Part shown: positions 1 to 64,000 of the stretch, piece after piece
Position numbering within the stretch: position 1 is the first letter of the stretch
Layout of the letters: each line of letters opens with the position of its first letter
DNA from: an uncultured Roseobacter sp.
GTDB taxonomy: Bacteria > Pseudomonadota > Alphaproteobacteria > Rhodobacterales > Rhodobacteraceae
Assembly (NCBI RefSeq): GCF_947493125.1
Contig: NZ_CANLQB010000009.1
Coordinates: 124,001 to 188,000, forward strand
DNA length: 64,000 nt
Direction: 5' to 3'
The notes under the pieces: model-generated
Database searches by the model: none
The model's input: the letters and a program-made list of their open reading frames with translations, nothing else
Told to the model about the DNA's origin: nothing
Program-made: the position numbers and the translations under genes

Positions 1-2829
<2,829 letters not shown>

Positions 2830-2830
2830 C

Positions 2831-2885
2831 GGCGGCCCAAAGGCCCACCGTAACTGCCAGCGGGCAGGGGTGGGCATACGGCCAC
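2831..2885. repeat. Palindromic intergenic repeat, family A, copy 1
   Basis: Imperfect palindrome between rpoB and rpoC. The left arm reads GGCCCAAAGGCCCACC and the right arm has GGGTGGGC then GGCCACC, with ACTGCCAG and GGGCAGG inside. The same arm-spacer-arm design recurs at 39736-39808 and 62291-62369. This is the shortest and most degenerate copy. In RNA it would form a long hairpin in the rpoB-rpoC transcript. Confidence 0.7.
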
Positions 2886-2920
2886 CTTTCTCCTAATGCA
2901 CCCCTTTCAAGGATTTGAAA

Positions 2921-7162
<4,242 letters not shown>

Positions 7163-7186
7163 GCGGTATCCAATACAACGCTCAAA

Positions 7187-7219
7187 GCCCCCGGTGCCGT
7201 CTGCGCCGGGGGTTTTTTC
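7187..7219 (+). terminator. rpoC intrinsic terminator
   Basis: Stem CCCCCGG/CCGGGGG (7188-7194 with 7206-7212) followed by TTTTTTCTTT. It sits 25 bases after the rpoC stop codon. Confidence 0.9.
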
Positions 7220-7346
7220 TTTGTGCGACGGGGTCTGCGCCCCGCCACAAATTCATATGGCCAAGCCCGCCGTTCGCGGATAGCGTCCTCGGCAGTTGTA
7301 CCGCGGGGTCAGCCCGCCTCGAAATTTGATGCCAGAAGGGCCTCCC

Positions 7347-7697
7347 ATGTCAGAGACGCAGCACCCCATGGCCCCGCACCACCTGCCGCCCTATGTCGCG
7401 GGCGCGGACGGCAGCGACGGGCTCTTCACCCTCATGGTCTTCTTTGTGCTGGGCCTGATCCTGCTGCTCGGGATCGCCTATTTCACCCTGCACGCGCTGC
7501 CCGAACGCATGGCGCACAAGGGCAACAGCGCGCAGCTCCAGCTCATCAGCATCCTCGCGATGCTGGCGCTCTTCACCCACAACAACCTCTTCTGGATCAT
7601 CGCCCTGGTGCTCGCCGCCTTCCGCCCGCCAGACCTCGTCAGCCCGCTCAATTCCATTGCGCAGTCGCTGCAAAACCTCGTCAATCGGGAGCGCTAA
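7347..7697 (+). CDS. Small two-segment inner-membrane protein, partner of HlyD-type adaptor
   Basis: Predicted 116-aa membrane protein with two hydrophobic segments: LFTLMVFFVLGLILLLGIAY, and a second around LISILAMLALF to WIIALVLAAF. The ATG is preceded by AGAAGGG at a good distance; in-frame ATGs upstream lack a better site. It ends 3 bases before the HlyD-type gene, so the pair forms one unit. I recognise no named family. Small membrane proteins of this kind often accompany HlyD/EmrA-like adaptors, so an accessory role in that complex is inferred from position only. Confidence 0.75.
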   Translation: MSETQHPMAPHHLPPYVAGADGSDGLFTLMVFFVLGLILLLGIAYFTLHALPERMAHKGNSAQLQLISILAMLALFTHNNLFWIIALVLAAFRPPDLVSPLNSIAQSLQNLVNRER

Positions 7698-7700
7698 CCC

Positions 7701-8933
7701 ATGCTCGAGGTCATCCTGTGCTCGCTGGTCACGATCCTGCCCGACTACCTGCTGCGACGCCGCTTTCAGGGCAAGCGCTGGGGCGAGGAGATCAATTTCT
7801 TCACTGTCTGGTACGAGCTGCGCTGGGGCATCACCCTCTGCGCCATGCTGACCATCACGCTGATCACCATCGTCTTCTATTACCACCCCAGCACGTCCAA
7901 CGTGGCCTCCTTCTTCCGCACCGTGACCATCCTGTCGGAACAGGGCGGGCGCGTCTCGGACGTCTATGTGGAGATCAACTCGGAGGTCGAAGCGGGCGAC
8001 CCGATCTTCAAGCTCGACAGCAGCAGCCAGGAGGCCGCGGCTGAGACCGCGCGGCGCCAGATTTCCGAGGTCGAGGCAGCACTTGTCCTGGCCGAGGCGC
8101 AGCGCGCAGCCTCGGTGGCGGCGGTCGATCAGGCCCTGTCGGCCTTTGAGCAAACCCGAGAGGACCTCGAGCGCCAGCGCGAACTTCGGGCGCGGGGGTC
8201 GGCTGCGGTGAGCGACCGGGATGTGGAACTTCTGGAAAACGAACTCGGCGTCCGGCAGGGCGAGGTCGATGCCGCACGTGCCGGTGTCGAAGCAGTGGAT
8301 GCGCAGATCACCGTGCAACTGCCCGCGCAGCGCGCGACCGCCGAGGCCGCCTTGGCCCAGGCGCAGAACGAGATCGAAAAGCTCACCGTCTACGCGGGCG
8401 TCGACGGCACCATCGAACAATTCACCCTGCGCGTGGGCGATATCGTCAGCCCCGTGTTGCGCCCTGCCGGCATCCTGGTGCCCGCCGAAGCCGGAAGGAA
8501 CCGCTTCCAGGCGGGTTTCCCGCAAATCTCCGCGCAGGTGGTGAAAGCGGGTGGCGTGGCCGAGATCATGTGCGTCTCGAAACCATTCACGGTCATCCCG
8601 ATGGTCATCACCGAGGTACAGGATGTGATTGCTGCGGGGCAGGTCCGCCCCTCGGACCGCCTGGGCGATGTGCAAAACCAGGGTGCGCCCGGCACGATCA
8701 CCGCCTTCCTCGAGCCGATCTATCCCGGCCAGACCGATGACATCCCGCCGGGCAGCCGCTGTCTGGCCAACGCCTACACCTACAATCACGCGCTGCTGGA
8801 AGAGGGCGGGCTTGGCTTCGGGCGCCGCATCTTCCTGCATGTGGTCGATACTGTCGGCGTGGTGCATGCCGCAGGGCTGCGCATCCGCTCGCTGCTGTTG
8901 CCGCTGCAGACGCTTGTCTTCACCGGCCACTAG
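7701..8933 (+). CDS. HlyD/EmrA-family membrane fusion (periplasmic adaptor) protein
   Basis: 410 aa. An N-terminal cytoplasmic stretch is followed by a transmembrane helix (about residues 42-61). A half biotinyl-lipoyl motif follows (GGRVSDVYVEINSEVEAGDP, residues 82-101). Next comes an Ala/Glu/Gln-rich coiled-coil hairpin (about 107-225), then the second lipoyl half (VYAGVDGTIEQFTLRVGD) and beta-barrel-like sequence. Such adaptors link an inner-membrane pump to an outer-membrane channel. No pump ATPase, MFS pump or TolC gene is adjacent, so the partner and substrate are unknown. Confidence 0.88.
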   Translation: MLEVILCSLVTILPDYLLRRRFQGKRWGEEINFFTVWYELRWGITLCAMLTITLITIVFYYHPSTSNVASFFRTVTILSEQGGRVSDVYVEINSEVEAGDPIFKLDSSSQEAAAETARRQISEVEAALVLAEAQRAASVAAVDQALSAFEQTREDLERQRELRARGSAAVSDRDVELLENELGVRQGEVDAARAGVEAVDAQITVQLPAQRATAEAALAQAQNEIEKLTVYAGVDGTIEQFTLRVGDIVSPVLRPAGILVPAEAGRNRFQAGFPQISAQVVKAGGVAEIMCVSKPFTVIPMVITEVQDVIAAGQVRPSDRLGDVQNQGAPGTITAFLEPIYPGQTDDIPPGSRCLANAYTYNHALLEEGGLGFGRRIFLHVVDTVGVVHAAGLRIRSLLLPLQTLVFTGH

Positions 8934-8954
8934 GGTGCCGGGCGCGCCCACACC

Positions 8955-9851
8955 ATGATCGCGCAGAGCACCCGCAGCCTCTCGCCCAATATCGTCGGCG
9001 CGCTGATGATGGTGGCCTCCATGGCGTGCTTCACGATCAATGACGCGTTGATCAAGGCCACCGGTGGGGCCGTGCCGCTGTTCCAGCTTCTGGTGCTGCG
9101 CGGGCTGTTGGCCACCGCGTTGATCGGGGGCCTCGCGTGGTCACGCGGCGCCTTCCGGGCGCGGGTGTCTCGGCAGGATTGGGGCTGGATCGCCCTGCGC
9201 TCGGTCTCGGAAATAGGGGCGGCTTACTTCTTCATCACCGCGCTGCTGAACATGCCGCTGGCCAATGTGACAGCGATCCTGCAATTGCTGCCGCTGGCCG
9301 TGACGCTCGGCTCGGCGCTGATCTACCGCGAGGCCGTGGGCTGGCGGCGGATGACAGCCATCGCGGTGGGGTTCTGCGGCATGCTGCTGATCGTGCGTCC
9401 AGGGGCCGAGGGCTTTACCATCTGGTCGCTCTACGCGCTGGTCGCCGTGCTCTGTGTCACGGCGCGCGATCTGATCATGCGGCGCATCTCAAGTGCTGCG
9501 CCCTCGCTGCTGGTGACCTTCTCGACCTCGCTCGGCGTGTTGCTGGCAGCAGGGGCGGCGTCGCTCACCATCCCCTGGGTGCCCGTCAGCCCGACGCTGG
9601 CGGCGCTGATTGGGGGCGCGTCGGTCTTCGTTGTCGGGGGCTATTACTTCAGCGTGCAGGTGATGCGGCAGGGCGATGTGTCCTTCGTGGCGCCGTTCCG
9701 CTACACCGGATTGCTCTGGGCCCTGGTCCTCGGCTGGGTGCTGTTTGGTGAGTGGCCCGCGCCGCTCACGCTCCTTGGCGCAGGGATCATCGTCGGGGCC
9801 AGCGCCTACACGATGGTCCGCGAACGCCGCCTGCTGCGGCATCCCCAATAG
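8955..9851 (+). CDS. EamA/DMT-family transporter
   Basis: 298-aa polytopic membrane protein with about ten hydrophobic segments arranged as two EamA repeats (roughly residues 10-145 and 155-290), typical of the drug/metabolite transporter superfamily. Family members export metabolites such as amino acids or nucleobases; the sequence gives no substrate. It follows the HlyD-type gene by 21 bases on the same strand and may be co-transcribed, but a functional link is not evident. Confidence 0.88.
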
Positions 9852-9865
9852 CCAACGCGGGCCGA

Positions 9866-9936
9866 GAAAGCGCCCTACCCCCCATCGAGGGGGGGGCGGG
9901 CGCTGCCCGGCGGGGTCCGCCGGGCCACCCGGCTGC
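9866..9936 (+). repeat. Palindromic intergenic repeat, family B, copy 1
   Basis: Two hairpins side by side: AAGCGCCC...GGGCGCT around a CCCCCCATCGAGGGGG core, then GCCCGGC...GCCGGGC. A second, inverted copy with the same order of arms lies at 24112-24183. Confidence 0.6.
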
Positions 9937-10036
9937 ACCGTCCGGTCCGGATCTCACACGCGACGCGGGACCTTACCCGGCAGAAGGTCGGGCGGCGGGC
10001 CGTTCTCGAGGAGGGCCGAATTCCCCGGTGCGGCTG

Positions 10037-10065
10037 TTGACAGCCTCGGCGACTCCTTCTATACG
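10037..10065 (+). promoter_or_regulatory. str operon promoter
   Basis: TTGACA, 17 bases, TATACG: a near-consensus housekeeping promoter upstream of rpsL. The -10 is followed by CCGCTCATC, closely matching the sequence after the rpmC promoter -10. Confidence 0.75.
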
Positions 10066-10342
10066 CCGCTCATCTCGACGGCAGGGCTTGCTCTGCGCGC
10101 CGAAATCAGAACTGAAGTGGTCACGATCCGGCCCCCTATCGGCCCGATCCTCTGGAAACCCACCGCGTCGTTTTCCTCGGTACGGAAACGTGGCGGTCTT
10201 TTGGCATTGTGCACTCTGCCAATGCGATATCACGCGCCGCTGGCGCACAAAACCGCAGGCGGACGCGTCTGCGCGAGAGTTTCAACCGCATGGGGGTCGT
10301 CCTCGTGCACACATATGTGAGCAACACGGGGAAAGAACCGGA

Positions 10343-10714
10343 ATGCCAACGATCCAACAGCTGATCCGCAAACCGCGGCAGCCAAAAGTCAAACGCTCCA
10401 AGTCCATGCACCTGCAGGAATGCCCGCAGAAGCGTGGCGTCTGCACGCGTGTCTACACGACCACGCCGAAGAAACCGAACTCCGCGATGCGGAAAGTCGC
10501 CAAGGTCCGCCTGACCAACGGCTTCGAGGTCATCAGCTACATCCCCGGCGAGAGCCACAACCTGCAGGAACACTCGGTTGTGTTGATCCGCGGCGGCCGT
10601 GTCAAAGACCTTCCCGGCGTGCGCTACCACATCCTGCGCGGTGTGCTCGACACCCAGGGCGTGAAAGACCGCAAGCAACGCCGTTCGAAGTATGGCGCGA
10701 AGCGTCCGAAGTAA
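10343..10714 (+). CDS. rpsL: 30S ribosomal protein S12
   Basis: 123 aa, full-length S12 of the decoding centre. K43 (in [12 protein letters not shown]) and K88 are wild type, so no streptomycin-resistance change is visible. D89, the usual RimO methylthiolation site, is present in [10 protein letters not shown]. The start is set by GGAAAGAACCGGA upstream; a long in-frame extension to 9752 is not coding. First gene of the str operon. Confidence 0.99.
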
Positions 10715-10726
10715 GGAGAGACAAGC

Positions 10727-11197
10727 ATGTCCCGTCGCCACGCAGCCGAAAAACGCGAAGTCCTGCCCGACGCCAAATATGGCGATCTGGTGCTGACAAA
10801 ATTCATGAACAACCTGATGATCGACGGCAAGAAGTCGGTCGCAGAGCGCATTGTCTACAACGCCCTCACCCGGGTCGAAGACAAGATCAAGCGCGCGCCC
10901 GTCGAGGTCTTCCATGAAGCGCTCGACAACATCAAACCCTCCGTCGAGGTGCGCTCGCGCCGTGTCGGTGGGGCCACTTACCAGGTGCCCGTCGAAGTGC
11001 GCCCCGAGCGCCGCGAGGCGCTGGCCATCCGCTGGCTGATCAAGGCCTCCCGGTCGCGCAACGAGAACACGATGGAAGAGCGCCTCGCCGGTGAGCTTCT
11101 CGACGCCGTTCAGTCCCGCGGCACCGCGGTGAAGAAACGCGAAGACACCCATAAGATGGCCGACGCCAACAAGGCGTTCAGCCACTACCGCTGGTAA
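10727..11197 (+). CDS. rpsG: 30S ribosomal protein S7
   Basis: 156 aa, the normal length; organises the head of the 30S subunit. The conserved [10 protein letters not shown] start, the [10 protein letters not shown] loop and the [17 protein letters not shown]-terminal region are all present. AAGGAG overlaps the rpsL stop and lies 8 bases before the ATG, so translation is coupled to rpsL. Confidence 0.99.
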
Positions 11198-11258
11198 CAC
11201 CGTCGCGCCCGCTCGGGGCGCGATGATCCGTTTTAGATACATCCGAGGAAGCAGCCCC

Positions 11259-13382
<2,124 letters not shown>

Positions 13383-13460
13383 CTCAGGTGCCCCGCTCCG
13401 GGGCGCCGACCCAAACACTGGGCAGGTCCGCTGCCCGCAGGAACATCTAAGGAGGCCACC

Positions 13461-14636
<1,176 letters not shown>

Positions 14637-14646
14637 GACTTTGGCA

Positions 14647-14700
14647 GCAGCGCCCCGCTCAAACGGGGTGCTGCTCTCATCGCTTTTGTAAACAAAAGCG
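14647..14700 (+). terminator. Tandem hairpins after tuf (probable partial terminator)
   Basis: First stem GCAGCGCCCCG/CGGGGTGCTGC (14647-14657 with 14664-14674, one G-U) followed by TCTCATCGCTTTT. The second stem is CGCTTTTG/CAAAAGCG (14681-14688 with 14693-14700). No continuous U-tract follows, so read-through into rpsJ is likely. Confidence 0.55.
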
Positions 14701-14815
14701 ACTGCCGCACACTGGGTGCATGGGCCCTGCCCATACCCCCGACAGCAACGCGACGAAGGGTGGCAATAAGGCTGCTCTTCCTCTCCGTTTGAGACCCGAG
14801 TAAGGGAACACGAAA

Positions 14816-15136
14816 ATGGCCATTCAAAGCCAAAACATCCGCATCCGCCTCAAGGCGTTTGACTACCGCGTGCTGGACACCTCCACCCAGGAGATCGTCA
14901 ACACCGCCAAGCGCACCGGTGCCTCCGTTCGCGGCCCGATCCCGCTGCCGAACAAAATCGAGAAATTCACCGTTCTGCGTGGCCCCCACGTGGACAAGAA
15001 ATCCCGTGACCAGTTCGAGATCCGCACGCACAAGCGCCTGCTGGACATCGTCGATCCGACCCCCCAGACCGTGGACGCGCTGATGAAGCTCGACCTCGCC
15101 GCTGGTGTGGACGTCGAGATCAAGCTGCAATCGTAA
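14816..15136 (+). CDS. rpsJ: 30S ribosomal protein S10
   Basis: 106 aa, S10/NusE, part of the 30S head and of transcription antitermination complexes. The conserved core [14 protein letters not shown] and the [20 protein letters not shown] loop are present. The protein is a few residues longer than in E. coli because of a MAIQSQN start. AAGGGAA precedes the ATG. It begins the S10 operon part, 179 bases after tuf. Confidence 0.99.
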
Positions 15137-15157
15137 GCGTCAGGGAGGGTACCAGAT

Positions 15158-16036
15158 ATGTTGCGCTCAGGCGTTATTGCAAAAAAGGTCGGGATGACCC
15201 GGCTGTTCATGGAAGACGGCAAGCAGATCCCTGTGACCGTGCTTCAGCTCGACAAGCTGCAGGTCGTGGCTCAACGCACCGCCGAGAAAGACGGCTACTC
15301 CGCCGTGCAACTCGGCGCGGGCACAGCCAAGGCCAAGCGGACCTCCAAGGCCATGCGCGGTCACTTCTCCGCCGCCAAGGTGGAACCGAAGCGTAAAGTG
15401 GCCGAGTTCCGCGTCGATGCCGAGAACCTGATCAACGTGGGCGAGGAAATCACCGCGAACCACTACTTCGAAGGTCAATTCGTCGATGTGGCGGGCACCT
15501 CCATCGGTAAAGGGTTTGCCGGTGCGATGAAGCGCCACAACTTCGGTGGTCTGCGCGCCTCGCACGGTGTCTCGATTTCGCACCGCTCGCACGGCTCCAC
15601 AGGCCAGTGTCAGGATCCGGGCAAGGTCTTCAAAGGCAAGAAGATGGCCGGTCACATGGGTGCGGCCCGTGTCACGACGCAGAACCTGCAAGTGGTGAAA
15701 ACCGATGCCGACCGGGGCCTGATCATGGTCAAAGGCGCGGTGCCGGGCTCCAAAGGCGGCTGGGTGACCGTCAAGGATGCGGTGAAAAAGCCGTTCCCTG
15801 AAAACGCCATCCTGCCCGCGGCGCTGAAGTCCGCAGCCGAGGAAGCCGCGAAAGCCGCGGAAGAAGCCGCTGCAGCCGCCGCCGCCGAAGCCGAAGCCGA
15901 AGCCAAGCGTCTCGCCGAAGAGCAAGCCGCCGCCGAAGCCGAGGCGCTGAAAGCCGCGGAAGCTGAAATCGCAGCCGAGAAGTCGGATGATGCGCCCTCC
16001 GAGGACGGCGAAGAGAAGAAGGAAGGTGACGCATGA
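15158..16036 (+). CDS. rplC: 50S ribosomal protein L3 with long Ala/Glu-rich C-terminal tail
   Basis: 292 aa. Residues 1 to about 217 form a normal L3, including Q150 in [11 protein letters not shown], the residue methylated by PrmB in E. coli. About 75 extra residues follow, rich in Ala, Glu and Lys ([16 protein letters not shown], later [18 protein letters not shown]), predicted as a charged helix ending in an acidic tail. The reading frame is intact and overlaps rplD by 4 bases, so the tail is genuine coding sequence, not a frameshift. Confidence 0.98.
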
Positions 16037-16650
16037 AACTCGATGTCATCAAACTGGACGGCGGCAAGGCCGGATCGGTCGAGCTGAGCGAGGACCTCTT
16101 CGGTCTCGAGCCGCGCGCCGACATCCTGCACCGCGTGGTCCGCTGGCAGCGCAACAATGCGCAACAGGGCACTCACAAGGTCAAGACCCGCTCCGAGGTC
16201 AGCTATTCGACCAAGAAGATCTATCGCCAGAAGGGCACCGGCGGCGCACGCCACGGCGACCGCGGCGCGCCGATCTTCCGCGGGGGCGGTATCTACAAGG
16301 GCCCGAAAGTCCGCAGCCACGGCCACGAGCTGACCAAGAAATTCCGCAAGCTCGGCCTGCGCCACGCGCTCAGCGCCAAGGCCAAGGCGGGTGAACTGGT
16401 TATCCTCGACGAGGCCGCTGCGACCGGCAAAACCGCCGCCCTGGCCAAACAGGTCGCAAACCTGGGTTGGAAGCGTGCGCTCGTCATCGACGGCGCGTCG
16501 GTCAACGAGAACTTCGCCCAAGCCGCGCGCAACATCGAAGGTCTGGATATCCTGCCGACGATGGGCGCAAACGTATATGACATCCTCAAGCGTGACACGC
16601 TGGTGATCACCAAGGCGGGTGTCGAAGCACTGGAGGCGCGCCTGAAATGA
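16033..16650 (+). CDS. rplD: 50S ribosomal protein L4
   Basis: 205 aa; the extended loop lines the peptide exit tunnel and is seen as [20 protein letters not shown]. It overlaps rplC and rplW by ATGA at both ends, showing tight translational coupling. In E. coli L4 regulates its own operon; no leader of that type was recognised before rpsJ. Confidence 0.99.
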
Positions 16651-16943
16651 GTGCCAAGGCAGAACACTACGACGTGATCCGCAAGCCGGTCATCACCGAG
16701 AAGGCGACCATGACGTCCGAGAACGGCGCGGTTGTGTTCGAGGTGGCGATGGACAGCAACAAGCCGCAAATCAAGGAGGCCGTCGAGGCGCTCTTTGGGG
16801 TTAAGGTGAAGGCGGTCAACACCACGATCACGAAGGGCAAGGTCAAACGCTTCCGCGGCCAACTCGGCAAGCGCAAGGACGTCAAGAAGGCCTATGTCAC
16901 CCTCGAAGAGGGCAACACGATCGACGTCTCCACCGGCCTTTGA
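16647..16943 (+). CDS. rplW: 50S ribosomal protein L23
   Basis: 98 aa; sits at the tunnel exit and docks SRP and trigger factor. The conserved [12 protein letters not shown] start and [14 protein letters not shown] loop are present. It overlaps rplD by 4 bases. A terminator follows 26 bases downstream, so rplB is not in the same primary transcript, unlike in E. coli. Confidence 0.99.
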
Positions 16944-17314
16944 GCCGCGAGGCTGCTGAAAAGTGAAAGCCCCGGTCTGGAAACAGGCCGGGGTTTTTCC
17001 GGTTCCGGGGGGCTGTCGCGACCCCGGCATGGCCCGCCGGAACCTTCATGACCGCCCTCGCCGGACCTGATCGCCGAGCGCCGTGTATCCGCCCGGACGG
17101 CACCGTCGGCACCTGCCGCCCTTCGGTCCGAATGGCCTGGCGTCACCATGCCGGCGGGCCAGATAGACCTTGCAATTGCCGTTGGAAAAGCCCACATGTT
17201 ACCTGCGACGTTATCGCTATCGGTTAAATTGCTCCTTAAGGCTCAGTCTATTCGATCTTGCTCTGACTTAGCCGACATGCCGCATTTCGCGGGCATCAAA
17301 AAAGGAGAACGACA
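16944..17314. other. Gene-free region between rplW and the cold-shock gene
   Basis: 371 bases holding the rplW terminator and a long AT-richer upstream region of the cold-shock gene. No clear promoter match or ORF is seen. Cold-shock genes often have long structured leaders, which could explain part of it. Confidence 0.5.
16970..16998 (+). terminator. rplW intrinsic terminator
   Basis: Stem CCCCGGTCTG/CAGGCCGGGG (one G-U) with a GAAA loop, followed by TTTTTCC. It separates rplW from rplB. Confidence 0.9.
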
Positions 17315-17521
17315 ATGGCCACTGGCACAGTCAAATGGTTTAACACGACAAAAGGGTTTGGATTCATCGCGCCCGATGGCGGCAGCAAGGACGTGTTCGT
17401 GCACATCTCTGCGGTCGAACGGGCCGGTCTGACCGGTCTGGCAGATGACCAGAAGGTCACCTTCGATATCGAAGCCGGTCGTGATGGCCGCGAAAGCGCA
17501 GCAAACATCGCTCTTGCGTGA
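17315..17521 (+). CDS. Cold-shock protein (CspA family)
   Basis: 68-aa single cold-shock domain that binds single-stranded RNA/DNA and melts RNA structure. RNP1 (KGFGFI, residues 13-18) and RNP2 (VFVHIS) are intact, with the typical [10 protein letters not shown] start. AAAAAAGGAG lies 7 bases before the ATG. It has its own terminator and sits between the two halves of the S10 operon. Confidence 0.97.
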
Positions 17522-17561
17522 GGCTCCGGCCCCGTCGCCGGGGTCTGCTGGATGATTTTGG

Positions 17562-17595
17562 ACGGGCGTATCTGAGACGACGCGCCCGTTTTCTT
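17562..17595 (+). terminator. Cold-shock gene terminator
   Basis: ACGGGCG/CGCCCGT (17562-17568 with 17583-17589) followed by TTTCTT. A smaller GC hairpin (17530-17543, CCCCG/CGGGG) precedes it. Confidence 0.7.
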
Positions 17596-17758
17596 ATGCA
17601 CAGGTGAGACAGCGCACCGGTGTCGTCGGCCCGGACAGGCTCGCAGGCGTCCGGTCGGCACATGCCGCGGCGCCGGCCGCGGGCCGCGTCTTCTCCCGTC
17701 CGAACATCGGCTTTGTGCCGGACGGCGATCAATAGCCCCGCAAACAGGAGTGGTAAGA

Positions 17759-18001
17759 ATGCCCAGACCGAAAAAAGACACCGTGTTCGGCCCCCTCAAA
17801 CCGGCCGCGGAAACGACCCTGGACAAGACCACACGGATCGTCCGGGAGATCACCGAAGGTGAGGCCGAGAAGCGGCAGATCAAGACAGCCCGCCTCCGGG
17901 CCGCGCGTCTCGAAAGAGAAGCCAACACCGCTGCTGACGCCCCTGCCGAGCAGCCGAAACGGCGCGGCAGGACGCCGAAGGCAGCTCAGGTCAAGCGCTG
18001 A
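17759..18001 (+). CDS. Small basic protein of unknown function
   Basis: 80 aa, very rich in Lys, Arg and Ala, starting MPRPKKDTVFGPLKPAAE and ending with a basic PKRRGRTPKAAQVKR tail. Its middle is a charged predicted helix. CAGGAG lies 8 bases before the ATG, and a GTG in the same frame overlaps that site and is rejected. The composition suggests nucleic-acid binding, but no domain is recognised. Confidence 0.65.
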   Translation: MPRPKKDTVFGPLKPAAETTLDKTTRIVREITEGEAEKRQIKTARLRAARLEREANTAADAPAEQPKRRGRTPKAAQVKR

Positions 18002-18312
18002 CACCCGCCAGCCGACCAGCGGCTTGCGGTCGGCGTCCGTCATCGGGCGGGTGACCGGTTTGTCTTTGGACCGGGCCCGCTGTCCCGGCGCGGCTGGAGT
18101 CCCCTGAATTTTCGATTTGGTCAGAAGTCTTAACGCCGGAGTGCGCTCGGTCTGTTAATGGCGCCATTTGCCGACGTGTGCACCGACGCAATACCGACAA
18201 AATACCGACGTGATACCGACATGGGGTTTTCCATATTTTGCAGGGGTAAACGCGCCGTTTTCGGCGCGGGCCCGAAACTAGGCCCGCCCGGTCGATTAAC
18301 CGGAACCGTCCC
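18002..18312. other. Gene-free region between convergent genes, with iteron element
   Basis: 311 bases between the 3' ends of two convergent genes. It holds iteron element C copy 1 and, just after it, a perfect hairpin CGCGCCG-TTTT-CGGCGCG (18251-18268). The overlapping alternative hairpin is GCGGGCC/GGCCCGC (18266-18272 with 18281-18287). The hairpins may terminate transcription from either side. Confidence 0.6.
18171..18237 (+). repeat. Iteron element C, copy 1 (11-bp period)
   Basis: Five CCGAC units at 18171, 18183, 18194, 18205 and 18216 (spacing 12, 11, 11, 11), most followed by GTGATA-, GCAATA- or AAAATA-type spacers. Ten bases after the last unit comes CCATATT. An inverted second copy at 23517-23571 keeps the 11-bp period and the 10-base gap. 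Confidence 0.75.
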
Positions 18313-19023
18313 TCAGCTCAGGGCGGCCACGCCCATCCGCGCGTGGATCGCATCGCGCTGCGCGTCGCTCAGGCCGAGGCCCGTCGCGAGCTGGCGCATG
18401 TAGGCGGCCTCGGCCGGATTGTCGATGCGGATCGCGGCGAGCGAGGTGGAGTAGATCTGCTCGCGCCCGACGGATCCCGCATCCTGGATCAGCCCCGCCA
18501 GATCCACCGGCGCCTGCAATTCCGCCTTCACGAACTCCCGCTCGTCCTCGCTGATATCCCCCAGCCGCTCGACGATGGCCGCCTGCTCCTCTTCGTCGAT
18601 CTCGCCGTCAGCCTTCGCGGCCTGGATCATCGCGCGGATCATCAGCTTGGCCTGCTGCTCCATCGCGTCGCCCACGGGGGTGTTGCCGAAGATCGCCTCC
18701 ATCATGGCCGCCGACTGCTGGCTGCCCGCCTCCGTCGCACTGCGCATGCTGGCCATCAGCCCACCCAGACCCGCCGCACCGGCTTCCGTGGCGCCCGCAG
18801 TCGCCTGCCCCATCTGGCCAAACAGGCTCTTCACTTGCGCCGATCCGCCCGGGATGCCGAACTGGTCCGCCATGCGGCCCAGCTGGTCCGCGATGTTGCT
18901 GTTGCCCGCGCCTTGCAGCGCGTCCTGAACACCGGCCATGCCGCCCATCTTCTTGTATTTGTCCATCCCCTTTGCCGCCGCAAACCCGACGGCGACCGCA
19001 GCCAATGCCTTTACGAAACTCAT
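18313..19023 (-). CDS. DUF533/TerB-like protein
   Basis: 236 aa. The N-terminus MSFVKALAAVAVGFAAAKGM is hydrophobic and may anchor the protein to the membrane. A Gly/Ala/Met-rich linker follows (about residues 25-110). The C-terminal half is a helical TerB/DUF533-type domain with the acidic motif KADGEIDEEEQAAI and the conserved YMRQLATGLGLSDAQRDAIHAR end. This family (E. coli YebE-like) has no settled function. The start is set by a GGAGGG site. It is read toward the iteron element and divergently from rplB. Confidence 0.85.
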   Translation of the reverse strand: MSFVKALAAVAVGFAAAKGMDKYKKMGGMAGVQDALQGAGNSNIADQLGRMADQFGIPGGSAQVKSLFGQMGQATAGATEAGAAGLGGLMASMRSATEAGSQQSAAMMEAIFGNTPVGDAMEQQAKLMIRAMIQAAKADGEIDEEEQAAIVERLGDISEDEREFVKAELQAPVDLAGLIQDAGSVGREQIYSTSLAAIRIDNPAEAAYMRQLATGLGLSDAQRDAIHARMGVAALS

Positions 19024-19172
19024 GGTATTCCCTCCACCCAAGATCGCCTGACCGTAGCATCTCGGCTGCGACATTAGGAAGGCAGAAGATCGCGCGTCAA
19101 AGACCGCGGCAAATCGGCGCTCAGACAGGGGCCCGCGCCCTGAAAAATATGAACTTTCAGCGGGTCATGCGC

Positions 19173-19201
19173 TTGACCCCGAGGGCGCACTCTCTTAAAC
19201 G
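19173..19201 (+). promoter_or_regulatory. rplB promoter
   Basis: TTGACC, 17 bases, TAAACG. Same spacing and similar -10 ending (ACG) as the promoters before rpsL, rpmC and rplO. Confidence 0.55.
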
Positions 19202-19209
19202 GACGCATC

Positions 19210-19241
19210 GGCAAGGCCCCGGATTCGTCCGGGGCTTCGCC
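19210..19241 (+). promoter_or_regulatory. rplB 5' leader hairpin
   Basis: GCCCCGGA-TTCG-TCCGGGGC (19216-19235) extended by GGC/GCC outside. It would lie at the very 5' end of the transcript from the predicted promoter. There is no U-tract, so it is a leader structure rather than a terminator. Confidence 0.55.
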
Positions 19242-19336
19242 TTTGTCCGCGAGGACACACAACTCGGGCACCTACGGGGGCCTTCATACCATGGTCGTCA
19301 TTGCGACGACCGACAGCAAAACGGAAGACAGACAAC

Positions 19337-20179
19337 ATGGCACTCAAGTCGTACAAACCGACGACGCCGGGCCAGCGTGGGCTGGTACTGATCGACCGTT
19401 CGGAGCTCTGGAAAGGCCGCCCGGTCAAAGCCCTCACGGAAGGCTTGACCAAAAACGGCGGACGGAACAACACCGGACGGATCACGATGCGCCGCAAAGG
19501 CGGCGGGGCCAAGCGCCTCTACCGGATCGTTGACTTCAAGCGGAACAAGATGGATGTGACGGCCACGGTCGAGCGCATCGAATACGACCCCAACCGCACC
19601 GCCTTCATCGCCCTCGTGAAATACGAGGACGGCGAGCAAGCCTACATCCTGGCGCCGCAGCGTCTGGCCGTGGGTGATACAGTGGTTGCAAGCACAAAAG
19701 CCGACATCAAACCCGGTAACGCGATGCCCTTTGCGGGCATGCCCATCGGGACAATCGTGCACAACATCGAGATGAAGCCCGGCAAGGGTGGTCAGATTGC
19801 CCGCGCCGCCGGCACCTATGCCCAGTTCGTGGGCCGCGATGGCGGCTACGCCCAGATCCGTCTGAGCTCGGGCGAACTGCGCCTCGTGCGTCAGGAATGC
19901 ATGGCGACCGTTGGTGCCGTGTCGAACCCCGACAACTCCAACCAGAACTACGGTAAAGCGGGCCGCATGCGTCACAAGGGCATTCGCCCGTCTGTGCGTG
20001 GTGTGGTGATGAACCCGATCGACCACCCGCACGGTGGTGGTGAAGGCCGGACCTCTGGTGGTCGTCACCCGGTGACGCCTTGGGGCAAGCCGACAAAGGG
20101 TGCAAAGACCCGGAACAAGAAAAAAGCGTCCAGCAAGCTTATCCTGCGCTCGCGGCACGCCAAGAAGAAGGGGCGTTAA
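19337..20179 (+). CDS. rplB: 50S ribosomal protein L2
   Basis: 280 aa; binds 23S rRNA near the peptidyl-transferase centre. The conserved [20 protein letters not shown] loop (with the key His) is intact, as is the [15 protein letters not shown] start. The in-frame ATG at 19301 is upstream of the normal family start and is rejected. First gene of a rplB-rpsS-rplV-rpsC-rplP unit with its own promoter. Confidence 0.99.
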
Positions 20180-20182
20180 TCT

Positions 20183-20461
20183 ATGTCTCGTTCAGTATGG
20201 AAAGGTCCTTTTGTCGACAGCTACGTGTTGAAAAAGGCCGAAGCGTCCCGCGAAAGCGGCCGCAACGAAGTGATCAAGATCTGGTCGCGCCGCTCGACAA
20301 TCCTGCCGCAGTTCGTGGGTTTGACGTTCGGCGTCTACAACGGTCACAAACACATCCCTGTTAACGTCAGCGAAGACATGATTGGTCAGAAGTTCGGTGA
20401 GTATTCGCCAACCCGGACCTACTACGGTCATGCCGCCGACAAAAAAGCGAAGCGGAAGTAA
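20183..20461 (+). CDS. rpsS: 30S ribosomal protein S19
   Basis: 92 aa, head of the 30S subunit, next to S13. The [12 protein letters not shown] start and the [21 protein letters not shown] core (split by eye at VNVSEDM) are typical. It starts 3 bases after the rplB stop, so translation is coupled. Confidence 0.99.
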
Positions 20462-20464
20462 GCC

Positions 20465-20845
20465 ATGAGCAAGGATAAAAATCCCCGCCGCGTGGCTGAC
20501 AACGAAGCACGTGCAAAGCTGCGCATGCTGCGTACATCCCCGCAGAAACTGAACCTCGTCGCCGCGATGATCCGGGGCAAGAAGGTGGACAAGGCCCTGA
20601 CGGACCTGACCTTCTCCAAGAAACGGATCGCACTGGACGTGAAGAAATGCCTTCAGTCCGCCATCGCGAACGCGGAAAACAACCACAACCTCGACGTGGA
20701 CGAGCTGATCGTCGCAGAGGCCTATGTGGGTAAAAACCTGACCATGAAGCGTGGACGTCCGCGCGCGCGTGGCCGGTTCGGCAAGATCATCAAGCCGTTC
20801 TCGGAAATCACGATTCTGGTGCGTCAGGTAGAGGAGCAAGCCTAA
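20465..20845 (+). CDS. rplV: 50S ribosomal protein L22
   Basis: 126 aa; lines the exit tunnel. The beta-hairpin region [17 protein letters not shown], where macrolide-resistance changes occur, is normal. It starts 3 bases after rpsS and shares one base with the rpsC start (TAATG). Confidence 0.99.
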
Positions 20846-21552
20846 TGGGTAACAAAGTCAATCCGATTGGCATGCGCCTGCAGGTGAACCGCACCTGGGA
20901 CAGCCGCTGGTACGCCGATACGAAGGACTACGGTGATCTTCTTCTCGAAGACATCGCGATCCGCGAGTTCATCAAGGAAGAGTGCAAGCAGGCCGGCGTG
21001 GCCCGTGTGATCATCGAGCGTCCGCACAAGAAGTGCCGCGTGACGATCCACACAGCCCGCCCCGGTGTCATTATCGGCAAGAAAGGGGCAGACATCGAAG
21101 GTTTGCGTCAGAAAATCGCCAAGATGACCGACAGTGAGCTGCACCTCAACATCGTTGAAGTGCGCAAACCGGAGTTGGATGCGGCCCTCGTCGGGGAAAG
21201 CATCGCACAGCAGCTGGAGCGCCGGGTGTCTTTCCGCCGCGCCATGAAGCGCGCGGTGCAGAACGCCATGCGTATGGGCGCCCTGGGCATCCGTGTGAAC
21301 GTCGCGGGTCGTCTCGGCGGGGCCGAGATCGCGCGGACCGAATGGTACCGCGAAGGTCGCGTGCCTTTGCACACGCTGCGGGCCGATATCGATTACGCGC
21401 ACGTGGAAGCCACGACCGCTTACGGGATCATCGGGATCAAGACCTGGATCTTCAAAGGCGAGATCATGGAGCACGACCCGTCGGCGCGGGACCGCAAGGC
21501 CCAGGAACTCCAGGATGGCCCTGCACCGCGCGGTGCTGGCGGTCGTCGCTAA
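20845..21552 (+). CDS. rpsC: 30S ribosomal protein S3
   Basis: 235 aa; mRNA entry site and helicase function. The KH domain has the GKKG loop (residues 78-81). The C-terminal domain carries [20 protein letters not shown]. It overlaps rplV by one base. Confidence 0.99.
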
Positions 21553-21565
21553 GGGGGAATGACAG

Positions 21566-21979
21566 ATGCTACAACCAAAACGCACGAAATTCCGCAAGCA
21601 GTTCAAGGGCTCGATCAAGGGGCTGGCGAAGGGCGGGTCTGACCTGAACTTCGGCACCTACGGTCTGAAAGCGCTGGAGCCCGAGCGGGTCACGGCGCGG
21701 CAGATCGAAGCGGCGCGTCGTGCCATGACCCGTCACATGAAACGTCAGGGCCGGGTCTGGATCCGGATCTTCCCGGACGTGCCGGTGACGGCGAAACCCA
21801 TCGAAGTTCGGATGGGTAAGGGCAAGGGCTCCGTCGACCGTTGGGCGGCGAAGGTCAAGCCCGGCCGCGTGATGTTCGAGATCGACGGCGTGAACGACGA
21901 CATCGCCCGCGAGGCCCTGCGTCTTGCAGCGATGAAGCTGCCCATCAAGACACGGGTTGTCGTCCGTGAGGATTGGTAA
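21566..21979 (+). CDS. rplP: 50S ribosomal protein L16
   Basis: 137 aa; organises the A-site region of the 50S subunit. [12 protein letters not shown] start and [19 protein letters not shown] loop are conserved. Last gene of the rplB unit; a strong terminator lies 71 bases after the stop, and rpmC, normally next, is 14 kb away. Confidence 0.99.
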
Positions 21980-22049
21980 ATCCTCACGCATGCGGCATAG
22001 TGGGTTTTCATAGAAAACCTGCGGGCCAGCACCCGGTTGAGTTATAGAA

Positions 22050-22078
22050 CCCCCGCTGAGACATCAGCGGGGTTTTTT
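22050..22078 (+). terminator. rplP intrinsic terminator
   Basis: Stem CCCCGCTGA/TCAGCGGGG with a GACA loop followed by TTTTTT. It ends the rplB-rplP unit. Confidence 0.92.
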
Positions 22079-22137
22079 CGTGGTTCTCCGCGCAGCTTCA
22101 TTTCACATGCCCGTCACACCGGTGACCGGCAGCGCAG

Positions 22138-22665
22138 CTATGCCAGTTGAAACTCTTCGAGATGGTTGTTGATATGCAGGGCGTGCGCGATGGCGTAATC
22201 TGTCTTGCTCAGATGGCCGTAGGCGAAATGTGGTTTCAGGTCAGCGTCATATGATCTGAAATCCAAAAGCGCCGTCTTCAACCGGTCGATCGCTTGCGGT
22301 GTCTCACCGTTATCTATGATGACTTCGCCTGGGATCGCCTCATCCAGCCCATGGGACATGGTCCCGCGAGCCCGAAAGACCTTGTAGGCCAGCTGACCAA
22401 CCGTATTTTGGAACATCGCCGACTTTTGTTCGGGAAAGCCTGCCATGGAGAATTCGACCGATTGAGCCAGGTGATGGAAGGTTCGCGGAGCATCCCATTG
22501 CCCCATCGTCTCAAGCGGCGTTTTCGACAGAACGTCCAGCTTGTCCAACATGAGATCCACGCTCAGTTGGCTGTGATCGCGCAGCGTGTTGAGCCAGTAA
22601 TAGCCTCCCGCCAAGCCGACAAAGGCACCAGATGCGATGTATTTGGTGAATGCGCGTCTGTTCAT
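22138..22665 (-). CDS. DUF1569/DinB-like protein with Tat-like signal
   Basis: 175 aa. The N-terminus MNRRAFTKYIASGAFVGLAG resembles a twin-arginine signal or anchor (NRRAF followed by a hydrophobic stretch). The rest resembles the DUF1569 family of DinB-like four-helix proteins, with His residues in TFHHLAQSVEF and HALHINNHLEEF that may bind a metal. The function is unknown. Its base composition is visibly less GC-rich than the ribosomal genes, which suggests later acquisition. It lies on the opposite strand from rplP. Confidence 0.7.
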   Translation of the reverse strand: MNRRAFTKYIASGAFVGLAGGYYWLNTLRDHSQLSVDLMLDKLDVLSKTPLETMGQWDAPRTFHHLAQSVEFSMAGFPEQKSAMFQNTVGQLAYKVFRARGTMSHGLDEAIPGEVIIDNGETPQAIDRLKTALLDFRSYDADLKPHFAYGHLSKTDYAIAHALHINNHLEEFQLA

Positions 22666-22782
22666 TCCGAAATCCTAAGATACGGCCTTCAACAAACCAC
22701 GGTTGCCGGATTTCATCAACAGCGCTGGCGTGGATGCCGGGCAAGACGGATTGCGCGCTTGCGGTCATACCGGTTTCCCGGG

Positions 22783-23403
22783 CTACGCCCAGCTATAGTT
22801 GAATGAGACGGAGATCCGCTCCTCCTCCGCCATGTTCAGCGGGACTTCATGGCGTAGCCAGCTTTCCCACAGGAGCACATCGCCGATTGCAGGTGCAACA
22901 TAGTGAAAGGTCTGCAAATCGGCGCGCGCATCCTTCATCCTTGGTGGGGCGGCCATCATCAGCGCCAGTCGCGGGTCCTCGAATTTGATGGCGCTGGCAC
23001 CCGGCGGGACGGCCACATAGGTGGTGCCGCTGATCACTGAGTGTGGATGGATGTGAGACGTATGGATGCCACCCGGCGGCAGGATGTTGATCCAGATGTC
23101 TTCCAGCTTCAACGGCCTGTCGCCGAGGTCAAAGGCAAGGTCCTTGGCGAAAGCTTTCACGTGCTTGTCGAGCGCTTTGACCAGATCCTTGAAGATCGGA
23201 AAGCGGTAGGGCAGGTCGGTCAGCGAGGCGTAGCTGGTGTAGCCCGGATAGCCGTTCGCCTCACACCAGTCTTGCCCTGCCTCGTCATCCTCCGCGATGG
23301 ACCAGCAGGAGGCTTCAAGCTCGGCCGTGTCGATTGGGGGTTTCTTCTCGGAGAGGTGCGCGCGGTAGAGGCGGGTGACGAAGAGGGAATCTATGGTGCT
23401 CAT
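22783..23403 (-). CDS. Putative 2-oxoglutarate/Fe(II) oxygenase
   Basis: 206 aa. It resembles the TIGR02466 group of putative 2OG-Fe(II) oxygenases. Likely iron ligands lie in HTSHIHPHS (His cluster) and WLRHEV, with the usual C-terminal Arg in ERISVSFNYSW for 2-oxoglutarate. Members are related to prolyl hydroxylases and often found near phage or photosynthetic genes; the substrate here is unknown. The start at 23403 faces iteron element C copy 2, 114 bases upstream. Confidence 0.75.
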   Translation of the reverse strand: MSTIDSLFVTRLYRAHLSEKKPPIDTAELEASCWSIAEDDEAGQDWCEANGYPGYTSYASLTDLPYRFPIFKDLVKALDKHVKAFAKDLAFDLGDRPLKLEDIWINILPPGGIHTSHIHPHSVISGTTYVAVPPGASAIKFEDPRLALMMAAPPRMKDARADLQTFHYVAPAIGDVLLWESWLRHEVPLNMAEEERISVSFNYSWA

Positions 23404-23516
23404 GATCCCGTCTTAGCCGAGCCCGTGACGGGAGGCGAGAGCGTTAACGCGGCGCGCGCGCAACGGACGCAAGGGTGTGGGGCCCCGGGTAGAGACTTTG
23501 GGCCTTTTCCCAAGGG

Positions 23517-23571
23517 AATATGGCAAATTCGATGTCGGTATCACGTCGGTATTGCGTCGGTATCACGTCGG
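23517..23571 (-). repeat. Iteron element C, copy 2 (inverted)
   Basis: Four GTCGG units at 23534, 23545, 23556 and 23567, an exact 11-bp period; on the minus strand these read CCGAC with GTGATA and GCAATA spacers. AATATGG (reverse CCATATT) lies 10 bases before the first unit, matching copy 1 at 18171-18237. Confidence 0.75.
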
Positions 23572-24111
23572 TGCGCGCGGATGTTTTCGAGCCGATCTGC
23601 GGGGTTAAGGGTGCGCGCGACGGGAAAAGGTTGACAAGCGGTAAAGGCGGCACTGTGCGACACCGCGATACCCCCTTGAAGGTCACCGACCCTTGAGTGT
23701 GATCGACCGCCGCGGACCGCCGCCCTGTGCAAACCGTGAGGCGCTCGGGCCCTCCAAACACCCAGTGTCCAAACTCGCCGGTCTCTATCCCCCGAAACGG
23801 CCCTCCAGAGAGCATTGAGTTCTGATCCGCCGCGCAGCATTGAAATGCGTCTGACGAAGCACCCCGGATGGTGACGCTCTGACCGATACCGCCTCTGTCC
23901 TCCGATCTGCAGGCGCGCGTGCGGGGTGAGCAGGTTCCTCTGGCGTCTGAAAGGGCGGAACCTGGGAGACCTGTGATGGACCGGATTGCTGCGACACCAC
24001 GGTGGATTGCGGGTCTCTCCAAGCCCAATTTCGCAGATGCCGGTCAGTGGCGACAACACGCCCACCAGCCAAAATACCGAACGTGACCTGCGAGCCGACC
24101 CTCAGCAGCGG

Positions 24112-24183
24112 GGAGGCCCGGCGGGCCCAGCCGGGCAGCGCCCGAGCCCCTTCCATGGGGGCGAGGGCGCTTGTCTCTGCCCG
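24112..24183 (-). repeat. Palindromic intergenic repeat, family B, copy 2 (inverted)
   Basis: Read on the minus strand it gives AAGCGCCCTCGCCCCCATGG, then AAGGGGCTCGGGCGCTGCC, then GGGCCCGCCGGGCC, matching copy 1 at 9866-9936 arm by arm. Confidence 0.6.
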
Positions 24184-24224
24184 GGGATCAGGCGCTGTTT
24201 TCGGCGCGCGGCCAAGCCGCGGTT

Positions 24225-25361
24225 TCACAGCAGCGTATCGAGCGCATTCGCGAGCAATGTCGCGCAGGCCGCCAGCTGTGCGGAGGAGATATGCTCATCT
24301 GCCTTGTGCCCCTGCCGCTCCATGGATCCCGGGCCGCAGACCACGGTCGGGATGCCCAGCTCCGCCAGGACGCCGCCTTCCGTGCCGAACGCGACCTTGC
24401 AGGTCTTGCCGCCGGACCAGCCTTGAACCTGCCGGGTGGCGTCGCCCGTGGCCGGGGTCGCCAGGCCCGGGTAGGCGGCCAGAGGATGCAACGCAATCGC
24501 CCCGGCGCCGGCGAGCGGGGCGGTCAGCTCTGCCGCCGCCTTCGCGATCCTGCGCTCCAGCAGGTCGGGATCGTCCGCGGCCAGATGCCGAATTTCGAAA
24601 ACCAGCTCGGCCCGCTCCGGGACGATGTTCAGCGCCGTGCCACTGGTCATCTTGCCCGCGTGCACCGTGCTGTAGGGGATGTCATAGCCGGCGTCTCGGG
24701 CGCCGTTCTGCTTCAAATCCGCCTGCAGCGCGCGCAGGTCCAGCACAAGGTCGACGGCAAGCTGCAGGGCGCTGACGTAGTTGGGAGCCAGCGCCGAATG
24801 CCCCGCCTGACCGGTGATCTCGGCCCGGTAGGCCCGCTTGCCCTTGTGGCCGATGGCCACCTGCATCTCGGTCGGCTCGCCGACGATGGCCAGCCGGGGC
24901 GTGCCCAGCAGAGGCGTCAGGCGGTCTCGCATACGGGCAATGCCGACACATCCGATTTCCTCGTCGTAGGAGATCAGCAGCTTCAGCGGCGCGGTCAGCG
25001 TCCGTCGGCTGGCCGTATCGGCGGCGACCAGCATTTCTGCCAGAAACCCCTTCATGTCGGTTGTCCCGCGCCCGAAGAGCAGATCGCCGTCGCGGGTCAG
25101 CTTGAACGGTGGTCTGGTCCAGTGCTGTCCGGTCACCGGCACCACGTCGGAATGGGCCGAGAGCAGCACCCCGCCCGCACCCTCGGGGCCCATCTCCGCA
25201 TAGAGGCCCGCCTTGTCGTCCGTCAGATCCGCGATGCGGTGCACGCGAAACTGCCGGGTCACCAGGAAATCCTCGACATAAGCGATGAGATCGAGGTTGG
25301 ACCTTGCGCTGATGGTCTCAAAGCCGATCAGCCGGTCGAGGATCTCCAGCGACGAGGTCAC
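24225..25361 (-). CDS. ArgE-like M20 family deacetylase
   Basis: 378 aa, close to acetylornithine deacetylase. Dinuclear zinc ligands are visible: H70 and D72 (SAHSDVV), D102 (GRGTTDMKG), the catalytic and binding pair E134/E135 (SYDEEIGC), E162 (VGEPTE) and a C-terminal His (HKADEHIS). The dimerisation domain lies in the middle. It removes an N-acyl group from an amino-acid-like substrate. ATGA overlap with the LysR gene indicates co-transcription. Because arginine synthesis genes are absent nearby, a catabolic substrate is as likely as acetylornithine. Confidence 0.88.
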   Translation of the reverse strand: MTSSLEILDRLIGFETISARSNLDLIAYVEDFLVTRQFRVHRIADLTDDKAGLYAEMGPEGAGGVLLSAHSDVVPVTGQHWTRPPFKLTRDGDLLFGRGTTDMKGFLAEMLVAADTASRRTLTAPLKLLISYDEEIGCVGIARMRDRLTPLLGTPRLAIVGEPTEMQVAIGHKGKRAYRAEITGQAGHSALAPNYVSALQLAVDLVLDLRALQADLKQNGARDAGYDIPYSTVHAGKMTSGTALNIVPERAELVFEIRHLAADDPDLLERRIAKAAAELTAPLAGAGAIALHPLAAYPGLATPATGDATRQVQGWSGGKTCKVAFGTEGGVLAELGIPTVVCGPGSMERQGHKADEHISSAQLAACATLLANALDTLL

Positions 25362-26293
25362 CTCAGGGGCTCCCCGCCGATGGCGTCGAACGCGCCGGAG
25401 GCCACCTGATCCCGCGCAAAGCCGATGACGGCCTGCACCGTGCGCGATTTTTCGGCGCCCTGGGTTGTCAGCAGCCCCATGCGCAACGCCCGCACCGGCT
25501 CCGCGATGGGCACGCAGGCCAGCCGCCGCCCGTCCGGCGAGAGGTCGCTGTGCGGGCGGACATTGGCGATGGAGTAGCCAAACCCGTTGCCCACCAGCGA
25601 CCGCATGACGGCCATATCGCGGGTCCGCTCGGCGATGCGGGGGCGGGTCTTGCAGGCGTCGAAGAGGGACAGGAAATAATCCGTGCTGATCGGCAGATCC
25701 AGCAGCGCCATGGGCAATGGCGCCAGATCTTCCGGGCGGACCTCGTCTCGGGCTGCGTAGTCATGCGCGTCGCTGAGCACGGCAAAGGGGCGCAGCCGTA
25801 CGAGGCCGATGAACTGCAGATCGGTCGGGATGTCCAGATCATAGGTCAGGGCCAGGTCAATGTCGGCGCGCCGGAGCGCATTGAAGATTTCGGCCTGATT
25901 GAGCTCGGTCTGGTCGATGCGGACATCCGGGTAGGCCGCTTCGAACCCCCGCCGCATGCGCGGCAGCACCAGCTGTGCGAAGGTCACCAGGCATCCGACG
26001 GCCAGCGGCCCGCGCGCGGTGCCGGAGACGTCCGCCGCGATGTCGATCATCGCATCGGCTTCCTTCAGCACGCGTTTCGCCTGGTCCAGCACCCGCCGTC
26101 CGCCCTGTGTCGGCGACAGGCCCTGGGCGTGCTGGCGCACGAAGAGCGGGATGGCGAACTCCGCCTCGAGCTGGGCGATGGCCGCCGAGATGGAGGGCGA
26201 GGAGACATTGAGACGCTCGGAGGCGCGCGCAATGCCGCCGGTGTCGCCGACGGCGACCAGATATTCCAACTGCCTCAGTGTAAAGCGCGGCAC
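25358..26293 (-). CDS. LysR-family transcriptional regulator
   Basis: 311 aa. The N-terminal winged helix-turn-helix starts right away (FTLRQLEYLVAVGDTGGIAR then SPSISAAIAQLE), followed by a periplasmic-binding-like ligand domain (about residue 90 on). The GTG is chosen because the family usually starts here and GGGAG lies 6 bases upstream; an ATG 12 codons earlier is possible. It precedes the deacetylase with a 4-base overlap, and probably controls the neighbouring Rieske/RidA genes. Confidence 0.87.
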   Translation of the reverse strand: MPRFTLRQLEYLVAVGDTGGIARASERLNVSSPSISAAIAQLEAEFAIPLFVRQHAQGLSPTQGGRRVLDQAKRVLKEADAMIDIAADVSGTARGPLAVGCLVTFAQLVLPRMRRGFEAAYPDVRIDQTELNQAEIFNALRRADIDLALTYDLDIPTDLQFIGLVRLRPFAVLSDAHDYAARDEVRPEDLAPLPMALLDLPISTDYFLSLFDACKTRPRIAERTRDMAVMRSLVGNGFGYSIANVRPHSDLSPDGRRLACVPIAEPVRALRMGLLTTQGAEKSRTVQAVIGFARDQVASGAFDAIGGEPLR

Positions 26294-26362
26294 CAGAGGC
26301 TCCCGACAACCAAGTCCGCTGTCATACAATCAGCTTCCGCAGCGCAGGGCCAGCCGACATGC

Positions 26363-27472
26363 TCAGGCGGTTGCGCATTTGGCGTCCTGGCGGGCGAGCC
26401 ACGTCTGGAAATCCCGGATCGTGCCCTCATAGTCATCGCCGGCGAGCGGGCCTTCGATCGCATGCTCCGAGGCCAGTGCGATCTGCAGGCGTTCCAGCTT
26501 CTCGCGGTCTTCGCGGTTGACCTCCTCCCAGAGGGCGATCCGCTGCGCGATGGTCGCGTCATCGAGGCTGTCGCCATAGACCGACATCGTCCATTTCACG
26601 CGGATCAGGCTGGCGTGGACCGGAAAGATGGAGAGCGAAACCAGCACGCTGGCGGCCTGGCTTGCGACCTGGCAGGGGAACTTGGCAAAGAGCGACGAGC
26701 GCTGGCGTTCGGCGGTGCTGAGCCCCGGTGCGCCCTCGCCGCGGGGCTGTATATTCTCGGGGTAGTTGGCCGCATAGGAGGTATAGCCGTCGCCGCTGAC
26801 CAGTTTGCGCGACAGGCCAGAGGGGGTGTAGCCATGCAGCGTGTGCGGATGCACGACGCTGAGGTGATAGCCTTCCATGAAATTCTCGACCAGGCATTTC
26901 CAGTTGGTGTGCCAGTCTTCCTCGGCCACGTGGACGAGCCGGAAATCGGCGGTCTCATAGGGCGCCAGCATCGCGTCGAGCTCGGGGTGAGCGAAGGGGG
27001 CGGACGCAGGGTCGAGGGTGACATAGATGAAGCCGTTCCACAGCTGCACCCGGTGCCGGGGCAGGGTGCAGGTCGTCGCATCGAAGCCCGCGTTCTGCAT
27101 GCGCGGCGCCCGCAGCAGTGCGCCGTCTCGGGCATAGGTCCAGGCGTGATAGCTGCAGACGAAGCGTTTTGCCGTGCCGCGCCCCTCGGCCAGCGGCATG
27201 CCGCGGTGCCGGCAGACATTGGCCAGGACCCGCACCTCGCCATCATCGCCGCGCACCACGAGAAGGGGTTCGTTCAGAAGCTGTACGGTGAAGAAGTCGC
27301 CGGGTTCCGGGATCTCGTCGGCGCGCCCCAGGCAGTGCCAGCCGGTCCGAAGAACGGTGCGCGCCTCATGTGCGAACTGGTCTTGCGAGGTATAGAACGC
27401 GCCGGGCATGCACTTCGGGCGGTCGGCGGGCAGGGCGGCGAGGTCTTGAAGTCTGTCACGCAAATCGCTCAT
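26363..27472 (-). CDS. Rieske non-heme iron oxygenase, alpha subunit type (1)
   Basis: 369 aa. The Rieske 2Fe-2S ligands are C87, H89, C106 and H109 (CRHRG...CSYHAW). The catalytic domain has the iron motif ENFMEGYHLSVVH with H203 and H208; the third ligand is probably an Asp near DDYEGTIRDF. It is closest in type to the single-component oxygenases that demethylate quaternary amines or hydroxylate small acids (GbcA/CntA-like), but the substrate is not readable. A reductase gene is not present in the island. Confidence 0.88.
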   Translation of the reverse strand: MSDLRDRLQDLAALPADRPKCMPGAFYTSQDQFAHEARTVLRTGWHCLGRADEIPEPGDFFTVQLLNEPLLVVRGDDGEVRVLANVCRHRGMPLAEGRGTAKRFVCSYHAWTYARDGALLRAPRMQNAGFDATTCTLPRHRVQLWNGFIYVTLDPASAPFAHPELDAMLAPYETADFRLVHVAEEDWHTNWKCLVENFMEGYHLSVVHPHTLHGYTPSGLSRKLVSGDGYTSYAANYPENIQPRGEGAPGLSTAERQRSSLFAKFPCQVASQAASVLVSLSIFPVHASLIRVKWTMSVYGDSLDDATIAQRIALWEEVNREDREKLERLQIALASEHAIEGPLAGDDYEGTIRDFQTWLARQDAKCATA

Positions 27473-27496
27473 CGCGGCCTCCCGTGCGCTCTTGGT

Positions 27497-28171
27497 TCAT
27501 GCGTCGCCGGGAACGCCGTATGAGGGGGCGGCACCGGGATCGAGCGCGCGCCGCACATAGTCGTCCAGCTGGGGTTTGTAGACATCCCAGGCCGTCGCCA
27601 CGGCCTCGATGGGGCAGCTTTCGGTCCAGTCGCAGCGCAGATCGGCCACCGGCCAGCTGACCCTGTCCACCAGCATCAGACCGGCCGAATGCACCGGGCC
27701 CGCTTCGCCGCCCGCGGCCAGACCGGCGCGCAGCGCGACGATCAGCCGGTCGCCGAGATGCCCCCGTGCCGCCTCGAACCCGGCCACGATGGCGGCGGGG
27801 ACGGCGTCGTTGTCGAGCAGGTTCCCGCCCGCCGCCACGTCCGTGCCCTGCGCGGCGTTCCAGGTGCCGAGCACCTCGGCGCCGGAATGAATGGCCGTCT
27901 GCCCCCGCGCGTCGATGGCTAACAGCTGGCGGTATGCGATGTGCTGTGCCCCGTCGATCACCGCGCGCACCGCGTCCCCCGCCGAGTGGCCCTGCGCCAT
28001 CGCGTCCAGCGTCTGGGGCCCGAGGCGGGGATCGGTCACATTCTGGCTGGCCACGGCACCCACCTGCGCGCGCGCGTGGGCGCAGCGGGCCGCAACGGCG
28101 GGGGAGGAGGAGGAGATTGCGATGCCGAACATACCGGTCTCTGCGCAACGGGCCACAAGCGAGAAGGTCAT
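27497..28171 (-). CDS. DUF1028 family protein (putative Ntn-type hydrolase)
   Basis: 224 aa, starting MTFSLVARCAETGMFGIAIS with the conserved VGAVASQNVTDPRLG block and ending in a YKPQLDDYVRRALDPG region. DUF1028 proteins look like N-terminal-nucleophile hydrolases and often sit beside peptidase or RidA genes; no reaction is established. The start just 4 bases after the RidA stop is preferred over an extended frame whose first 50 residues are not family-like. Confidence 0.8.
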   Translation of the reverse strand: MTFSLVARCAETGMFGIAISSSSPAVAARCAHARAQVGAVASQNVTDPRLGPQTLDAMAQGHSAGDAVRAVIDGAQHIAYRQLLAIDARGQTAIHSGAEVLGTWNAAQGTDVAAGGNLLDNDAVPAAIVAGFEAARGHLGDRLIVALRAGLAAGGEAGPVHSAGLMLVDRVSWPVADLRCDWTESCPIEAVATAWDVYKPQLDDYVRRALDPGAAPSYGVPGDA

Positions 28172-28175
28172 CGCG

Positions 28176-28592
28176 CTAGTCCGGGATGACGGCGGTGGCG
28201 TCGATCTCCACCAGCCATTCGGGCCGCGCCAGCGCCTGCACCACCAGCCCGGTAGAGACCGGATGTACGCCCTGAAGATACGCGCCCATGGTGCGATAGA
28301 CCGCCTCGCGGTGGCGCACATCGGTGATGTAGACCACGACCTTGACCAGATGCTCCATGGAGCCGCCGGCCTCTTCGATCAGCTGCCGGATGTTCTGCAT
28401 GACCTTGTGGGTCTGTTCCGCCGGATCGTGGCTGTCGATGGTCTTTGCGTCCTCGAGGCTTTGCGGGCATTGCCCGCGCATCCAGACGGTGCGCCCGCCC
28501 CGGGTGACTACCGCCTGACAGAGATCGGTGTCGAGCGCCTGCTCGGGGTAGGTGTCTTTGGTGTTGAACGGGCGGATGCGCGTGTGCGCCAT
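28176..28592 (-). CDS. RidA family (enamine/imine deaminase-like) protein
   Basis: 138 aa, YjgF/YER057c/UK114 fold. RidA enzymes hydrolyse reactive enamines and imines. The Arg that contacts the substrate carboxylate in the family is present in LARPEWLVEIDATAV. The N-terminal and VKVVVYITD segments also match. GGGGAGA precedes the ATG. It lies between a Rieske oxygenase and the DUF1028 gene, consistent with amine oxidation or N-dealkylation products being processed here. Confidence 0.88.
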   Translation of the reverse strand: MAHTRIRPFNTKDTYPEQALDTDLCQAVVTRGGRTVWMRGQCPQSLEDAKTIDSHDPAEQTHKVMQNIRQLIEEAGGSMEHLVKVVVYITDVRHREAVYRTMGAYLQGVHPVSTGLVVQALARPEWLVEIDATAVIPD

Positions 28593-28593
28593 G

Positions 28594-29751
28594 TCAGGCT
28601 CTCCCCTTGGCATCGCGCCCGGCGTCGATGCGGGCCATCAGGTACTGGGCGAAATCATAATTGGGCCGCTCCAGATGGCTCAGATGCCCTGGCGTGGCGA
28701 GATCCGAACAGAGACCGCGATAGACCTTTTCGGTGCAGCCGCGATCCTCGACATTGACGTCGTCCAGAAGCGTCTTGAGGGCGATGAAATTGTCCTGTGC
28801 GTCGGCATCATCCGCATAATCGTCCGACATGCCGCCGCCGAAGCGAATGTGTACCTGGCCCGGCCCCTTGGGATGCAGGGACAGATACCAGAAATAGCCG
28901 GGCGTGAGGGTGATCATCAGGCTGGGGTAAAGCGCCAGCAGGAAGGTGGTGCGCCGCGCGTCGCCTGTCAGCCGGGTGTTCCGCGTTGGATGCGCCATGG
29001 CGATGCGCAGCGTGTCGTCTTTCAGGATCGTGTGGTAGTTGAAGGCCGGGCGGCCGGGCGGACAGATCATGTCCTCCAGCCGGGACAGCCCGCCGATCGT
29101 CCCGGCGTGGCAGACCGGCAGGTGATAGCTTTCCATGAAGTTCTCGGCCAGCACCTTCCAGTTCGTGTCCCAGACGTGCTCCTCGTAGAAGGACTCCGAA
29201 TAGTTGGTCATGTCGTAGCCGTCGATCAGCATGGCGACCTCTGCCAGCTGGTCGGCCACCGGCGGGGCATTCGGATCGAGGCAGACGAAGACCCAGCCCA
29301 GCCAGGCCTCGCACCGGATCTGCGGCAAGGTGTAGTGGTCCTTGCAGAACCCGTCGTTCTGCGTCATCGCGGGCGCGCCGCGCAGGGTGCCGTCGAGCCC
29401 GTAGGTCCACGCATGATAGGGGCAGACGATGGTTCTGGTGTTGCCGCGCCCGTGCAGCAGGGTCGACATGCGGTGCAGGCAGACGTTGCTCATCGCCCGC
29501 AGCCCGCCCGCCTGGTCGCGCAACACCACGATGGGTTGGCCCGCCAATTCGCAGGAGACATAGTCACCGGGCGTCGCAAGCGCGTCTGCACGGCCCACGC
29601 AATACCAGTCCTTGCGGAAGATCTGCTGCAGCTCCGCCTCCACGAAGGCCTGCGAGGTATAGACCTCGGTGGGCATGGCGCGGGCGCGCTCGAAGGGCAC
29701 GGCGACAGTTTCGCGCAGGGCGGCGATGGGGTCGATATGGTCCTTGGGCAT
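28594..29751 (-). CDS. Rieske non-heme iron oxygenase, alpha subunit type (2)
   Basis: 385 aa. Rieske ligands C91, H93, C110, H113 (CLHRM...CPYHAW) and iron ligands H210 and H215 in ENFMESYHLPVCH. It is clearly related to the other Rieske protein of the island but differs throughout, so it is a paralogue rather than a recent duplicate. AGGAG lies 8 bases before the ATG; a GTG two codons earlier is also possible. First gene of the minus-strand run Rieske 2, RidA, DUF1028, Rieske 1. Confidence 0.88.
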   Translation of the reverse strand: MPKDHIDPIAALRETVAVPFERARAMPTEVYTSQAFVEAELQQIFRKDWYCVGRADALATPGDYVSCELAGQPIVVLRDQAGGLRAMSNVCLHRMSTLLHGRGNTRTIVCPYHAWTYGLDGTLRGAPAMTQNDGFCKDHYTLPQIRCEAWLGWVFVCLDPNAPPVADQLAEVAMLIDGYDMTNYSESFYEEHVWDTNWKVLAENFMESYHLPVCHAGTIGGLSRLEDMICPPGRPAFNYHTILKDDTLRIAMAHPTRNTRLTGDARRTTFLLALYPSLMITLTPGYFWYLSLHPKGPGQVHIRFGGGMSDDYADDADAQDNFIALKTLLDDVNVEDRGCTEKVYRGLCSDLATPGHLSHLERPNYDFAQYLMARIDAGRDAKGRA

Positions 29752-29847
29752 GAGCACATCTCCTGAGGCGAGTCGGCGTCGGGCTTTGGGCGCAAGTATT
29801 GCGGCTCCGGGGCGGCAAAGGAAAGTCCGCCGCCGCCTTACCGTTGC

Positions 29848-29862
29848 TTAGTTCAGAACTAA
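29848..29862. promoter_or_regulatory. Palindromic operator candidate between divergent genes
   Basis: Perfect palindrome TTAGTTC-A-GAACTAA, containing a T-N11-A core, in the 207-base gap between the divergent Rieske 2 and flavoprotein genes. The form fits a LysR or MarR-type binding site; the LysR gene of the same island is the obvious candidate. Confidence 0.55.
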
Positions 29863-29958
29863 GTTACATTAGGCATCACAAAACCATTGCTTCGCAAATG
29901 ATGTTTTGGTGTTGGCGCGGGTTGGCGTTAGCACTGTCTGGCAAGGCGGCTGAGGGCG

Positions 29959-31212
29959 ATGGGCATGGAACGGATTGACACGCTTGTGATTGGCGCGGGC
30001 CAGGGCGGGATCGCCACGAGCGAGCATCTGGGCCGTCTGGGCCTTGCGCATGTGGTGCTGGAGCGGGGCCGGATCGCCGAGCGCTGGCGCTCGGAACGCT
30101 GGGATTCGCTGGTTGCAAACGGGCCCGCCTGGCATGACCGCTTTCCCAACATGGCGTTTCCTTACGACGGCGACGACTTTGCCGACAAGGCCTCTGTGGC
30201 GGCGTATTTCGAGGCCTATGCGCAGATGATCGGAGCGCCGGTGCGCACCGGCGTGACGGTGGAGGCAGTGACGCCGCTGGCGGGCCGGGCCGGCTTTCAT
30301 GTCAGGACCTCGGAGGGGGAGATCGAGGCGCAGCATGTCGTTTGCGCCACGGGGCCTTTTCAGAAGCCGGCGATTCCCCCGATTGTGCCCGAGAGCCCGG
30401 ATGTGCTGCAGATGCACTCCACCGCCTATCGCAATCCGCAGGTCCTGCCCGAGGGAGCGGTTCTGGTGGTTGGAGGCGGCTCATCCGGAGCTCAGATTGC
30501 GGCGGAGCTGCATGCGGCGGGGCGCGACGTGTTTCTTTCGATCGGTCCGCATGACCGGCCGCCGCGCCGCTATCGCGGGCGGGATAATGTCTGGTGGCTC
30601 GGGGTGCTGGGCATCTGGAACATGGACACGCCCGCGCCGGGCACGGAGCATGTGACCATCGCGGTCAGCGGTGCGCAGGGGGGCAAGACGGTGGATTTCC
30701 GGCGCATGGCGCAGGCGGGGATTGGGCTGTTGGGGATGACAACGGGGTATGCAGACGGCGTGCTGCAGATCGCCGATGACCTGAAGGCCAATCTGGATGC
30801 GGGGGACGCCAGCTATCTCTCGCTGCTGGATGCGGCGGATGCCTATGTCGCGCGCACCGGCCTCGATCTGCCGGATGAGCCCGAGGCCCGGGTGATCCCG
30901 GAGGACCCGGCCTGTGTGACCGATCCTGTCCGGTCGCTGGATCTTCGCGCGCAGGGCATCGGTACGATCATCTGGGCCACCGGGTTCCGGTTCGATTACG
31001 GCTGGCTGAAGGCCGATGCGCTGGACGAGACCGGCCGGCCCCGGCACCAGCGGGGTGTCTCGCCGGTGCCGGGGCTCTTTTTCGTCGGGCTGCCATGGCA
31101 GACGCGGCGCGGCTCGTCGTTCATCTGGGGGGTCTGGCATGACGCGAAGTTCATCGCGGACCAGATTGCGATCCAGAACGGCTACATGGCCTATCATCAT
31201 AGCCGGGGGTGA
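29959..31212 (+). CDS. CzcO/FMO-like flavoprotein (NAD(P)/FAD-dependent)
   Basis: 417 aa. FAD-binding GAGQGG (residues 12-17) and NAD(P)-binding GGGSSG (172-177), with the ATG (ATGFRFDYGWL) and WQTRRGSSFIWGVWHDA motifs in the C-terminal third, as in flavin monooxygenase-like proteins. Such enzymes oxygenate N- or S-containing substrates. It is divergent from the Rieske/RidA run and shares its palindromic operator, so probably serves the same pathway; electron transfer to the Rieske proteins by it is not supported by family knowledge. Confidence 0.85.
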   Translation: MGMERIDTLVIGAGQGGIATSEHLGRLGLAHVVLERGRIAERWRSERWDSLVANGPAWHDRFPNMAFPYDGDDFADKASVAAYFEAYAQMIGAPVRTGVTVEAVTPLAGRAGFHVRTSEGEIEAQHVVCATGPFQKPAIPPIVPESPDVLQMHSTAYRNPQVLPEGAVLVVGGGSSGAQIAAELHAAGRDVFLSIGPHDRPPRRYRGRDNVWWLGVLGIWNMDTPAPGTEHVTIAVSGAQGGKTVDFRRMAQAGIGLLGMTTGYADGVLQIADDLKANLDAGDASYLSLLDAADAYVARTGLDLPDEPEARVIPEDPACVTDPVRSLDLRAQGIGTIIWATGFRFDYGWLKADALDETGRPRHQRGVSPVPGLFFVGLPWQTRRGSSFIWGVWHDAKFIADQIAIQNGYMAYHHSRG

Positions 31213-31219
31213 GCGCGCC

Positions 31220-31897
31220 TCAGGCGGGGCGACGGGCTCTGAAACAGAGCTTCCAGGTGCAATAGGTTTCAAGGCGCGCGAGGTCGCTCGGGAAGTAGTC
31301 GCTCGGCGGTTCATTCGGGATGAAGGCCTTGGCGAGGAAGCGGCTGATCGACAGATCGAGGCCCGCGGCGCGGAAGGCCGCTGCGATATCGGCGACGCTG
31401 TGGTTGGGGACCGGGATGTTGGAGAAGGCGGCGATCCTGGGCCGCCAGTCGGCCCAGAGGGGGCTGTCGGCGTGGCAGCAGGTGATCGCGTCGTAGGTGC
31501 CGCCGGGTTTGAGGACGGCGGCGACCTGACGGGCGTGATCCTCCAGATCCTCGATCAGGTAGATCACCTCGTGGCTGAAGGCCAGGTCGAAGCCGGTGCC
31601 CGCATCCGCGAGCGTGTCGGTCGCGAGATAGGAGAGTGGGCGCGCTGCCTTGGCGGCATCGGCAAGCGCAATGCGGTCCTGCGCCAGATCGACGCCCACA
31701 CCTTCGGCGAAGGGCCGTGTGTCATAGAGCATGCGCAGGAAGCCGCCCTGGTTGCAGCCGATGTCGAGAACCTTGGCCTGCGACAGATCCGCGTGCGGGA
31801 TGCAGTCGATCATCTCCCGCCAGATCCACGCATGCTCGTCGGTCATGCTGTCCTCCTCGGAGGCGTCCTTGCTCCAGGTGTTGATCAATTGTGTCAT
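31220..31897 (-). CDS. SAM-dependent methyltransferase (class I)
   Basis: 225 aa. Motif I is VLDIGCNQGGFLR (about residues 43-55), followed by the acidic GVGVDLAQDR and a FSHEVIYLIEDLEDH block. The substrate is unknown. It is the last gene of the FecB-FecC-FecD-type minus-strand run and starts 1 base after the pseudoazurin-like gene stops, so it is almost certainly co-transcribed with a metal-chelate importer, which is unusual. Confidence 0.85.
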   Translation of the reverse strand: MTQLINTWSKDASEEDSMTDEHAWIWREMIDCIPHADLSQAKVLDIGCNQGGFLRMLYDTRPFAEGVGVDLAQDRIALADAAKAARPLSYLATDTLADAGTGFDLAFSHEVIYLIEDLEDHARQVAAVLKPGGTYDAITCCHADSPLWADWRPRIAAFSNIPVPNHSVADIAAAFRAAGLDLSISRFLAKAFIPNEPPSDYFPSDLARLETYCTWKLCFRARRPA

Positions 31898-31898
31898 G

Positions 31899-32396
31899 TC
31901 ACGCAGCTCCTGCTTCGAGGTCTGTCAGCAACGCGCGAAAGGTCTTGCGTGCCGCGCCAGGGTGGCGAACTTTATATGCGGCGGCAAGGTTCGACAGGTC
32001 GTTGCCGACGACGATGAGCCCGACCATGCCCCCTTCGTAATGCGGCAGGCAGATATAGCCGTAGATCCCCGGCACGGGGAGTGTGATCGTGAGTTCCTCG
32101 TCGATGGCGCCGTTCCATGGCTCTGCCCCGTCCGGAATCATGCCGCGTTTGGAGGCGGTGTTGTGGCCGGGATCGGTGGCCAGGAACGTCACGCTCTGGC
32201 CCGGCTCGATATGCAGCACCGACGGGGCAAAGACGTTGACCACGCTGGTGTCGTTGCAATCGGCGTTGAGCATGAGGATGGCGTGCTGCCCGTCCTCATG
32301 TGCGGGCGCCCTGGTGCGCGCGGCAAGCATCGGTGCCGCCAGCGTGGCGCCGAAGGCGAGGCCGAACCGGCGTCGGTCAAGCAGGGGCATAGGCAT
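31899..32396 (-). CDS. Pseudoazurin-like cupredoxin with Tat-type signal
   Basis: 165 aa. The N-terminus has LDRRRFGLAFGATLAAPMLA, a twin-arginine signal. Type-1 copper ligands are H78, C116, H119 and M124: H then 38 residues to Cys, C-x2-H-x4-M, exactly the pseudoazurin spacing. It probably acts in the periplasm as an electron carrier or copper-binding protein. The ATG at 32396 overlaps the ATPase gene by 20 bases. A second ATG at 32390 is possible. Confidence 0.85.
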   Translation of the reverse strand: MPMPLLDRRRFGLAFGATLAAPMLAARTRAPAHEDGQHAILMLNADCNDTSVVNVFAPSVLHIEPGQSVTFLATDPGHNTASKRGMIPDGAEPWNGAIDEELTITLPVPGIYGYICLPHYEGGMVGLIVVGNDLSNLAAAYKVRHPGAARKTFRALLTDLEAGAA

Positions 32397-33147
32397 GGAC
32401 GATGAGATCCTCCCGGGGGCCTTGTGTGATGTGAATATCGACGCCGTAGGTCTCACCCACTTCCGGGCGCTGCAGGATGTCTGCGGGCGCGCCCTCCGCC
32501 AGGATCCGGCCCTGGCCCAGCAGGATCAGGTGATCGGCAAAGCGCGCCGCGAGGTTGAGGTCATGCAGGGCGACGATGCCGATCGCATCGCGCGCGGCGA
32601 TGGCGCCACGGATCTGACCCAAGACGCGCAGCTGGTGGTTGAGATCGAGCGCGGAGGTGGGTTCATCGAAGAGATAGACGTCCGACGTGCGGATCAACGC
32701 CTGCGCCACAGAGACCATCTGTGACTGCCCGCCCGACAACTCGCTGATATAGGCATCCGACAAATGGCCGATCTCGGCCGTGTGAAGGGCCTGGCCGACA
32801 GCCTGCATATCCTCCGACGTGACGCGCCACCCGCTGAGGTTCTTGCGCGCCATCATGACCACGTCGAAGACGGTCAGCGCCGCATTCGCGGCGAAGAACT
32901 GCGGCATGAAGCAAACCCGCGACAGCCGCTCCCGCGGGCCGAGCCGGGCCAGATCGTGCCCGTGGAGCGTGACCGTGCCTTGGGCCTTCAGCAGGCCTGC
33001 GATGGTTCGGAACAGGGTCGACTTGCCGGAGGCATTGGGCCCGATGAGCGCGGTCAACTGGCCGGGGCGCAACGGGCCGAACCCCACGTCGCGCAGGATC
33101 GGGCGGGCGCCATAGGCGAACCGGAGATCGCGCACCTCAAGCGTCAT
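32377..33147 (-). CDS. ABC transporter ATPase, FecE/FhuC type
   Basis: 256 aa. Walker A GPNASGKST, signature LSGGQ, Walker [13 protein letters not shown] and the switch His (ALHDLNLAARF) are all present. It energises import of iron-siderophore, heme or cobalamin-like chelates. ATGA overlap with the permease gene. The cupredoxin gene overlaps its 3' end. Confidence 0.95.
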   Translation of the reverse strand: MTLEVRDLRFAYGARPILRDVGFGPLRPGQLTALIGPNASGKSTLFRTIAGLLKAQGTVTLHGHDLARLGPRERLSRVCFMPQFFAANAALTVFDVVMMARKNLSGWRVTSEDMQAVGQALHTAEIGHLSDAYISELSGGQSQMVSVAQALIRTSDVYLFDEPTSALDLNHQLRVLGQIRGAIAARDAIGIVALHDLNLAARFADHLILLGQGRILAEGAPADILQRPEVGETYGVDIHITQGPREDLIVHAYAPA

Positions 33148-34214
33148 TGCCAGTGCCTCTTGCGCTGGCTGAGGATCAGGCTGACGAAGAAGGGGATGCC
33201 GATGAGCGAGGTGATCATGCCGATGGGATAGACGATGCCGGGCGTGATCGCCTTGGAGGCGATGGACGTGCCCGACAGGATCAGCGCGCCGGCCAGAGCC
33301 GAGAGCGGCAGGAAACCCCGCTGGTCCTCGCCCACGATCATGCGCGCGATATGCGGCCCCACAAGACCGACGAAGGCGACGGCCCCCACGAAGGATACCG
33401 CAACGGCGGAGAGCAGCGAGACGCCTGCCAGCACCATCAAGCGCAGCCCGTTCACGTTGACCCCGAGGGCTGCGGCCTTGTCCTCGCCCATGCGCAGCGC
33501 CGTGAGCGCCCAGGTCCGGCTGAGAAAATAGGGAAGCACAATCGCCAGAACCAGAAGGCAAATGCCGACCTTCGGCCAGGTGGCCCGTGCGAGCGAGCCC
33601 AGCTGCCAGAAGATCAGCTGCGCCAGCTGCAGCTCCGAGGCGCCGTATTGCAGAAAGGCCAGCAGTGCATTGAAGGTGAAGAGCATCGCAATCCCCACGA
33701 GGATCATCGCCTCGGGCGTCACCCCGCGCAGCTTGGTGAACAGGAAGAGGCCCATCGAGGCCGCCATGGCGAAGGCGAAGGCATTGACCGTCACACAGAG
33801 CGCGCCCACGCCTGGGATCACCGACCAGCCGAGCACGATGGCCACAGCCGCGCCGAAACTGGCCGCCGACGACAGGCCGAGCGTGAAGGGATCGGCCAGC
33901 GGATTGTTGAGAATGGTCTGCATCTCGGCGCCGGCCACGCCCAGCATGGCTCCGACGACCACCGCCATGAGCGCCACCGGCAGGCGCAGGTCCCAGATGA
34001 TGACCTGTTCCTTCGCCGTGGCCAGCGCGGGCTGGACGATCACATGGGCCACGCGAAAGATGTCGAGCGCCGCCGGGCCGGTGATGACGTCGATTAGCAC
34101 GGTTGTGCACAGCGCAAGCGCGGCACCTGCGACCAGCGCCACCCTCAGGAAGGACCGCCGGCGATAGGTGCCGACAATTGCATCGACACTTGGGGATTGA
34201 GAAAAATCTGTCAT
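33144..34214 (-). CDS. ABC transporter permease, FecCD type
   Basis: 356 aa with about ten membrane segments and family motifs such as LRLPVALMAVVVGAMLGVAG and the NPLADPFTLGLSSAASFGA stretch. It is a single permease gene, so the transporter is probably a homodimer like BtuC. It overlaps the ATPase by 4 bases and lies 43 bases downstream of the binding-protein gene. Confidence 0.94.
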   Translation of the reverse strand: MTDFSQSPSVDAIVGTYRRRSFLRVALVAGAALALCTTVLIDVITGPAALDIFRVAHVIVQPALATAKEQVIIWDLRLPVALMAVVVGAMLGVAGAEMQTILNNPLADPFTLGLSSAASFGAAVAIVLGWSVIPGVGALCVTVNAFAFAMAASMGLFLFTKLRGVTPEAMILVGIAMLFTFNALLAFLQYGASELQLAQLIFWQLGSLARATWPKVGICLLVLAIVLPYFLSRTWALTALRMGEDKAAALGVNVNGLRLMVLAGVSLLSAVAVSFVGAVAFVGLVGPHIARMIVGEDQRGFLPLSALAGALILSGTSIASKAITPGIVYPIGMITSLIGIPFFVSLILSQRKRHWQ

Positions 34215-34257
34215 GGCACATGACCCGCCGCACGCCTTTGCGACGGGTCTGATCCGG

Positions 34258-35403
34258 TCAGTCGACGCTCAGCCAGAACTGGCCGGACGCCTCATAGGGC
34301 ATGAATTCCGCGTGCAGACGCTCGAAGGTGTCCTGCGGATCGAGATCGGCAAAATCCTCGGGGTAGAGCCATTTGGCGATCTGCTGCACGGCGACGAAGT
34401 GATAGGGCGAGTTGTAGAACTGGTGGTAGATCGAGTGGTAGTTGCCCTCTTTCACGGCCCGCAGCTCGGAAAAGCCGGGGCGCGCGGCGAGTGCTGCGAT
34501 CTTCTCGGCGTTGACCGCCGGATCGCCTTCGTAGCCCAGCAGCGTCGATGTCACCTCGGGTTTGGCCTCGGCCCAGTTCGCGCCGGTGCCGATGACATGA
34601 TCCGGGTCGGCCTCGAGCATGCCTTCCATCGACAGGGTCACCGAATAGGCGTTGGCGAGGGTCGAGGCGAAGTTCTTGCCGCCCGCAAGCTCGACGAAGC
34701 GACCGTAGTTGTAAGGTCCGAACGACCAGCAGCAGAAGTCCGGCTGCCAGCCTGCGGCGTTCTCGACCACCACGAGCGGGCGCTCCTCTGCCGGGATCTG
34801 GTCGACCACATTGGTCACCCTGCGCATCTCGGCGATGTAGAAGTCGATGAACCTGGCCGCGCCTTTCTCCTCGCCGAGAATGCGGCCGAGGATCAGCAGG
34901 GAGGGCACGGTGTTCTCTGTTGCATTGCGGCGGAAGTCGATGAAGACGACGGGCACACCGGCCTTGTCCAGCTTCTCGATCAGGCCGGTCTCTTCGGCTT
35001 TGAAGAGGTTGCCGCTATCGAGCAGCACCAGATCGGCCTCCGCTTCGAGCACGGCTTCAACGCTGAAATCCCCGGCGTAGGGATTGCCGAAGTTGATCAT
35101 CCGCTCCGCATCGGCAGGGAAGGCCCCTTCGAATTTGCGGAAGGCGTCCGGATCGTAGAGCACCAGGTCGTCTTTCCAGCCGACGATATGATCGAAGGGG
35201 TTGCCCTCCGAGATGGCGGCGATGGCGTACATCATCCGGCCTTCCCCGAGGATGATCTTGTCCGGCACCTCATCCAGGGTGACGGTCCGACCGGCGATGT
35301 CGGTCAGGGTCAAGGCTTCGGCCTGTGCGGATGTTGCTGGCGTGAGAACGGTCACGGTGGCTGCAAGCGTCAGGGCAAAGCCGCTTATGAAACGCGTGTT
35401 CAT
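34258..35403 (-). CDS. ABC transporter substrate-binding protein, FecB/FepB-like
   Basis: 381 aa. A Sec signal peptide ends near AQA-EA (residue 28), then a periplasmic-binding fold of the TroA/FecB type: TLTDIAGRTVTLDEVPDKII, with a DLVLLDSGN segment and a helical backbone. The usual ligands are ferric siderophores, heme or cobalamin; the ligand here is unknown. First gene of a five-gene unit that also encodes a cupredoxin and a methyltransferase. No Fur-type site was recognised upstream. Confidence 0.92.
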   Translation of the reverse strand: MNTRFISGFALTLAATVTVLTPATSAQAEALTLTDIAGRTVTLDEVPDKIILGEGRMMYAIAAISEGNPFDHIVGWKDDLVLYDPDAFRKFEGAFPADAERMINFGNPYAGDFSVEAVLEAEADLVLLDSGNLFKAEETGLIEKLDKAGVPVVFIDFRRNATENTVPSLLILGRILGEEKGAARFIDFYIAEMRRVTNVVDQIPAEERPLVVVENAAGWQPDFCCWSFGPYNYGRFVELAGGKNFASTLANAYSVTLSMEGMLEADPDHVIGTGANWAEAKPEVTSTLLGYEGDPAVNAEKIAALAARPGFSELRAVKEGNYHSIYHQFYNSPYHFVAVQQIAKWLYPEDFADLDPQDTFERLHAEFMPYEASGQFWLSVD

Positions 35404-35658
35404 AGCAGGCTCTCCTTTTGGCTACGCGGCAGTGGTAGCGCAGATCCCCGTTGTATCCAAGCAAAATAGTCAGGATTGGAGCGGGGGCTGCGAGGGATTG
35501 CGGAGCGCCGTCTCCGAGGTTGCGCCTTGGGGGCATGCGGTTATGCGCGTTGCGGGCGACCGCTTGCCGGACCGGGCGCTGTGTGAGCCCCCGGCCGTCG
35601 ACGCGGTTTGCGCTGATCTGGGCGCGGATCGCGGTCGGGGCCAAACGGGCGAGCCGCG

Positions 35659-36021
35659 TCAGTATCTCTGCAGCTGCGCCTGCGCCAGATCGGAAGCGAT
35701 GCTGAGAATGACCCAATACTCGGACTGGCCCACGATCTTTGCGCCGCTCCGCCGCCGGTCGTCGGTCGCACCGGTCTCGTGCTTCGGACAGGCGATCAGC
35801 TCTTGCCCCTCGGTCCGCATCGCGGCGGTGGTCTCGCTCTTTCCCAGGAGCACGCAGACATCATCGAAATTGGGGTAGGGCCGCTGGATGTTCAGAAACG
35901 CCCTCTCGGACGGGCTGAGCCAGGTTTGCTCCGGGGCGCCGGAGGGCAAGGTGCCACCCGCGCAGGCCGAAAGGATGCCCATCACGGCGAAAGATGACAG
36001 TGTTTTGGCGACGGATTTCAT
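35659..36021 (-). CDS. Small lipoprotein of unknown function
   Basis: 120 aa with an N-terminal lipoprotein signal (MKSVAKTLSSFAVMGILSAC, lipobox LSAC). The mature part has conserved-looking Cys pairs (FDDVCVLLG, LIACPKHE) and SGAKIVGQSEYW. AAAGGATTCAGG precedes the ATG; a longer frame to 36216 has no lipoprotein logic and is rejected. It is separated by 255 bases from the binding-protein gene and may be independent of it. Confidence 0.75.
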   Translation of the reverse strand: MKSVAKTLSSFAVMGILSACAGGTLPSGAPEQTWLSPSERAFLNIQRPYPNFDDVCVLLGKSETTAAMRTEGQELIACPKHETGATDDRRRSGAKIVGQSEYWVILSIASDLAQAQLQRY

Positions 36022-36209
36022 CCTGAATCCTTTCTGGTGGCGCGCTGCTATGACCATCCCGCAAAGGCACCGGGAGAACAAGCGTGTGTCGCGCCGAAAG
36101 GCGGGATGCGCGGGCTGGCCAGCGTCCCGCACCGCCCGTGATCTACGAACCCGCGGTGGCTTTTGGCATCGACACACGTCGAGCGCTTTGTGCAAGCCGG
36201 AATAAGGGG

Positions 36210-36238
36210 TTGCCATAGGCCCGCAAGCCTCCTATACG
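36210..36238 (+). promoter_or_regulatory. rpmC (spc part) promoter
   Basis: TTGCCA, 17 bases, TATACG, followed by GCGCTC, as at the rpsL promoter. It is located upstream of rpmC, which lacks its usual upstream neighbour rplP. Confidence 0.7.
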
Positions 36239-36257
36239 GCGCTCTCATCATGGACTC

Positions 36258-36296
36258 CACGGGAATCAGGGTGACGCTTTTGGCGGCCTTCCCGTG
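36258..36296 (+). promoter_or_regulatory. rpmC 5' leader stem
   Basis: CACGGGAA/TTCCCGTG (36258-36265 with 36289-36296), an 8-bp perfect stem enclosing 23 bases, near the 5' end of the predicted transcript and 20 bases before the rpmC ATG. Confidence 0.5.
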
Positions 36297-36316
36297 ATGT
36301 TGAAAGGAAAAGGGCG

Positions 36317-36523
36317 ATGAACGCCAAGGAATTGCATGACAAGACCCCGGACCAGCTGCGTGAAGAGCTGGCCAATCTGAAGAAAGAACAGTTCAACCTG
36401 CGCTTTCAGCAGGCCACCGGCCAGCTGGAAAACCCCGCGCAGCTGCGCATCGCGCGCCGCAATGCGGCCCGTGTGAAGACCGTGTTGAACCAAAAAGCAG
36501 CCTCCGCTGCTGCATCTGAGTAA
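36317..36523 (+). CDS. rpmC: 50S ribosomal protein L29
   Basis: 68 aa helical protein near the tunnel exit; [21 protein letters not shown] and the [15 protein letters not shown] core are typical. AAAGGAAAAGGG precedes the ATG. First gene of the spc part here. Confidence 0.98.
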
Positions 36524-36535
36524 GGAGAGCCCCCC

Positions 36536-36775
36536 ATGCCAAAGCGTATCCTGCAGGGTGTCGTTACTTCTGATGCCAACGCCCAAACAGTGACCGTCAG
36601 CGTCGAGCGCCGCTTCACGCATCCGGTTCTGAAGAAGACCATCCGTAAGTCCAAGAAATACCGGGCGCACGATGAGAAGAACACCTTCAAGGTAGGGGAC
36701 AGCGTCCGCATCATCGAATGCGCGCCGAAGTCGAAAACCAAACGTTGGGAAGTGCTGGAGGCCGCTGAGGCCTAA
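36536..36775 (+). CDS. rpsQ: 30S ribosomal protein S17
   Basis: 79 aa, OB-fold protein of the 30S body. [21 protein letters not shown] and the [19 protein letters not shown] core are conserved (motifs split here). It starts 12 bases after rpmC. Confidence 0.98.
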
Positions 36776-36800
36776 GGCGCACGCCCTTTATTCGAAACCC

Positions 36801-36829
36801 TGGGGATATGGCCACGCATCGGCCCCCCA
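36801..36829 (+). promoter_or_regulatory. rplN leader hairpin
   Basis: TGGGG/CCCCA with inner GGCC/GGCC and a 4-base ATAT bulge, in the 72-base gap before rplN. There is no T-tract. Possibly an autoregulatory site, but unproven. Confidence 0.35.
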
Positions 36830-36847
36830 AAGGTCGGGAGAAACCAA

Positions 36848-37216
36848 ATGATCCAGATGCAGACCAACCTGGATGTTGCTGACAACTCCGGCGCGCGCCG
36901 AGTACAGTGCATCAAGGTCCTGGGTGGTTCCAAGCGTAAATACGCCTCCGTCGGCGACATCATTGTCGTCTCGGTGAAGGAAGCCATCCCGCGCGGTCGT
37001 GTGAAGAAGGGCGACGTCCGCAAGGCCGTTGTCGTGCGCACCGCCAAGGAAGTCCGCCGCGAAGACGGCACCGCGATCCGCTTTGATCGCAACGCCGCCG
37101 TCATCCTCAACAACAACAACGAGCCGATCGGTACCCGGATCTTTGGCCCGGTCGTCCGTGAGCTGCGCGCGAAGAACTTCATGAAAATCATCTCTCTCGC
37201 TCCGGAGGTGCTGTAA
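36848..37216 (+). CDS. rplN: 50S ribosomal protein L14
   Basis: 122 aa. [20 protein letters not shown] start and the [18 protein letters not shown] core are typical. It contacts 16S rRNA across the subunit interface. It is followed by rplX after 2 bases. Confidence 0.99.
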
Positions 37217-37218
37217 TC

Positions 37219-37530
37219 ATGGCTGCGAAACTGAAAAAAGGTGACAAGGTCATCGTGCTCGCGGGCAAGGACAAGGGCAAGACCGGGACGATTTCCTCGG
37301 TGAGCCCGAAGACAGGCAAGGCGGTCGTCGATGGCATCAACATCGCCATTCGCGCCACACGACAGAGCCAGACCACCCAGGGCGGTCGCATCCCCAAAGC
37401 GATGCCGATTGATCTGAGCAACCTGGCCTTTGTTGACAAGAACGGCAAAGCGACCCGCGTCGGCTTCAAGATGGACGGCGACAAGAAAGTGCGTTTTGCC
37501 AAGACCACGGGGGACGTGATCGATGCTTGA
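37219..37530 (+). CDS. rplX: 50S ribosomal protein L24
   Basis: 103 aa with an N-terminal KOW motif ([19 protein letters not shown]). Assembly initiator protein. Its last 8 bases overlap the rplE start. Confidence 0.99.
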
Positions 37531-38086
37531 TTCCGCAAATTACACACCCCGCCTGAAGGCTGCGTACAAGGACACCATTCGCGCGGCGATGAAGGAAGAG
37601 TTCGGCTACAAGAACGACATGCAGATCCCGCGTCTTGAGAAGATCGTGCTGAACATCGGCTGTGGCGCCGAAGCGGTCCGGGACAGCAAGAAAGCGAAAT
37701 CCGCTGTTGAGGATCTCACGCTGATCGCAGGCCAGAAGGCGCTGACCACGCGTGCGAAGAAGTCTATCGCGGGCTTCCGGGTGCGGGAAGACATGCCGCT
37801 GGGCGCGAAGGTGACCCTGCGCGGTGACCGCATGTATGAATTTCTCGACCGTCTGATCACCATTGCGATGCCCCGCATCCGCGACTTCCGCGGCGTGTCG
37901 GGCAAGTCCTTTGACGGGCGTGGCAACTATGCCATGGGCCTGAAAGAGCATCTGGTGTTCCCGGAGATCAACTTCGACAAGATCGATGAGAACTGGGGAA
38001 TGGACATTGTGATCGCCACAACGGCGCAAACCGACGCTGAAGCAAAGAGCCTGTTGAAAGCCTTCAACATGCCCTTCAACAGCTGA
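37523..38086 (+). CDS. rplE: 50S ribosomal protein L5
   Basis: 187 aa; 5S rRNA binding, central protuberance. Conserved [15 protein letters not shown] and LRDFRGVS-type ([13 protein letters not shown]) blocks. The ATG lies inside the last codons of rplX (8-base overlap); the family start and the continuous frame support it. Confidence 0.99.
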
Positions 38087-38102
38087 TCGGGAGGAAAGAG
38101 AT

Positions 38103-38408
38103 ATGGCTAAGAAATCCATGATCGAACGCGAGAAAAAGCGTGAGCGTCTGGTCGCCAAATATGCGGCGAAACGGGCTGAGCTGAAGGCAATCATCAACGA
38201 CCAGGAAAAGCCGATGGAAGAGCGCTTTCGCGCGTCTCTGAAGCTGGCGAAGCTGCCGCGGAACTCGTCTGCTGTGCGTCTGCACAACCGCTGCCAGCTG
38301 ACGGGTCGTCCGCACGCCTACTATCGCAAGTTGAAAATTTCGCGGATCGCGCTGCGGGACCTGGGCTCGAACGGCCAGATCCCCGGTATGGTCAAGTCGA
38401 GCTGGTAA
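38103..38408 (+). CDS. rpsN: 30S ribosomal protein S14 (zinc-free long form)
   Basis: 101 aa. It is the long form without CxxC zinc motifs: [20 protein letters not shown] and [18 protein letters not shown]. It follows rplE in normal order. Confidence 0.98.
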
Positions 38409-38420
38409 GGAGGGCATAAG

Positions 38421-38813
38421 ATGAACGATCCTATCGCAGATATGCTCACCCGGATCCGGAACAGCCAGATGCGCGGCAAATCCACCGTCGTGACCCCGGC
38501 GTCGAAGCTGCGGGCCTGGGTGTTGGATGTGCTGGCCGACGAAGGTTACATCCGCGGCTATGAGAAGATCACGGGCGCTGACGGCCACCCGGCCATCGAG
38601 ATCAGCCTCAAGTACTATGAGGGCGAACCTGTCATTCGCGAGCTGAAGCGGGTCTCCAAGCCCGGTCGTCGCGTCTACATGGGCGTCAATGACATTCCCG
38701 TTGTCCGTCAGGGCCTCGGCGTGTCGATTGTCTCCACCCCCAAGGGTGTGATGTCGGACCAGGCTGCACGCAGCGCCAACGTTGGCGGTGAAGTGCTCTG
38801 CACCGTCTTCTAA
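38421..38813 (+). CDS. rpsH: 30S ribosomal protein S8
   Basis: 130 aa, binds 16S rRNA helix 21; [15 protein letters not shown] start and [14 protein letters not shown] motif are typical. In E. coli S8 represses the spc operon at rplE; a matching site was not checked. RBS GGAGGG. Confidence 0.99.
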
Positions 38814-38823
38814 GGAGGGTTTG

Positions 38824-39357
38824 ATGTCTCGTATTGGTAAAAAACCGATTGACCTGCCTTCTGGCGTCACGGCGACGGTCTCTGGTCAGGCCATCGAAGT
38901 CAAAGGCCCAAAGGGCACACGCTCATTCAAAGCGACGGATGACGTAGATCTGAAGGTCGAAGACAATGTGATCACGGTGACACCGCGCGGCAAATCCAAG
39001 CGCGCGCGTCAGCAGTGGGGCATGTCCCGCACGCAGGTGCAGAACTGCGTCACCGGCGTGACCGAAGGCTTCAAGAAGGAGCTCGAGATCCAGGGTGTGG
39101 GCTATCGGGCGCAGATGCAGGGCAATACCCTGAAGCTGAACCTGGGCCTGTCCCATGATGTGGACTACACCGCACCCGAGGGTGTGACCGTGACCGCTCC
39201 GAAACAGACCGAGATTGTGGTGGAAGGCATTGACGAACAGCTTGTTGGTCAGGTTGCCGCGAACATCCGTCAGTGGCGCAAGCCCGAGCCCTATAAGGGC
39301 AAAGGCATCCGCTACAAGGGCGAGTTCATCTTCCGCAAAGAAGGCAAGAAGAAGTAA
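38824..39357 (+). CDS. rplF: 50S ribosomal protein L6
   Basis: 177 aa; [17 protein letters not shown] start, two similar domains, [14 protein letters not shown]-terminus. TAAGGAGGGTTTG precedes the ATG; an in-frame ATG at 38782 lies inside rpsH and is rejected. Confidence 0.99.
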
Positions 39358-39368
39358 GGAACGCAGAC

Positions 39369-39728
39369 ATGGCAAACAGCAAAAGAGACCTGTTCCTCAA
39401 GCGCCGTCTTCGCGTTCGGAACAAACTGCGCAAGGTGAATGCCGGGCGTGTGCGCCTGAGCGTGCACCGCTCCAGCAAGAACATCTCCGTTCAGCTGATC
39501 GACGATGTGGCGGGCCGCACGCTCGCCGCTGCCTCCACTCTGGAGAAGGATCTGGGTGTGGTTGGCAAGAACAACATCGAAGCGGCCACGAAGGTGGGCG
39601 CGGCGATTGCCGAGCGTGCCAAGAAAGCCGGTGTGGAAGAAGCCTACTTCGACCGCGGCGGGTTCCTCTTTCACGGGAAGGTCAAGGCCGTGGCCGATGC
39701 CGCCCGTGAGGGTGGTCTGAAGATCTGA
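39369..39728 (+). CDS. rplR: 50S ribosomal protein L18
   Basis: 119 aa, 5S rRNA binding. [13 protein letters not shown] and the [19 protein letters not shown] core match the family. A palindromic repeat A lies between it and rpsE. Confidence 0.98.
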
Positions 39729-39735
39729 CCAACGC

Positions 39736-39808
39736 GGTGGCCCAAGGCCCACCGCACCTGCCAGCACCTCGCGTGGGACCGGCAGGTAGGGTGGGCTTTC
39801 AGGCCACC
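39736..39808. repeat. Palindromic intergenic repeat, family A, copy 2
   Basis: Left arm GGTGGCCCAAGGCCCACC, spacer with CACCTGCCAGCAC, then GGCAGGT and right arm GGTGGGCTTTCAGGCCACC. The arms and the inner CCTGCC/GGCAGG are both inverted repeats. It is inserted in the rplR-rpsE gap. Confidence 0.8.
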
Positions 39809-39920
39809 CCTGGTCGCAGCAGTGAAGGTGGCCCTTCGGGGCCGCCTCGATGATCCGGGAGCTTCAGGCTCACCTGGATTGTGAGACCCGGGCCGAGGCC
39901 CGTAGCATGAGGAGGCCTGC

Positions 39921-40496
39921 ATGGCCAGAGAACCAAACCAGCGGGGCCGTCGCGATCGCGATGAGGCTCCGGAATTCGCGGACCGTCTGGTCGCGATCAA
40001 CCGCGTTTCCAAGACCGTCAAGGGCGGGAAGCGCTTTGGCTTTGCAGCCCTCGTGGTTGTGGGCGACCAGAAGGGCCGCGTCGGCTTCGGCAAGGGCAAG
40101 GCCAAGGAGGTCCCCGAGGCCATCCGCAAGGCCACCGAACAGGCCAAGCGCCAGATGATCCGCGTGCAGCTGCGCGAAGGCCGCACCCTGCACCACGACA
40201 TGGAAGGCCGCCACGGCGCCGGCAAGGTGGTGATGCGCACGGCACCGGAAGGCACCGGGATCATCGCCGGGGGTCCGATGCGGGCCGTCTTCGAGATGCT
40301 GGGCGTGAAGGACGTGGTCTCCAAGTCCATCGGCTCGCAGAACCCCTACAACATGATCCGCGCAACCATGGACGGGTTGCGCAAGGAGCAGAGCCCGCGG
40401 TCTGTTGCGCAGCGTCGCGGCAAGAAAGTGGCCGACATCCTGCCCAAGCGTGAGGATGCTGTCGATACATCCGCACAAGTGGCTGAGGAGGCGTGA
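39921..40496 (+). CDS. rpsE: 30S ribosomal protein S5
   Basis: 191 aa, longer than E. coli S5 by an N-terminal [19 protein letters not shown] extension of about 20 residues. The dsRBD-like domain ([20 protein letters not shown]) and [12 protein letters not shown] are conserved; the spectinomycin-site loop ([12 protein letters not shown]) is wild type. It overlaps the rpmD ribosome-binding region. Confidence 0.98.
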
Positions 40497-40498
40497 GC

Positions 40499-40687
40499 AT
40501 GGCCAAGACACTCGTGATCAAGCAGATCGGCTCTGCGATCCGCCGCCCCGCCAAACAGCGCGCCACGCTGATCGGCCTGGGCCTGAACAAGATGCACAAG
40601 ACCCGCGAGTTGGAAGACACCCCTTCCGTGCGCGGCATGATCAACTCCATCCCGCATATGGTGGAGATCGTGGAAGAGAAGGGGTGA
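40499..40687 (+). CDS. rpmD: 50S ribosomal protein L30
   Basis: 62 aa; [35 protein letters not shown]. The ATG at 40499, GGAGG 8 bases upstream, is preferred over the GTG at 40493. The stop codon is inside the outer stem of a structured element. Confidence 0.97.
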
Positions 40688-40746
40688 ATTCCGATCCGGC
40701 CCTGAAGGGCCGGCAACCGCTCCGGTGGAGCGTTTGAGGAATTCAC
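40684..40746 (+). other. Cloverleaf-like structured element after rpmD
   Basis: Outer stem GTGAATTCC/GGAATTCAC (40684-40692 with 40738-40746, 9 bp perfect) enclosing two hairpins: CCGGCCC-TGAA-GGGCCGG (40696-40713) and CGCTCC-GGT-GGAGCG (40718-40732). No U-tract follows. Could be a mobile repeat, an attenuator or an RNase processing site. Confidence 0.5.
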
Positions 40747-40778
40747 GGGCGGAGCCCCGGATGGCTTGAAAGTTGGAG

Positions 40779-40812
40779 CGCCTCGCAGGAAACTGCGGGG
40801 CGGTTTGGTTCC
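40779..40812 (+). terminator. Terminator-like hairpin before the AT-rich gene
   Basis: CGCCTCGCAG-GAAA-CTGCGGGGCG (one G-U) followed by GTTTGGTTCC; the T-tract is imperfect. It probably ends transcription of the rpmC-rpmD unit. Confidence 0.5.
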
Positions 40813-40854
40813 ATTTGTTGTGAACGTGGACAAAGCAAAGGAATCTAGAATCAA

Positions 40855-41595
40855 GTGAATGCTGCAGATTTTCTTGAGAAATCTATATCTTGGCTGAATT
40901 CAAACCAAGGCGTTCTGACGCTTGCAATCTTTGTTGTGACACTGGTTCTTGGTTGGGTGTCAGGTGTATTTGCCGCTCTTAGGCGAAAGCCACATTTTAG
41001 GGTTTCGCTAATTGATGGCCCAACATTTGCCTGCACTTTTCACACTGGTGAGAAACACAAAAACTACGATGTGCACAAAACGGGTATCGCACTGTATGTC
41101 AAAGTTGCGAACACTGGAACTGCACCATCTAGCATCTCCGGGGTATCGATTGCGTATCGTTGGCAAATACGGCCTCTATCTGTTCAGTGGTTGAAATATG
41201 GGATTGGATGGTTCTGGCTTGAGCGACAAGCAGTTGCGCTTACGGACTTTCAGGCGAAGATTGGCAGTAGCACAAAAGTTTTTCCCTTTTTGAGTCAGAG
41301 AAATTCTTTGTCACCTTCAAAGGCGGACACATATTTGCGCGAAGGACAAGAAACAAACGGAGTCGTTTACTTTGAGCAATCCGACAGTTGGGGTGGTTGC
41401 TTTCCGAGGCAGACAAATGGACAGGTAATCATCAAAGTTCGACTAACTGATGTCACCGGAAGAGCCTTCACCTCGCGGCATACAATTCCGGCAGTCGATC
41501 TTGATGAAGCAAGAAAGTACAATCCTAGATTTGGAGAGACACTCTTGGAGCTGCATTCGGCAGACCTAGTTTCTAACGAGAGCGCGTCTTCCTGA
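40855..41595 (+). CDS. AT-rich hypothetical membrane-anchored protein
   Basis: 246 aa, unknown family. A single N-terminal hydrophobic segment (VLTLAIFVVTLVLGWVSGVF, about residues 19-38) is followed by a soluble domain with an immunoglobulin-like beta pattern (GIALYVKVANTGTAPSSISGV; RVRL-type strands later). The GTG start follows AAAGGAA. Its G+C, roughly 45 % by eye, and codon use differ sharply from every neighbour, so recent acquisition is likely. It lies between rpmD and rplO, which are normally adjacent. No defence or toxin domain is recognised. Confidence 0.75.
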   Translation: MNAADFLEKSISWLNSNQGVLTLAIFVVTLVLGWVSGVFAALRRKPHFRVSLIDGPTFACTFHTGEKHKNYDVHKTGIALYVKVANTGTAPSSISGVSIAYRWQIRPLSVQWLKYGIGWFWLERQAVALTDFQAKIGSSTKVFPFLSQRNSLSPSKADTYLREGQETNGVVYFEQSDSWGGCFPRQTNGQVIIKVRLTDVTGRAFTSRHTIPAVDLDEARKYNPRFGETLLELHSADLVSNESASS

Positions 41596-41687
41596 GACGA
41601 TGGGATCTAAATGACTCCGATGGTGCAACTTATTAAGACGGCCTTCGCCCCGCGGCCAGATACTGCCCTCTGTTGCGCCGACACCAC

Positions 41688-41716
41688 TTGATCCATGCCG
41701 CAAGCCCGTCTATACG
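41688..41716 (+). promoter_or_regulatory. rplO operon promoter
   Basis: TTGATC, 17 bases, TATACG. Third copy of the same promoter layout in this cluster. It gives rplO-secY-adk an independent start downstream of the foreign gene. Confidence 0.7.
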
Positions 41717-41721
41717 CCCAC

Positions 41722-41740
41722 GATCACCGCTTTGGTGATC
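41722..41740 (+). promoter_or_regulatory. rplO 5' leader hairpin
   Basis: GATCACC-GCTTT-GGTGATC, a perfect 7-bp stem 5 bases after the -10, so it would be at the extreme 5' end of the rplO transcript. Confidence 0.5.
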
Positions 41741-41808
41741 AGAATCGAAACGCCGTGTTTGCCCGCTCCCGTCGCTGGGGGGTACATCCGGCCAAAGGAG
41801 AAGCGACA

Positions 41809-42291
41809 ATGAAACTGAATGAACTGTCTGACAACGCAGGCGCCACCAAGAAACGCAAGCGCGTGGGTCGTGGCCCGGGCTCTGGCACCGGTAAGATGGG
41901 TGGCCGCGGCATAAAAGGTCAGAAATCCCGCTCGGGCGTGGCGATCAACGGGTACGAAGGCGGGCAGATGCCGCTCTACCAACGCCTGCCGAAGCGTGGC
42001 TTCAACAAGCCGAACCGCAAGCAGTTTGCCGTGGTCAACCTCGGGCTGATCCAGAAATTCGTGGATGCGAAGAAGATCGACGCGAAAAAAGCGATCACGG
42101 AAGACGTGCTGGTCGAGAGCGGCCTTGTGCGCCGCAAGCGCGACGGCATCCGGGTGCTGGCCAAGGGCGAGGTGACGGCAAAGCTCGACCTGACGGTCAC
42201 GGGTGCATCCAAATCGGCCATCGAGGCGGTCGAAAAAGCCGGGGGCTCGCTGACCGTGGCGGCGCCGGTCGCGGAAACGTCAGAGGGCTGA
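41809..42291 (+). CDS. rplO: 50S ribosomal protein L15
   Basis: 160 aa. [21 protein letters not shown] and [21 protein letters not shown] are the typical glycine/basic N-terminal half (quoted in parts). AAAGGAGAAGCGACA precedes the ATG. It is the first gene of rplO-secY-adk. Confidence 0.98.
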
Positions 42292-42411
42292 GAGCCCAGT
42301 TCAGGCTTGTGGGCGGCCCCTGTGCCGCTTACATAGTCATGTGAGTTTTCCCGAACGCCGCCCGCCTTTTCCGGCCCGGGCGGCGTGTCCGTAGATAAAG
42401 AGAGCCAATCC

Positions 42412-43779
42412 ATGGTATCTGCCGTCGAGAATATGGCCGCCAACACCAGCTGGTCTGCGCTGGGAAAGGCAACCGATCTTCGAAACCGCATCCTCTTCAC
42501 CCTTGGTCTGCTGATCGTCTATCGCCTTGGCACCTTCATTCCGGTGCCCGGGATCGACGGTGTGGCGCTGCGCCAGTTCATGGAACAGGCCGGCCAGGGC
42601 ATTGGTGGCATGGTGAGCATGTTCACCGGCGGTGCGCTGGGGCGGATGGGCATCTTTGCCCTCGGGATCATGCCCTACATTTCGGCCTCGATCATCGTGC
42701 AGCTTCTGACGTCGATGGTGCCGTCACTGGAACAGCTGAAGAAAGAGGGCGAACAGGGGCGCAAGAAGATCAACCAGTACACGCGCTATGGCACCGTGTT
42801 CCTGGCCACGCTGCAGGCCTACGGGCTCGCCGTGAGCCTGGAGGCGGGCGATATCGTGACCGATCCGGGCATGTTCTTCCGCGCCTCCTGTGTGATTACA
42901 CTGGTCGGCGGCACAATGTTCCTGATGTGGCTGGGCGAACAGATCACCGCGCGCGGCGTGGGCAATGGTATTTCGCTGATCATCTTCGTGGGCATCATTG
43001 CGGAGTTGCCGGCGGCGCTGGCGCAGTTCTTCAGCCAGGGGCGGTCGGGCGCGCTGAGCCCTGCGGTGATCATCGGTGTGATCATCATGGTGATCGCGAC
43101 CATCATGTTCGTGGTCTTCATGGAGCGCGCCTTGCGCAAGGTGCATATTCAGTATCCGCGCCGGCAAGTGGGAATGAAGGTCTATGACGGCGGATCGAGC
43201 CACCTGCCGGTCAAGGTCAACCCGTCAGGGGTGATCCCGGCGATCTTTGCCTCGTCGCTGCTGCTGTTGCCCGTGACGATCAGCACGTTTTCGGGGAATT
43301 CCACCAATCCGGTGATGTCCTGGCTGCTGGCGAATTTCGGGCCCGGGCAGCCGCTCTATCTCGCGTTCTTCACGGTGATGATCGTCTTCTTTGCGTATTT
43401 CTATACGTTCAATGTGAGCTTCAAGCCGGATGATGTGGCGGACAATCTGAAAAACCAGAACGGGTTCATCCCCGGCATTCGGCCCGGCAAGAAGACCTCC
43501 GAGTACCTGGAGTATGTGGTCAACCGCGTGCTGGTGCTGGGCTCGGGCTATCTGGCGGCGGTGTGTCTGCTGCCGGAGATCCTGCGCGGGCAGTTTGCGA
43601 TCCCCTTCTACTTCGGCGGCACGTCGGTGCTGATCGTGGTGTCGGTGACCATGGACACGATCCAGCAGGTGCAGAGCCATCTGCTGGCCCACCAATACGA
43701 AGGTTTGCTTGAAAAGTCCCAGTTGCGTGGTAAGTCTGGCGGCAAGTCACGCAAGAAACGGAGCCCCGCCCGCCGATGA
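42412..43779 (+). CDS. secY: Preprotein translocase subunit SecY
   Basis: 455 aa, ten membrane segments; pore-forming subunit of the Sec channel. The plug region ([10 protein letters not shown]), the [13 protein letters not shown] start and the cytoplasmic loops C4 ([19 protein letters not shown]) and C5 ([17 protein letters not shown]) are conserved. The ATG is preferred to the GTG at 42385 because of AAAGAGAG upstream. It overlaps adk by ATGA. Confidence 0.99.
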
Positions 43780-44420
43780 ATATTATCCTGCTGGGGCCTC
43801 CGGGGGCCGGGAAGGGGACGCAGGCGCGTCATCTGGTCGAGACACGCGACATGGTGCAGCTGAGTACGGGCGACATGCTGCGCGAGGCCAAGGACTCCGG
43901 AACCGAGATGGGCAATATCGTCGCCGACGTGATGGCGCGCGGGGCGCTGGTGACCGATGAGATCGTGATCGGACTGATCAAGGAAAAGCTGGAGACGGTC
44001 AAAGCCGCGGGATTCATCTTCGATGGCTTTCCGCGCACGCTGGCGCAGGCAGACGCCCTGGGCGAACTACTGGACAGCGAGGGCGAGAGCCTGGATGCGG
44101 TGATCGAGATGCGCGTGGATGACGCAGCGCTTGTGGCGCGGATCGTGGCGCGCTCCACCTGTGCGATGTGCGGTGAGGTCTACAACGACGAGACCAAGCC
44201 GATCCCCGCAGATGGCAAATGCAGCAATTGTGGCGGCACCGAGTTCAAGCGCCGGGCGGATGACAATGAGGAGAGCCTCAAGACCCGCCTGATGGAGTAT
44301 TACAAGCAGACGTCGCCCCTGATCGGCTATTACTATGCCAAGGGTCTGCTCAGCCGCGTGGACGGTCTTGGCACCATCGACGCCGTGCAGGGCGAGATCA
44401 GCACGGTGATGGGCGCCTGA
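43776..44420 (+). CDS. adk: Adenylate kinase (zinc-type LID)
   Basis: 214 aa; ATP + AMP to 2 ADP. P-loop [10 protein letters not shown] (residues 7-16). The LID has four cysteines (C129, C132, C149, C152), so it is the zinc-bearing form common in Gram-positives and alphaproteobacteria. It ends 15 bases before a convergent gene, without a clear terminator. Confidence 0.99.
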
Positions 44421-44435
44421 CGCTCCAGCGCCGCC

Positions 44436-45428
44436 TCAGGGCACGATCATGAACGGATTGGCCGAACTCACTCGCGTATCGCCGCAGTCGCTTCGTGGCC
44501 GCTGCGGAGGTTCCGAGCCGCCGTTCGGTGCCAGCTGAATCATGTTCGCCGGCAGGATCCGCGGCGCGGTGCTGTCGTCATCGCCGTTCCATGCCCTCGC
44601 GATCCGGGACTTCTCTTCGGACCGCATGTCCGCCATTTCCAGCATCAGTTTCATGATCAGGGTTTCCCGCACATCGTTGAACCCGCGCGCCACCAGATGG
44701 AAGGCGCCGGGGCCGCCGATGACACAGTCTTCGTAGTACCGGGACACCCGATCAAAGGACAGTTGATCGGCGTTGGGCTGTCCGTAGGCGACCTCAATGG
44801 GCAGGCCGTTGACGGTGAGGCCCATGGCGAGAAGCCGTTCGCGCACAGCGAGAATGCCGGTGCCGTCGTTGAGCACCCCATCCCCCGAGATGTCGATCAC
44901 ATAGTCACGGGCGGGCACCTGGAGACCGGCCATCACCTGTTCGGCTGCCAGCAGCGCGTTGCCGATGGCGGTGGGCTGCACATACATCGGGTCCGCCGTG
45001 CGGTCTTCGATGGCCAGAATGTCGTCGGCGAAACGGGCGATCTGCTGCGGCGTGGACATGATCCGCATGGGCAGGTGCACCCGCTGATAGTGTCGTCCGC
45101 TCCACTCCATATAGGCGATGGCGATCCGGCCTGACCCGCCCCCCAGCGCCATGCCCGCAACCCGCGGATCGCTCAGCGCCGCGGCGTAGGCTTCGCGCTG
45201 AAAGCGGCGTTCGTGGGATTTCACAGAGGACGAGACATCGACCGCCAGGACCAGCGCCACATCGACCCGGTTCGGATTGTGGATATCGACCTGTCCGGAC
45301 GCGTAGCGCGGCGTCACCTGTTCTTGCGCGCCGATATGGTTGGGGGTGAGGGTCCCGAGGCACAGAAGCGTCAGGGCCAAGAGCCACCGAAGCGGTTGGA
45401 CTCCAAAAAGGGCATCTCTCGTGTTCAT
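44436..45428 (-). CDS. DUF1194 von Willebrand factor A-like exported protein
   Basis: 330 aa. Signal peptide around LRWLLALTLLCLGTL. The MIDAS-type motif is DVSSS (in VLAVDVSSSVKSHERRF), with the Thr in PTAIGNALLAA and an Asp in DISGDGVLNDG completing the metal site. DUF1194 proteins occur mainly in alphaproteobacteria; function unknown. GGAGAAGGCAG precedes the ATG. Convergent with adk and upstream of the paralogue cluster, not obviously in the same unit. Confidence 0.85.
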   Translation of the reverse strand: MNTRDALFGVQPLRWLLALTLLCLGTLTPNHIGAQEQVTPRYASGQVDIHNPNRVDVALVLAVDVSSSVKSHERRFQREAYAAALSDPRVAGMALGGGSGRIAIAYMEWSGRHYQRVHLPMRIMSTPQQIARFADDILAIEDRTADPMYVQPTAIGNALLAAEQVMAGLQVPARDYVIDISGDGVLNDGTGILAVRERLLAMGLTVNGLPIEVAYGQPNADQLSFDRVSRYYEDCVIGGPGAFHLVARGFNDVRETLIMKLMLEMADMRSEEKSRIARAWNGDDDSTAPRILPANMIQLAPNGGSEPPQRPRSDCGDTRVSSANPFMIVP

Positions 45429-45689
45429 CTGCCTTCTCCTTTCAGAGCGGCCTCCTCCCACGGTCGCGTTAGCTAAATGTTCTACCGAAAAATGGTTAAC
45501 AACTCCCTGCACAATCGTGCTGCAGCGCAGCATTTTTGTCTGGAGCGCGGTCGAAAAGAGGCATATGCTCAAAGTTTCAGCGCTTTGAGAAAGGAGCGCC
45601 GCGGGTCGGCCGAGGCAATCTGCGCTTGCTGGGGGTCCGTCGGTGCGCCTTTGCGGTGTGACGCGGCGCGCGTCAGAGCCTGCAGAGGC

Positions 45690-46871
45690 TCAGGCGGTGT
45701 TGGTCTGGGCGGTGGTCTGCTGAGCGGGGGCAGCTACGTCCTTCGCGGTCTCGATCGCTTCGGCGTAGTCGCGGAAGAAGTTGGCCACGGCGCTGCCTGC
45801 GAGGGGCTGGAGGGCGTCGAGGGCGTCGCAGGCCGCGAGTGCGCGTGCTGTGGCGTGCTTTGCGCGCACTTCATAGGCCACCTTGACTGTCAGTTCGGAG
45901 CGGTAGTCGTGATCGCGGGTGTATGCGAGAGCCTCGCGCGCGTCGTCGCCTGCGTCCACGATCCGCTGGCGATAGATCCGGAGTTCGTGACTGAGGACGA
46001 AGAGGTCGTCGAAGGGCCCCGTCGACCAGTCCTGCTTGGTCCAGTAGAGAATTCTGTCGTATTCCTTTCGGGCTCGTCTCAACGCCTCTTCTGCCGTCTC
46101 GGCGTCGATCTCTTCGGGCATGCGCATCTCGGTGGCGAGCTGGGGCGCGTTCTCCATCAATTCGACGTAGAAGGCGCGGTTCTTCCCGGCGGTCTCGGTG
46201 ACGGCGGCGGCTGCTTCGGCTGCATGCTCGAGACTGTCGACGTCGCTCTGCGACAGCATCTTCTTCTCTCCTGCGCCACGGGACGGATGGTAGCCCGCGT
46301 AGTCCGCATCGGAGTTGCCGAAGTTCTCGAACAGCGTTGCGTTCCTGTCGGCTGGACCCTCTGTCATGTCGGCGGGCGCGGGGAGCTCCTCGATGACCCA
46401 AGTCGGCTCGTCGGTCCACAGCTGAACCGAGATCCATTCCTCGAACGTCAGCTTCTTGTGGGTGCGGGCCGTCACCGCAGCGGAATAGGCGCGGTACGCT
46501 CTGCGCATGTCGATGTTGTACCGCTGGATCAGATCATGGTCGCCGCGTTCATCTGCCGGACCGTCCAGATGGGTGCCGCGGATGCGCCCGTCATCAAAGT
46601 AGACACTGCCAATCTTGCCATTCTCGATGCTGATCATGACCGGGACGTTCGCGGGCAGTTCCGCCTCGGTATCGGTGCCGCCATTGGCGGCTTGCAGGAC
46701 CGGCGCCCGCTGGCGTTGCAGGGCTTGGAGCTGCCGCACCTGTCGGCTGTTGTCGGCGCGCTGTTGCAGCGCCACCAGGGCATCGTCGGCGCGTCTGCGT
46801 TGGGCTGTGCCGCGGATGTGCCGCCTGTTGGCGCCGGTGGCTGATAGAGTGCGCGAGATCGGAGCTTTCAA
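45690..46871 (-). CDS. Paralogue P1: leader motif plus NGKIGS/HPSRG core, unknown function
   Basis: 393 aa from a TTG start; the exact start is unsure, since no good ribosome-binding site is visible. A basic N-terminus is followed by a leader LVALQQRADNSRQVRQLQAL (about 32-51), then the core ENGKIGSVYFDDGRIRGTHLDGP, given as NGKIGSVYF and GRIRGTHLDGP. The GYHPSRG motif lies in the middle. It is the most divergent of three relatives: it lacks the GVP-WAK-QY segment and has an extra C-terminal part (about 190 residues, helical, KNRAFYVELMENAPQ onward) that the others do not have. No known domain recognised. Confidence 0.7.
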   Translation of the reverse strand: MKAPISRTLSATGANRRHIRGTAQRRRADDALVALQQRADNSRQVRQLQALQRQRAPVLQAANGGTDTEAELPANVPVMISIENGKIGSVYFDDGRIRGTHLDGPADERGDHDLIQRYNIDMRRAYRAYSAAVTARTHKKLTFEEWISVQLWTDEPTWVIEELPAPADMTEGPADRNATLFENFGNSDADYAGYHPSRGAGEKKMLSQSDVDSLEHAAEAAAAVTETAGKNRAFYVELMENAPQLATEMRMPEEIDAETAEEALRRARKEYDRILYWTKQDWSTGPFDDLFVLSHELRIYRQRIVDAGDDAREALAYTRDHDYRSELTVKVAYEVRAKHATARALAACDALDALQPLAGSAVANFFRDYAEAIETAKDVAAPAQQTTAQTNTA

Positions 46872-46990
46872 GCGAGGCGTCCCTGTTGAGGCCCTGGGTA
46901 AGTGCCCGAACCATATTGGAGGTTGAATTGACCATCCAGCCGCCTTCCCGGGTCGGCGGTTGCGTGCTCAAACTGCCGTTTGCGGTGGGG

Positions 46991-48061
46991 CTAGACCTGA
47001 TCGGGCTTTCTGATGTGGTTCGCGAAGACCGGCAGGCGGCTTTTGACGAAGTTGTAAAACAGGGTGTTGCGCCGGTTGACGTCGGTCTCGCCGTCGATCC
47101 GGCGCAGGGCCTCTTTCAAAACCGAGACCACCTGCTTGTTGGTCTCGAACTTCGCGGCGATGCCGCGCGAGGGGTGCCAGCTCTGCACCTTGCCGTTGCT
47201 CACATTGGTGAAGACTTCGAAGAGCGTGATGTTGTCGGGCGGATCAGCGGCCTCCGTATCGAAGGCCTCGTCGGCGCGGGTGACCGGCGTGATCCAATTG
47301 GGCAGTTGGTTCACGGGGGCTTTGGCCAGATAGACGCCCAGCCACTGGTTGAATTGGTCGAACAGCCATTCCGCGGATTGCTGCTGGCGCTGATCGTCCG
47401 GCAGGGAGGGGTCGGTCTGGGCATAGAAGAGTTTGTCGATGCCCCTGTTCACTTTGAAGAACAGGCTGAGCGCCTTGTCATAGTCGAGATTGAAGCGCTG
47501 GGTGCGCTCGTTGGGGTTGTCCCGCTCAAGCGCCGGGCCGTCCGAATGGGTGGTGCGGATGCGACCGTTGCGAAAATAGATGCTGCCGATCTTGCCATCC
47601 TTGACGCTGGCCATCAGCGTGATCTTGGATTGTGCCTTGTACTCCTCGCGGGCCCACTCCGGAACGCCTTGGCTATAGGTCCACCCCGGGTCGTCATGTT
47701 GGGGGCCATACTCTGGCAGGAACGGGCTGGAGCTTTGATCGACCTGGGCGTGGTCCTGTTTGTACTGGTATTTGGCCCAGCCCGGCACGCCTTTGCTTTT
47801 GTCCCAGGAGAGGGTGCCGCTGTCGTCGATCGCGGCTGTGCTGGGATCATCCACGCGCTGGAGGGGCAGGCTGGCGCGGGCCTGCATCTCGCGGAGTTGG
47901 CGGACGGCGGTGCTGTCCTTTGCCTTGGCCTGCAGCGTGGTGAGCGACCGGTCCGGCGGGGCCGTGCGCGCGCCCTTGCGCGATTTTGGAGGCGGCGCGG
48001 TGCGGCGTCTGGAGCGTAGGGTTCTCAATGTCTGAATGTCCGTTTCAACCGTATGACCCAA
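46991..48061 (-). CDS. Paralogue P2: leader motif plus duplicated GVP-WAK-QY segment and core, unknown function
   Basis: 356 aa from TTG; start uncertain, no clear ribosome-binding site. Basic N-terminus, leader LTTLQAKAKDSTAVRQLREM (40-59), then two copies of a short segment: GVPGWAKYQY (91-100) and GVPEWAREEY (132-141). The core reads VKDGKIGSIYFRNGRIRTTHSDGP (given as DGKIGSIYF and GRIRTTHSDGP). A tail with PNWITPVT, LFEVFTNVSNGKVQSWHPSRG (SWHPSRG) and a C-terminal helical part KQVVSVLKEALRRIDG follows. It is closest to P3. No signal peptide is seen. Confidence 0.75.
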   Translation of the reverse strand: MGHTVETDIQTLRTLRSRRRTAPPPKSRKGARTAPPDRSLTTLQAKAKDSTAVRQLREMQARASLPLQRVDDPSTAAIDDSGTLSWDKSKGVPGWAKYQYKQDHAQVDQSSSPFLPEYGPQHDDPGWTYSQGVPEWAREEYKAQSKITLMASVKDGKIGSIYFRNGRIRTTHSDGPALERDNPNERTQRFNLDYDKALSLFFKVNRGIDKLFYAQTDPSLPDDQRQQQSAEWLFDQFNQWLGVYLAKAPVNQLPNWITPVTRADEAFDTEAADPPDNITLFEVFTNVSNGKVQSWHPSRGIAAKFETNKQVVSVLKEALRRIDGETDVNRRNTLFYNFVKSRLPVFANHIRKPDQV

Positions 48062-48245
48062 TACTACTATGAGGCGAACCTAGCATTACCGCAAAAAGGG
48101 ACAAGACCCCGTCGAATGGCCGGGCGATCATCGGCATGCCGCTTTTTCCAGCGCAGGCGGGATCGGATCGAAGGACAGCAGCCCATTCAGCAATGGATGA
48201 GGACGTGACGATCGCTGCCTGCCCGGAACAGGCGAACTTGAGACG

Positions 48246-49211
48246 CTAGGTCTTTTTCGGACGCGGGGCGACCTCTTCGGGGCTGCGGATGAGTTTGGCG
48301 AACTCGGGGATGCGCTTTTGGATGAAAGTATAAAACTGCTTGTTCCGCTCGTTGACGTCCTTCACCCCGTCGATATGTTTCACCGCCGCCTCAAGCACCG
48401 AAATCACCTGTTTGTTGGTGGCAAATTTGGTGGCCACCCCGCGCGAGGGGTGCCAGCCCGCGACCTTGCCGTCGCTCACACGGACGAAGACCTCGAACAG
48501 CTTCATGACCGGATCCGGAGCCCCGTCTTCCGGGTCGTGCGCGGTGTCCGGACCCGTGACCGGCACGATCCAATTGGGCAGGCTGTCGTTGGGGATCGAG
48601 ATGAGCTGATTTGACAGCCATCTCTTGAAGGCGCGATCATATTCCTTTCTGGCGAGTTTTTCGCGGTCTTCCTTGGGCAGCTTCACGTCGGTCTTCCAAT
48701 AGAGGTTTGGGAAGAGATCCGTGTTGGCGGCATCGAAAATGCGCTGTGCCCTGGCCAAATGCAGATTGTAGCGTTGCACGGCCCGGTCCGACTTGTCCGG
48801 GGCCTTTTCGGGCCCCGAGCCATGGGTGGTGCGGATGCGACCGCCTGGGAAGTAGATGCTGCCGATCTTGCCGTTTTTCATCGAGCAGATCAGCGTTGTC
48901 TGAGCCTCGGCTTCGTACTGGTCCTTGGCCCATTGCGGCACGCCTGTCTTCGTGTCCCAGCCCGGTGTCTCATCGTCCTCGTAGTCCGGTAGGAAGGGGC
49001 TGGAGGAGGTATCGACTTCCCGTTGCACGACCCCGTTGGCGCGGGATGTCATGCGCTGGAGCTGTGCGACGGCGGGGCTGCCGTCGGCTTTGGCCTGCAG
49101 TGCCTCGAGCGCAGGGTCCGCCGCGGCTGTCCCGGAGGGCTGCGCGGTGGGGGCTTTGGCCGCCGGTTTGGGAGGCGCTTTGGCGGTGCGGGGGGTGGAG
49201 GCGTGGGGCAT
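48246..49211 (-). CDS. Paralogue P3: leader motif plus NGKIGSIYF/GRIRTTH core, unknown function
   Basis: 321 aa (a GTG at 49244 is an alternative start). Pro/Ala/Lys-rich N-terminus, leader LEALQAKADGSPAVAQLQRM (35-54) ending in ANGVVQREV, then one GVPQWAKDQY segment (91-100). The core is NGKIGSIYF (113-121) and GRIRTTHGSGP (124-134). Later come PNWIVPVTGPD, LFEVFVRVSDGKVAGWHPSRG (GWHPSRG) and a C-terminal helical block KQVISVLEAAVKHIDG with FIQKRIPEFAKLI. Leader-type motifs like this are known from DUF4157/injection-system cargo proteins; the core is unassigned. Confidence 0.75.
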   Translation of the reverse strand: MPHASTPRTAKAPPKPAAKAPTAQPSGTAAADPALEALQAKADGSPAVAQLQRMTSRANGVVQREVDTSSSPFLPDYEDDETPGWDTKTGVPQWAKDQYEAEAQTTLICSMKNGKIGSIYFPGGRIRTTHGSGPEKAPDKSDRAVQRYNLHLARAQRIFDAANTDLFPNLYWKTDVKLPKEDREKLARKEYDRAFKRWLSNQLISIPNDSLPNWIVPVTGPDTAHDPEDGAPDPVMKLFEVFVRVSDGKVAGWHPSRGVATKFATNKQVISVLEAAVKHIDGVKDVNERNKQFYTFIQKRIPEFAKLIRSPEEVAPRPKKT

Positions 49212-49337
49212 GGGAGGTCTCTTCTGGGCAACGCGATGCTTCACAACCTAGCGTGGTGCAGCCGCCCGGTCCACAATCGGATTGCGTGTTGACCTCCGGC
49301 GCGGATTGGCCCATGAGACGCAGGTCGGAGGCGCGGG

Positions 49338-49366
49338 TTGACGATGCGGGAAAAACCCCATAACAC
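49338..49366 (+). promoter_or_regulatory. rpsM promoter candidate
   Basis: TTGACG, 17 bases, TAACAC. The -35 is good and the -10 is weak, but position and spacing fit a promoter for rpsM-rpsK-rpoA-rplQ. Confidence 0.5.
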
Positions 49367-49467
49367 GCGCTATCTCGACTGAGAATCAATTTGTCTTGAG
49401 GGTCGCTCCCAAGAGGCAAGATCACCTGATCAGCTGACGCCCGATGCCCTGAAAAGCTTCGGGCTTA

Positions 49468-49506
49468 CGTTGTGAAAAAAGGGTCCGGAACTACGGACCC
49501 GCAACG
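49468..49506 (+). promoter_or_regulatory. rpsM 5' leader structure
   Basis: Inner hairpin GGGTCCG-GAACTA-CGGACCC (49481-49500) inside an outer CGTTG/CAACG stem with an A-rich internal loop. It ends 1 base before the AAAAGGA ribosome-binding site, so it could control translation. Confidence 0.5.
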
Positions 49507-49522
49507 AAAAGGAATAGCACAC

Positions 49523-49891
49523 GTGGCACGTATTGCCGGCGTAAACATCCCGACTGCAAAGCGGGTTCCCATCGCCCTCACCTACATCACCGGTATCGGC
49601 AACGCCTCTGCAAAAGCGATTTGCGAAGCGGTCGGTATCGACGCGGCCCGCCGGGTCAACGAACTCTCTGACGCCGAAGTTCTGGCCGTGCGCGAGCACA
49701 TCGACGCCAACTACACCGTCGAAGGCGATCTGCGTCGTGACACGCAGATGAACATCAAGCGCCTGATGGACCTGGGCTGCTACCGTGGCCTGCGCCACCG
49801 TCGCAACCTGCCCGTCCGCGGTCAGCGCACCCACACCAATGCTCGCACCCGCAAAGGCCCCGCAAAGGCCATTGCCGGTAAGAAGAAATAA
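49523..49891 (+). CDS. rpsM: 30S ribosomal protein S13 (GTG start)
   Basis: 122 aa, normal for alphaproteobacteria. (M)[20 protein letters not shown] start and [17 protein letters not shown] end are typical. The GTG is chosen from family alignment and AAGGA 10 bases upstream; an in-frame ATG at 49472 falls inside the leader hairpin region. First gene of the alpha operon. Confidence 0.97.
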
Positions 49892-49906
49892 GGGAGGGTC
49901 TGACCA

Positions 49907-50296
49907 ATGGCACGTGACCGCGTACGCGTTAAGAAAAAGGCCAGCAAGAACATCGCCGCTGGTGTGGCGCATGTGAACAGCTCCTTCAACAACACCAAGA
50001 TCCTGATCTCGGATGTGCAGGGCAATGCGATCTCCTGGTCGTCTGCCGGCACCATGGGCTTCAAGGGCTCGCGGAAATCCACACCCTACGCCGCCCAGAT
50101 GGCTGCCGAGGATGCGGGCCGCAAGGCGCAGGAACACGGCGTGAAGACGCTGGAAGTGGAAGTGCAGGGACCGGGGTCTGGCCGTGAGAGCGCGCTGCGT
50201 GCCTTGGCCGCTGCCGGGTTCAACATCACGTCCATCCGCGACGTGACGCCCATGGCCCACAACGGCTGCCGCCCCCCGAAGCGCCGCCGCGTTTAA
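49907..50296 (+). CDS. rpsK: 30S ribosomal protein S11
   Basis: 129 aa, platform of the 30S subunit. [20 protein letters not shown] and the [13 protein letters not shown]-type end ([14 protein letters not shown]) are conserved (quoted in parts). It follows rpsM after 15 bases. Confidence 0.99.
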
Positions 50297-50408
50297 GTTG
50301 AGTATTACGACCGGGGCTGCGGGTTTTCTCGCGGCCCCAATCCGCTTTTTGAAACCTCGAGAGTCTTGGCCGTTTGGACATGGGGCTTAGACAGGAATGG
50401 AGGGACGC

Positions 50409-51425
50409 ATGATCCACAAGAATTGGGCCGAATTGATCAAGCCGCAGCAGCTTGACGTGAAGCCGGGCAACGACCCCGCGCGTCAGGCCACCGTGACGGC
50501 TGAGCCGCTGGAGCGTGGCTTTGGCCTGACCATGGGCAACGCGCTGCGCCGGGTGCTGATGTCGTCGCTGCAGGGCGCGGCCATCACATCCGTTCAGATC
50601 GACAACGTGCTGCACGAGTTTTCCAGCGTGGCCGGCGTGCGGGAAGACGTCACCGACATCATCCTGAACCTCAAGGGCGTGAGTATCCGCATGGAAGTGG
50701 AGGGGCCGAAGCGCCTGTCGATTTCCGCCAAGGGTCCGGGTGTTGTGACCGCGGGCGACATCTCCGAGAGCGCGGGCATCGAAGTGCTGAACCGCGATCA
50801 TGTGATCTGCCACCTCGACGATGGTGCCGACCTTTACATGGAGCTGACCGTCAACCAGGGCAAAGGCTACGTCTCGGCCGAGAAGAACAAACCCGAGGAT
50901 GCGCCCATCGGTCTCATCCCGATCGACGCGATCTATTCGCCGGTGAAAAAGGTCAGCTATGATGTGCAGCCCACCCGCGAGGGCCAGGTGCTCGATTATG
51001 ACAAGCTGACCATGAAAGTGGACACCGACGGCTCGATCAGCCCTGATGATGCGGTGGCCTTTGCCGCGCGTATTCTGCAGGACCAGTTGGGTATCTTCGT
51101 CAACTTCGACGAGCCTGAATCTGCATCTCGTGCGGACGAGGACGATGGCCTGGAGTTCAACCCGCTGCTGCTCAAGAAAGTGGACGAGCTGGAGCTGTCC
51201 GTGCGCTCGGCCAACTGTCTGAAGAATGACAATATTGTCTATATTGGTGATCTGATCCAGAAGACCGAGGCCGAGATGCTGCGCACGCCGAACTTTGGCC
51301 GCAAGTCCTTGAATGAGATCAAGGAAGTGCTGTCGGGCATGGGTCTGCATCTCGGGATGGACGTCGAAGACTGGCCGCCGGACAACATCGAGGATCTGGC
51401 TAAGAAATTTGAAGATTCCTTCTAA
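50409..51425 (+). CDS. rpoA: DNA-directed RNA polymerase subunit alpha
   Basis: 338 aa. The N-terminal assembly domain ([18 protein letters not shown]) and C-terminal DNA/activator-binding domain ([34 protein letters not shown]) are present. GGAGGG precedes the ATG; the ATG at 50397 is rejected. rpsD is not between rpsK and rpoA, as is usual in alphaproteobacteria. Confidence 0.99.
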
Positions 51426-51555
51426 GGGGTCTTCAGCATGCCCGCTTTGTGCGGGGACGATCCGGGCCAGCGTGCCCCAAGGAGAACCGGGTGACACGCA
51501 TCACCCGGTCAGACAAAGCAAAACCGCCCGTAGAGGGCACTTTAGGAGATAGAAA

Positions 51556-51975
51556 ATGCGTCACGCACGTGGATACCGCCGCCTGAACCGCACACATGAG
51601 CACCGCAAGGCGCTCTGGGCCAACATGGCGGGCTCGCTCATCGAACATGAGCAGATCAAGACAACGCTGCCCAAGGCGAAGGAACTGCGCCCGATCATCG
51701 AAAAGATGATCACGCTGGCCAAACGCGGCGACCTGCACGCACGCCGTCAGGCCGCGGCCAAGCTCAAGCAGGACCAATATGTCACCAAGCTGTTTGACGT
51801 GCTGGGTCCGCGCTACAAAGACCGCCAGGGCGGCTATGTGCGCGTGCTGAAAGCGGGTTTCCGTTATGGCGACATGGCGCCGATGGCGATCATCGAATTT
51901 GTGGACCGCGACCGCGACGCCAAGGGGGCTGCCGACAAGGCACGCCTGGCCGCGGAAGAGGCTGCCGACGAGTAA
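51556..51975 (+). CDS. rplQ: 50S ribosomal protein L17
   Basis: 139 aa; [20 protein letters not shown] start, [20 protein letters not shown] core. A short Ala-rich, acidic C-terminal tail ([12 protein letters not shown]) is present. Last gene of the alpha operon; terminator 25 bases downstream. Confidence 0.98.
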
Positions 51976-51999
51976 GACAGGCGCTTTTGCGCTGCCCTG

Positions 52000-52032
52000 G
52001 CCCCTGTCCCACGCGGGACGGGGGCTTTTTTT
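52000..52032 (+). terminator. rplQ intrinsic terminator
   Basis: 11-bp stem GCCCCTGTCCC/GGGACGGGGGC (one G-U) with an ACGC loop followed by TTTTTTT. Confidence 0.92.
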
Positions 52033-52072
52033 ATGCGGTCAGGGGCGGTATCTCGAGCAGAGACGTCCTAGG

Positions 52073-53506
52073 ATGCTGGCGGTGATTTCTGTGCTGGAGC
52101 GGTGCGACTTGCATATTTTTGGAACACTGAAGCGGCTGGTCCTGCTTTTGGTCTGCCTTGGCCCGCTCTGGGCGCATGCGGAGACGCGGGTGCCCCAGAA
52201 CGCCGCCGAGATCACCCTGAGCTTTGCGCCGCTGGTGCGGGAGACGGCGCCTGCGGTGGTCAACATCTATGCCCGTTTCGTGACCGAGAGCCGCCGCACG
52301 CCCTTCATGGATGACCCGTTCTTTGACAGATTCTTCGAAGGCTTCGGGCGGCCCGAGCCGCGGGTGCAGAACTCGCTGGGGTCGGGCGTGATCCTGTCGG
52401 CGGACGGGATCATCGTGTCGAACTATCACGTGGTGGGTATGGCGACCGACATTCGCGTCGTGCTCGCCGACCGGCGCGAGTTCACCGCGCGGGTGCTTTT
52501 GGGTGATGCGGAGAGCGATCTGGCGATTTTGCAGCTGGAGGGCGCGGAGGACCTGCCGTTTCTGCCGCTGCGCACCTCGGACACGGTGGAGGTGGGCGAG
52601 CTGGTGCTGGCCATCGGCAACCCCTTTGGCGTGGGACAGACCGTGAGCAGCGGGATCGTCTCGGGGCTGGCGCGCTCGGGCGCGGCAACAGGGTCGGGCC
52701 GGGGGTATTTCATCCAGACCGATGCGCCGATTAATCCCGGCAACTCGGGCGGTGCGCTGATTGACGTGCGCGGGGAGTTGATTGGTGTGAACACCTCGAT
52801 CCTGACCCGCTCGGGCGGCTCGAACGGCATCGGCTTTGCCATCCCATCCGATCTGGTGGCGGCCTTTGTGCCACAGGCGCAGGACGGGCGCACGAGTTTC
52901 GCGCGGCCCTGGGCGGGCATGGGTGGCCAGCCGGTCGATGCAGAGATGGCCGAGGCCTTCGGGCTGGAGCGGCCCGGCGGCATCATCATCTCGGCGATGC
53001 ATGCGGACAGCCCCTTTGCGCAGGCGGGCGTCTCGGTGGGCGATGTCATCACCGCGGTGGACGGCCAGCCGGTGAACACCCCGCCCGAGATGGTCTATCG
53101 GATGAGCGTGACCGGCCTCGGCCAGCGGGCGCGGATCAGCTTTTTGAGCGGGGGCGAGATGCGCGAGACCGAGGTGCGGCTGATGGCGGCACCCGATGTG
53201 CCGGACCGCGAGGCGCTGACGCTCGGGCGTGATGACATCCTGCCGGGGTTGGGGCTGGCGCGGGTCAACCCGGCGGTGATTGCGGAATTCAACCTGCCGC
53301 TGGAGAGCACCGGCGTGGTAGTGACCGATGCGGGGCGGTTCGGTGGCCGGGTCGGGGTGCGCGTGGGCGATGTGATTGTAGGGATCAATGACCGCCCGGT
53401 GACGCGGCCGCGTGATGTGGCCGATGCGTTCCGGGCGCGTGCGCGCAACTATGCGCTAAGCGTGATCCGCGGGACGCAGCGGGTTGTCCTGCGGTTCGGG
53501 GTCTGA
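52073..53506 (+). CDS. DegP/DegQ-like periplasmic serine protease (HtrA family)
   Basis: 477 aa. A hydrophobic signal peptide (RLVLLLVCLGPLWAHAE) directs export. The trypsin-like domain has H119 (SNYHVVG), D149 (ESDLAIL) and S225 (NPGNSGGAL). Two PDZ domains follow (about 280-370 and 385-470). It degrades or refolds damaged envelope proteins. The start is unsure: the ATG has a weak ribosome-binding site, and a TTG at 52109 gives a more standard signal peptide. The gene is 40 bases after the rplQ terminator. Confidence 0.93.
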   Translation: MLAVISVLERCDLHIFGTLKRLVLLLVCLGPLWAHAETRVPQNAAEITLSFAPLVRETAPAVVNIYARFVTESRRTPFMDDPFFDRFFEGFGRPEPRVQNSLGSGVILSADGIIVSNYHVVGMATDIRVVLADRREFTARVLLGDAESDLAILQLEGAEDLPFLPLRTSDTVEVGELVLAIGNPFGVGQTVSSGIVSGLARSGAATGSGRGYFIQTDAPINPGNSGGALIDVRGELIGVNTSILTRSGGSNGIGFAIPSDLVAAFVPQAQDGRTSFARPWAGMGGQPVDAEMAEAFGLERPGGIIISAMHADSPFAQAGVSVGDVITAVDGQPVNTPPEMVYRMSVTGLGQRARISFLSGGEMRETEVRLMAAPDVPDREALTLGRDDILPGLGLARVNPAVIAEFNLPLESTGVVVTDAGRFGGRVGVRVGDVIVGINDRPVTRPRDVADAFRARARNYALSVIRGTQRVVLRFGV

Positions 53507-53509
53507 GAG

Positions 53510-54817
53510 GTGGCGGATCTTTTCGCCACGGATCCGGCACCAGACGCGGGCGGCCATCGCCCCCTGGCGGACCGGTTGCGCCCACAGACCTTGGCGGAGG
53601 TGATCGGGCAGGACCAGATCCTGGGGCCGGAGGCACCGCTGACGGTGATGCTGGACGCGGGGGCGCTCGGTTCGCTGATCTTCTGGGGTCCGCCTGGGGT
53701 GGGCAAGACCACGATTGCGCGGCTGCTCGCCCATGAGACGGATATGCATTTCGTCCAGATCAGTGCGATCTTCACCGGGGTGCCGGAGCTGCGCAAGGTC
53801 TTCGAGGCGGCGAAGATCCGGCGACAGAACGGGCAGGGGACGCTGCTGTTTGTGGATGAGATCCACCGCTTCAACAAGGCGCAGCAGGACGGGTTTTTGC
53901 CGCATATGGAGGATGGGACGATCCTTCTGGTGGGGGCAACCACCGAGAACCCGTCGTTCGAGCTGAATGCGGCGGTCATGAGCCGCGCACAGGTCATGGT
54001 GCTGGAGCGTCTGGGCCTGAAGGACCTGGAGCTGCTGGCCCAGCGGGCCGAGCAGGAGCTGGGCGCGCCGCTGCCGCTCGACGGCCCGGCGCGCGAGGCG
54101 CTGCTGGAGATGGCCGATGGCGACGGGCGGGCGCTGTTGAACCTGATCGAGCAGGCGAGTGCCTGGTCGGTCGAAGGCAAGCTCAACCCGGAGGCGCTCG
54201 GCACACGGCTGATGCGCCGGGCGGCGCAATACGACAAGTCCGGGGATGCGCATTACAACCTGATTTCGGCGCTGCACAAATCGGTGCGCGGCTCGGACCC
54301 GGATGCGGCACTTTACTGGTTTGCCCGGATGCTGGAGGGCGGCGAGGACCCGCGATTTCTGGCCCGTCGCCTGACGCGGATGGCGGTGGAGGACATTGGG
54401 TTGGCGGACCCGCAGGCCCAGGCGATCTGTTTGCGAAGCTGGCAAACCTATGAGCGGCTGGGAAGCCCGGAGGGTGAGTTGGCGCTGGCGCAGGCGGTCG
54501 CGTATCTCGCGTTGGCGCCGAAGTCGAATGCGGCTTATGTGGCCTATAAGGGCGCGTGCAAATCGGCGAAGGAGACCGGATCGGAACCGCCGCCCAAACA
54601 TATCCTGAACGCGCCCACCGGCCTGATGAAGGATCAGGGCTATGGCGCGGGCTATGCCTATGACCACGATGCGGAGGACGGATTTTCTGGGCAAAACTAC
54701 TTCCCCGACGGCATGGCGAGGCAAACCTTCTACGCGCCTGTCGAACGAGGGTTTGAACGCGATTTGCAAAAGCGGCTTGCCTACTTTGCAAAGTTACGCG
54801 CGCGGCGCGAAACTTGA
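53510..54817 (+). CDS. rarA: Replication-associated recombination protein A (RarA/MgsA)
   Basis: 435 aa AAA+ ATPase that acts at stalled replication forks. Walker A GPPGVGKTT (about 60-68), Walker B LLFVDEIHRF (about 111-120), sensor 1 GATTENPSF, and the C-terminal tetramerisation region with HILNAPTGLMKDQGYG and FYAPVERGFE. GTG start 3 bases after the protease stop. Confidence 0.95.
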   Translation: MADLFATDPAPDAGGHRPLADRLRPQTLAEVIGQDQILGPEAPLTVMLDAGALGSLIFWGPPGVGKTTIARLLAHETDMHFVQISAIFTGVPELRKVFEAAKIRRQNGQGTLLFVDEIHRFNKAQQDGFLPHMEDGTILLVGATTENPSFELNAAVMSRAQVMVLERLGLKDLELLAQRAEQELGAPLPLDGPAREALLEMADGDGRALLNLIEQASAWSVEGKLNPEALGTRLMRRAAQYDKSGDAHYNLISALHKSVRGSDPDAALYWFARMLEGGEDPRFLARRLTRMAVEDIGLADPQAQAICLRSWQTYERLGSPEGELALAQAVAYLALAPKSNAAYVAYKGACKSAKETGSEPPPKHILNAPTGLMKDQGYGAGYAYDHDAEDGFSGQNYFPDGMARQTFYAPVERGFERDLQKRLAYFAKLRARRET

Positions 54818-54848
54818 CAATCTCGCGAGCGTGCGGGACAGACCGCGC

Positions 54849-55229
54849 ATGATGACATCTCTGATCATGGTGGCCTTTGGCGGGGCGATTGGCGCCTCTT
54901 TGCGGTTCCTCTGGGGCATGGCGTTTCTGCGCCTGACGGGACCGTCGGAGTTTCCGCTGGCCATCATGACGGCCAACATCCTGGGCTCGTTCCTGATGGG
55001 GGCATTCGTGGTGCTGGCGGCGCATAAGGGGCTGACCCATCTGAGCCCCTTCGTGATGACTGGGCTGCTCGGCGGATTCACCACCTTTTCCGCCTTTTCG
55101 TTGGAGACGATGACGCTGGTGGAGCGGGGCGATCTGGCCGCGGCGGGGCTCTATGTGGTGCTGTCGGTGGCGCTGTCGATTGGCGGGCTGATGCTGGGGC
55201 TGTGGCTGGCGCGTGGGGTCATGGCATGA
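54849..55229 (+). CDS. crcB: Fluoride ion exporter CrcB/Fluc
   Basis: 126 aa, four membrane segments; dual-topology fluoride channel subunit. GGAIGASLRF, the NILGSFLMGAF region with pore Asn and LLGGFTTFSAFSLE are diagnostic. The ATG at 54849 is followed 3 bases later by another ATG. No fluoride riboswitch was recognised upstream; the gene is embedded in the unit and ends by ATGA overlap with the pseudouridine synthase. Confidence 0.95.
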   Translation: MMTSLIMVAFGGAIGASLRFLWGMAFLRLTGPSEFPLAIMTANILGSFLMGAFVVLAAHKGLTHLSPFVMTGLLGGFTTFSAFSLETMTLVERGDLAAAGLYVVLSVALSIGGLMLGLWLARGVMA

Positions 55230-56263
55230 GCCGGGTGCAGACGGTGACGGTGGAGGCCGATGACGCGGACCAGCGGCTCGATCGCTGGTTTCGGCGACAG
55301 TTTCCGCATGTGCCGCAGGGGCGGATCGAGAAGATGTGCCGCAAGGGCGAGATCCGGGTTGACGGCGGGCGCGTCAAGGCCGCCACGCGGTTGGAGGCCG
55401 GTCAGCAGGTGCGTGTGCCGCCCTTGCCCGCCGGCGCTGCACCCGCGCCGGAGCGCAAGACAATCTCGGACGCCGATGCAAAGATGATCCAGTCCTGCGT
55501 GATTTATCGGGATGATCAGGTGATCGCGCTGAACAAGCCTGCCGGTTTGCCGACGCAGGGTGGCTCGAAACAGACGCGCCATGTGGACGGGCTCGCCGAG
55601 GCGTTGAAGTTCGGGTTCGAGGAAAAGCCGCGGCTGGTGCACCGGCTCGACAAGGACACCTCGGGGGTGTTGTTGCTGGCGCGCACGCGAGCGGCGGCCA
55701 AAGCGTTGACCGCGTCGATGCGGCATAAGGAGACGCGCAAGATTTACTGGGCCTTGGTGGCCGGGGTGCCGACGCCCTATCTGGGTGAGATCCGCTTTGG
55801 GTTGGTGAAGGCGCCGGGGCGCGGAGGCGGCGGGGAGGGCGAGAAGATGATTGCGCTGCATCCGCGCGACATCGATGACACGCCGGGCGCCAAGCGGGCG
55901 CATACGCTTTATGCCACACTCTACCGCGTGGGTGCGCGGGCGGCCTGGGTCGCGATGGAACCGATCACCGGGCGCACCCATCAGTTGCGCGCGCACATGG
56001 CCGAGATCGGGCATCCGATTGCAGGTGACGGCAAATACGGCGGCTCCGGGCAGGAGAATATGGGCGACGGCTGGGGCGCGCAATTGGGCGGCATCATCTC
56101 GAAAGAGCTGCACCTGCACGCACGGATGATGCGCTTTGAACAGCCCGAAACGGGCGAGATCATCACCGTCACCGCGCCCTTGCCCGAGCATATGGCGCAA
56201 AGCTGGGAGACCTTCGGCTGGACCGAGGACATCGCTGCCGAAGATCCGTTCGAGGCGCTGTGA
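55226..56263 (+). CDS. RluC/RluD-type 23S rRNA pseudouridine synthase
   Basis: 345 aa. N-terminal S4 domain (residues about 15-65), then the synthase domain with the catalytic Asp D142 in VHRLDKDTSGVLLLAR. GRTHQLRAHMAEIGHPIAGD is the second signature. It modifies uridines in 23S rRNA; the exact sites (RluC-like 955/2504/2580 versus RluD-like) cannot be decided here. Translationally coupled to crcB and to the HAD gene. Confidence 0.92.
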   Translation: MSRVQTVTVEADDADQRLDRWFRRQFPHVPQGRIEKMCRKGEIRVDGGRVKAATRLEAGQQVRVPPLPAGAAPAPERKTISDADAKMIQSCVIYRDDQVIALNKPAGLPTQGGSKQTRHVDGLAEALKFGFEEKPRLVHRLDKDTSGVLLLARTRAAAKALTASMRHKETRKIYWALVAGVPTPYLGEIRFGLVKAPGRGGGGEGEKMIALHPRDIDDTPGAKRAHTLYATLYRVGARAAWVAMEPITGRTHQLRAHMAEIGHPIAGDGKYGGSGQENMGDGWGAQLGGIISKELHLHARMMRFEQPETGEIITVTAPLPEHMAQSWETFGWTEDIAAEDPFEAL

Positions 56264-56937
56264 TGGCGGGGGACCTGCGGTTGGTGATCTTCGACGTGGA
56301 CGGCACACTTGTTGACAGTCAGGCCGATATTCTGGCCGCCATGGCGGAGGCCTTTGCCGCCGTGGATCAACCTGCGCCGAACCGGGCCGCGATCCTCGGG
56401 ATCGTGGGGCTGTCGCTGGAGGTGGCGATGCAGCGGCTGGCCCCGCGGTGCGATCACGTCCGTATGGTGACGGCCTACAAAGATGCGTATATCGCGTTGC
56501 GTGCAAAGACTGGCGCGGCCCAATCCTCTCCGCTCTATCCGGGGGCGCGGGAGGTGTTGGAACGGTTGGGCGCACAGCCGGACGTCGTGCTGGGGGTTGC
56601 AACAGGCAAATCCAAACGCGGGCTCGACAAGCTGATCGAGGCCCATGACCTGGACGGTGTCTTCATGACCCAGCAGGTGGCGGACTTCCATCCCTCGAAA
56701 CCCAACCCTTCGATGATCTACCAGGCGATGGCGGAGGCCGGTGTCGGCAAGTCGCGCACGGTCATGATCGGGGATACGAGCTTTGATATGGAGATGGCGG
56801 CCACCGCCGGAGTTGCGGGGTTCGGCGTGAGCTGGGGGTACCATCCGGTTTCTGCGCTGCGGGCCGCGCACAGCGTATCGAGTGATTTTGCCACTTTGGA
56901 GCGCACCCTCGCGCGCCATTGGAGTTTGTTGCCATGA
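56263..56937 (+). CDS. HAD-superfamily phosphatase (phosphoglycolate phosphatase-like)
   Basis: 224 aa, subfamily IA. Nucleophile and acid-base D11 and D13 in IFDVDGTLVDS, motif II GVATGKSKRG and motif IV MIGDTSFDMEMA are present. TGATG overlap with the upstream gene and ATGA with the next. Substrate likely a small phosphorylated metabolite; the family is too broad to name it. Confidence 0.9.
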   Translation: MAGDLRLVIFDVDGTLVDSQADILAAMAEAFAAVDQPAPNRAAILGIVGLSLEVAMQRLAPRCDHVRMVTAYKDAYIALRAKTGAAQSSPLYPGAREVLERLGAQPDVVLGVATGKSKRGLDKLIEAHDLDGVFMTQQVADFHPSKPNPSMIYQAMAEAGVGKSRTVMIGDTSFDMEMAATAGVAGFGVSWGYHPVSALRAAHSVSSDFATLERTLARHWSLLP

Positions 56938-57650
56938 GTGAATGGAAGGCCAAGCGGTTCTGGACCGCGGCGGAGGTGACGGAGGGCGCCGAGGGCTTTG
57001 GCATCGCGCTCGATGGCCGCCCGGTCAAGACCCCGGCGAAACGGGCGTTGCAGGCGCCCACACGTGCGCTGGCCGAAGCCATTGCCGCGGAATGGGCCGC
57101 GCAGGGAGATGTGGTCGACCCGCTGAGCATGCCCTTTACACGCACCGCCAATGCCGCCATCGACAAGGTCGCTGTGCAGCAGGCGGAGGTGGCCGAGATG
57201 CTCGCCGCATATGGCGACAGCGACCTGCTGTGCTACCGCGCGGAGCAGCCCGCAGAGTTGGTTGAGCGGCAGGCGGCGGCGTGGGACCCGCTGCTCGACT
57301 GGGCGGCAGAGACCCTGGGCGCCCGGTTGCACCCGCGGGTGGGTGTCATGCATGCGCCGCAGGATCCGGACGCGCTCGCGCGGCTCTCTGCCGAGGTCAA
57401 GGCGCTGCCGGTCTTTCAGTTGACGGCGTTTCATGACCTCGTGAGCCTATCCGGGTCCCTGATTCTCGGCTTTGCGGCAGCGCAAGATTTGAAAACAATC
57501 AAAGCGCTTTGGGACATTTCCCGTCTCGACGAGATCTGGCAGGCGGAGCAATGGGGACAGGATGAGGAGGCCGAGGCGGCTGCGGCAGTGAAATTTACCG
57601 CTTTCCAGCACGCCAAAGCGGTTTTTGATCTCACCCATCCCGGATTTTAG
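56934..57650 (+). CDS. ATP12 family F1-ATPase assembly chaperone
   Basis: 238 aa; the mitochondrial ATP12 relative binds free alpha subunits of F1 ATPase. Alphaproteobacteria keep it. KRFWTAAEV start, RPVKTPAKRAL, WAAQGDVVDPLSMPFTRTAN and DLLCYRA are characteristic. ATGA overlap with the HAD gene. Confidence 0.95.
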   Translation: MSEWKAKRFWTAAEVTEGAEGFGIALDGRPVKTPAKRALQAPTRALAEAIAAEWAAQGDVVDPLSMPFTRTANAAIDKVAVQQAEVAEMLAAYGDSDLLCYRAEQPAELVERQAAAWDPLLDWAAETLGARLHPRVGVMHAPQDPDALARLSAEVKALPVFQLTAFHDLVSLSGSLILGFAAAQDLKTIKALWDISRLDEIWQAEQWGQDEEAEAAAAVKFTAFQHAKAVFDLTHPGF

Positions 57651-57712
57651 CGCTCACATTGGGCAATGCCTCTGCGAGGGGGGCTGCGGGTCTCATTTTC
57701 AGCCGCACGCAC

Positions 57713-57742
57713 TTGACCTTATCGGCGGATTGCGACCAGTAT
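57713..57742 (+). promoter_or_regulatory. aapJ promoter candidate
   Basis: TTGACC, 18 bases, CAGTAT in the 188-base region before aapJ. The -35 is good, the -10 is weak. Confidence 0.35.
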
Positions 57743-57838
57743 ATGGCCCACTTGCAGGGGCTAACCCTGCATATCGCCTCCGGCCAACGAGTGCCGGTCG
57801 ACCCGCCTGACAAGGCGGAAAATCAGGAAGAGGTAAAA

Positions 57839-58855
57839 ATGAAAAAATCTGTAATTCTCGGTGCTCTGACCGTTGCTGGCCTGTCGGCTGGTGCGGCGGC
57901 TGCCGGTACGTTGGACGACGTCAAGGCACGCGGCACGCTGAACTGCGGCGTGGCCACCGGTCTGGCCGGTTTTGCGGCGCCGGACGCGAATGGCGAGTGG
58001 AAGGGCTTCGACGTCTCGGTCTGCCGCGCCGTCGCTGCAGCCGTTCTCGGCGACCCTTCGGCGGTCGAATTCGTTCCGACCACCGGCAAGACCCGCTTCA
58101 CGGCGCTGGCCTCGGGCGAGATCGATATGCTGGCCCGCAACACCACCTGGACCTTTAGCCGCGACGTTGACCTGAAGTTCACTTTTGTTGGCGTGAATTA
58201 CTATGACGGTCAGGGCTTCATGGTTCCCAAGGCGCTTGGCGTGTCTTCCGCGAAGGATCTGGACGGCGCAACCGTCTGCATCCAGACCGGCACCACAACC
58301 GAGCTGAACCTGGCGGACTTCTTCCGCACCAACAACATCGGCTATGAGCCCGTGCCGATCGAAACCAACGCCGAAGCGCAGCAGCAGTACCTTGCCGGTG
58401 CCTGCGACGTCTACACAACGGACGCCTCCGGCCTGGCCGCGACACGCGCGACCTTTGAAGCACCAGGCGATCACGTCCTGTTGCCCGAAATCATCTCCAA
58501 AGAGCCGCTCGGCCCGCTCGTGCGTCATGGCGACGACGAATGGGGTGACGTGGTGCGCTGGACGTTGAACGCGCTGATCACGGCAGAAGAGCTGGGCGTG
58601 ACCTCGGCCAACGTCAACGAGATGTCCGCGAACACCGGCAACCCCGAAGTGGCGCGCCTGCTGGGCACCGAAGGTACGCTGGGCGAGATGCTCGGCCTCG
58701 ACGCTGACTGGGCCAAGCGCGCGATTTCCGCGCAAGGCAACTACGGTGAAATCTTCGCGAAGAACATCGGTGAGGAAACACCGATCGGTCTGGCCCGCGG
58801 GCTGAACGCCCAGTGGACCGACGGTGGCCTGATCTACTCGCCACCGTTCCGCTAA
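57839..58855 (+). CDS. aapJ: General L-amino acid-binding protein AapJ
   Basis: 338 aa periplasmic binding protein. Signal peptide MKKSVILGALTVAGLSAGAA cleaved near AAA-GT; the SBP fold starts with LDDVKARGTLNCGVATGLAG. GFDVSVCRAVAAAVLGD and the YDGQGFMVPKALGVSSAKDL block fit the Aap/Bztlike glutamate-glutamine-general amino acid group. AAGAGGTAAAA precedes the ATG. A hairpin separates it from the permeases, likely so the binding protein is made in excess. Confidence 0.93.
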   Translation: MKKSVILGALTVAGLSAGAAAAGTLDDVKARGTLNCGVATGLAGFAAPDANGEWKGFDVSVCRAVAAAVLGDPSAVEFVPTTGKTRFTALASGEIDMLARNTTWTFSRDVDLKFTFVGVNYYDGQGFMVPKALGVSSAKDLDGATVCIQTGTTTELNLADFFRTNNIGYEPVPIETNAEAQQQYLAGACDVYTTDASGLAATRATFEAPGDHVLLPEIISKEPLGPLVRHGDDEWGDVVRWTLNALITAEELGVTSANVNEMSANTGNPEVARLLGTEGTLGEMLGLDADWAKRAISAQGNYGEIFAKNIGEETPIGLARGLNAQWTDGGLIYSPPFR

Positions 58856-58867
58856 GAGCAAACGGGC

Positions 58868-58898
58868 AAGGGCGCAGGGACCAACCTGCGCCCTTTCC
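58868..58898 (+). terminator. aapJ-aapQ intergenic hairpin (attenuator-like)
   Basis: AAGGGCGCAGG-GACCAA-CCTGCGCCCTT followed by TCCTTAT. It fits a partial terminator between the binding-protein and permease genes. Confidence 0.6.
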
Positions 58899-58986
58899 TT
58901 ATGACGACCCAAAATAAAGAGACCCGACCACCGAGGCGCAGAAAGCGCCCGTTAAAATCAAGGTCGGAACCACGGGGAAAATTCAA

Positions 58987-60201
58987 ATGACGACACTGAC
59001 GGACCCACCGCGGGAGTCCTTCCGCCTGTCTATGTTGATCAATGACACGCGGTATCGGTCCCTGACGTTTCAGGGGATCACGCTGCTGGTGCTGATCATC
59101 GCCATCGCTTATCTGGCGAACAATCTTCTGACAAACCTCGCTGCTGCCGGTCTGAACATCGCCTACGACTTCCTGGGCGATCCGGCAGGGTATGACATCA
59201 ACCAGGCGCTGGTGGAGTACAACAGCCGGTCGAGCCATGCGCGGGCCGCCCTTGTCGGTGTTCTGAACACGCTGCTCGTCGCCTTTCTGGCCTGTATCAC
59301 GGCAACTGTCTTCGGGGTGATTGCCGGTGTGCTGCGGCTGTCGAACAACTGGCTGGTGCGCAAGCTGATGTCCTTCTATGTGGAGATCTTCCGGAACATC
59401 CCCGTGCTGATCTGGATCATCATCATCTTCACGATCATGACCGCCGTGATGCCCGCTCCGCGCGCCTTCCGGGGCGACGAGCCCGAGGCGACGATGCTGA
59501 TGGGTCTTTTCGCCTTCACCAACCGCGGCGTGTACATCCCCGCGCCGGTCTGGGGCCCAGGCTCGATGGTCGTGGTGGCGACCTTCATCGCCTCGATCAT
59601 TGGTGTGATCGGCTATCGCCGCTACGCTACGAAGCTGCTCTATGACACGGGCAAGCTGCTGCCCATGGGCTGGCCGAGCCTTGCGATCTTCTTCCTGCCC
59701 ACGATCCTGATGTTCTACATCATGGGGCGGCCCATTGGTCTCGATGTGCCGGAGCTCGGGGGCTTCAACTTCCGGGGTGGGATCCAGGTGGGCGCACCTC
59801 TCATCGCGCTGTGGTTCGCGCTGTCGATCTACACCGGGGCCTTCATCGCCGAGAACGTGCGCGCGGGTATTCAGGCGGTCAGCAAGGGCCAGACCGAGGC
59901 TGCCTCGGCCCTTGGCCTGCGGCCCGGACGGGTGATGAAGCTCGTGGTGCTGCCGCAGGCGTTGCGCGTGATCATTCCGCCGCTGATTTCGCAGTATCTC
60001 AACATCACCAAGAACTCCTCGCTCGCGATTGCGGTGGGCTATGCAGACATCACAGCGACGCTGGGGGGCATCACGCTGAACCAGACGGGGCGGGCGATTG
60101 AATGCGTGCTGCTGCTGATGCTGTTCTATCTCACGATCTCGCTGCTGATCTCGGCGGTGATGAACGTCTACAACAACGCCGTGAAGCTGAAGGAGCGCTG
60201 A
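58987..60201 (+). CDS. aapQ: General L-amino acid ABC transporter permease AapQ
   Basis: 404 aa, HisM-type permease with eight hydrophobic segments and the EAA loop near FRGGIQVGAP...SKGQTEAASALGL. It forms a heterodimer with AapM. 132 bases after aapJ, including an attenuator-like hairpin; it is 3 bases from aapM. Confidence 0.93.
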   Translation: MTTLTDPPRESFRLSMLINDTRYRSLTFQGITLLVLIIAIAYLANNLLTNLAAAGLNIAYDFLGDPAGYDINQALVEYNSRSSHARAALVGVLNTLLVAFLACITATVFGVIAGVLRLSNNWLVRKLMSFYVEIFRNIPVLIWIIIIFTIMTAVMPAPRAFRGDEPEATMLMGLFAFTNRGVYIPAPVWGPGSMVVVATFIASIIGVIGYRRYATKLLYDTGKLLPMGWPSLAIFFLPTILMFYIMGRPIGLDVPELGGFNFRGGIQVGAPLIALWFALSIYTGAFIAENVRAGIQAVSKGQTEAASALGLRPGRVMKLVVLPQALRVIIPPLISQYLNITKNSSLAIAVGYADITATLGGITLNQTGRAIECVLLLMLFYLTISLLISAVMNVYNNAVKLKER

Positions 60202-60204
60202 GCC

Positions 60205-61503
60205 ATGTCAGACACACATGCACACTCCGTCGCCTTCGTGCGCGAAACCGAAATCCCCTCGTCTCCGCCGCCCTATGCGGCCACAGGGCCTGTCAAATGG
60301 CTGCGCGAGAACCTCTTTGCGACGCCCGCCAACAGTCTGCTGACCATCGCGGCGCTTTATGTCATCTGGCAGATCCTGTCAGGAACAATGCCGTGGATCC
60401 TGAACGGGATCTGGAACACCTCGAGCCTAGCGGAGTGCCGGCAGGTGCTCGATGGCGCCGTGGGAGCCTGCTTCTCGGTTCTGACCGAACGGTGGAACCA
60501 GTTGCTCTTTGGCTTCCAGTACCCATCCGAGCTTTACTGGCGTCCAACGCTGGCGCTGGGTCTGTTGTTCGTCGCGGCCGCGCCGGTGCTGTTCTTTGAC
60601 CTGCCGCGCAAGCTTCTGGCCTTCACGGCGGTTTATCCTTTCATTGCCTTCTGGCTGATCTGGGGTGGCACCATCCTGACACCCATCGTGGCCTTTGCCG
60701 GTGTTGCGGCGGGCGCAGTCGTCTATCAGCGCCTGGTGACCGGCAGCTTCGCCTACGGGTTCTTCGGTGGGATCATCGCGGCCTTCATTGTCTGGACGGT
60801 GGGTGGCTGGATCATCCCGGATGGCGCCTCGGAGACCGCCATGCTGACGGCGGTACCGAGCCGTGACCTGGGTGGCTTCATGCTGAACATGATGCTGGGG
60901 GTCACCTGCGTGACGCTGTCGATCCCCATCGGGATCGCGCTGGCACTTGGGCGGCAGTCGTCGATGCCGCTGATCAAGGTGGTCTGCGTGGTCTTCATCG
61001 AGTTTGTCCGCGGTGTGCCGCTGATCACGCTGCTTTTCGTGGCAAGCGTGATGCTGGCGTATTTCTTCCCGCCTGAATCCTCGCTCGATCTGTTCCTGCG
61101 CGTGGTGATCATGATCACCATGTTTTCCTCGGCCTATATCGCCGAGGTGATCCGGGGTGGCCTCGCCGCTTTGCCCAAGGGGCAGTATGAGGCGGCGGAT
61201 TCGCTGGGGCTGGACTATCCGCAGGCGATGCGGCTGATCATCCTGCCGCAGGCGCTGAAGATCTCGATCCCCGGGATCGTGAACATCGCCGTCGGGCTCT
61301 TCAAGGACACCACGCTGGTGTCGGTGATCGGCATGTTCGACATCGTCGGCATGATCCGTGGCCCGATCCTCGCCTCGACGGAATGGAACGGGGTCTATTG
61401 GGAGCTTCTCGGCTTCGCCTCGGTGCTGTTCTTCGTCGTCTGCTATGGCATCTCGCAATACTCACAATGGCTCGAACGTCGCCTCGCGACCGACCATCGC
61501 TAA
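60205..61503 (+). CDS. aapM: General L-amino acid ABC transporter permease AapM
   Basis: 432 aa, HisM-type permease. EAA motif [20 protein letters not shown] in the C-terminal third. An N-terminal cytoplasmic tail plus extra periplasmic sequence (about 60-130, LSAGAC-type) gives the longer length usual for AapM. Confidence 0.93.
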
Positions 61504-61517
61504 AGGAGGTTTCAGAC

Positions 61518-62288
61518 ATGGCTGAAGCTGCAACTCAAATGAAGGTCTCGGACGAGATCGCAATCACCATCTCCAAGATGAACAAGTGGTACGGCACCTT
61601 CCACGTGCTGCGCGACATCGACCTGACGGTCAACCGCGGCGAACGGATCGTGATCTGCGGGCCGTCGGGGTCGGGGAAATCGACGCTCATCCGCTGCATC
61701 AACGCGCTGGAAGAGCACCAGCAGGGCTCCATCGAAGTGGATGGTACGCTGCTTTCCTCGGATCTGAAGAACATCGACAAGATCCGGTCCGAAGTTGGCA
61801 TGTGCTTTCAGCACTTCAACCTCTTCCCGCATCTGACGATTCTGGAGAACTGCACGCTTGCGCCGATCTGGGTGCGTAAGACACCGAAGAAGGAAGCCGA
61901 AGAGACGGCCATGCACTTCCTCGAGAAGGTCAAGATCCCCGATCAGGCGATGAAATATCCCGGCCAGCTCTCGGGCGGCCAGCAGCAGCGGGTGGCGATC
62001 GCGCGCTCACTCTGCATGCGCCCGCGGATCATGCTCTTTGACGAGCCCACCTCGGCGCTTGACCCGGAGATGATCAAGGAGGTGCTCGACACGATGATCG
62101 AGCTTGCCGAAGAGGGGATGACCATGCTTTGCGTGACCCACGAGATGGGCTTTGCGCGCCAGGTGGCGAACCGGGTGATCTTCATGGATGCGGGCCAGAT
62201 CGTCGAACAGAACGAGCCCGAGGCCTTCTTCAACAATCCGCAGAGCCCGCGCACCCAGCTGTTCCTGAGCCAGATCTTGGGTCACTGA
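61518..62288 (+). CDS. aapP: General L-amino acid ABC transporter ATPase AapP
   Basis: 256 aa. Walker [10 protein letters not shown] (48-56), LSGGQQQR signature, Walker [13 protein letters not shown] and H-loop VTHEMGF. TAAAGGAGG lies 8 bases before the ATG; the longer frame inside aapM is not used. Last gene of the aap operon; palindromic repeat A follows at once. Confidence 0.97.
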
Positions 62289-62290
62289 AC

Positions 62291-62369
62291 GGCGGGTGGC
62301 CTGAAAGCCCACCCAACCTGCCAGCACGACGGGCAGAGCAGGCAGGTGCGGTGGGCTTTCAGGCCGCCG
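62291..62369. repeat. Palindromic intergenic repeat, family A, copy 3
   Basis: GGCGGGTGGCCTGAAAGCCC, ACCTGCCAGCAC, then GGCAGGT and GGTGGGCTTTCAGGCCGCC. Longest and most symmetric copy. It sits between aapP and a convergent gene, where it may act as a two-way terminator. Confidence 0.8.
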
Positions 62370-62867
62370 CTACGTCAACTCTCGCGGAACAACGAACGCA
62401 ATCGGCTGGCCTTTGTGCCAGCCGATCTCCGTCCAGCTTGCGATATCAAACTGCACCACCAGAGTGGCGCCTGTGGGGTAGTCCTCGAACCGCACGTGAT
62501 CCGGTGCTGCACGCACCAGCCGTTTGGCAAAGGCGCAGATGCCGGGGTTGTGCCCGATCATCAGCACGCATGTTCCCGTCGCGCGCATCAGCACTTCACG
62601 CATTGTGCGGGCCTCGGCGTGGTAGAGGTCACTTGTGTAGGTCACCGGTATCTCAACCGGGAGCTCCAGCCGCTGCACTGTCTCGCCCGTGCGGGTTGCC
62701 GACGAGCACAGCACCTCATCCGGCACGTGCCCCTGCGCGCGCAACCACGCGCCCAGAGCTTTGGCTGAGACCCGCCCGCGCCCGTTCAACGGCCGGTCGT
62801 GATCGCGCAGGCCCGCATGGGTCCAGTCGGATTTGGCGTGGCGCATCAGGATCAGGGTACGGGTCAT
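62370..62867 (-). CDS. SixA-type histidine phosphatase
   Basis: 165 aa. The RHA variant of the catalytic RHG motif is in LILMRHAKSDW (R9, H10); the second His is in MIGHNPG, and the phosphate-binding Arg is in SSATRTGETV. SixA removes phosphate from the His of phosphotransfer domains. ATGA overlap with the upstream ferredoxin-like gene. The start is set by family alignment. Confidence 0.9.
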   Translation of the reverse strand: MTRTLILMRHAKSDWTHAGLRDHDRPLNGRGRVSAKALGAWLRAQGHVPDEVLCSSATRTGETVQRLELPVEIPVTYTSDLYHAEARTMREVLMRATGTCVLMIGHNPGICAFAKRLVRAAPDHVRFEDYPTGATLVVQFDIASWTEIGWHKGQPIAFVVPRELT

Positions 62868-63499
62868 TGCGGATGAAAGGCTTTCATGTGGAAGGCGGAT
62901 TGCGCGGGCGCGCGTCCGAAGTGCTCTGAGACCGGGCAGGCACGTCGCACACGGCAGCCTCGTGTCATACAGTCTGCGCCCTCGGCCGTGTCGAGGAAAC
63001 CCTTGCATCGCGGTACATCGTAGGCGTTCTCCGCTGAGAGCGCGCCGACCGGGCAGGCGGTGAGGCAGGGCGTGTCCGTGCAGCTGTCGCATGGGCTGGC
63101 TTGAGCGCGCGCTGGCGCAGCGAGCGGTGCATCGAAGAGCAGCGCCCCTCGGATCGAGATCATCAGCCCAGCCTCGTCATGGACCATCATACCGGTCGGA
63201 CTTTGGAAAAACCGCCCCGTCCTCAATGCCCAGGCGATGAAGGGGAGATAGGGGGGGCCATCGGACGGATAGGCCGTTCGTGCGCTGACCTCCGCAGCCA
63301 TGGCGCCAATGACCCGCTTGGACCAGCGGTCCAGCGGGTCGGCCTGCCCGTCTGCGTATTCCGCTGATACGGTGAAGACCGGCCAAAGCCCTGCGCTTGC
63401 CCCGACCATCACCAGGCTCGTGCCGTCTTCCAGGCTTGCAGATCCCATCACGAAGAGGCCGGACGGCTCTGCCAGAGCGGCGATGCGGTCGAGGGTCAT
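62864..63499 (-). CDS. 4Fe-4S ferredoxin-type protein
   Basis: 211 aa. Cysteines C137, C140, C145, C149 (CDSCTDTPCLTACPVGAL) and later C165, C177, C182, C188 fit two iron-sulfur clusters. The N-terminal half (about 1-130, ASLEDGTSLVMVGASAGLWP) is a distinct domain of unknown type. It overlaps the SixA-like and desaturase genes by 4 bases each, so the three are translationally coupled. Confidence 0.8.
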   Translation of the reverse strand: MTLDRIAALAEPSGLFVMGSASLEDGTSLVMVGASAGLWPVFTVSAEYADGQADPLDRWSKRVIGAMAAEVSARTAYPSDGPPYLPFIAWALRTGRFFQSPTGMMVHDEAGLMISIRGALLFDAPLAAPARAQASPCDSCTDTPCLTACPVGALSAENAYDVPRCKGFLDTAEGADCMTRGCRVRRACPVSEHFGRAPAQSAFHMKAFHPQ

Positions 63500-64000
63500 T
63501 TTCGGGCGAAGGGCAGGGCAATCGACCAGCCAAAGCGGCTCGGGCGGTCATCCTGCCATTCAAGTCCCACTTCCATCTCGTCATGGCCCGCTTTGGGTTG
63601 GGCGATGTAGGTGCCGAACATCTGGTCCCAGATCGAGAGGGCAAAGCCATAGTTGCTGTCATGCTCCGCGCGGTGCACGGAGTGGTGCACGCGGTGCATG
63701 TCTGGCGTGACCAACACCCGACGTACGATGGCGTCGAGCCAGAGCGGCAGGCGGATGTTGGCGTGGTTGAACATCGCCGTGCCGTTCAGCAGGATCTCGA
63801 AGATGATCACGGCCAGCGCGGCGGGGCCCATCAGGTAGACGAGGCCGATTTTCAGCACCATCGACAATGCAATCTCGACCGGGTGGAAGCGGATGGCGGT
63901 GGTCACATCCATATCGACATCGGCATGGTGCACGCGGTGCAGCCGCCAGAGGATCGGCACCTTATGGGTGATCAGATGCTGCAGCCAGATGGCGAAATCC
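63496..64000 (-). CDS. Sterol desaturase/fatty-acid hydroxylase family protein (5' end outside window)
   Basis: 168 codons visible. The frame runs off the right edge (DFAIWLQHLITHKVPILW). His motifs for a di-iron site are HLITH, HRVHH and the second HRVHHSVH. Membrane segments lie around EIALSMVLKIGLVYLMGPAA. Acts on lipid acyl chains or related isoprenoids in the membrane; substrate unknown. ATGA overlap with the 4Fe-4S gene. Confidence 0.9.
   Translation of the reverse strand, partial: DFAIWLQHLITHKVPILWRLHRVHHADVDMDVTTAIRFHPVEIALSMVLKIGLVYLMGPAALAVIIFEILLNGTAMFNHANIRLPLWLDAIVRRVLVTPDMHRVHHSVHRAEHDSNYGFALSIWDQMFGTYIAQPKAGHDEMEVGLEWQDDRPSRFGWSIALPFARK

Follow-up and report, generated by a model that had tools for sequence, protein, structure and literature searches.

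The window (the whole 64,000-nucleotide stretch of an uncultured Roseobacter sp. contig analysed here) contains three open reading frames, P1, P2, and P3, which all lie on the minus strand, run in one direction, and are separated by gaps of 119 and 184 bases, as claimed in the initial annotation. P3 (48246..49211, minus strand; 321 aa) consists of an N-terminal tag and a core domain. Its start, an internal ATG, was chosen by eye for its likeness to the MSKFAT-type starts of relatives, and the mechanical ORF offers an alternative GTG start at 49244. P2 (46991..48061, minus strand; 356 aa) has a tag, a linker, and a core domain, and P1 (45690..46871, minus strand; 393 aa) has a tag, a core domain, and a C-terminal extension of 138 aa (45693..46106, minus strand) that was found elsewhere only in the counterpart from Roseobacter WL0113. 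The true starts of P1 and P2 are uncertain because their listed ORFs begin with TTG. The three proteins are homologous yet divergent, as had been proposed, with significant alignments both between P3 and P2 (146/341 identical, 43%; E 2e-86) and between P2 and P1 (64/212 identical, 30%; E 6e-21).

Gene identities recognised by eye from the ORF list also confirmed the location beside adk and the alpha operon. Specifically, the rpsM end of the alpha operon (rpsM/rpsK/rpoA, from 49472 onward) flanks the three genes on one side, and on the other a DUF1194 gene (44436-45572) lies between P1 and adk (43776-44420). The same slot between the alpha operon and adk holds core-domain genes in WL0113, R. 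cerasinus, and H9 (judged by eye from the listed ORFs; the operon side of the slot in R. cerasinus was read from the antisense strand). Measured against the syntenic WL0113 copies, P2 has a dN/dS of 0.22 and P1 one of 0.38; in both, more differences fall at codon position 3 than at either other position (134/245 and 93/196). On the basis of these dN/dS values, P1- and P2-type loci are therefore regarded as genes under constraint.

The core domain and its relatives

The core domain spans ~210 residues in P3 (48270..48902, minus strand; 211 aa) and P2 (46994..47632, minus strand; 213 aa) and 184 aa in P1 (46107..46658, minus strand), where its middle part is shorter. The motifs NGKIGS-YF (DGKIGS in P2), GRIR-TH, and HPSRG occur in all three proteins, and PNW-VT and KQV-SVL in P2 and P3 only, both as first noted. 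Among 12 aligned core sequences, GxIGSxYFxxGRxRxxHxxGP and HPSRG were kept in every one; the core His, Arg, and Ser were invariant, and the Lys was lost in one sequence.

The description of this domain as previously undescribed was borne out within the libraries that we searched, since no family cut-off was reached in Pfam or NCBIfam. Pfam gave no match for P2 or P3, and only two sub-threshold matches for P1, both outside the core motifs (best E 0.021). NCBIfam returned nothing of note for P1-P3 (best E 7.2), and no Pfam match was found for the proteins of four of the seven further loci described below (the other three were outside that scan). None of the 12 members matched PADLOC, and eight PHROGs families were each matched by just one member (best E 0.031). 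Sequence searches found no solved relative. The core could be modelled with confidence by structure prediction, and a Foldseek search with the predicted models gave no match at E < 0.001, so that it matches no known fold confidently.

The suggestion that the conserved polar residues form an active site is plausible, although no fold or motif pointed to a chemistry. The invariant residues (His, His, Arg, Arg, Arg, Ser, Ser, Tyr, and Glu) suggest an enzyme, and one might guess at a phosphate-containing substrate. Alternatively, the core may have diverged from a known enzyme superfamily (e.g., one with an Ntn-hydrolase-like arrangement) too far for our sequence and fold searches to detect it. Proteasome, HslV, and connectase chains do recur near the tops of the Foldseek lists for both models, none at E < 0.001, and we consider this origin unlikely. 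The motifs of 2H phosphoesterases, EndoU, and ADP-ribosyltransferases misfit the residue order and were without fold support. We do not claim that the core arose by internal duplication: aligned with hhalign, its GRIRTTH and HPSRG halves scored 15.1, and 3 of 100 column shuffles did at least as well (largest 15.5).

When genome contigs were searched with the core alignment, 7 of the 107 candidate stretches held up, giving seven further loci from Roseobacter, Rubrivivax, Geminicoccaceae, Anaerolineales, and Duganella; an earlier contig scan with the P3 sequence alone had returned no relative. The core domain was not found in viral contigs, plasmids, or phages. It was present in 1 of 385 genomes in a sample of the class (our own genome only) and in 1 of 399 in a sample of the order around the Rubrivivax genome (that genome only). 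Such sampling misses members, because three named Roseobacter with the domain exist outside the class-sample result. Two other weak matches were taken as chance, namely one with eight in-frame stop codons (G121, E 3.5e-5) and one that was 29% identical over query residues 22-254 (G358, E 9.8e-4).

The closest counterparts were in WL0113, where the P2 and P1 equivalents are 75% and 80% identical. The third WL0113 member shares 38% identity with P3. It clusters with the H9 protein, but these are two long branches and the program flagged their join as possibly false. Three copies are thus present in two genomes (our own and WL0113), and each of the six remaining loci yielded one, which lends slight support to the view of an expanding family.

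An N-terminal tag common to P1-P3 and the eCIS_core protein

A feature of the N-terminus that went unremarked in the initial annotation, as did the C-terminal extension of P1, is a tag of ~30 residues common to P1, P2, and P3, with the pattern L-Q-x-x-A-[DKN]-x-S-x-x-V-x-Q-L and an ending V-x-Q-R or a variant of it. The same tag opens the eCIS_core (PF13699) protein encoded beside the extracellular contractile injection system (eCIS), a phage-tail-like injection device, of the same genome (G000:C2:415258-415794), and PF13699 (DUF4157) itself had no match in P1-P3. The pairwise support for the tag, within the N-terminal 80 residues, was uneven. The P3 tag (49020..49109, minus strand; LEALQAKADGSPAVAQLQRMTSRANGVVQR) scored 66 against the eCIS_core N-terminus, where the mean of 2000 composition-preserving shuffles was 26 and none scored as high. 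Support was moderate for the P1 tag (46689..46778, minus strand), which ends in LQA rather than QR (23/2000 shuffles as high), and not significant for the P2 tag (47855..47944, minus strand; 167/2000), which was recognised by profile only.

We built a profile (A3) from the four tags of our own genome (P1-P3 and the eCIS_core protein). These training tags were its only strong matches in that genome, as expected by construction; the next matches were at E 0.06, on contig C7, and at E 1.38, the latter a 281-residue protein with a similar tag. The C7 match and one in another genome (G774:C6, E 0.0585) look like chance. Beyond the training set, A3 matched the core-domain proteins of WL0113, R. cerasinus, and H9, and weakly that of Geminicoccaceae (0.013). 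It also matched eCIS_core proteins in R. cerasinus (E 2.0e-9), H9 (2.0e-4), and WL0113 (0.0018). Those of R. cerasinus and H9 (recognised by eye) are encoded 8 to 9 kb away from tube genes, and that of WL0113, a 902-residue protein on a 4.8 kb contig, was confirmed by Pfam. Two further tagged proteins in WL0113 carry other C-termini (E 1.5e-4 and 0.02). At E 0.1, A3 matched nothing in the genomes of Rubrivivax, Anaerolineales, and Duganella, which account for three of the seven other loci.

The eCIS of our own genome is complete and is located on contig C2, where we found Pvc16_N, sheath, two gp19 tube genes, CIS_tube, spike, and gp25, together with a tape measure and an AAA ATPase. The eCIS_core protein has 178 aa, its gene lies 8 kb upstream of the tube genes, and PF13699 exceeded its cut-off at this one place only in the genome. 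P1-P3 are encoded on a different contig, at ~170-173 kb of C9 (234.8 kb). Among the seven other core-domain genomes, five had eCIS structural genes, one had only the tagged eCIS_core protein, and one had no more than an isolated tube gene. Tube genes were found in six of the seven and tape-measure genes in four (Rubrivivax, Geminicoccaceae, R. cerasinus, and H9). The Anaerolineales genome had sheath, tube, CIS_tube, spike, and eCIS_core in one stretch and no tape-measure match, and the Duganella tube gene stood alone in the 20 kb read. In WL0113 we found neither a tube nor a tape-measure gene, despite its three core-domain copies.

The gp19 tube occurred in 21 of 198 genomes of the family, our own included. 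Tube genes were thus more frequent in the other core-domain genomes (6/7) than in the family genomes apart from our own (20/197; p 1.6e-5), as they were when the Duganella tube gene was not counted (5/7; p 3.3e-4) or when the three Roseobacter core-domain genomes were taken alone (2/3; p 0.03), although these p-values are rough because the compared groups differ in taxonomy. To follow the tag itself, we used a wider profile of 14 rows (A6) on 40 of the 198 family genomes (the 20 other tube-positives and the first 20 listed negatives). A6 gave four matches in two genomes, both tube-positive. The eCIS tape-measure family was present in 9 of the 20 tube-positive and none of the 20 tube-negative genomes, and the A6-matched genomes were two of those nine versus none of the 31 others (one-sided p 0.046). 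No tag match was obtained in 18 of the 20 tube-positive genomes or in seven of the nine with a tape measure; therefore, either only part of the family has the tag or A6 is too narrow. The single match in one genome (G119) was an eCIS_core protein (by eye). The other (G001) had three matches: an eCIS_core protein (by eye), encoded ~9 kb away from tube genes, and two proteins (256 and 262 residues) that have other C-termini and are encoded on different contigs.

P1-P3 as candidate eCIS cargo

Passages of PMC11297309 describe the N-termini of eCIS toxins as hydrophilic and slightly positive, and report an aromatic residue among the first eight as a feature. The N-termini of P1-P3 are hydrophilic (mean Kyte-Doolittle -0.53 to -1.21 over the first 35 residues) with a charge of +3 to +4 at residues 6-21, values that were taken from the window's own proteins and depend on uncertain starts for P1 and P2. 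None of F, W, and Y occurs in the first eight residues of P1-P3, and one does in the eCIS_core protein. The fit in charge and hydropathy, together with the sequence shared with a DUF4157 protein, leads us to read P1-P3 as probable effectors (cargo) of the eCIS of their own genome, encoded in trans and bearing a new C-terminal domain. The tag in common with eCIS_core thus lends specific support to the earlier suggestion of an effector or toxin family, while toxicity and delivery are inferred.

In the mechanism that we propose, the assembling particle would recognise the basic and probably disordered N-terminus and the tag, possibly through the AAA ATPase of the eCIS locus. P1-P3 would then be packed into the tube and released in a target cell upon sheath contraction, where the core domain would act. 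This would resemble PVC effectors, for which PMC11495950 reports, in part, that N-terminal signals drive loading with the help of the ATPase Pvc15. There is little room for immunity genes between P1-P3, judged with opposite-strand ORFs set aside, so a eukaryotic target fits better than a bacterial one, if weakly.

P1-P3 share several features with eCIS-associated toxins (EATs) as these are described in parts of PMC8213781 and PMC11297309, i.e., an eCIS-bearing genome, a hydrophilic basic N-terminus, a variable C-terminal domain, and an N-terminus that resembles in sequence that of an eCIS_core (DUF4157) protein. They differ in being on another contig than the eCIS, in lacking DUF4157 in cis, in a C-terminal domain outside the searched libraries, and in having a recognisable tag. 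In the published toxin set, 88% of eCIS toxins lie within ten genes of the operon and 36% have DUF4157, and no specific conserved sequence was detected in the PVC and Afp signal peptides, according to passages of PMC11297309. Cgo1 and Cgo2 of AlgoCIS likewise combine a similar N-terminal region, predicted to be disordered, with different C-terminal domains; unlike P1-P3, they contain DUF4157, are encoded in the eCIS cluster, and were shown to fill the tube (PMC8894135, in part). The eCIS_core (DUF4157, PF13699) proteins have the tag in common with P1-P3, both in our own genome and in several cases in related genomes, but P1-P3 are without the PF13699 domain.

Several observations count against cargo. 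P1-P3 are far from the eCIS and have no early aromatic residue or recognised toxin fold; the tag score is not significant for P2 and moderate for P1, and the strength of A3 in our own genome arises by construction. In addition, three core-domain genomes had no tag match, no tube or tape-measure gene was found in WL0113, the Duganella tube gene is isolated, and most family genomes positive for the tube or the tape measure gave no tag match. Some of these would also be expected if P1-P3 were cytoplasmic or otherwise exported and their Ala/Gln-rich tag were alike by convergence or old domain shuffling. The distance from the eCIS, the P2 score, the presence of the core in WL0113 and Duganella without detected eCIS structural loci, and the different N-terminus that precedes the Anaerolineales core all agree with such a resemblance. 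However, no shuffle reached the P3 score, the profile picks up eCIS_core proteins on which it was not trained, and tube genes are more frequent in core-domain genomes, so we give it little probability.

It is also conceivable that P1-P3 serve the eCIS in an accessory role, as adaptors, chaperones, or parts of the particle, and dock by the tag without being injected. The small eCIS_core protein, which shares the tag, may itself dock likewise, part of PMC11297309 speculates that DUF4157 is a chaperone, and neither a toxin fold nor an immunity gene was recognised. We nevertheless find an accessory role quite unlikely, given that copy number and kind vary (one or three copies, with a divergent third member in WL0113) and that tagged proteins with other C-termini in trans suit variable cargo better.

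A more specific reading can be offered tentatively, at somewhat less than even chances. LQxxADxSxxVxQLxxxxxxxxVQR would be a sequence-defined address for loading of the eCIS tube, which unlinked genes of Rhodobacterales would carry in trans, joined to a wide range of unrelated C-terminal domains. The GKIGSIYF/GRIRTTH/HPSRG core, as one of these domains, would represent a new enzymatic fold. Were this true, a dispersed set of eCIS effectors could be read from the genome. A tag that marks cargo encoded elsewhere would mean that counts near the machine miss part of the arsenal, and it would make cargo recognition testable with one short sequence. The core, for its part, is conserved, can be modelled with confidence, resembles no recognised relative, and offers clear targets for mutation.

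Two minor observations were made by eye. A DUF4157 protein encoded on a Dinoroseobacter shibae plasmid has a similar N-terminus. A promoter and terminator scan revealed nothing telling, and a TAGGTT element is visible upstream of P3, P2, and the eCIS_core gene.

Tagged protein and eCIS sheath of the source genome

Besides P1–P3, the three paralogues of the window, a 281-residue protein of the source genome (G000:C5:403240-404085, plus strand; L026:1390-2235) carries a degenerate form of the shared N-terminal tag (ADRSPAVSRLQLLQRKAD...PIQRK). A Pfam scan of this protein gave no match over a family cut-off. It is a candidate for a further cargo protein of this genome.

The sheath protein of the extracellular contractile injection system (eCIS) is encoded at G000:C2:421372-423699 (L014:6373-8700). 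Its sheath C-terminal domain is preceded by cadherin-like and CshA-repeat matches over cut-off. This sheath looks unusual and decorated.

Tagged proteins in other genomes

Tag matches in the family genome G001 marked two proteins (L067:1411-2181 and L068:1429-2217), encoded on contigs separate from its tube genes. Both have C-termini other than the core domain of P1–P3, and a Pfam scan matched neither (0/2). In Roseobacter WL0113, a tagged eCIS_core protein of 902 residues (L073:808-3516) is encoded on a 4.8 kb contig, with an integrase-like ORF adjoining (by eye); neither tube nor tape-measure genes were found in that genome. The DUF4157 protein of Dinoroseobacter shibae plasmid pDSHI02 (L075:15623-17017) has an N-terminal tag similar by eye to the P1–P3 type, and the annotations across 32 kb of the plasmid included no eCIS structural genes.

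TAGGTT upstream of tagged and core-domain genes

By eye, TAGGTT lies on the minus strand a short distance upstream of the P3 start (window 49245-49250) and of the P2 start (48077-48082). The same inspection placed it upstream of the source genome's own eCIS_core gene, the WL0113 third-member gene and the gene of Roseobacter H9.
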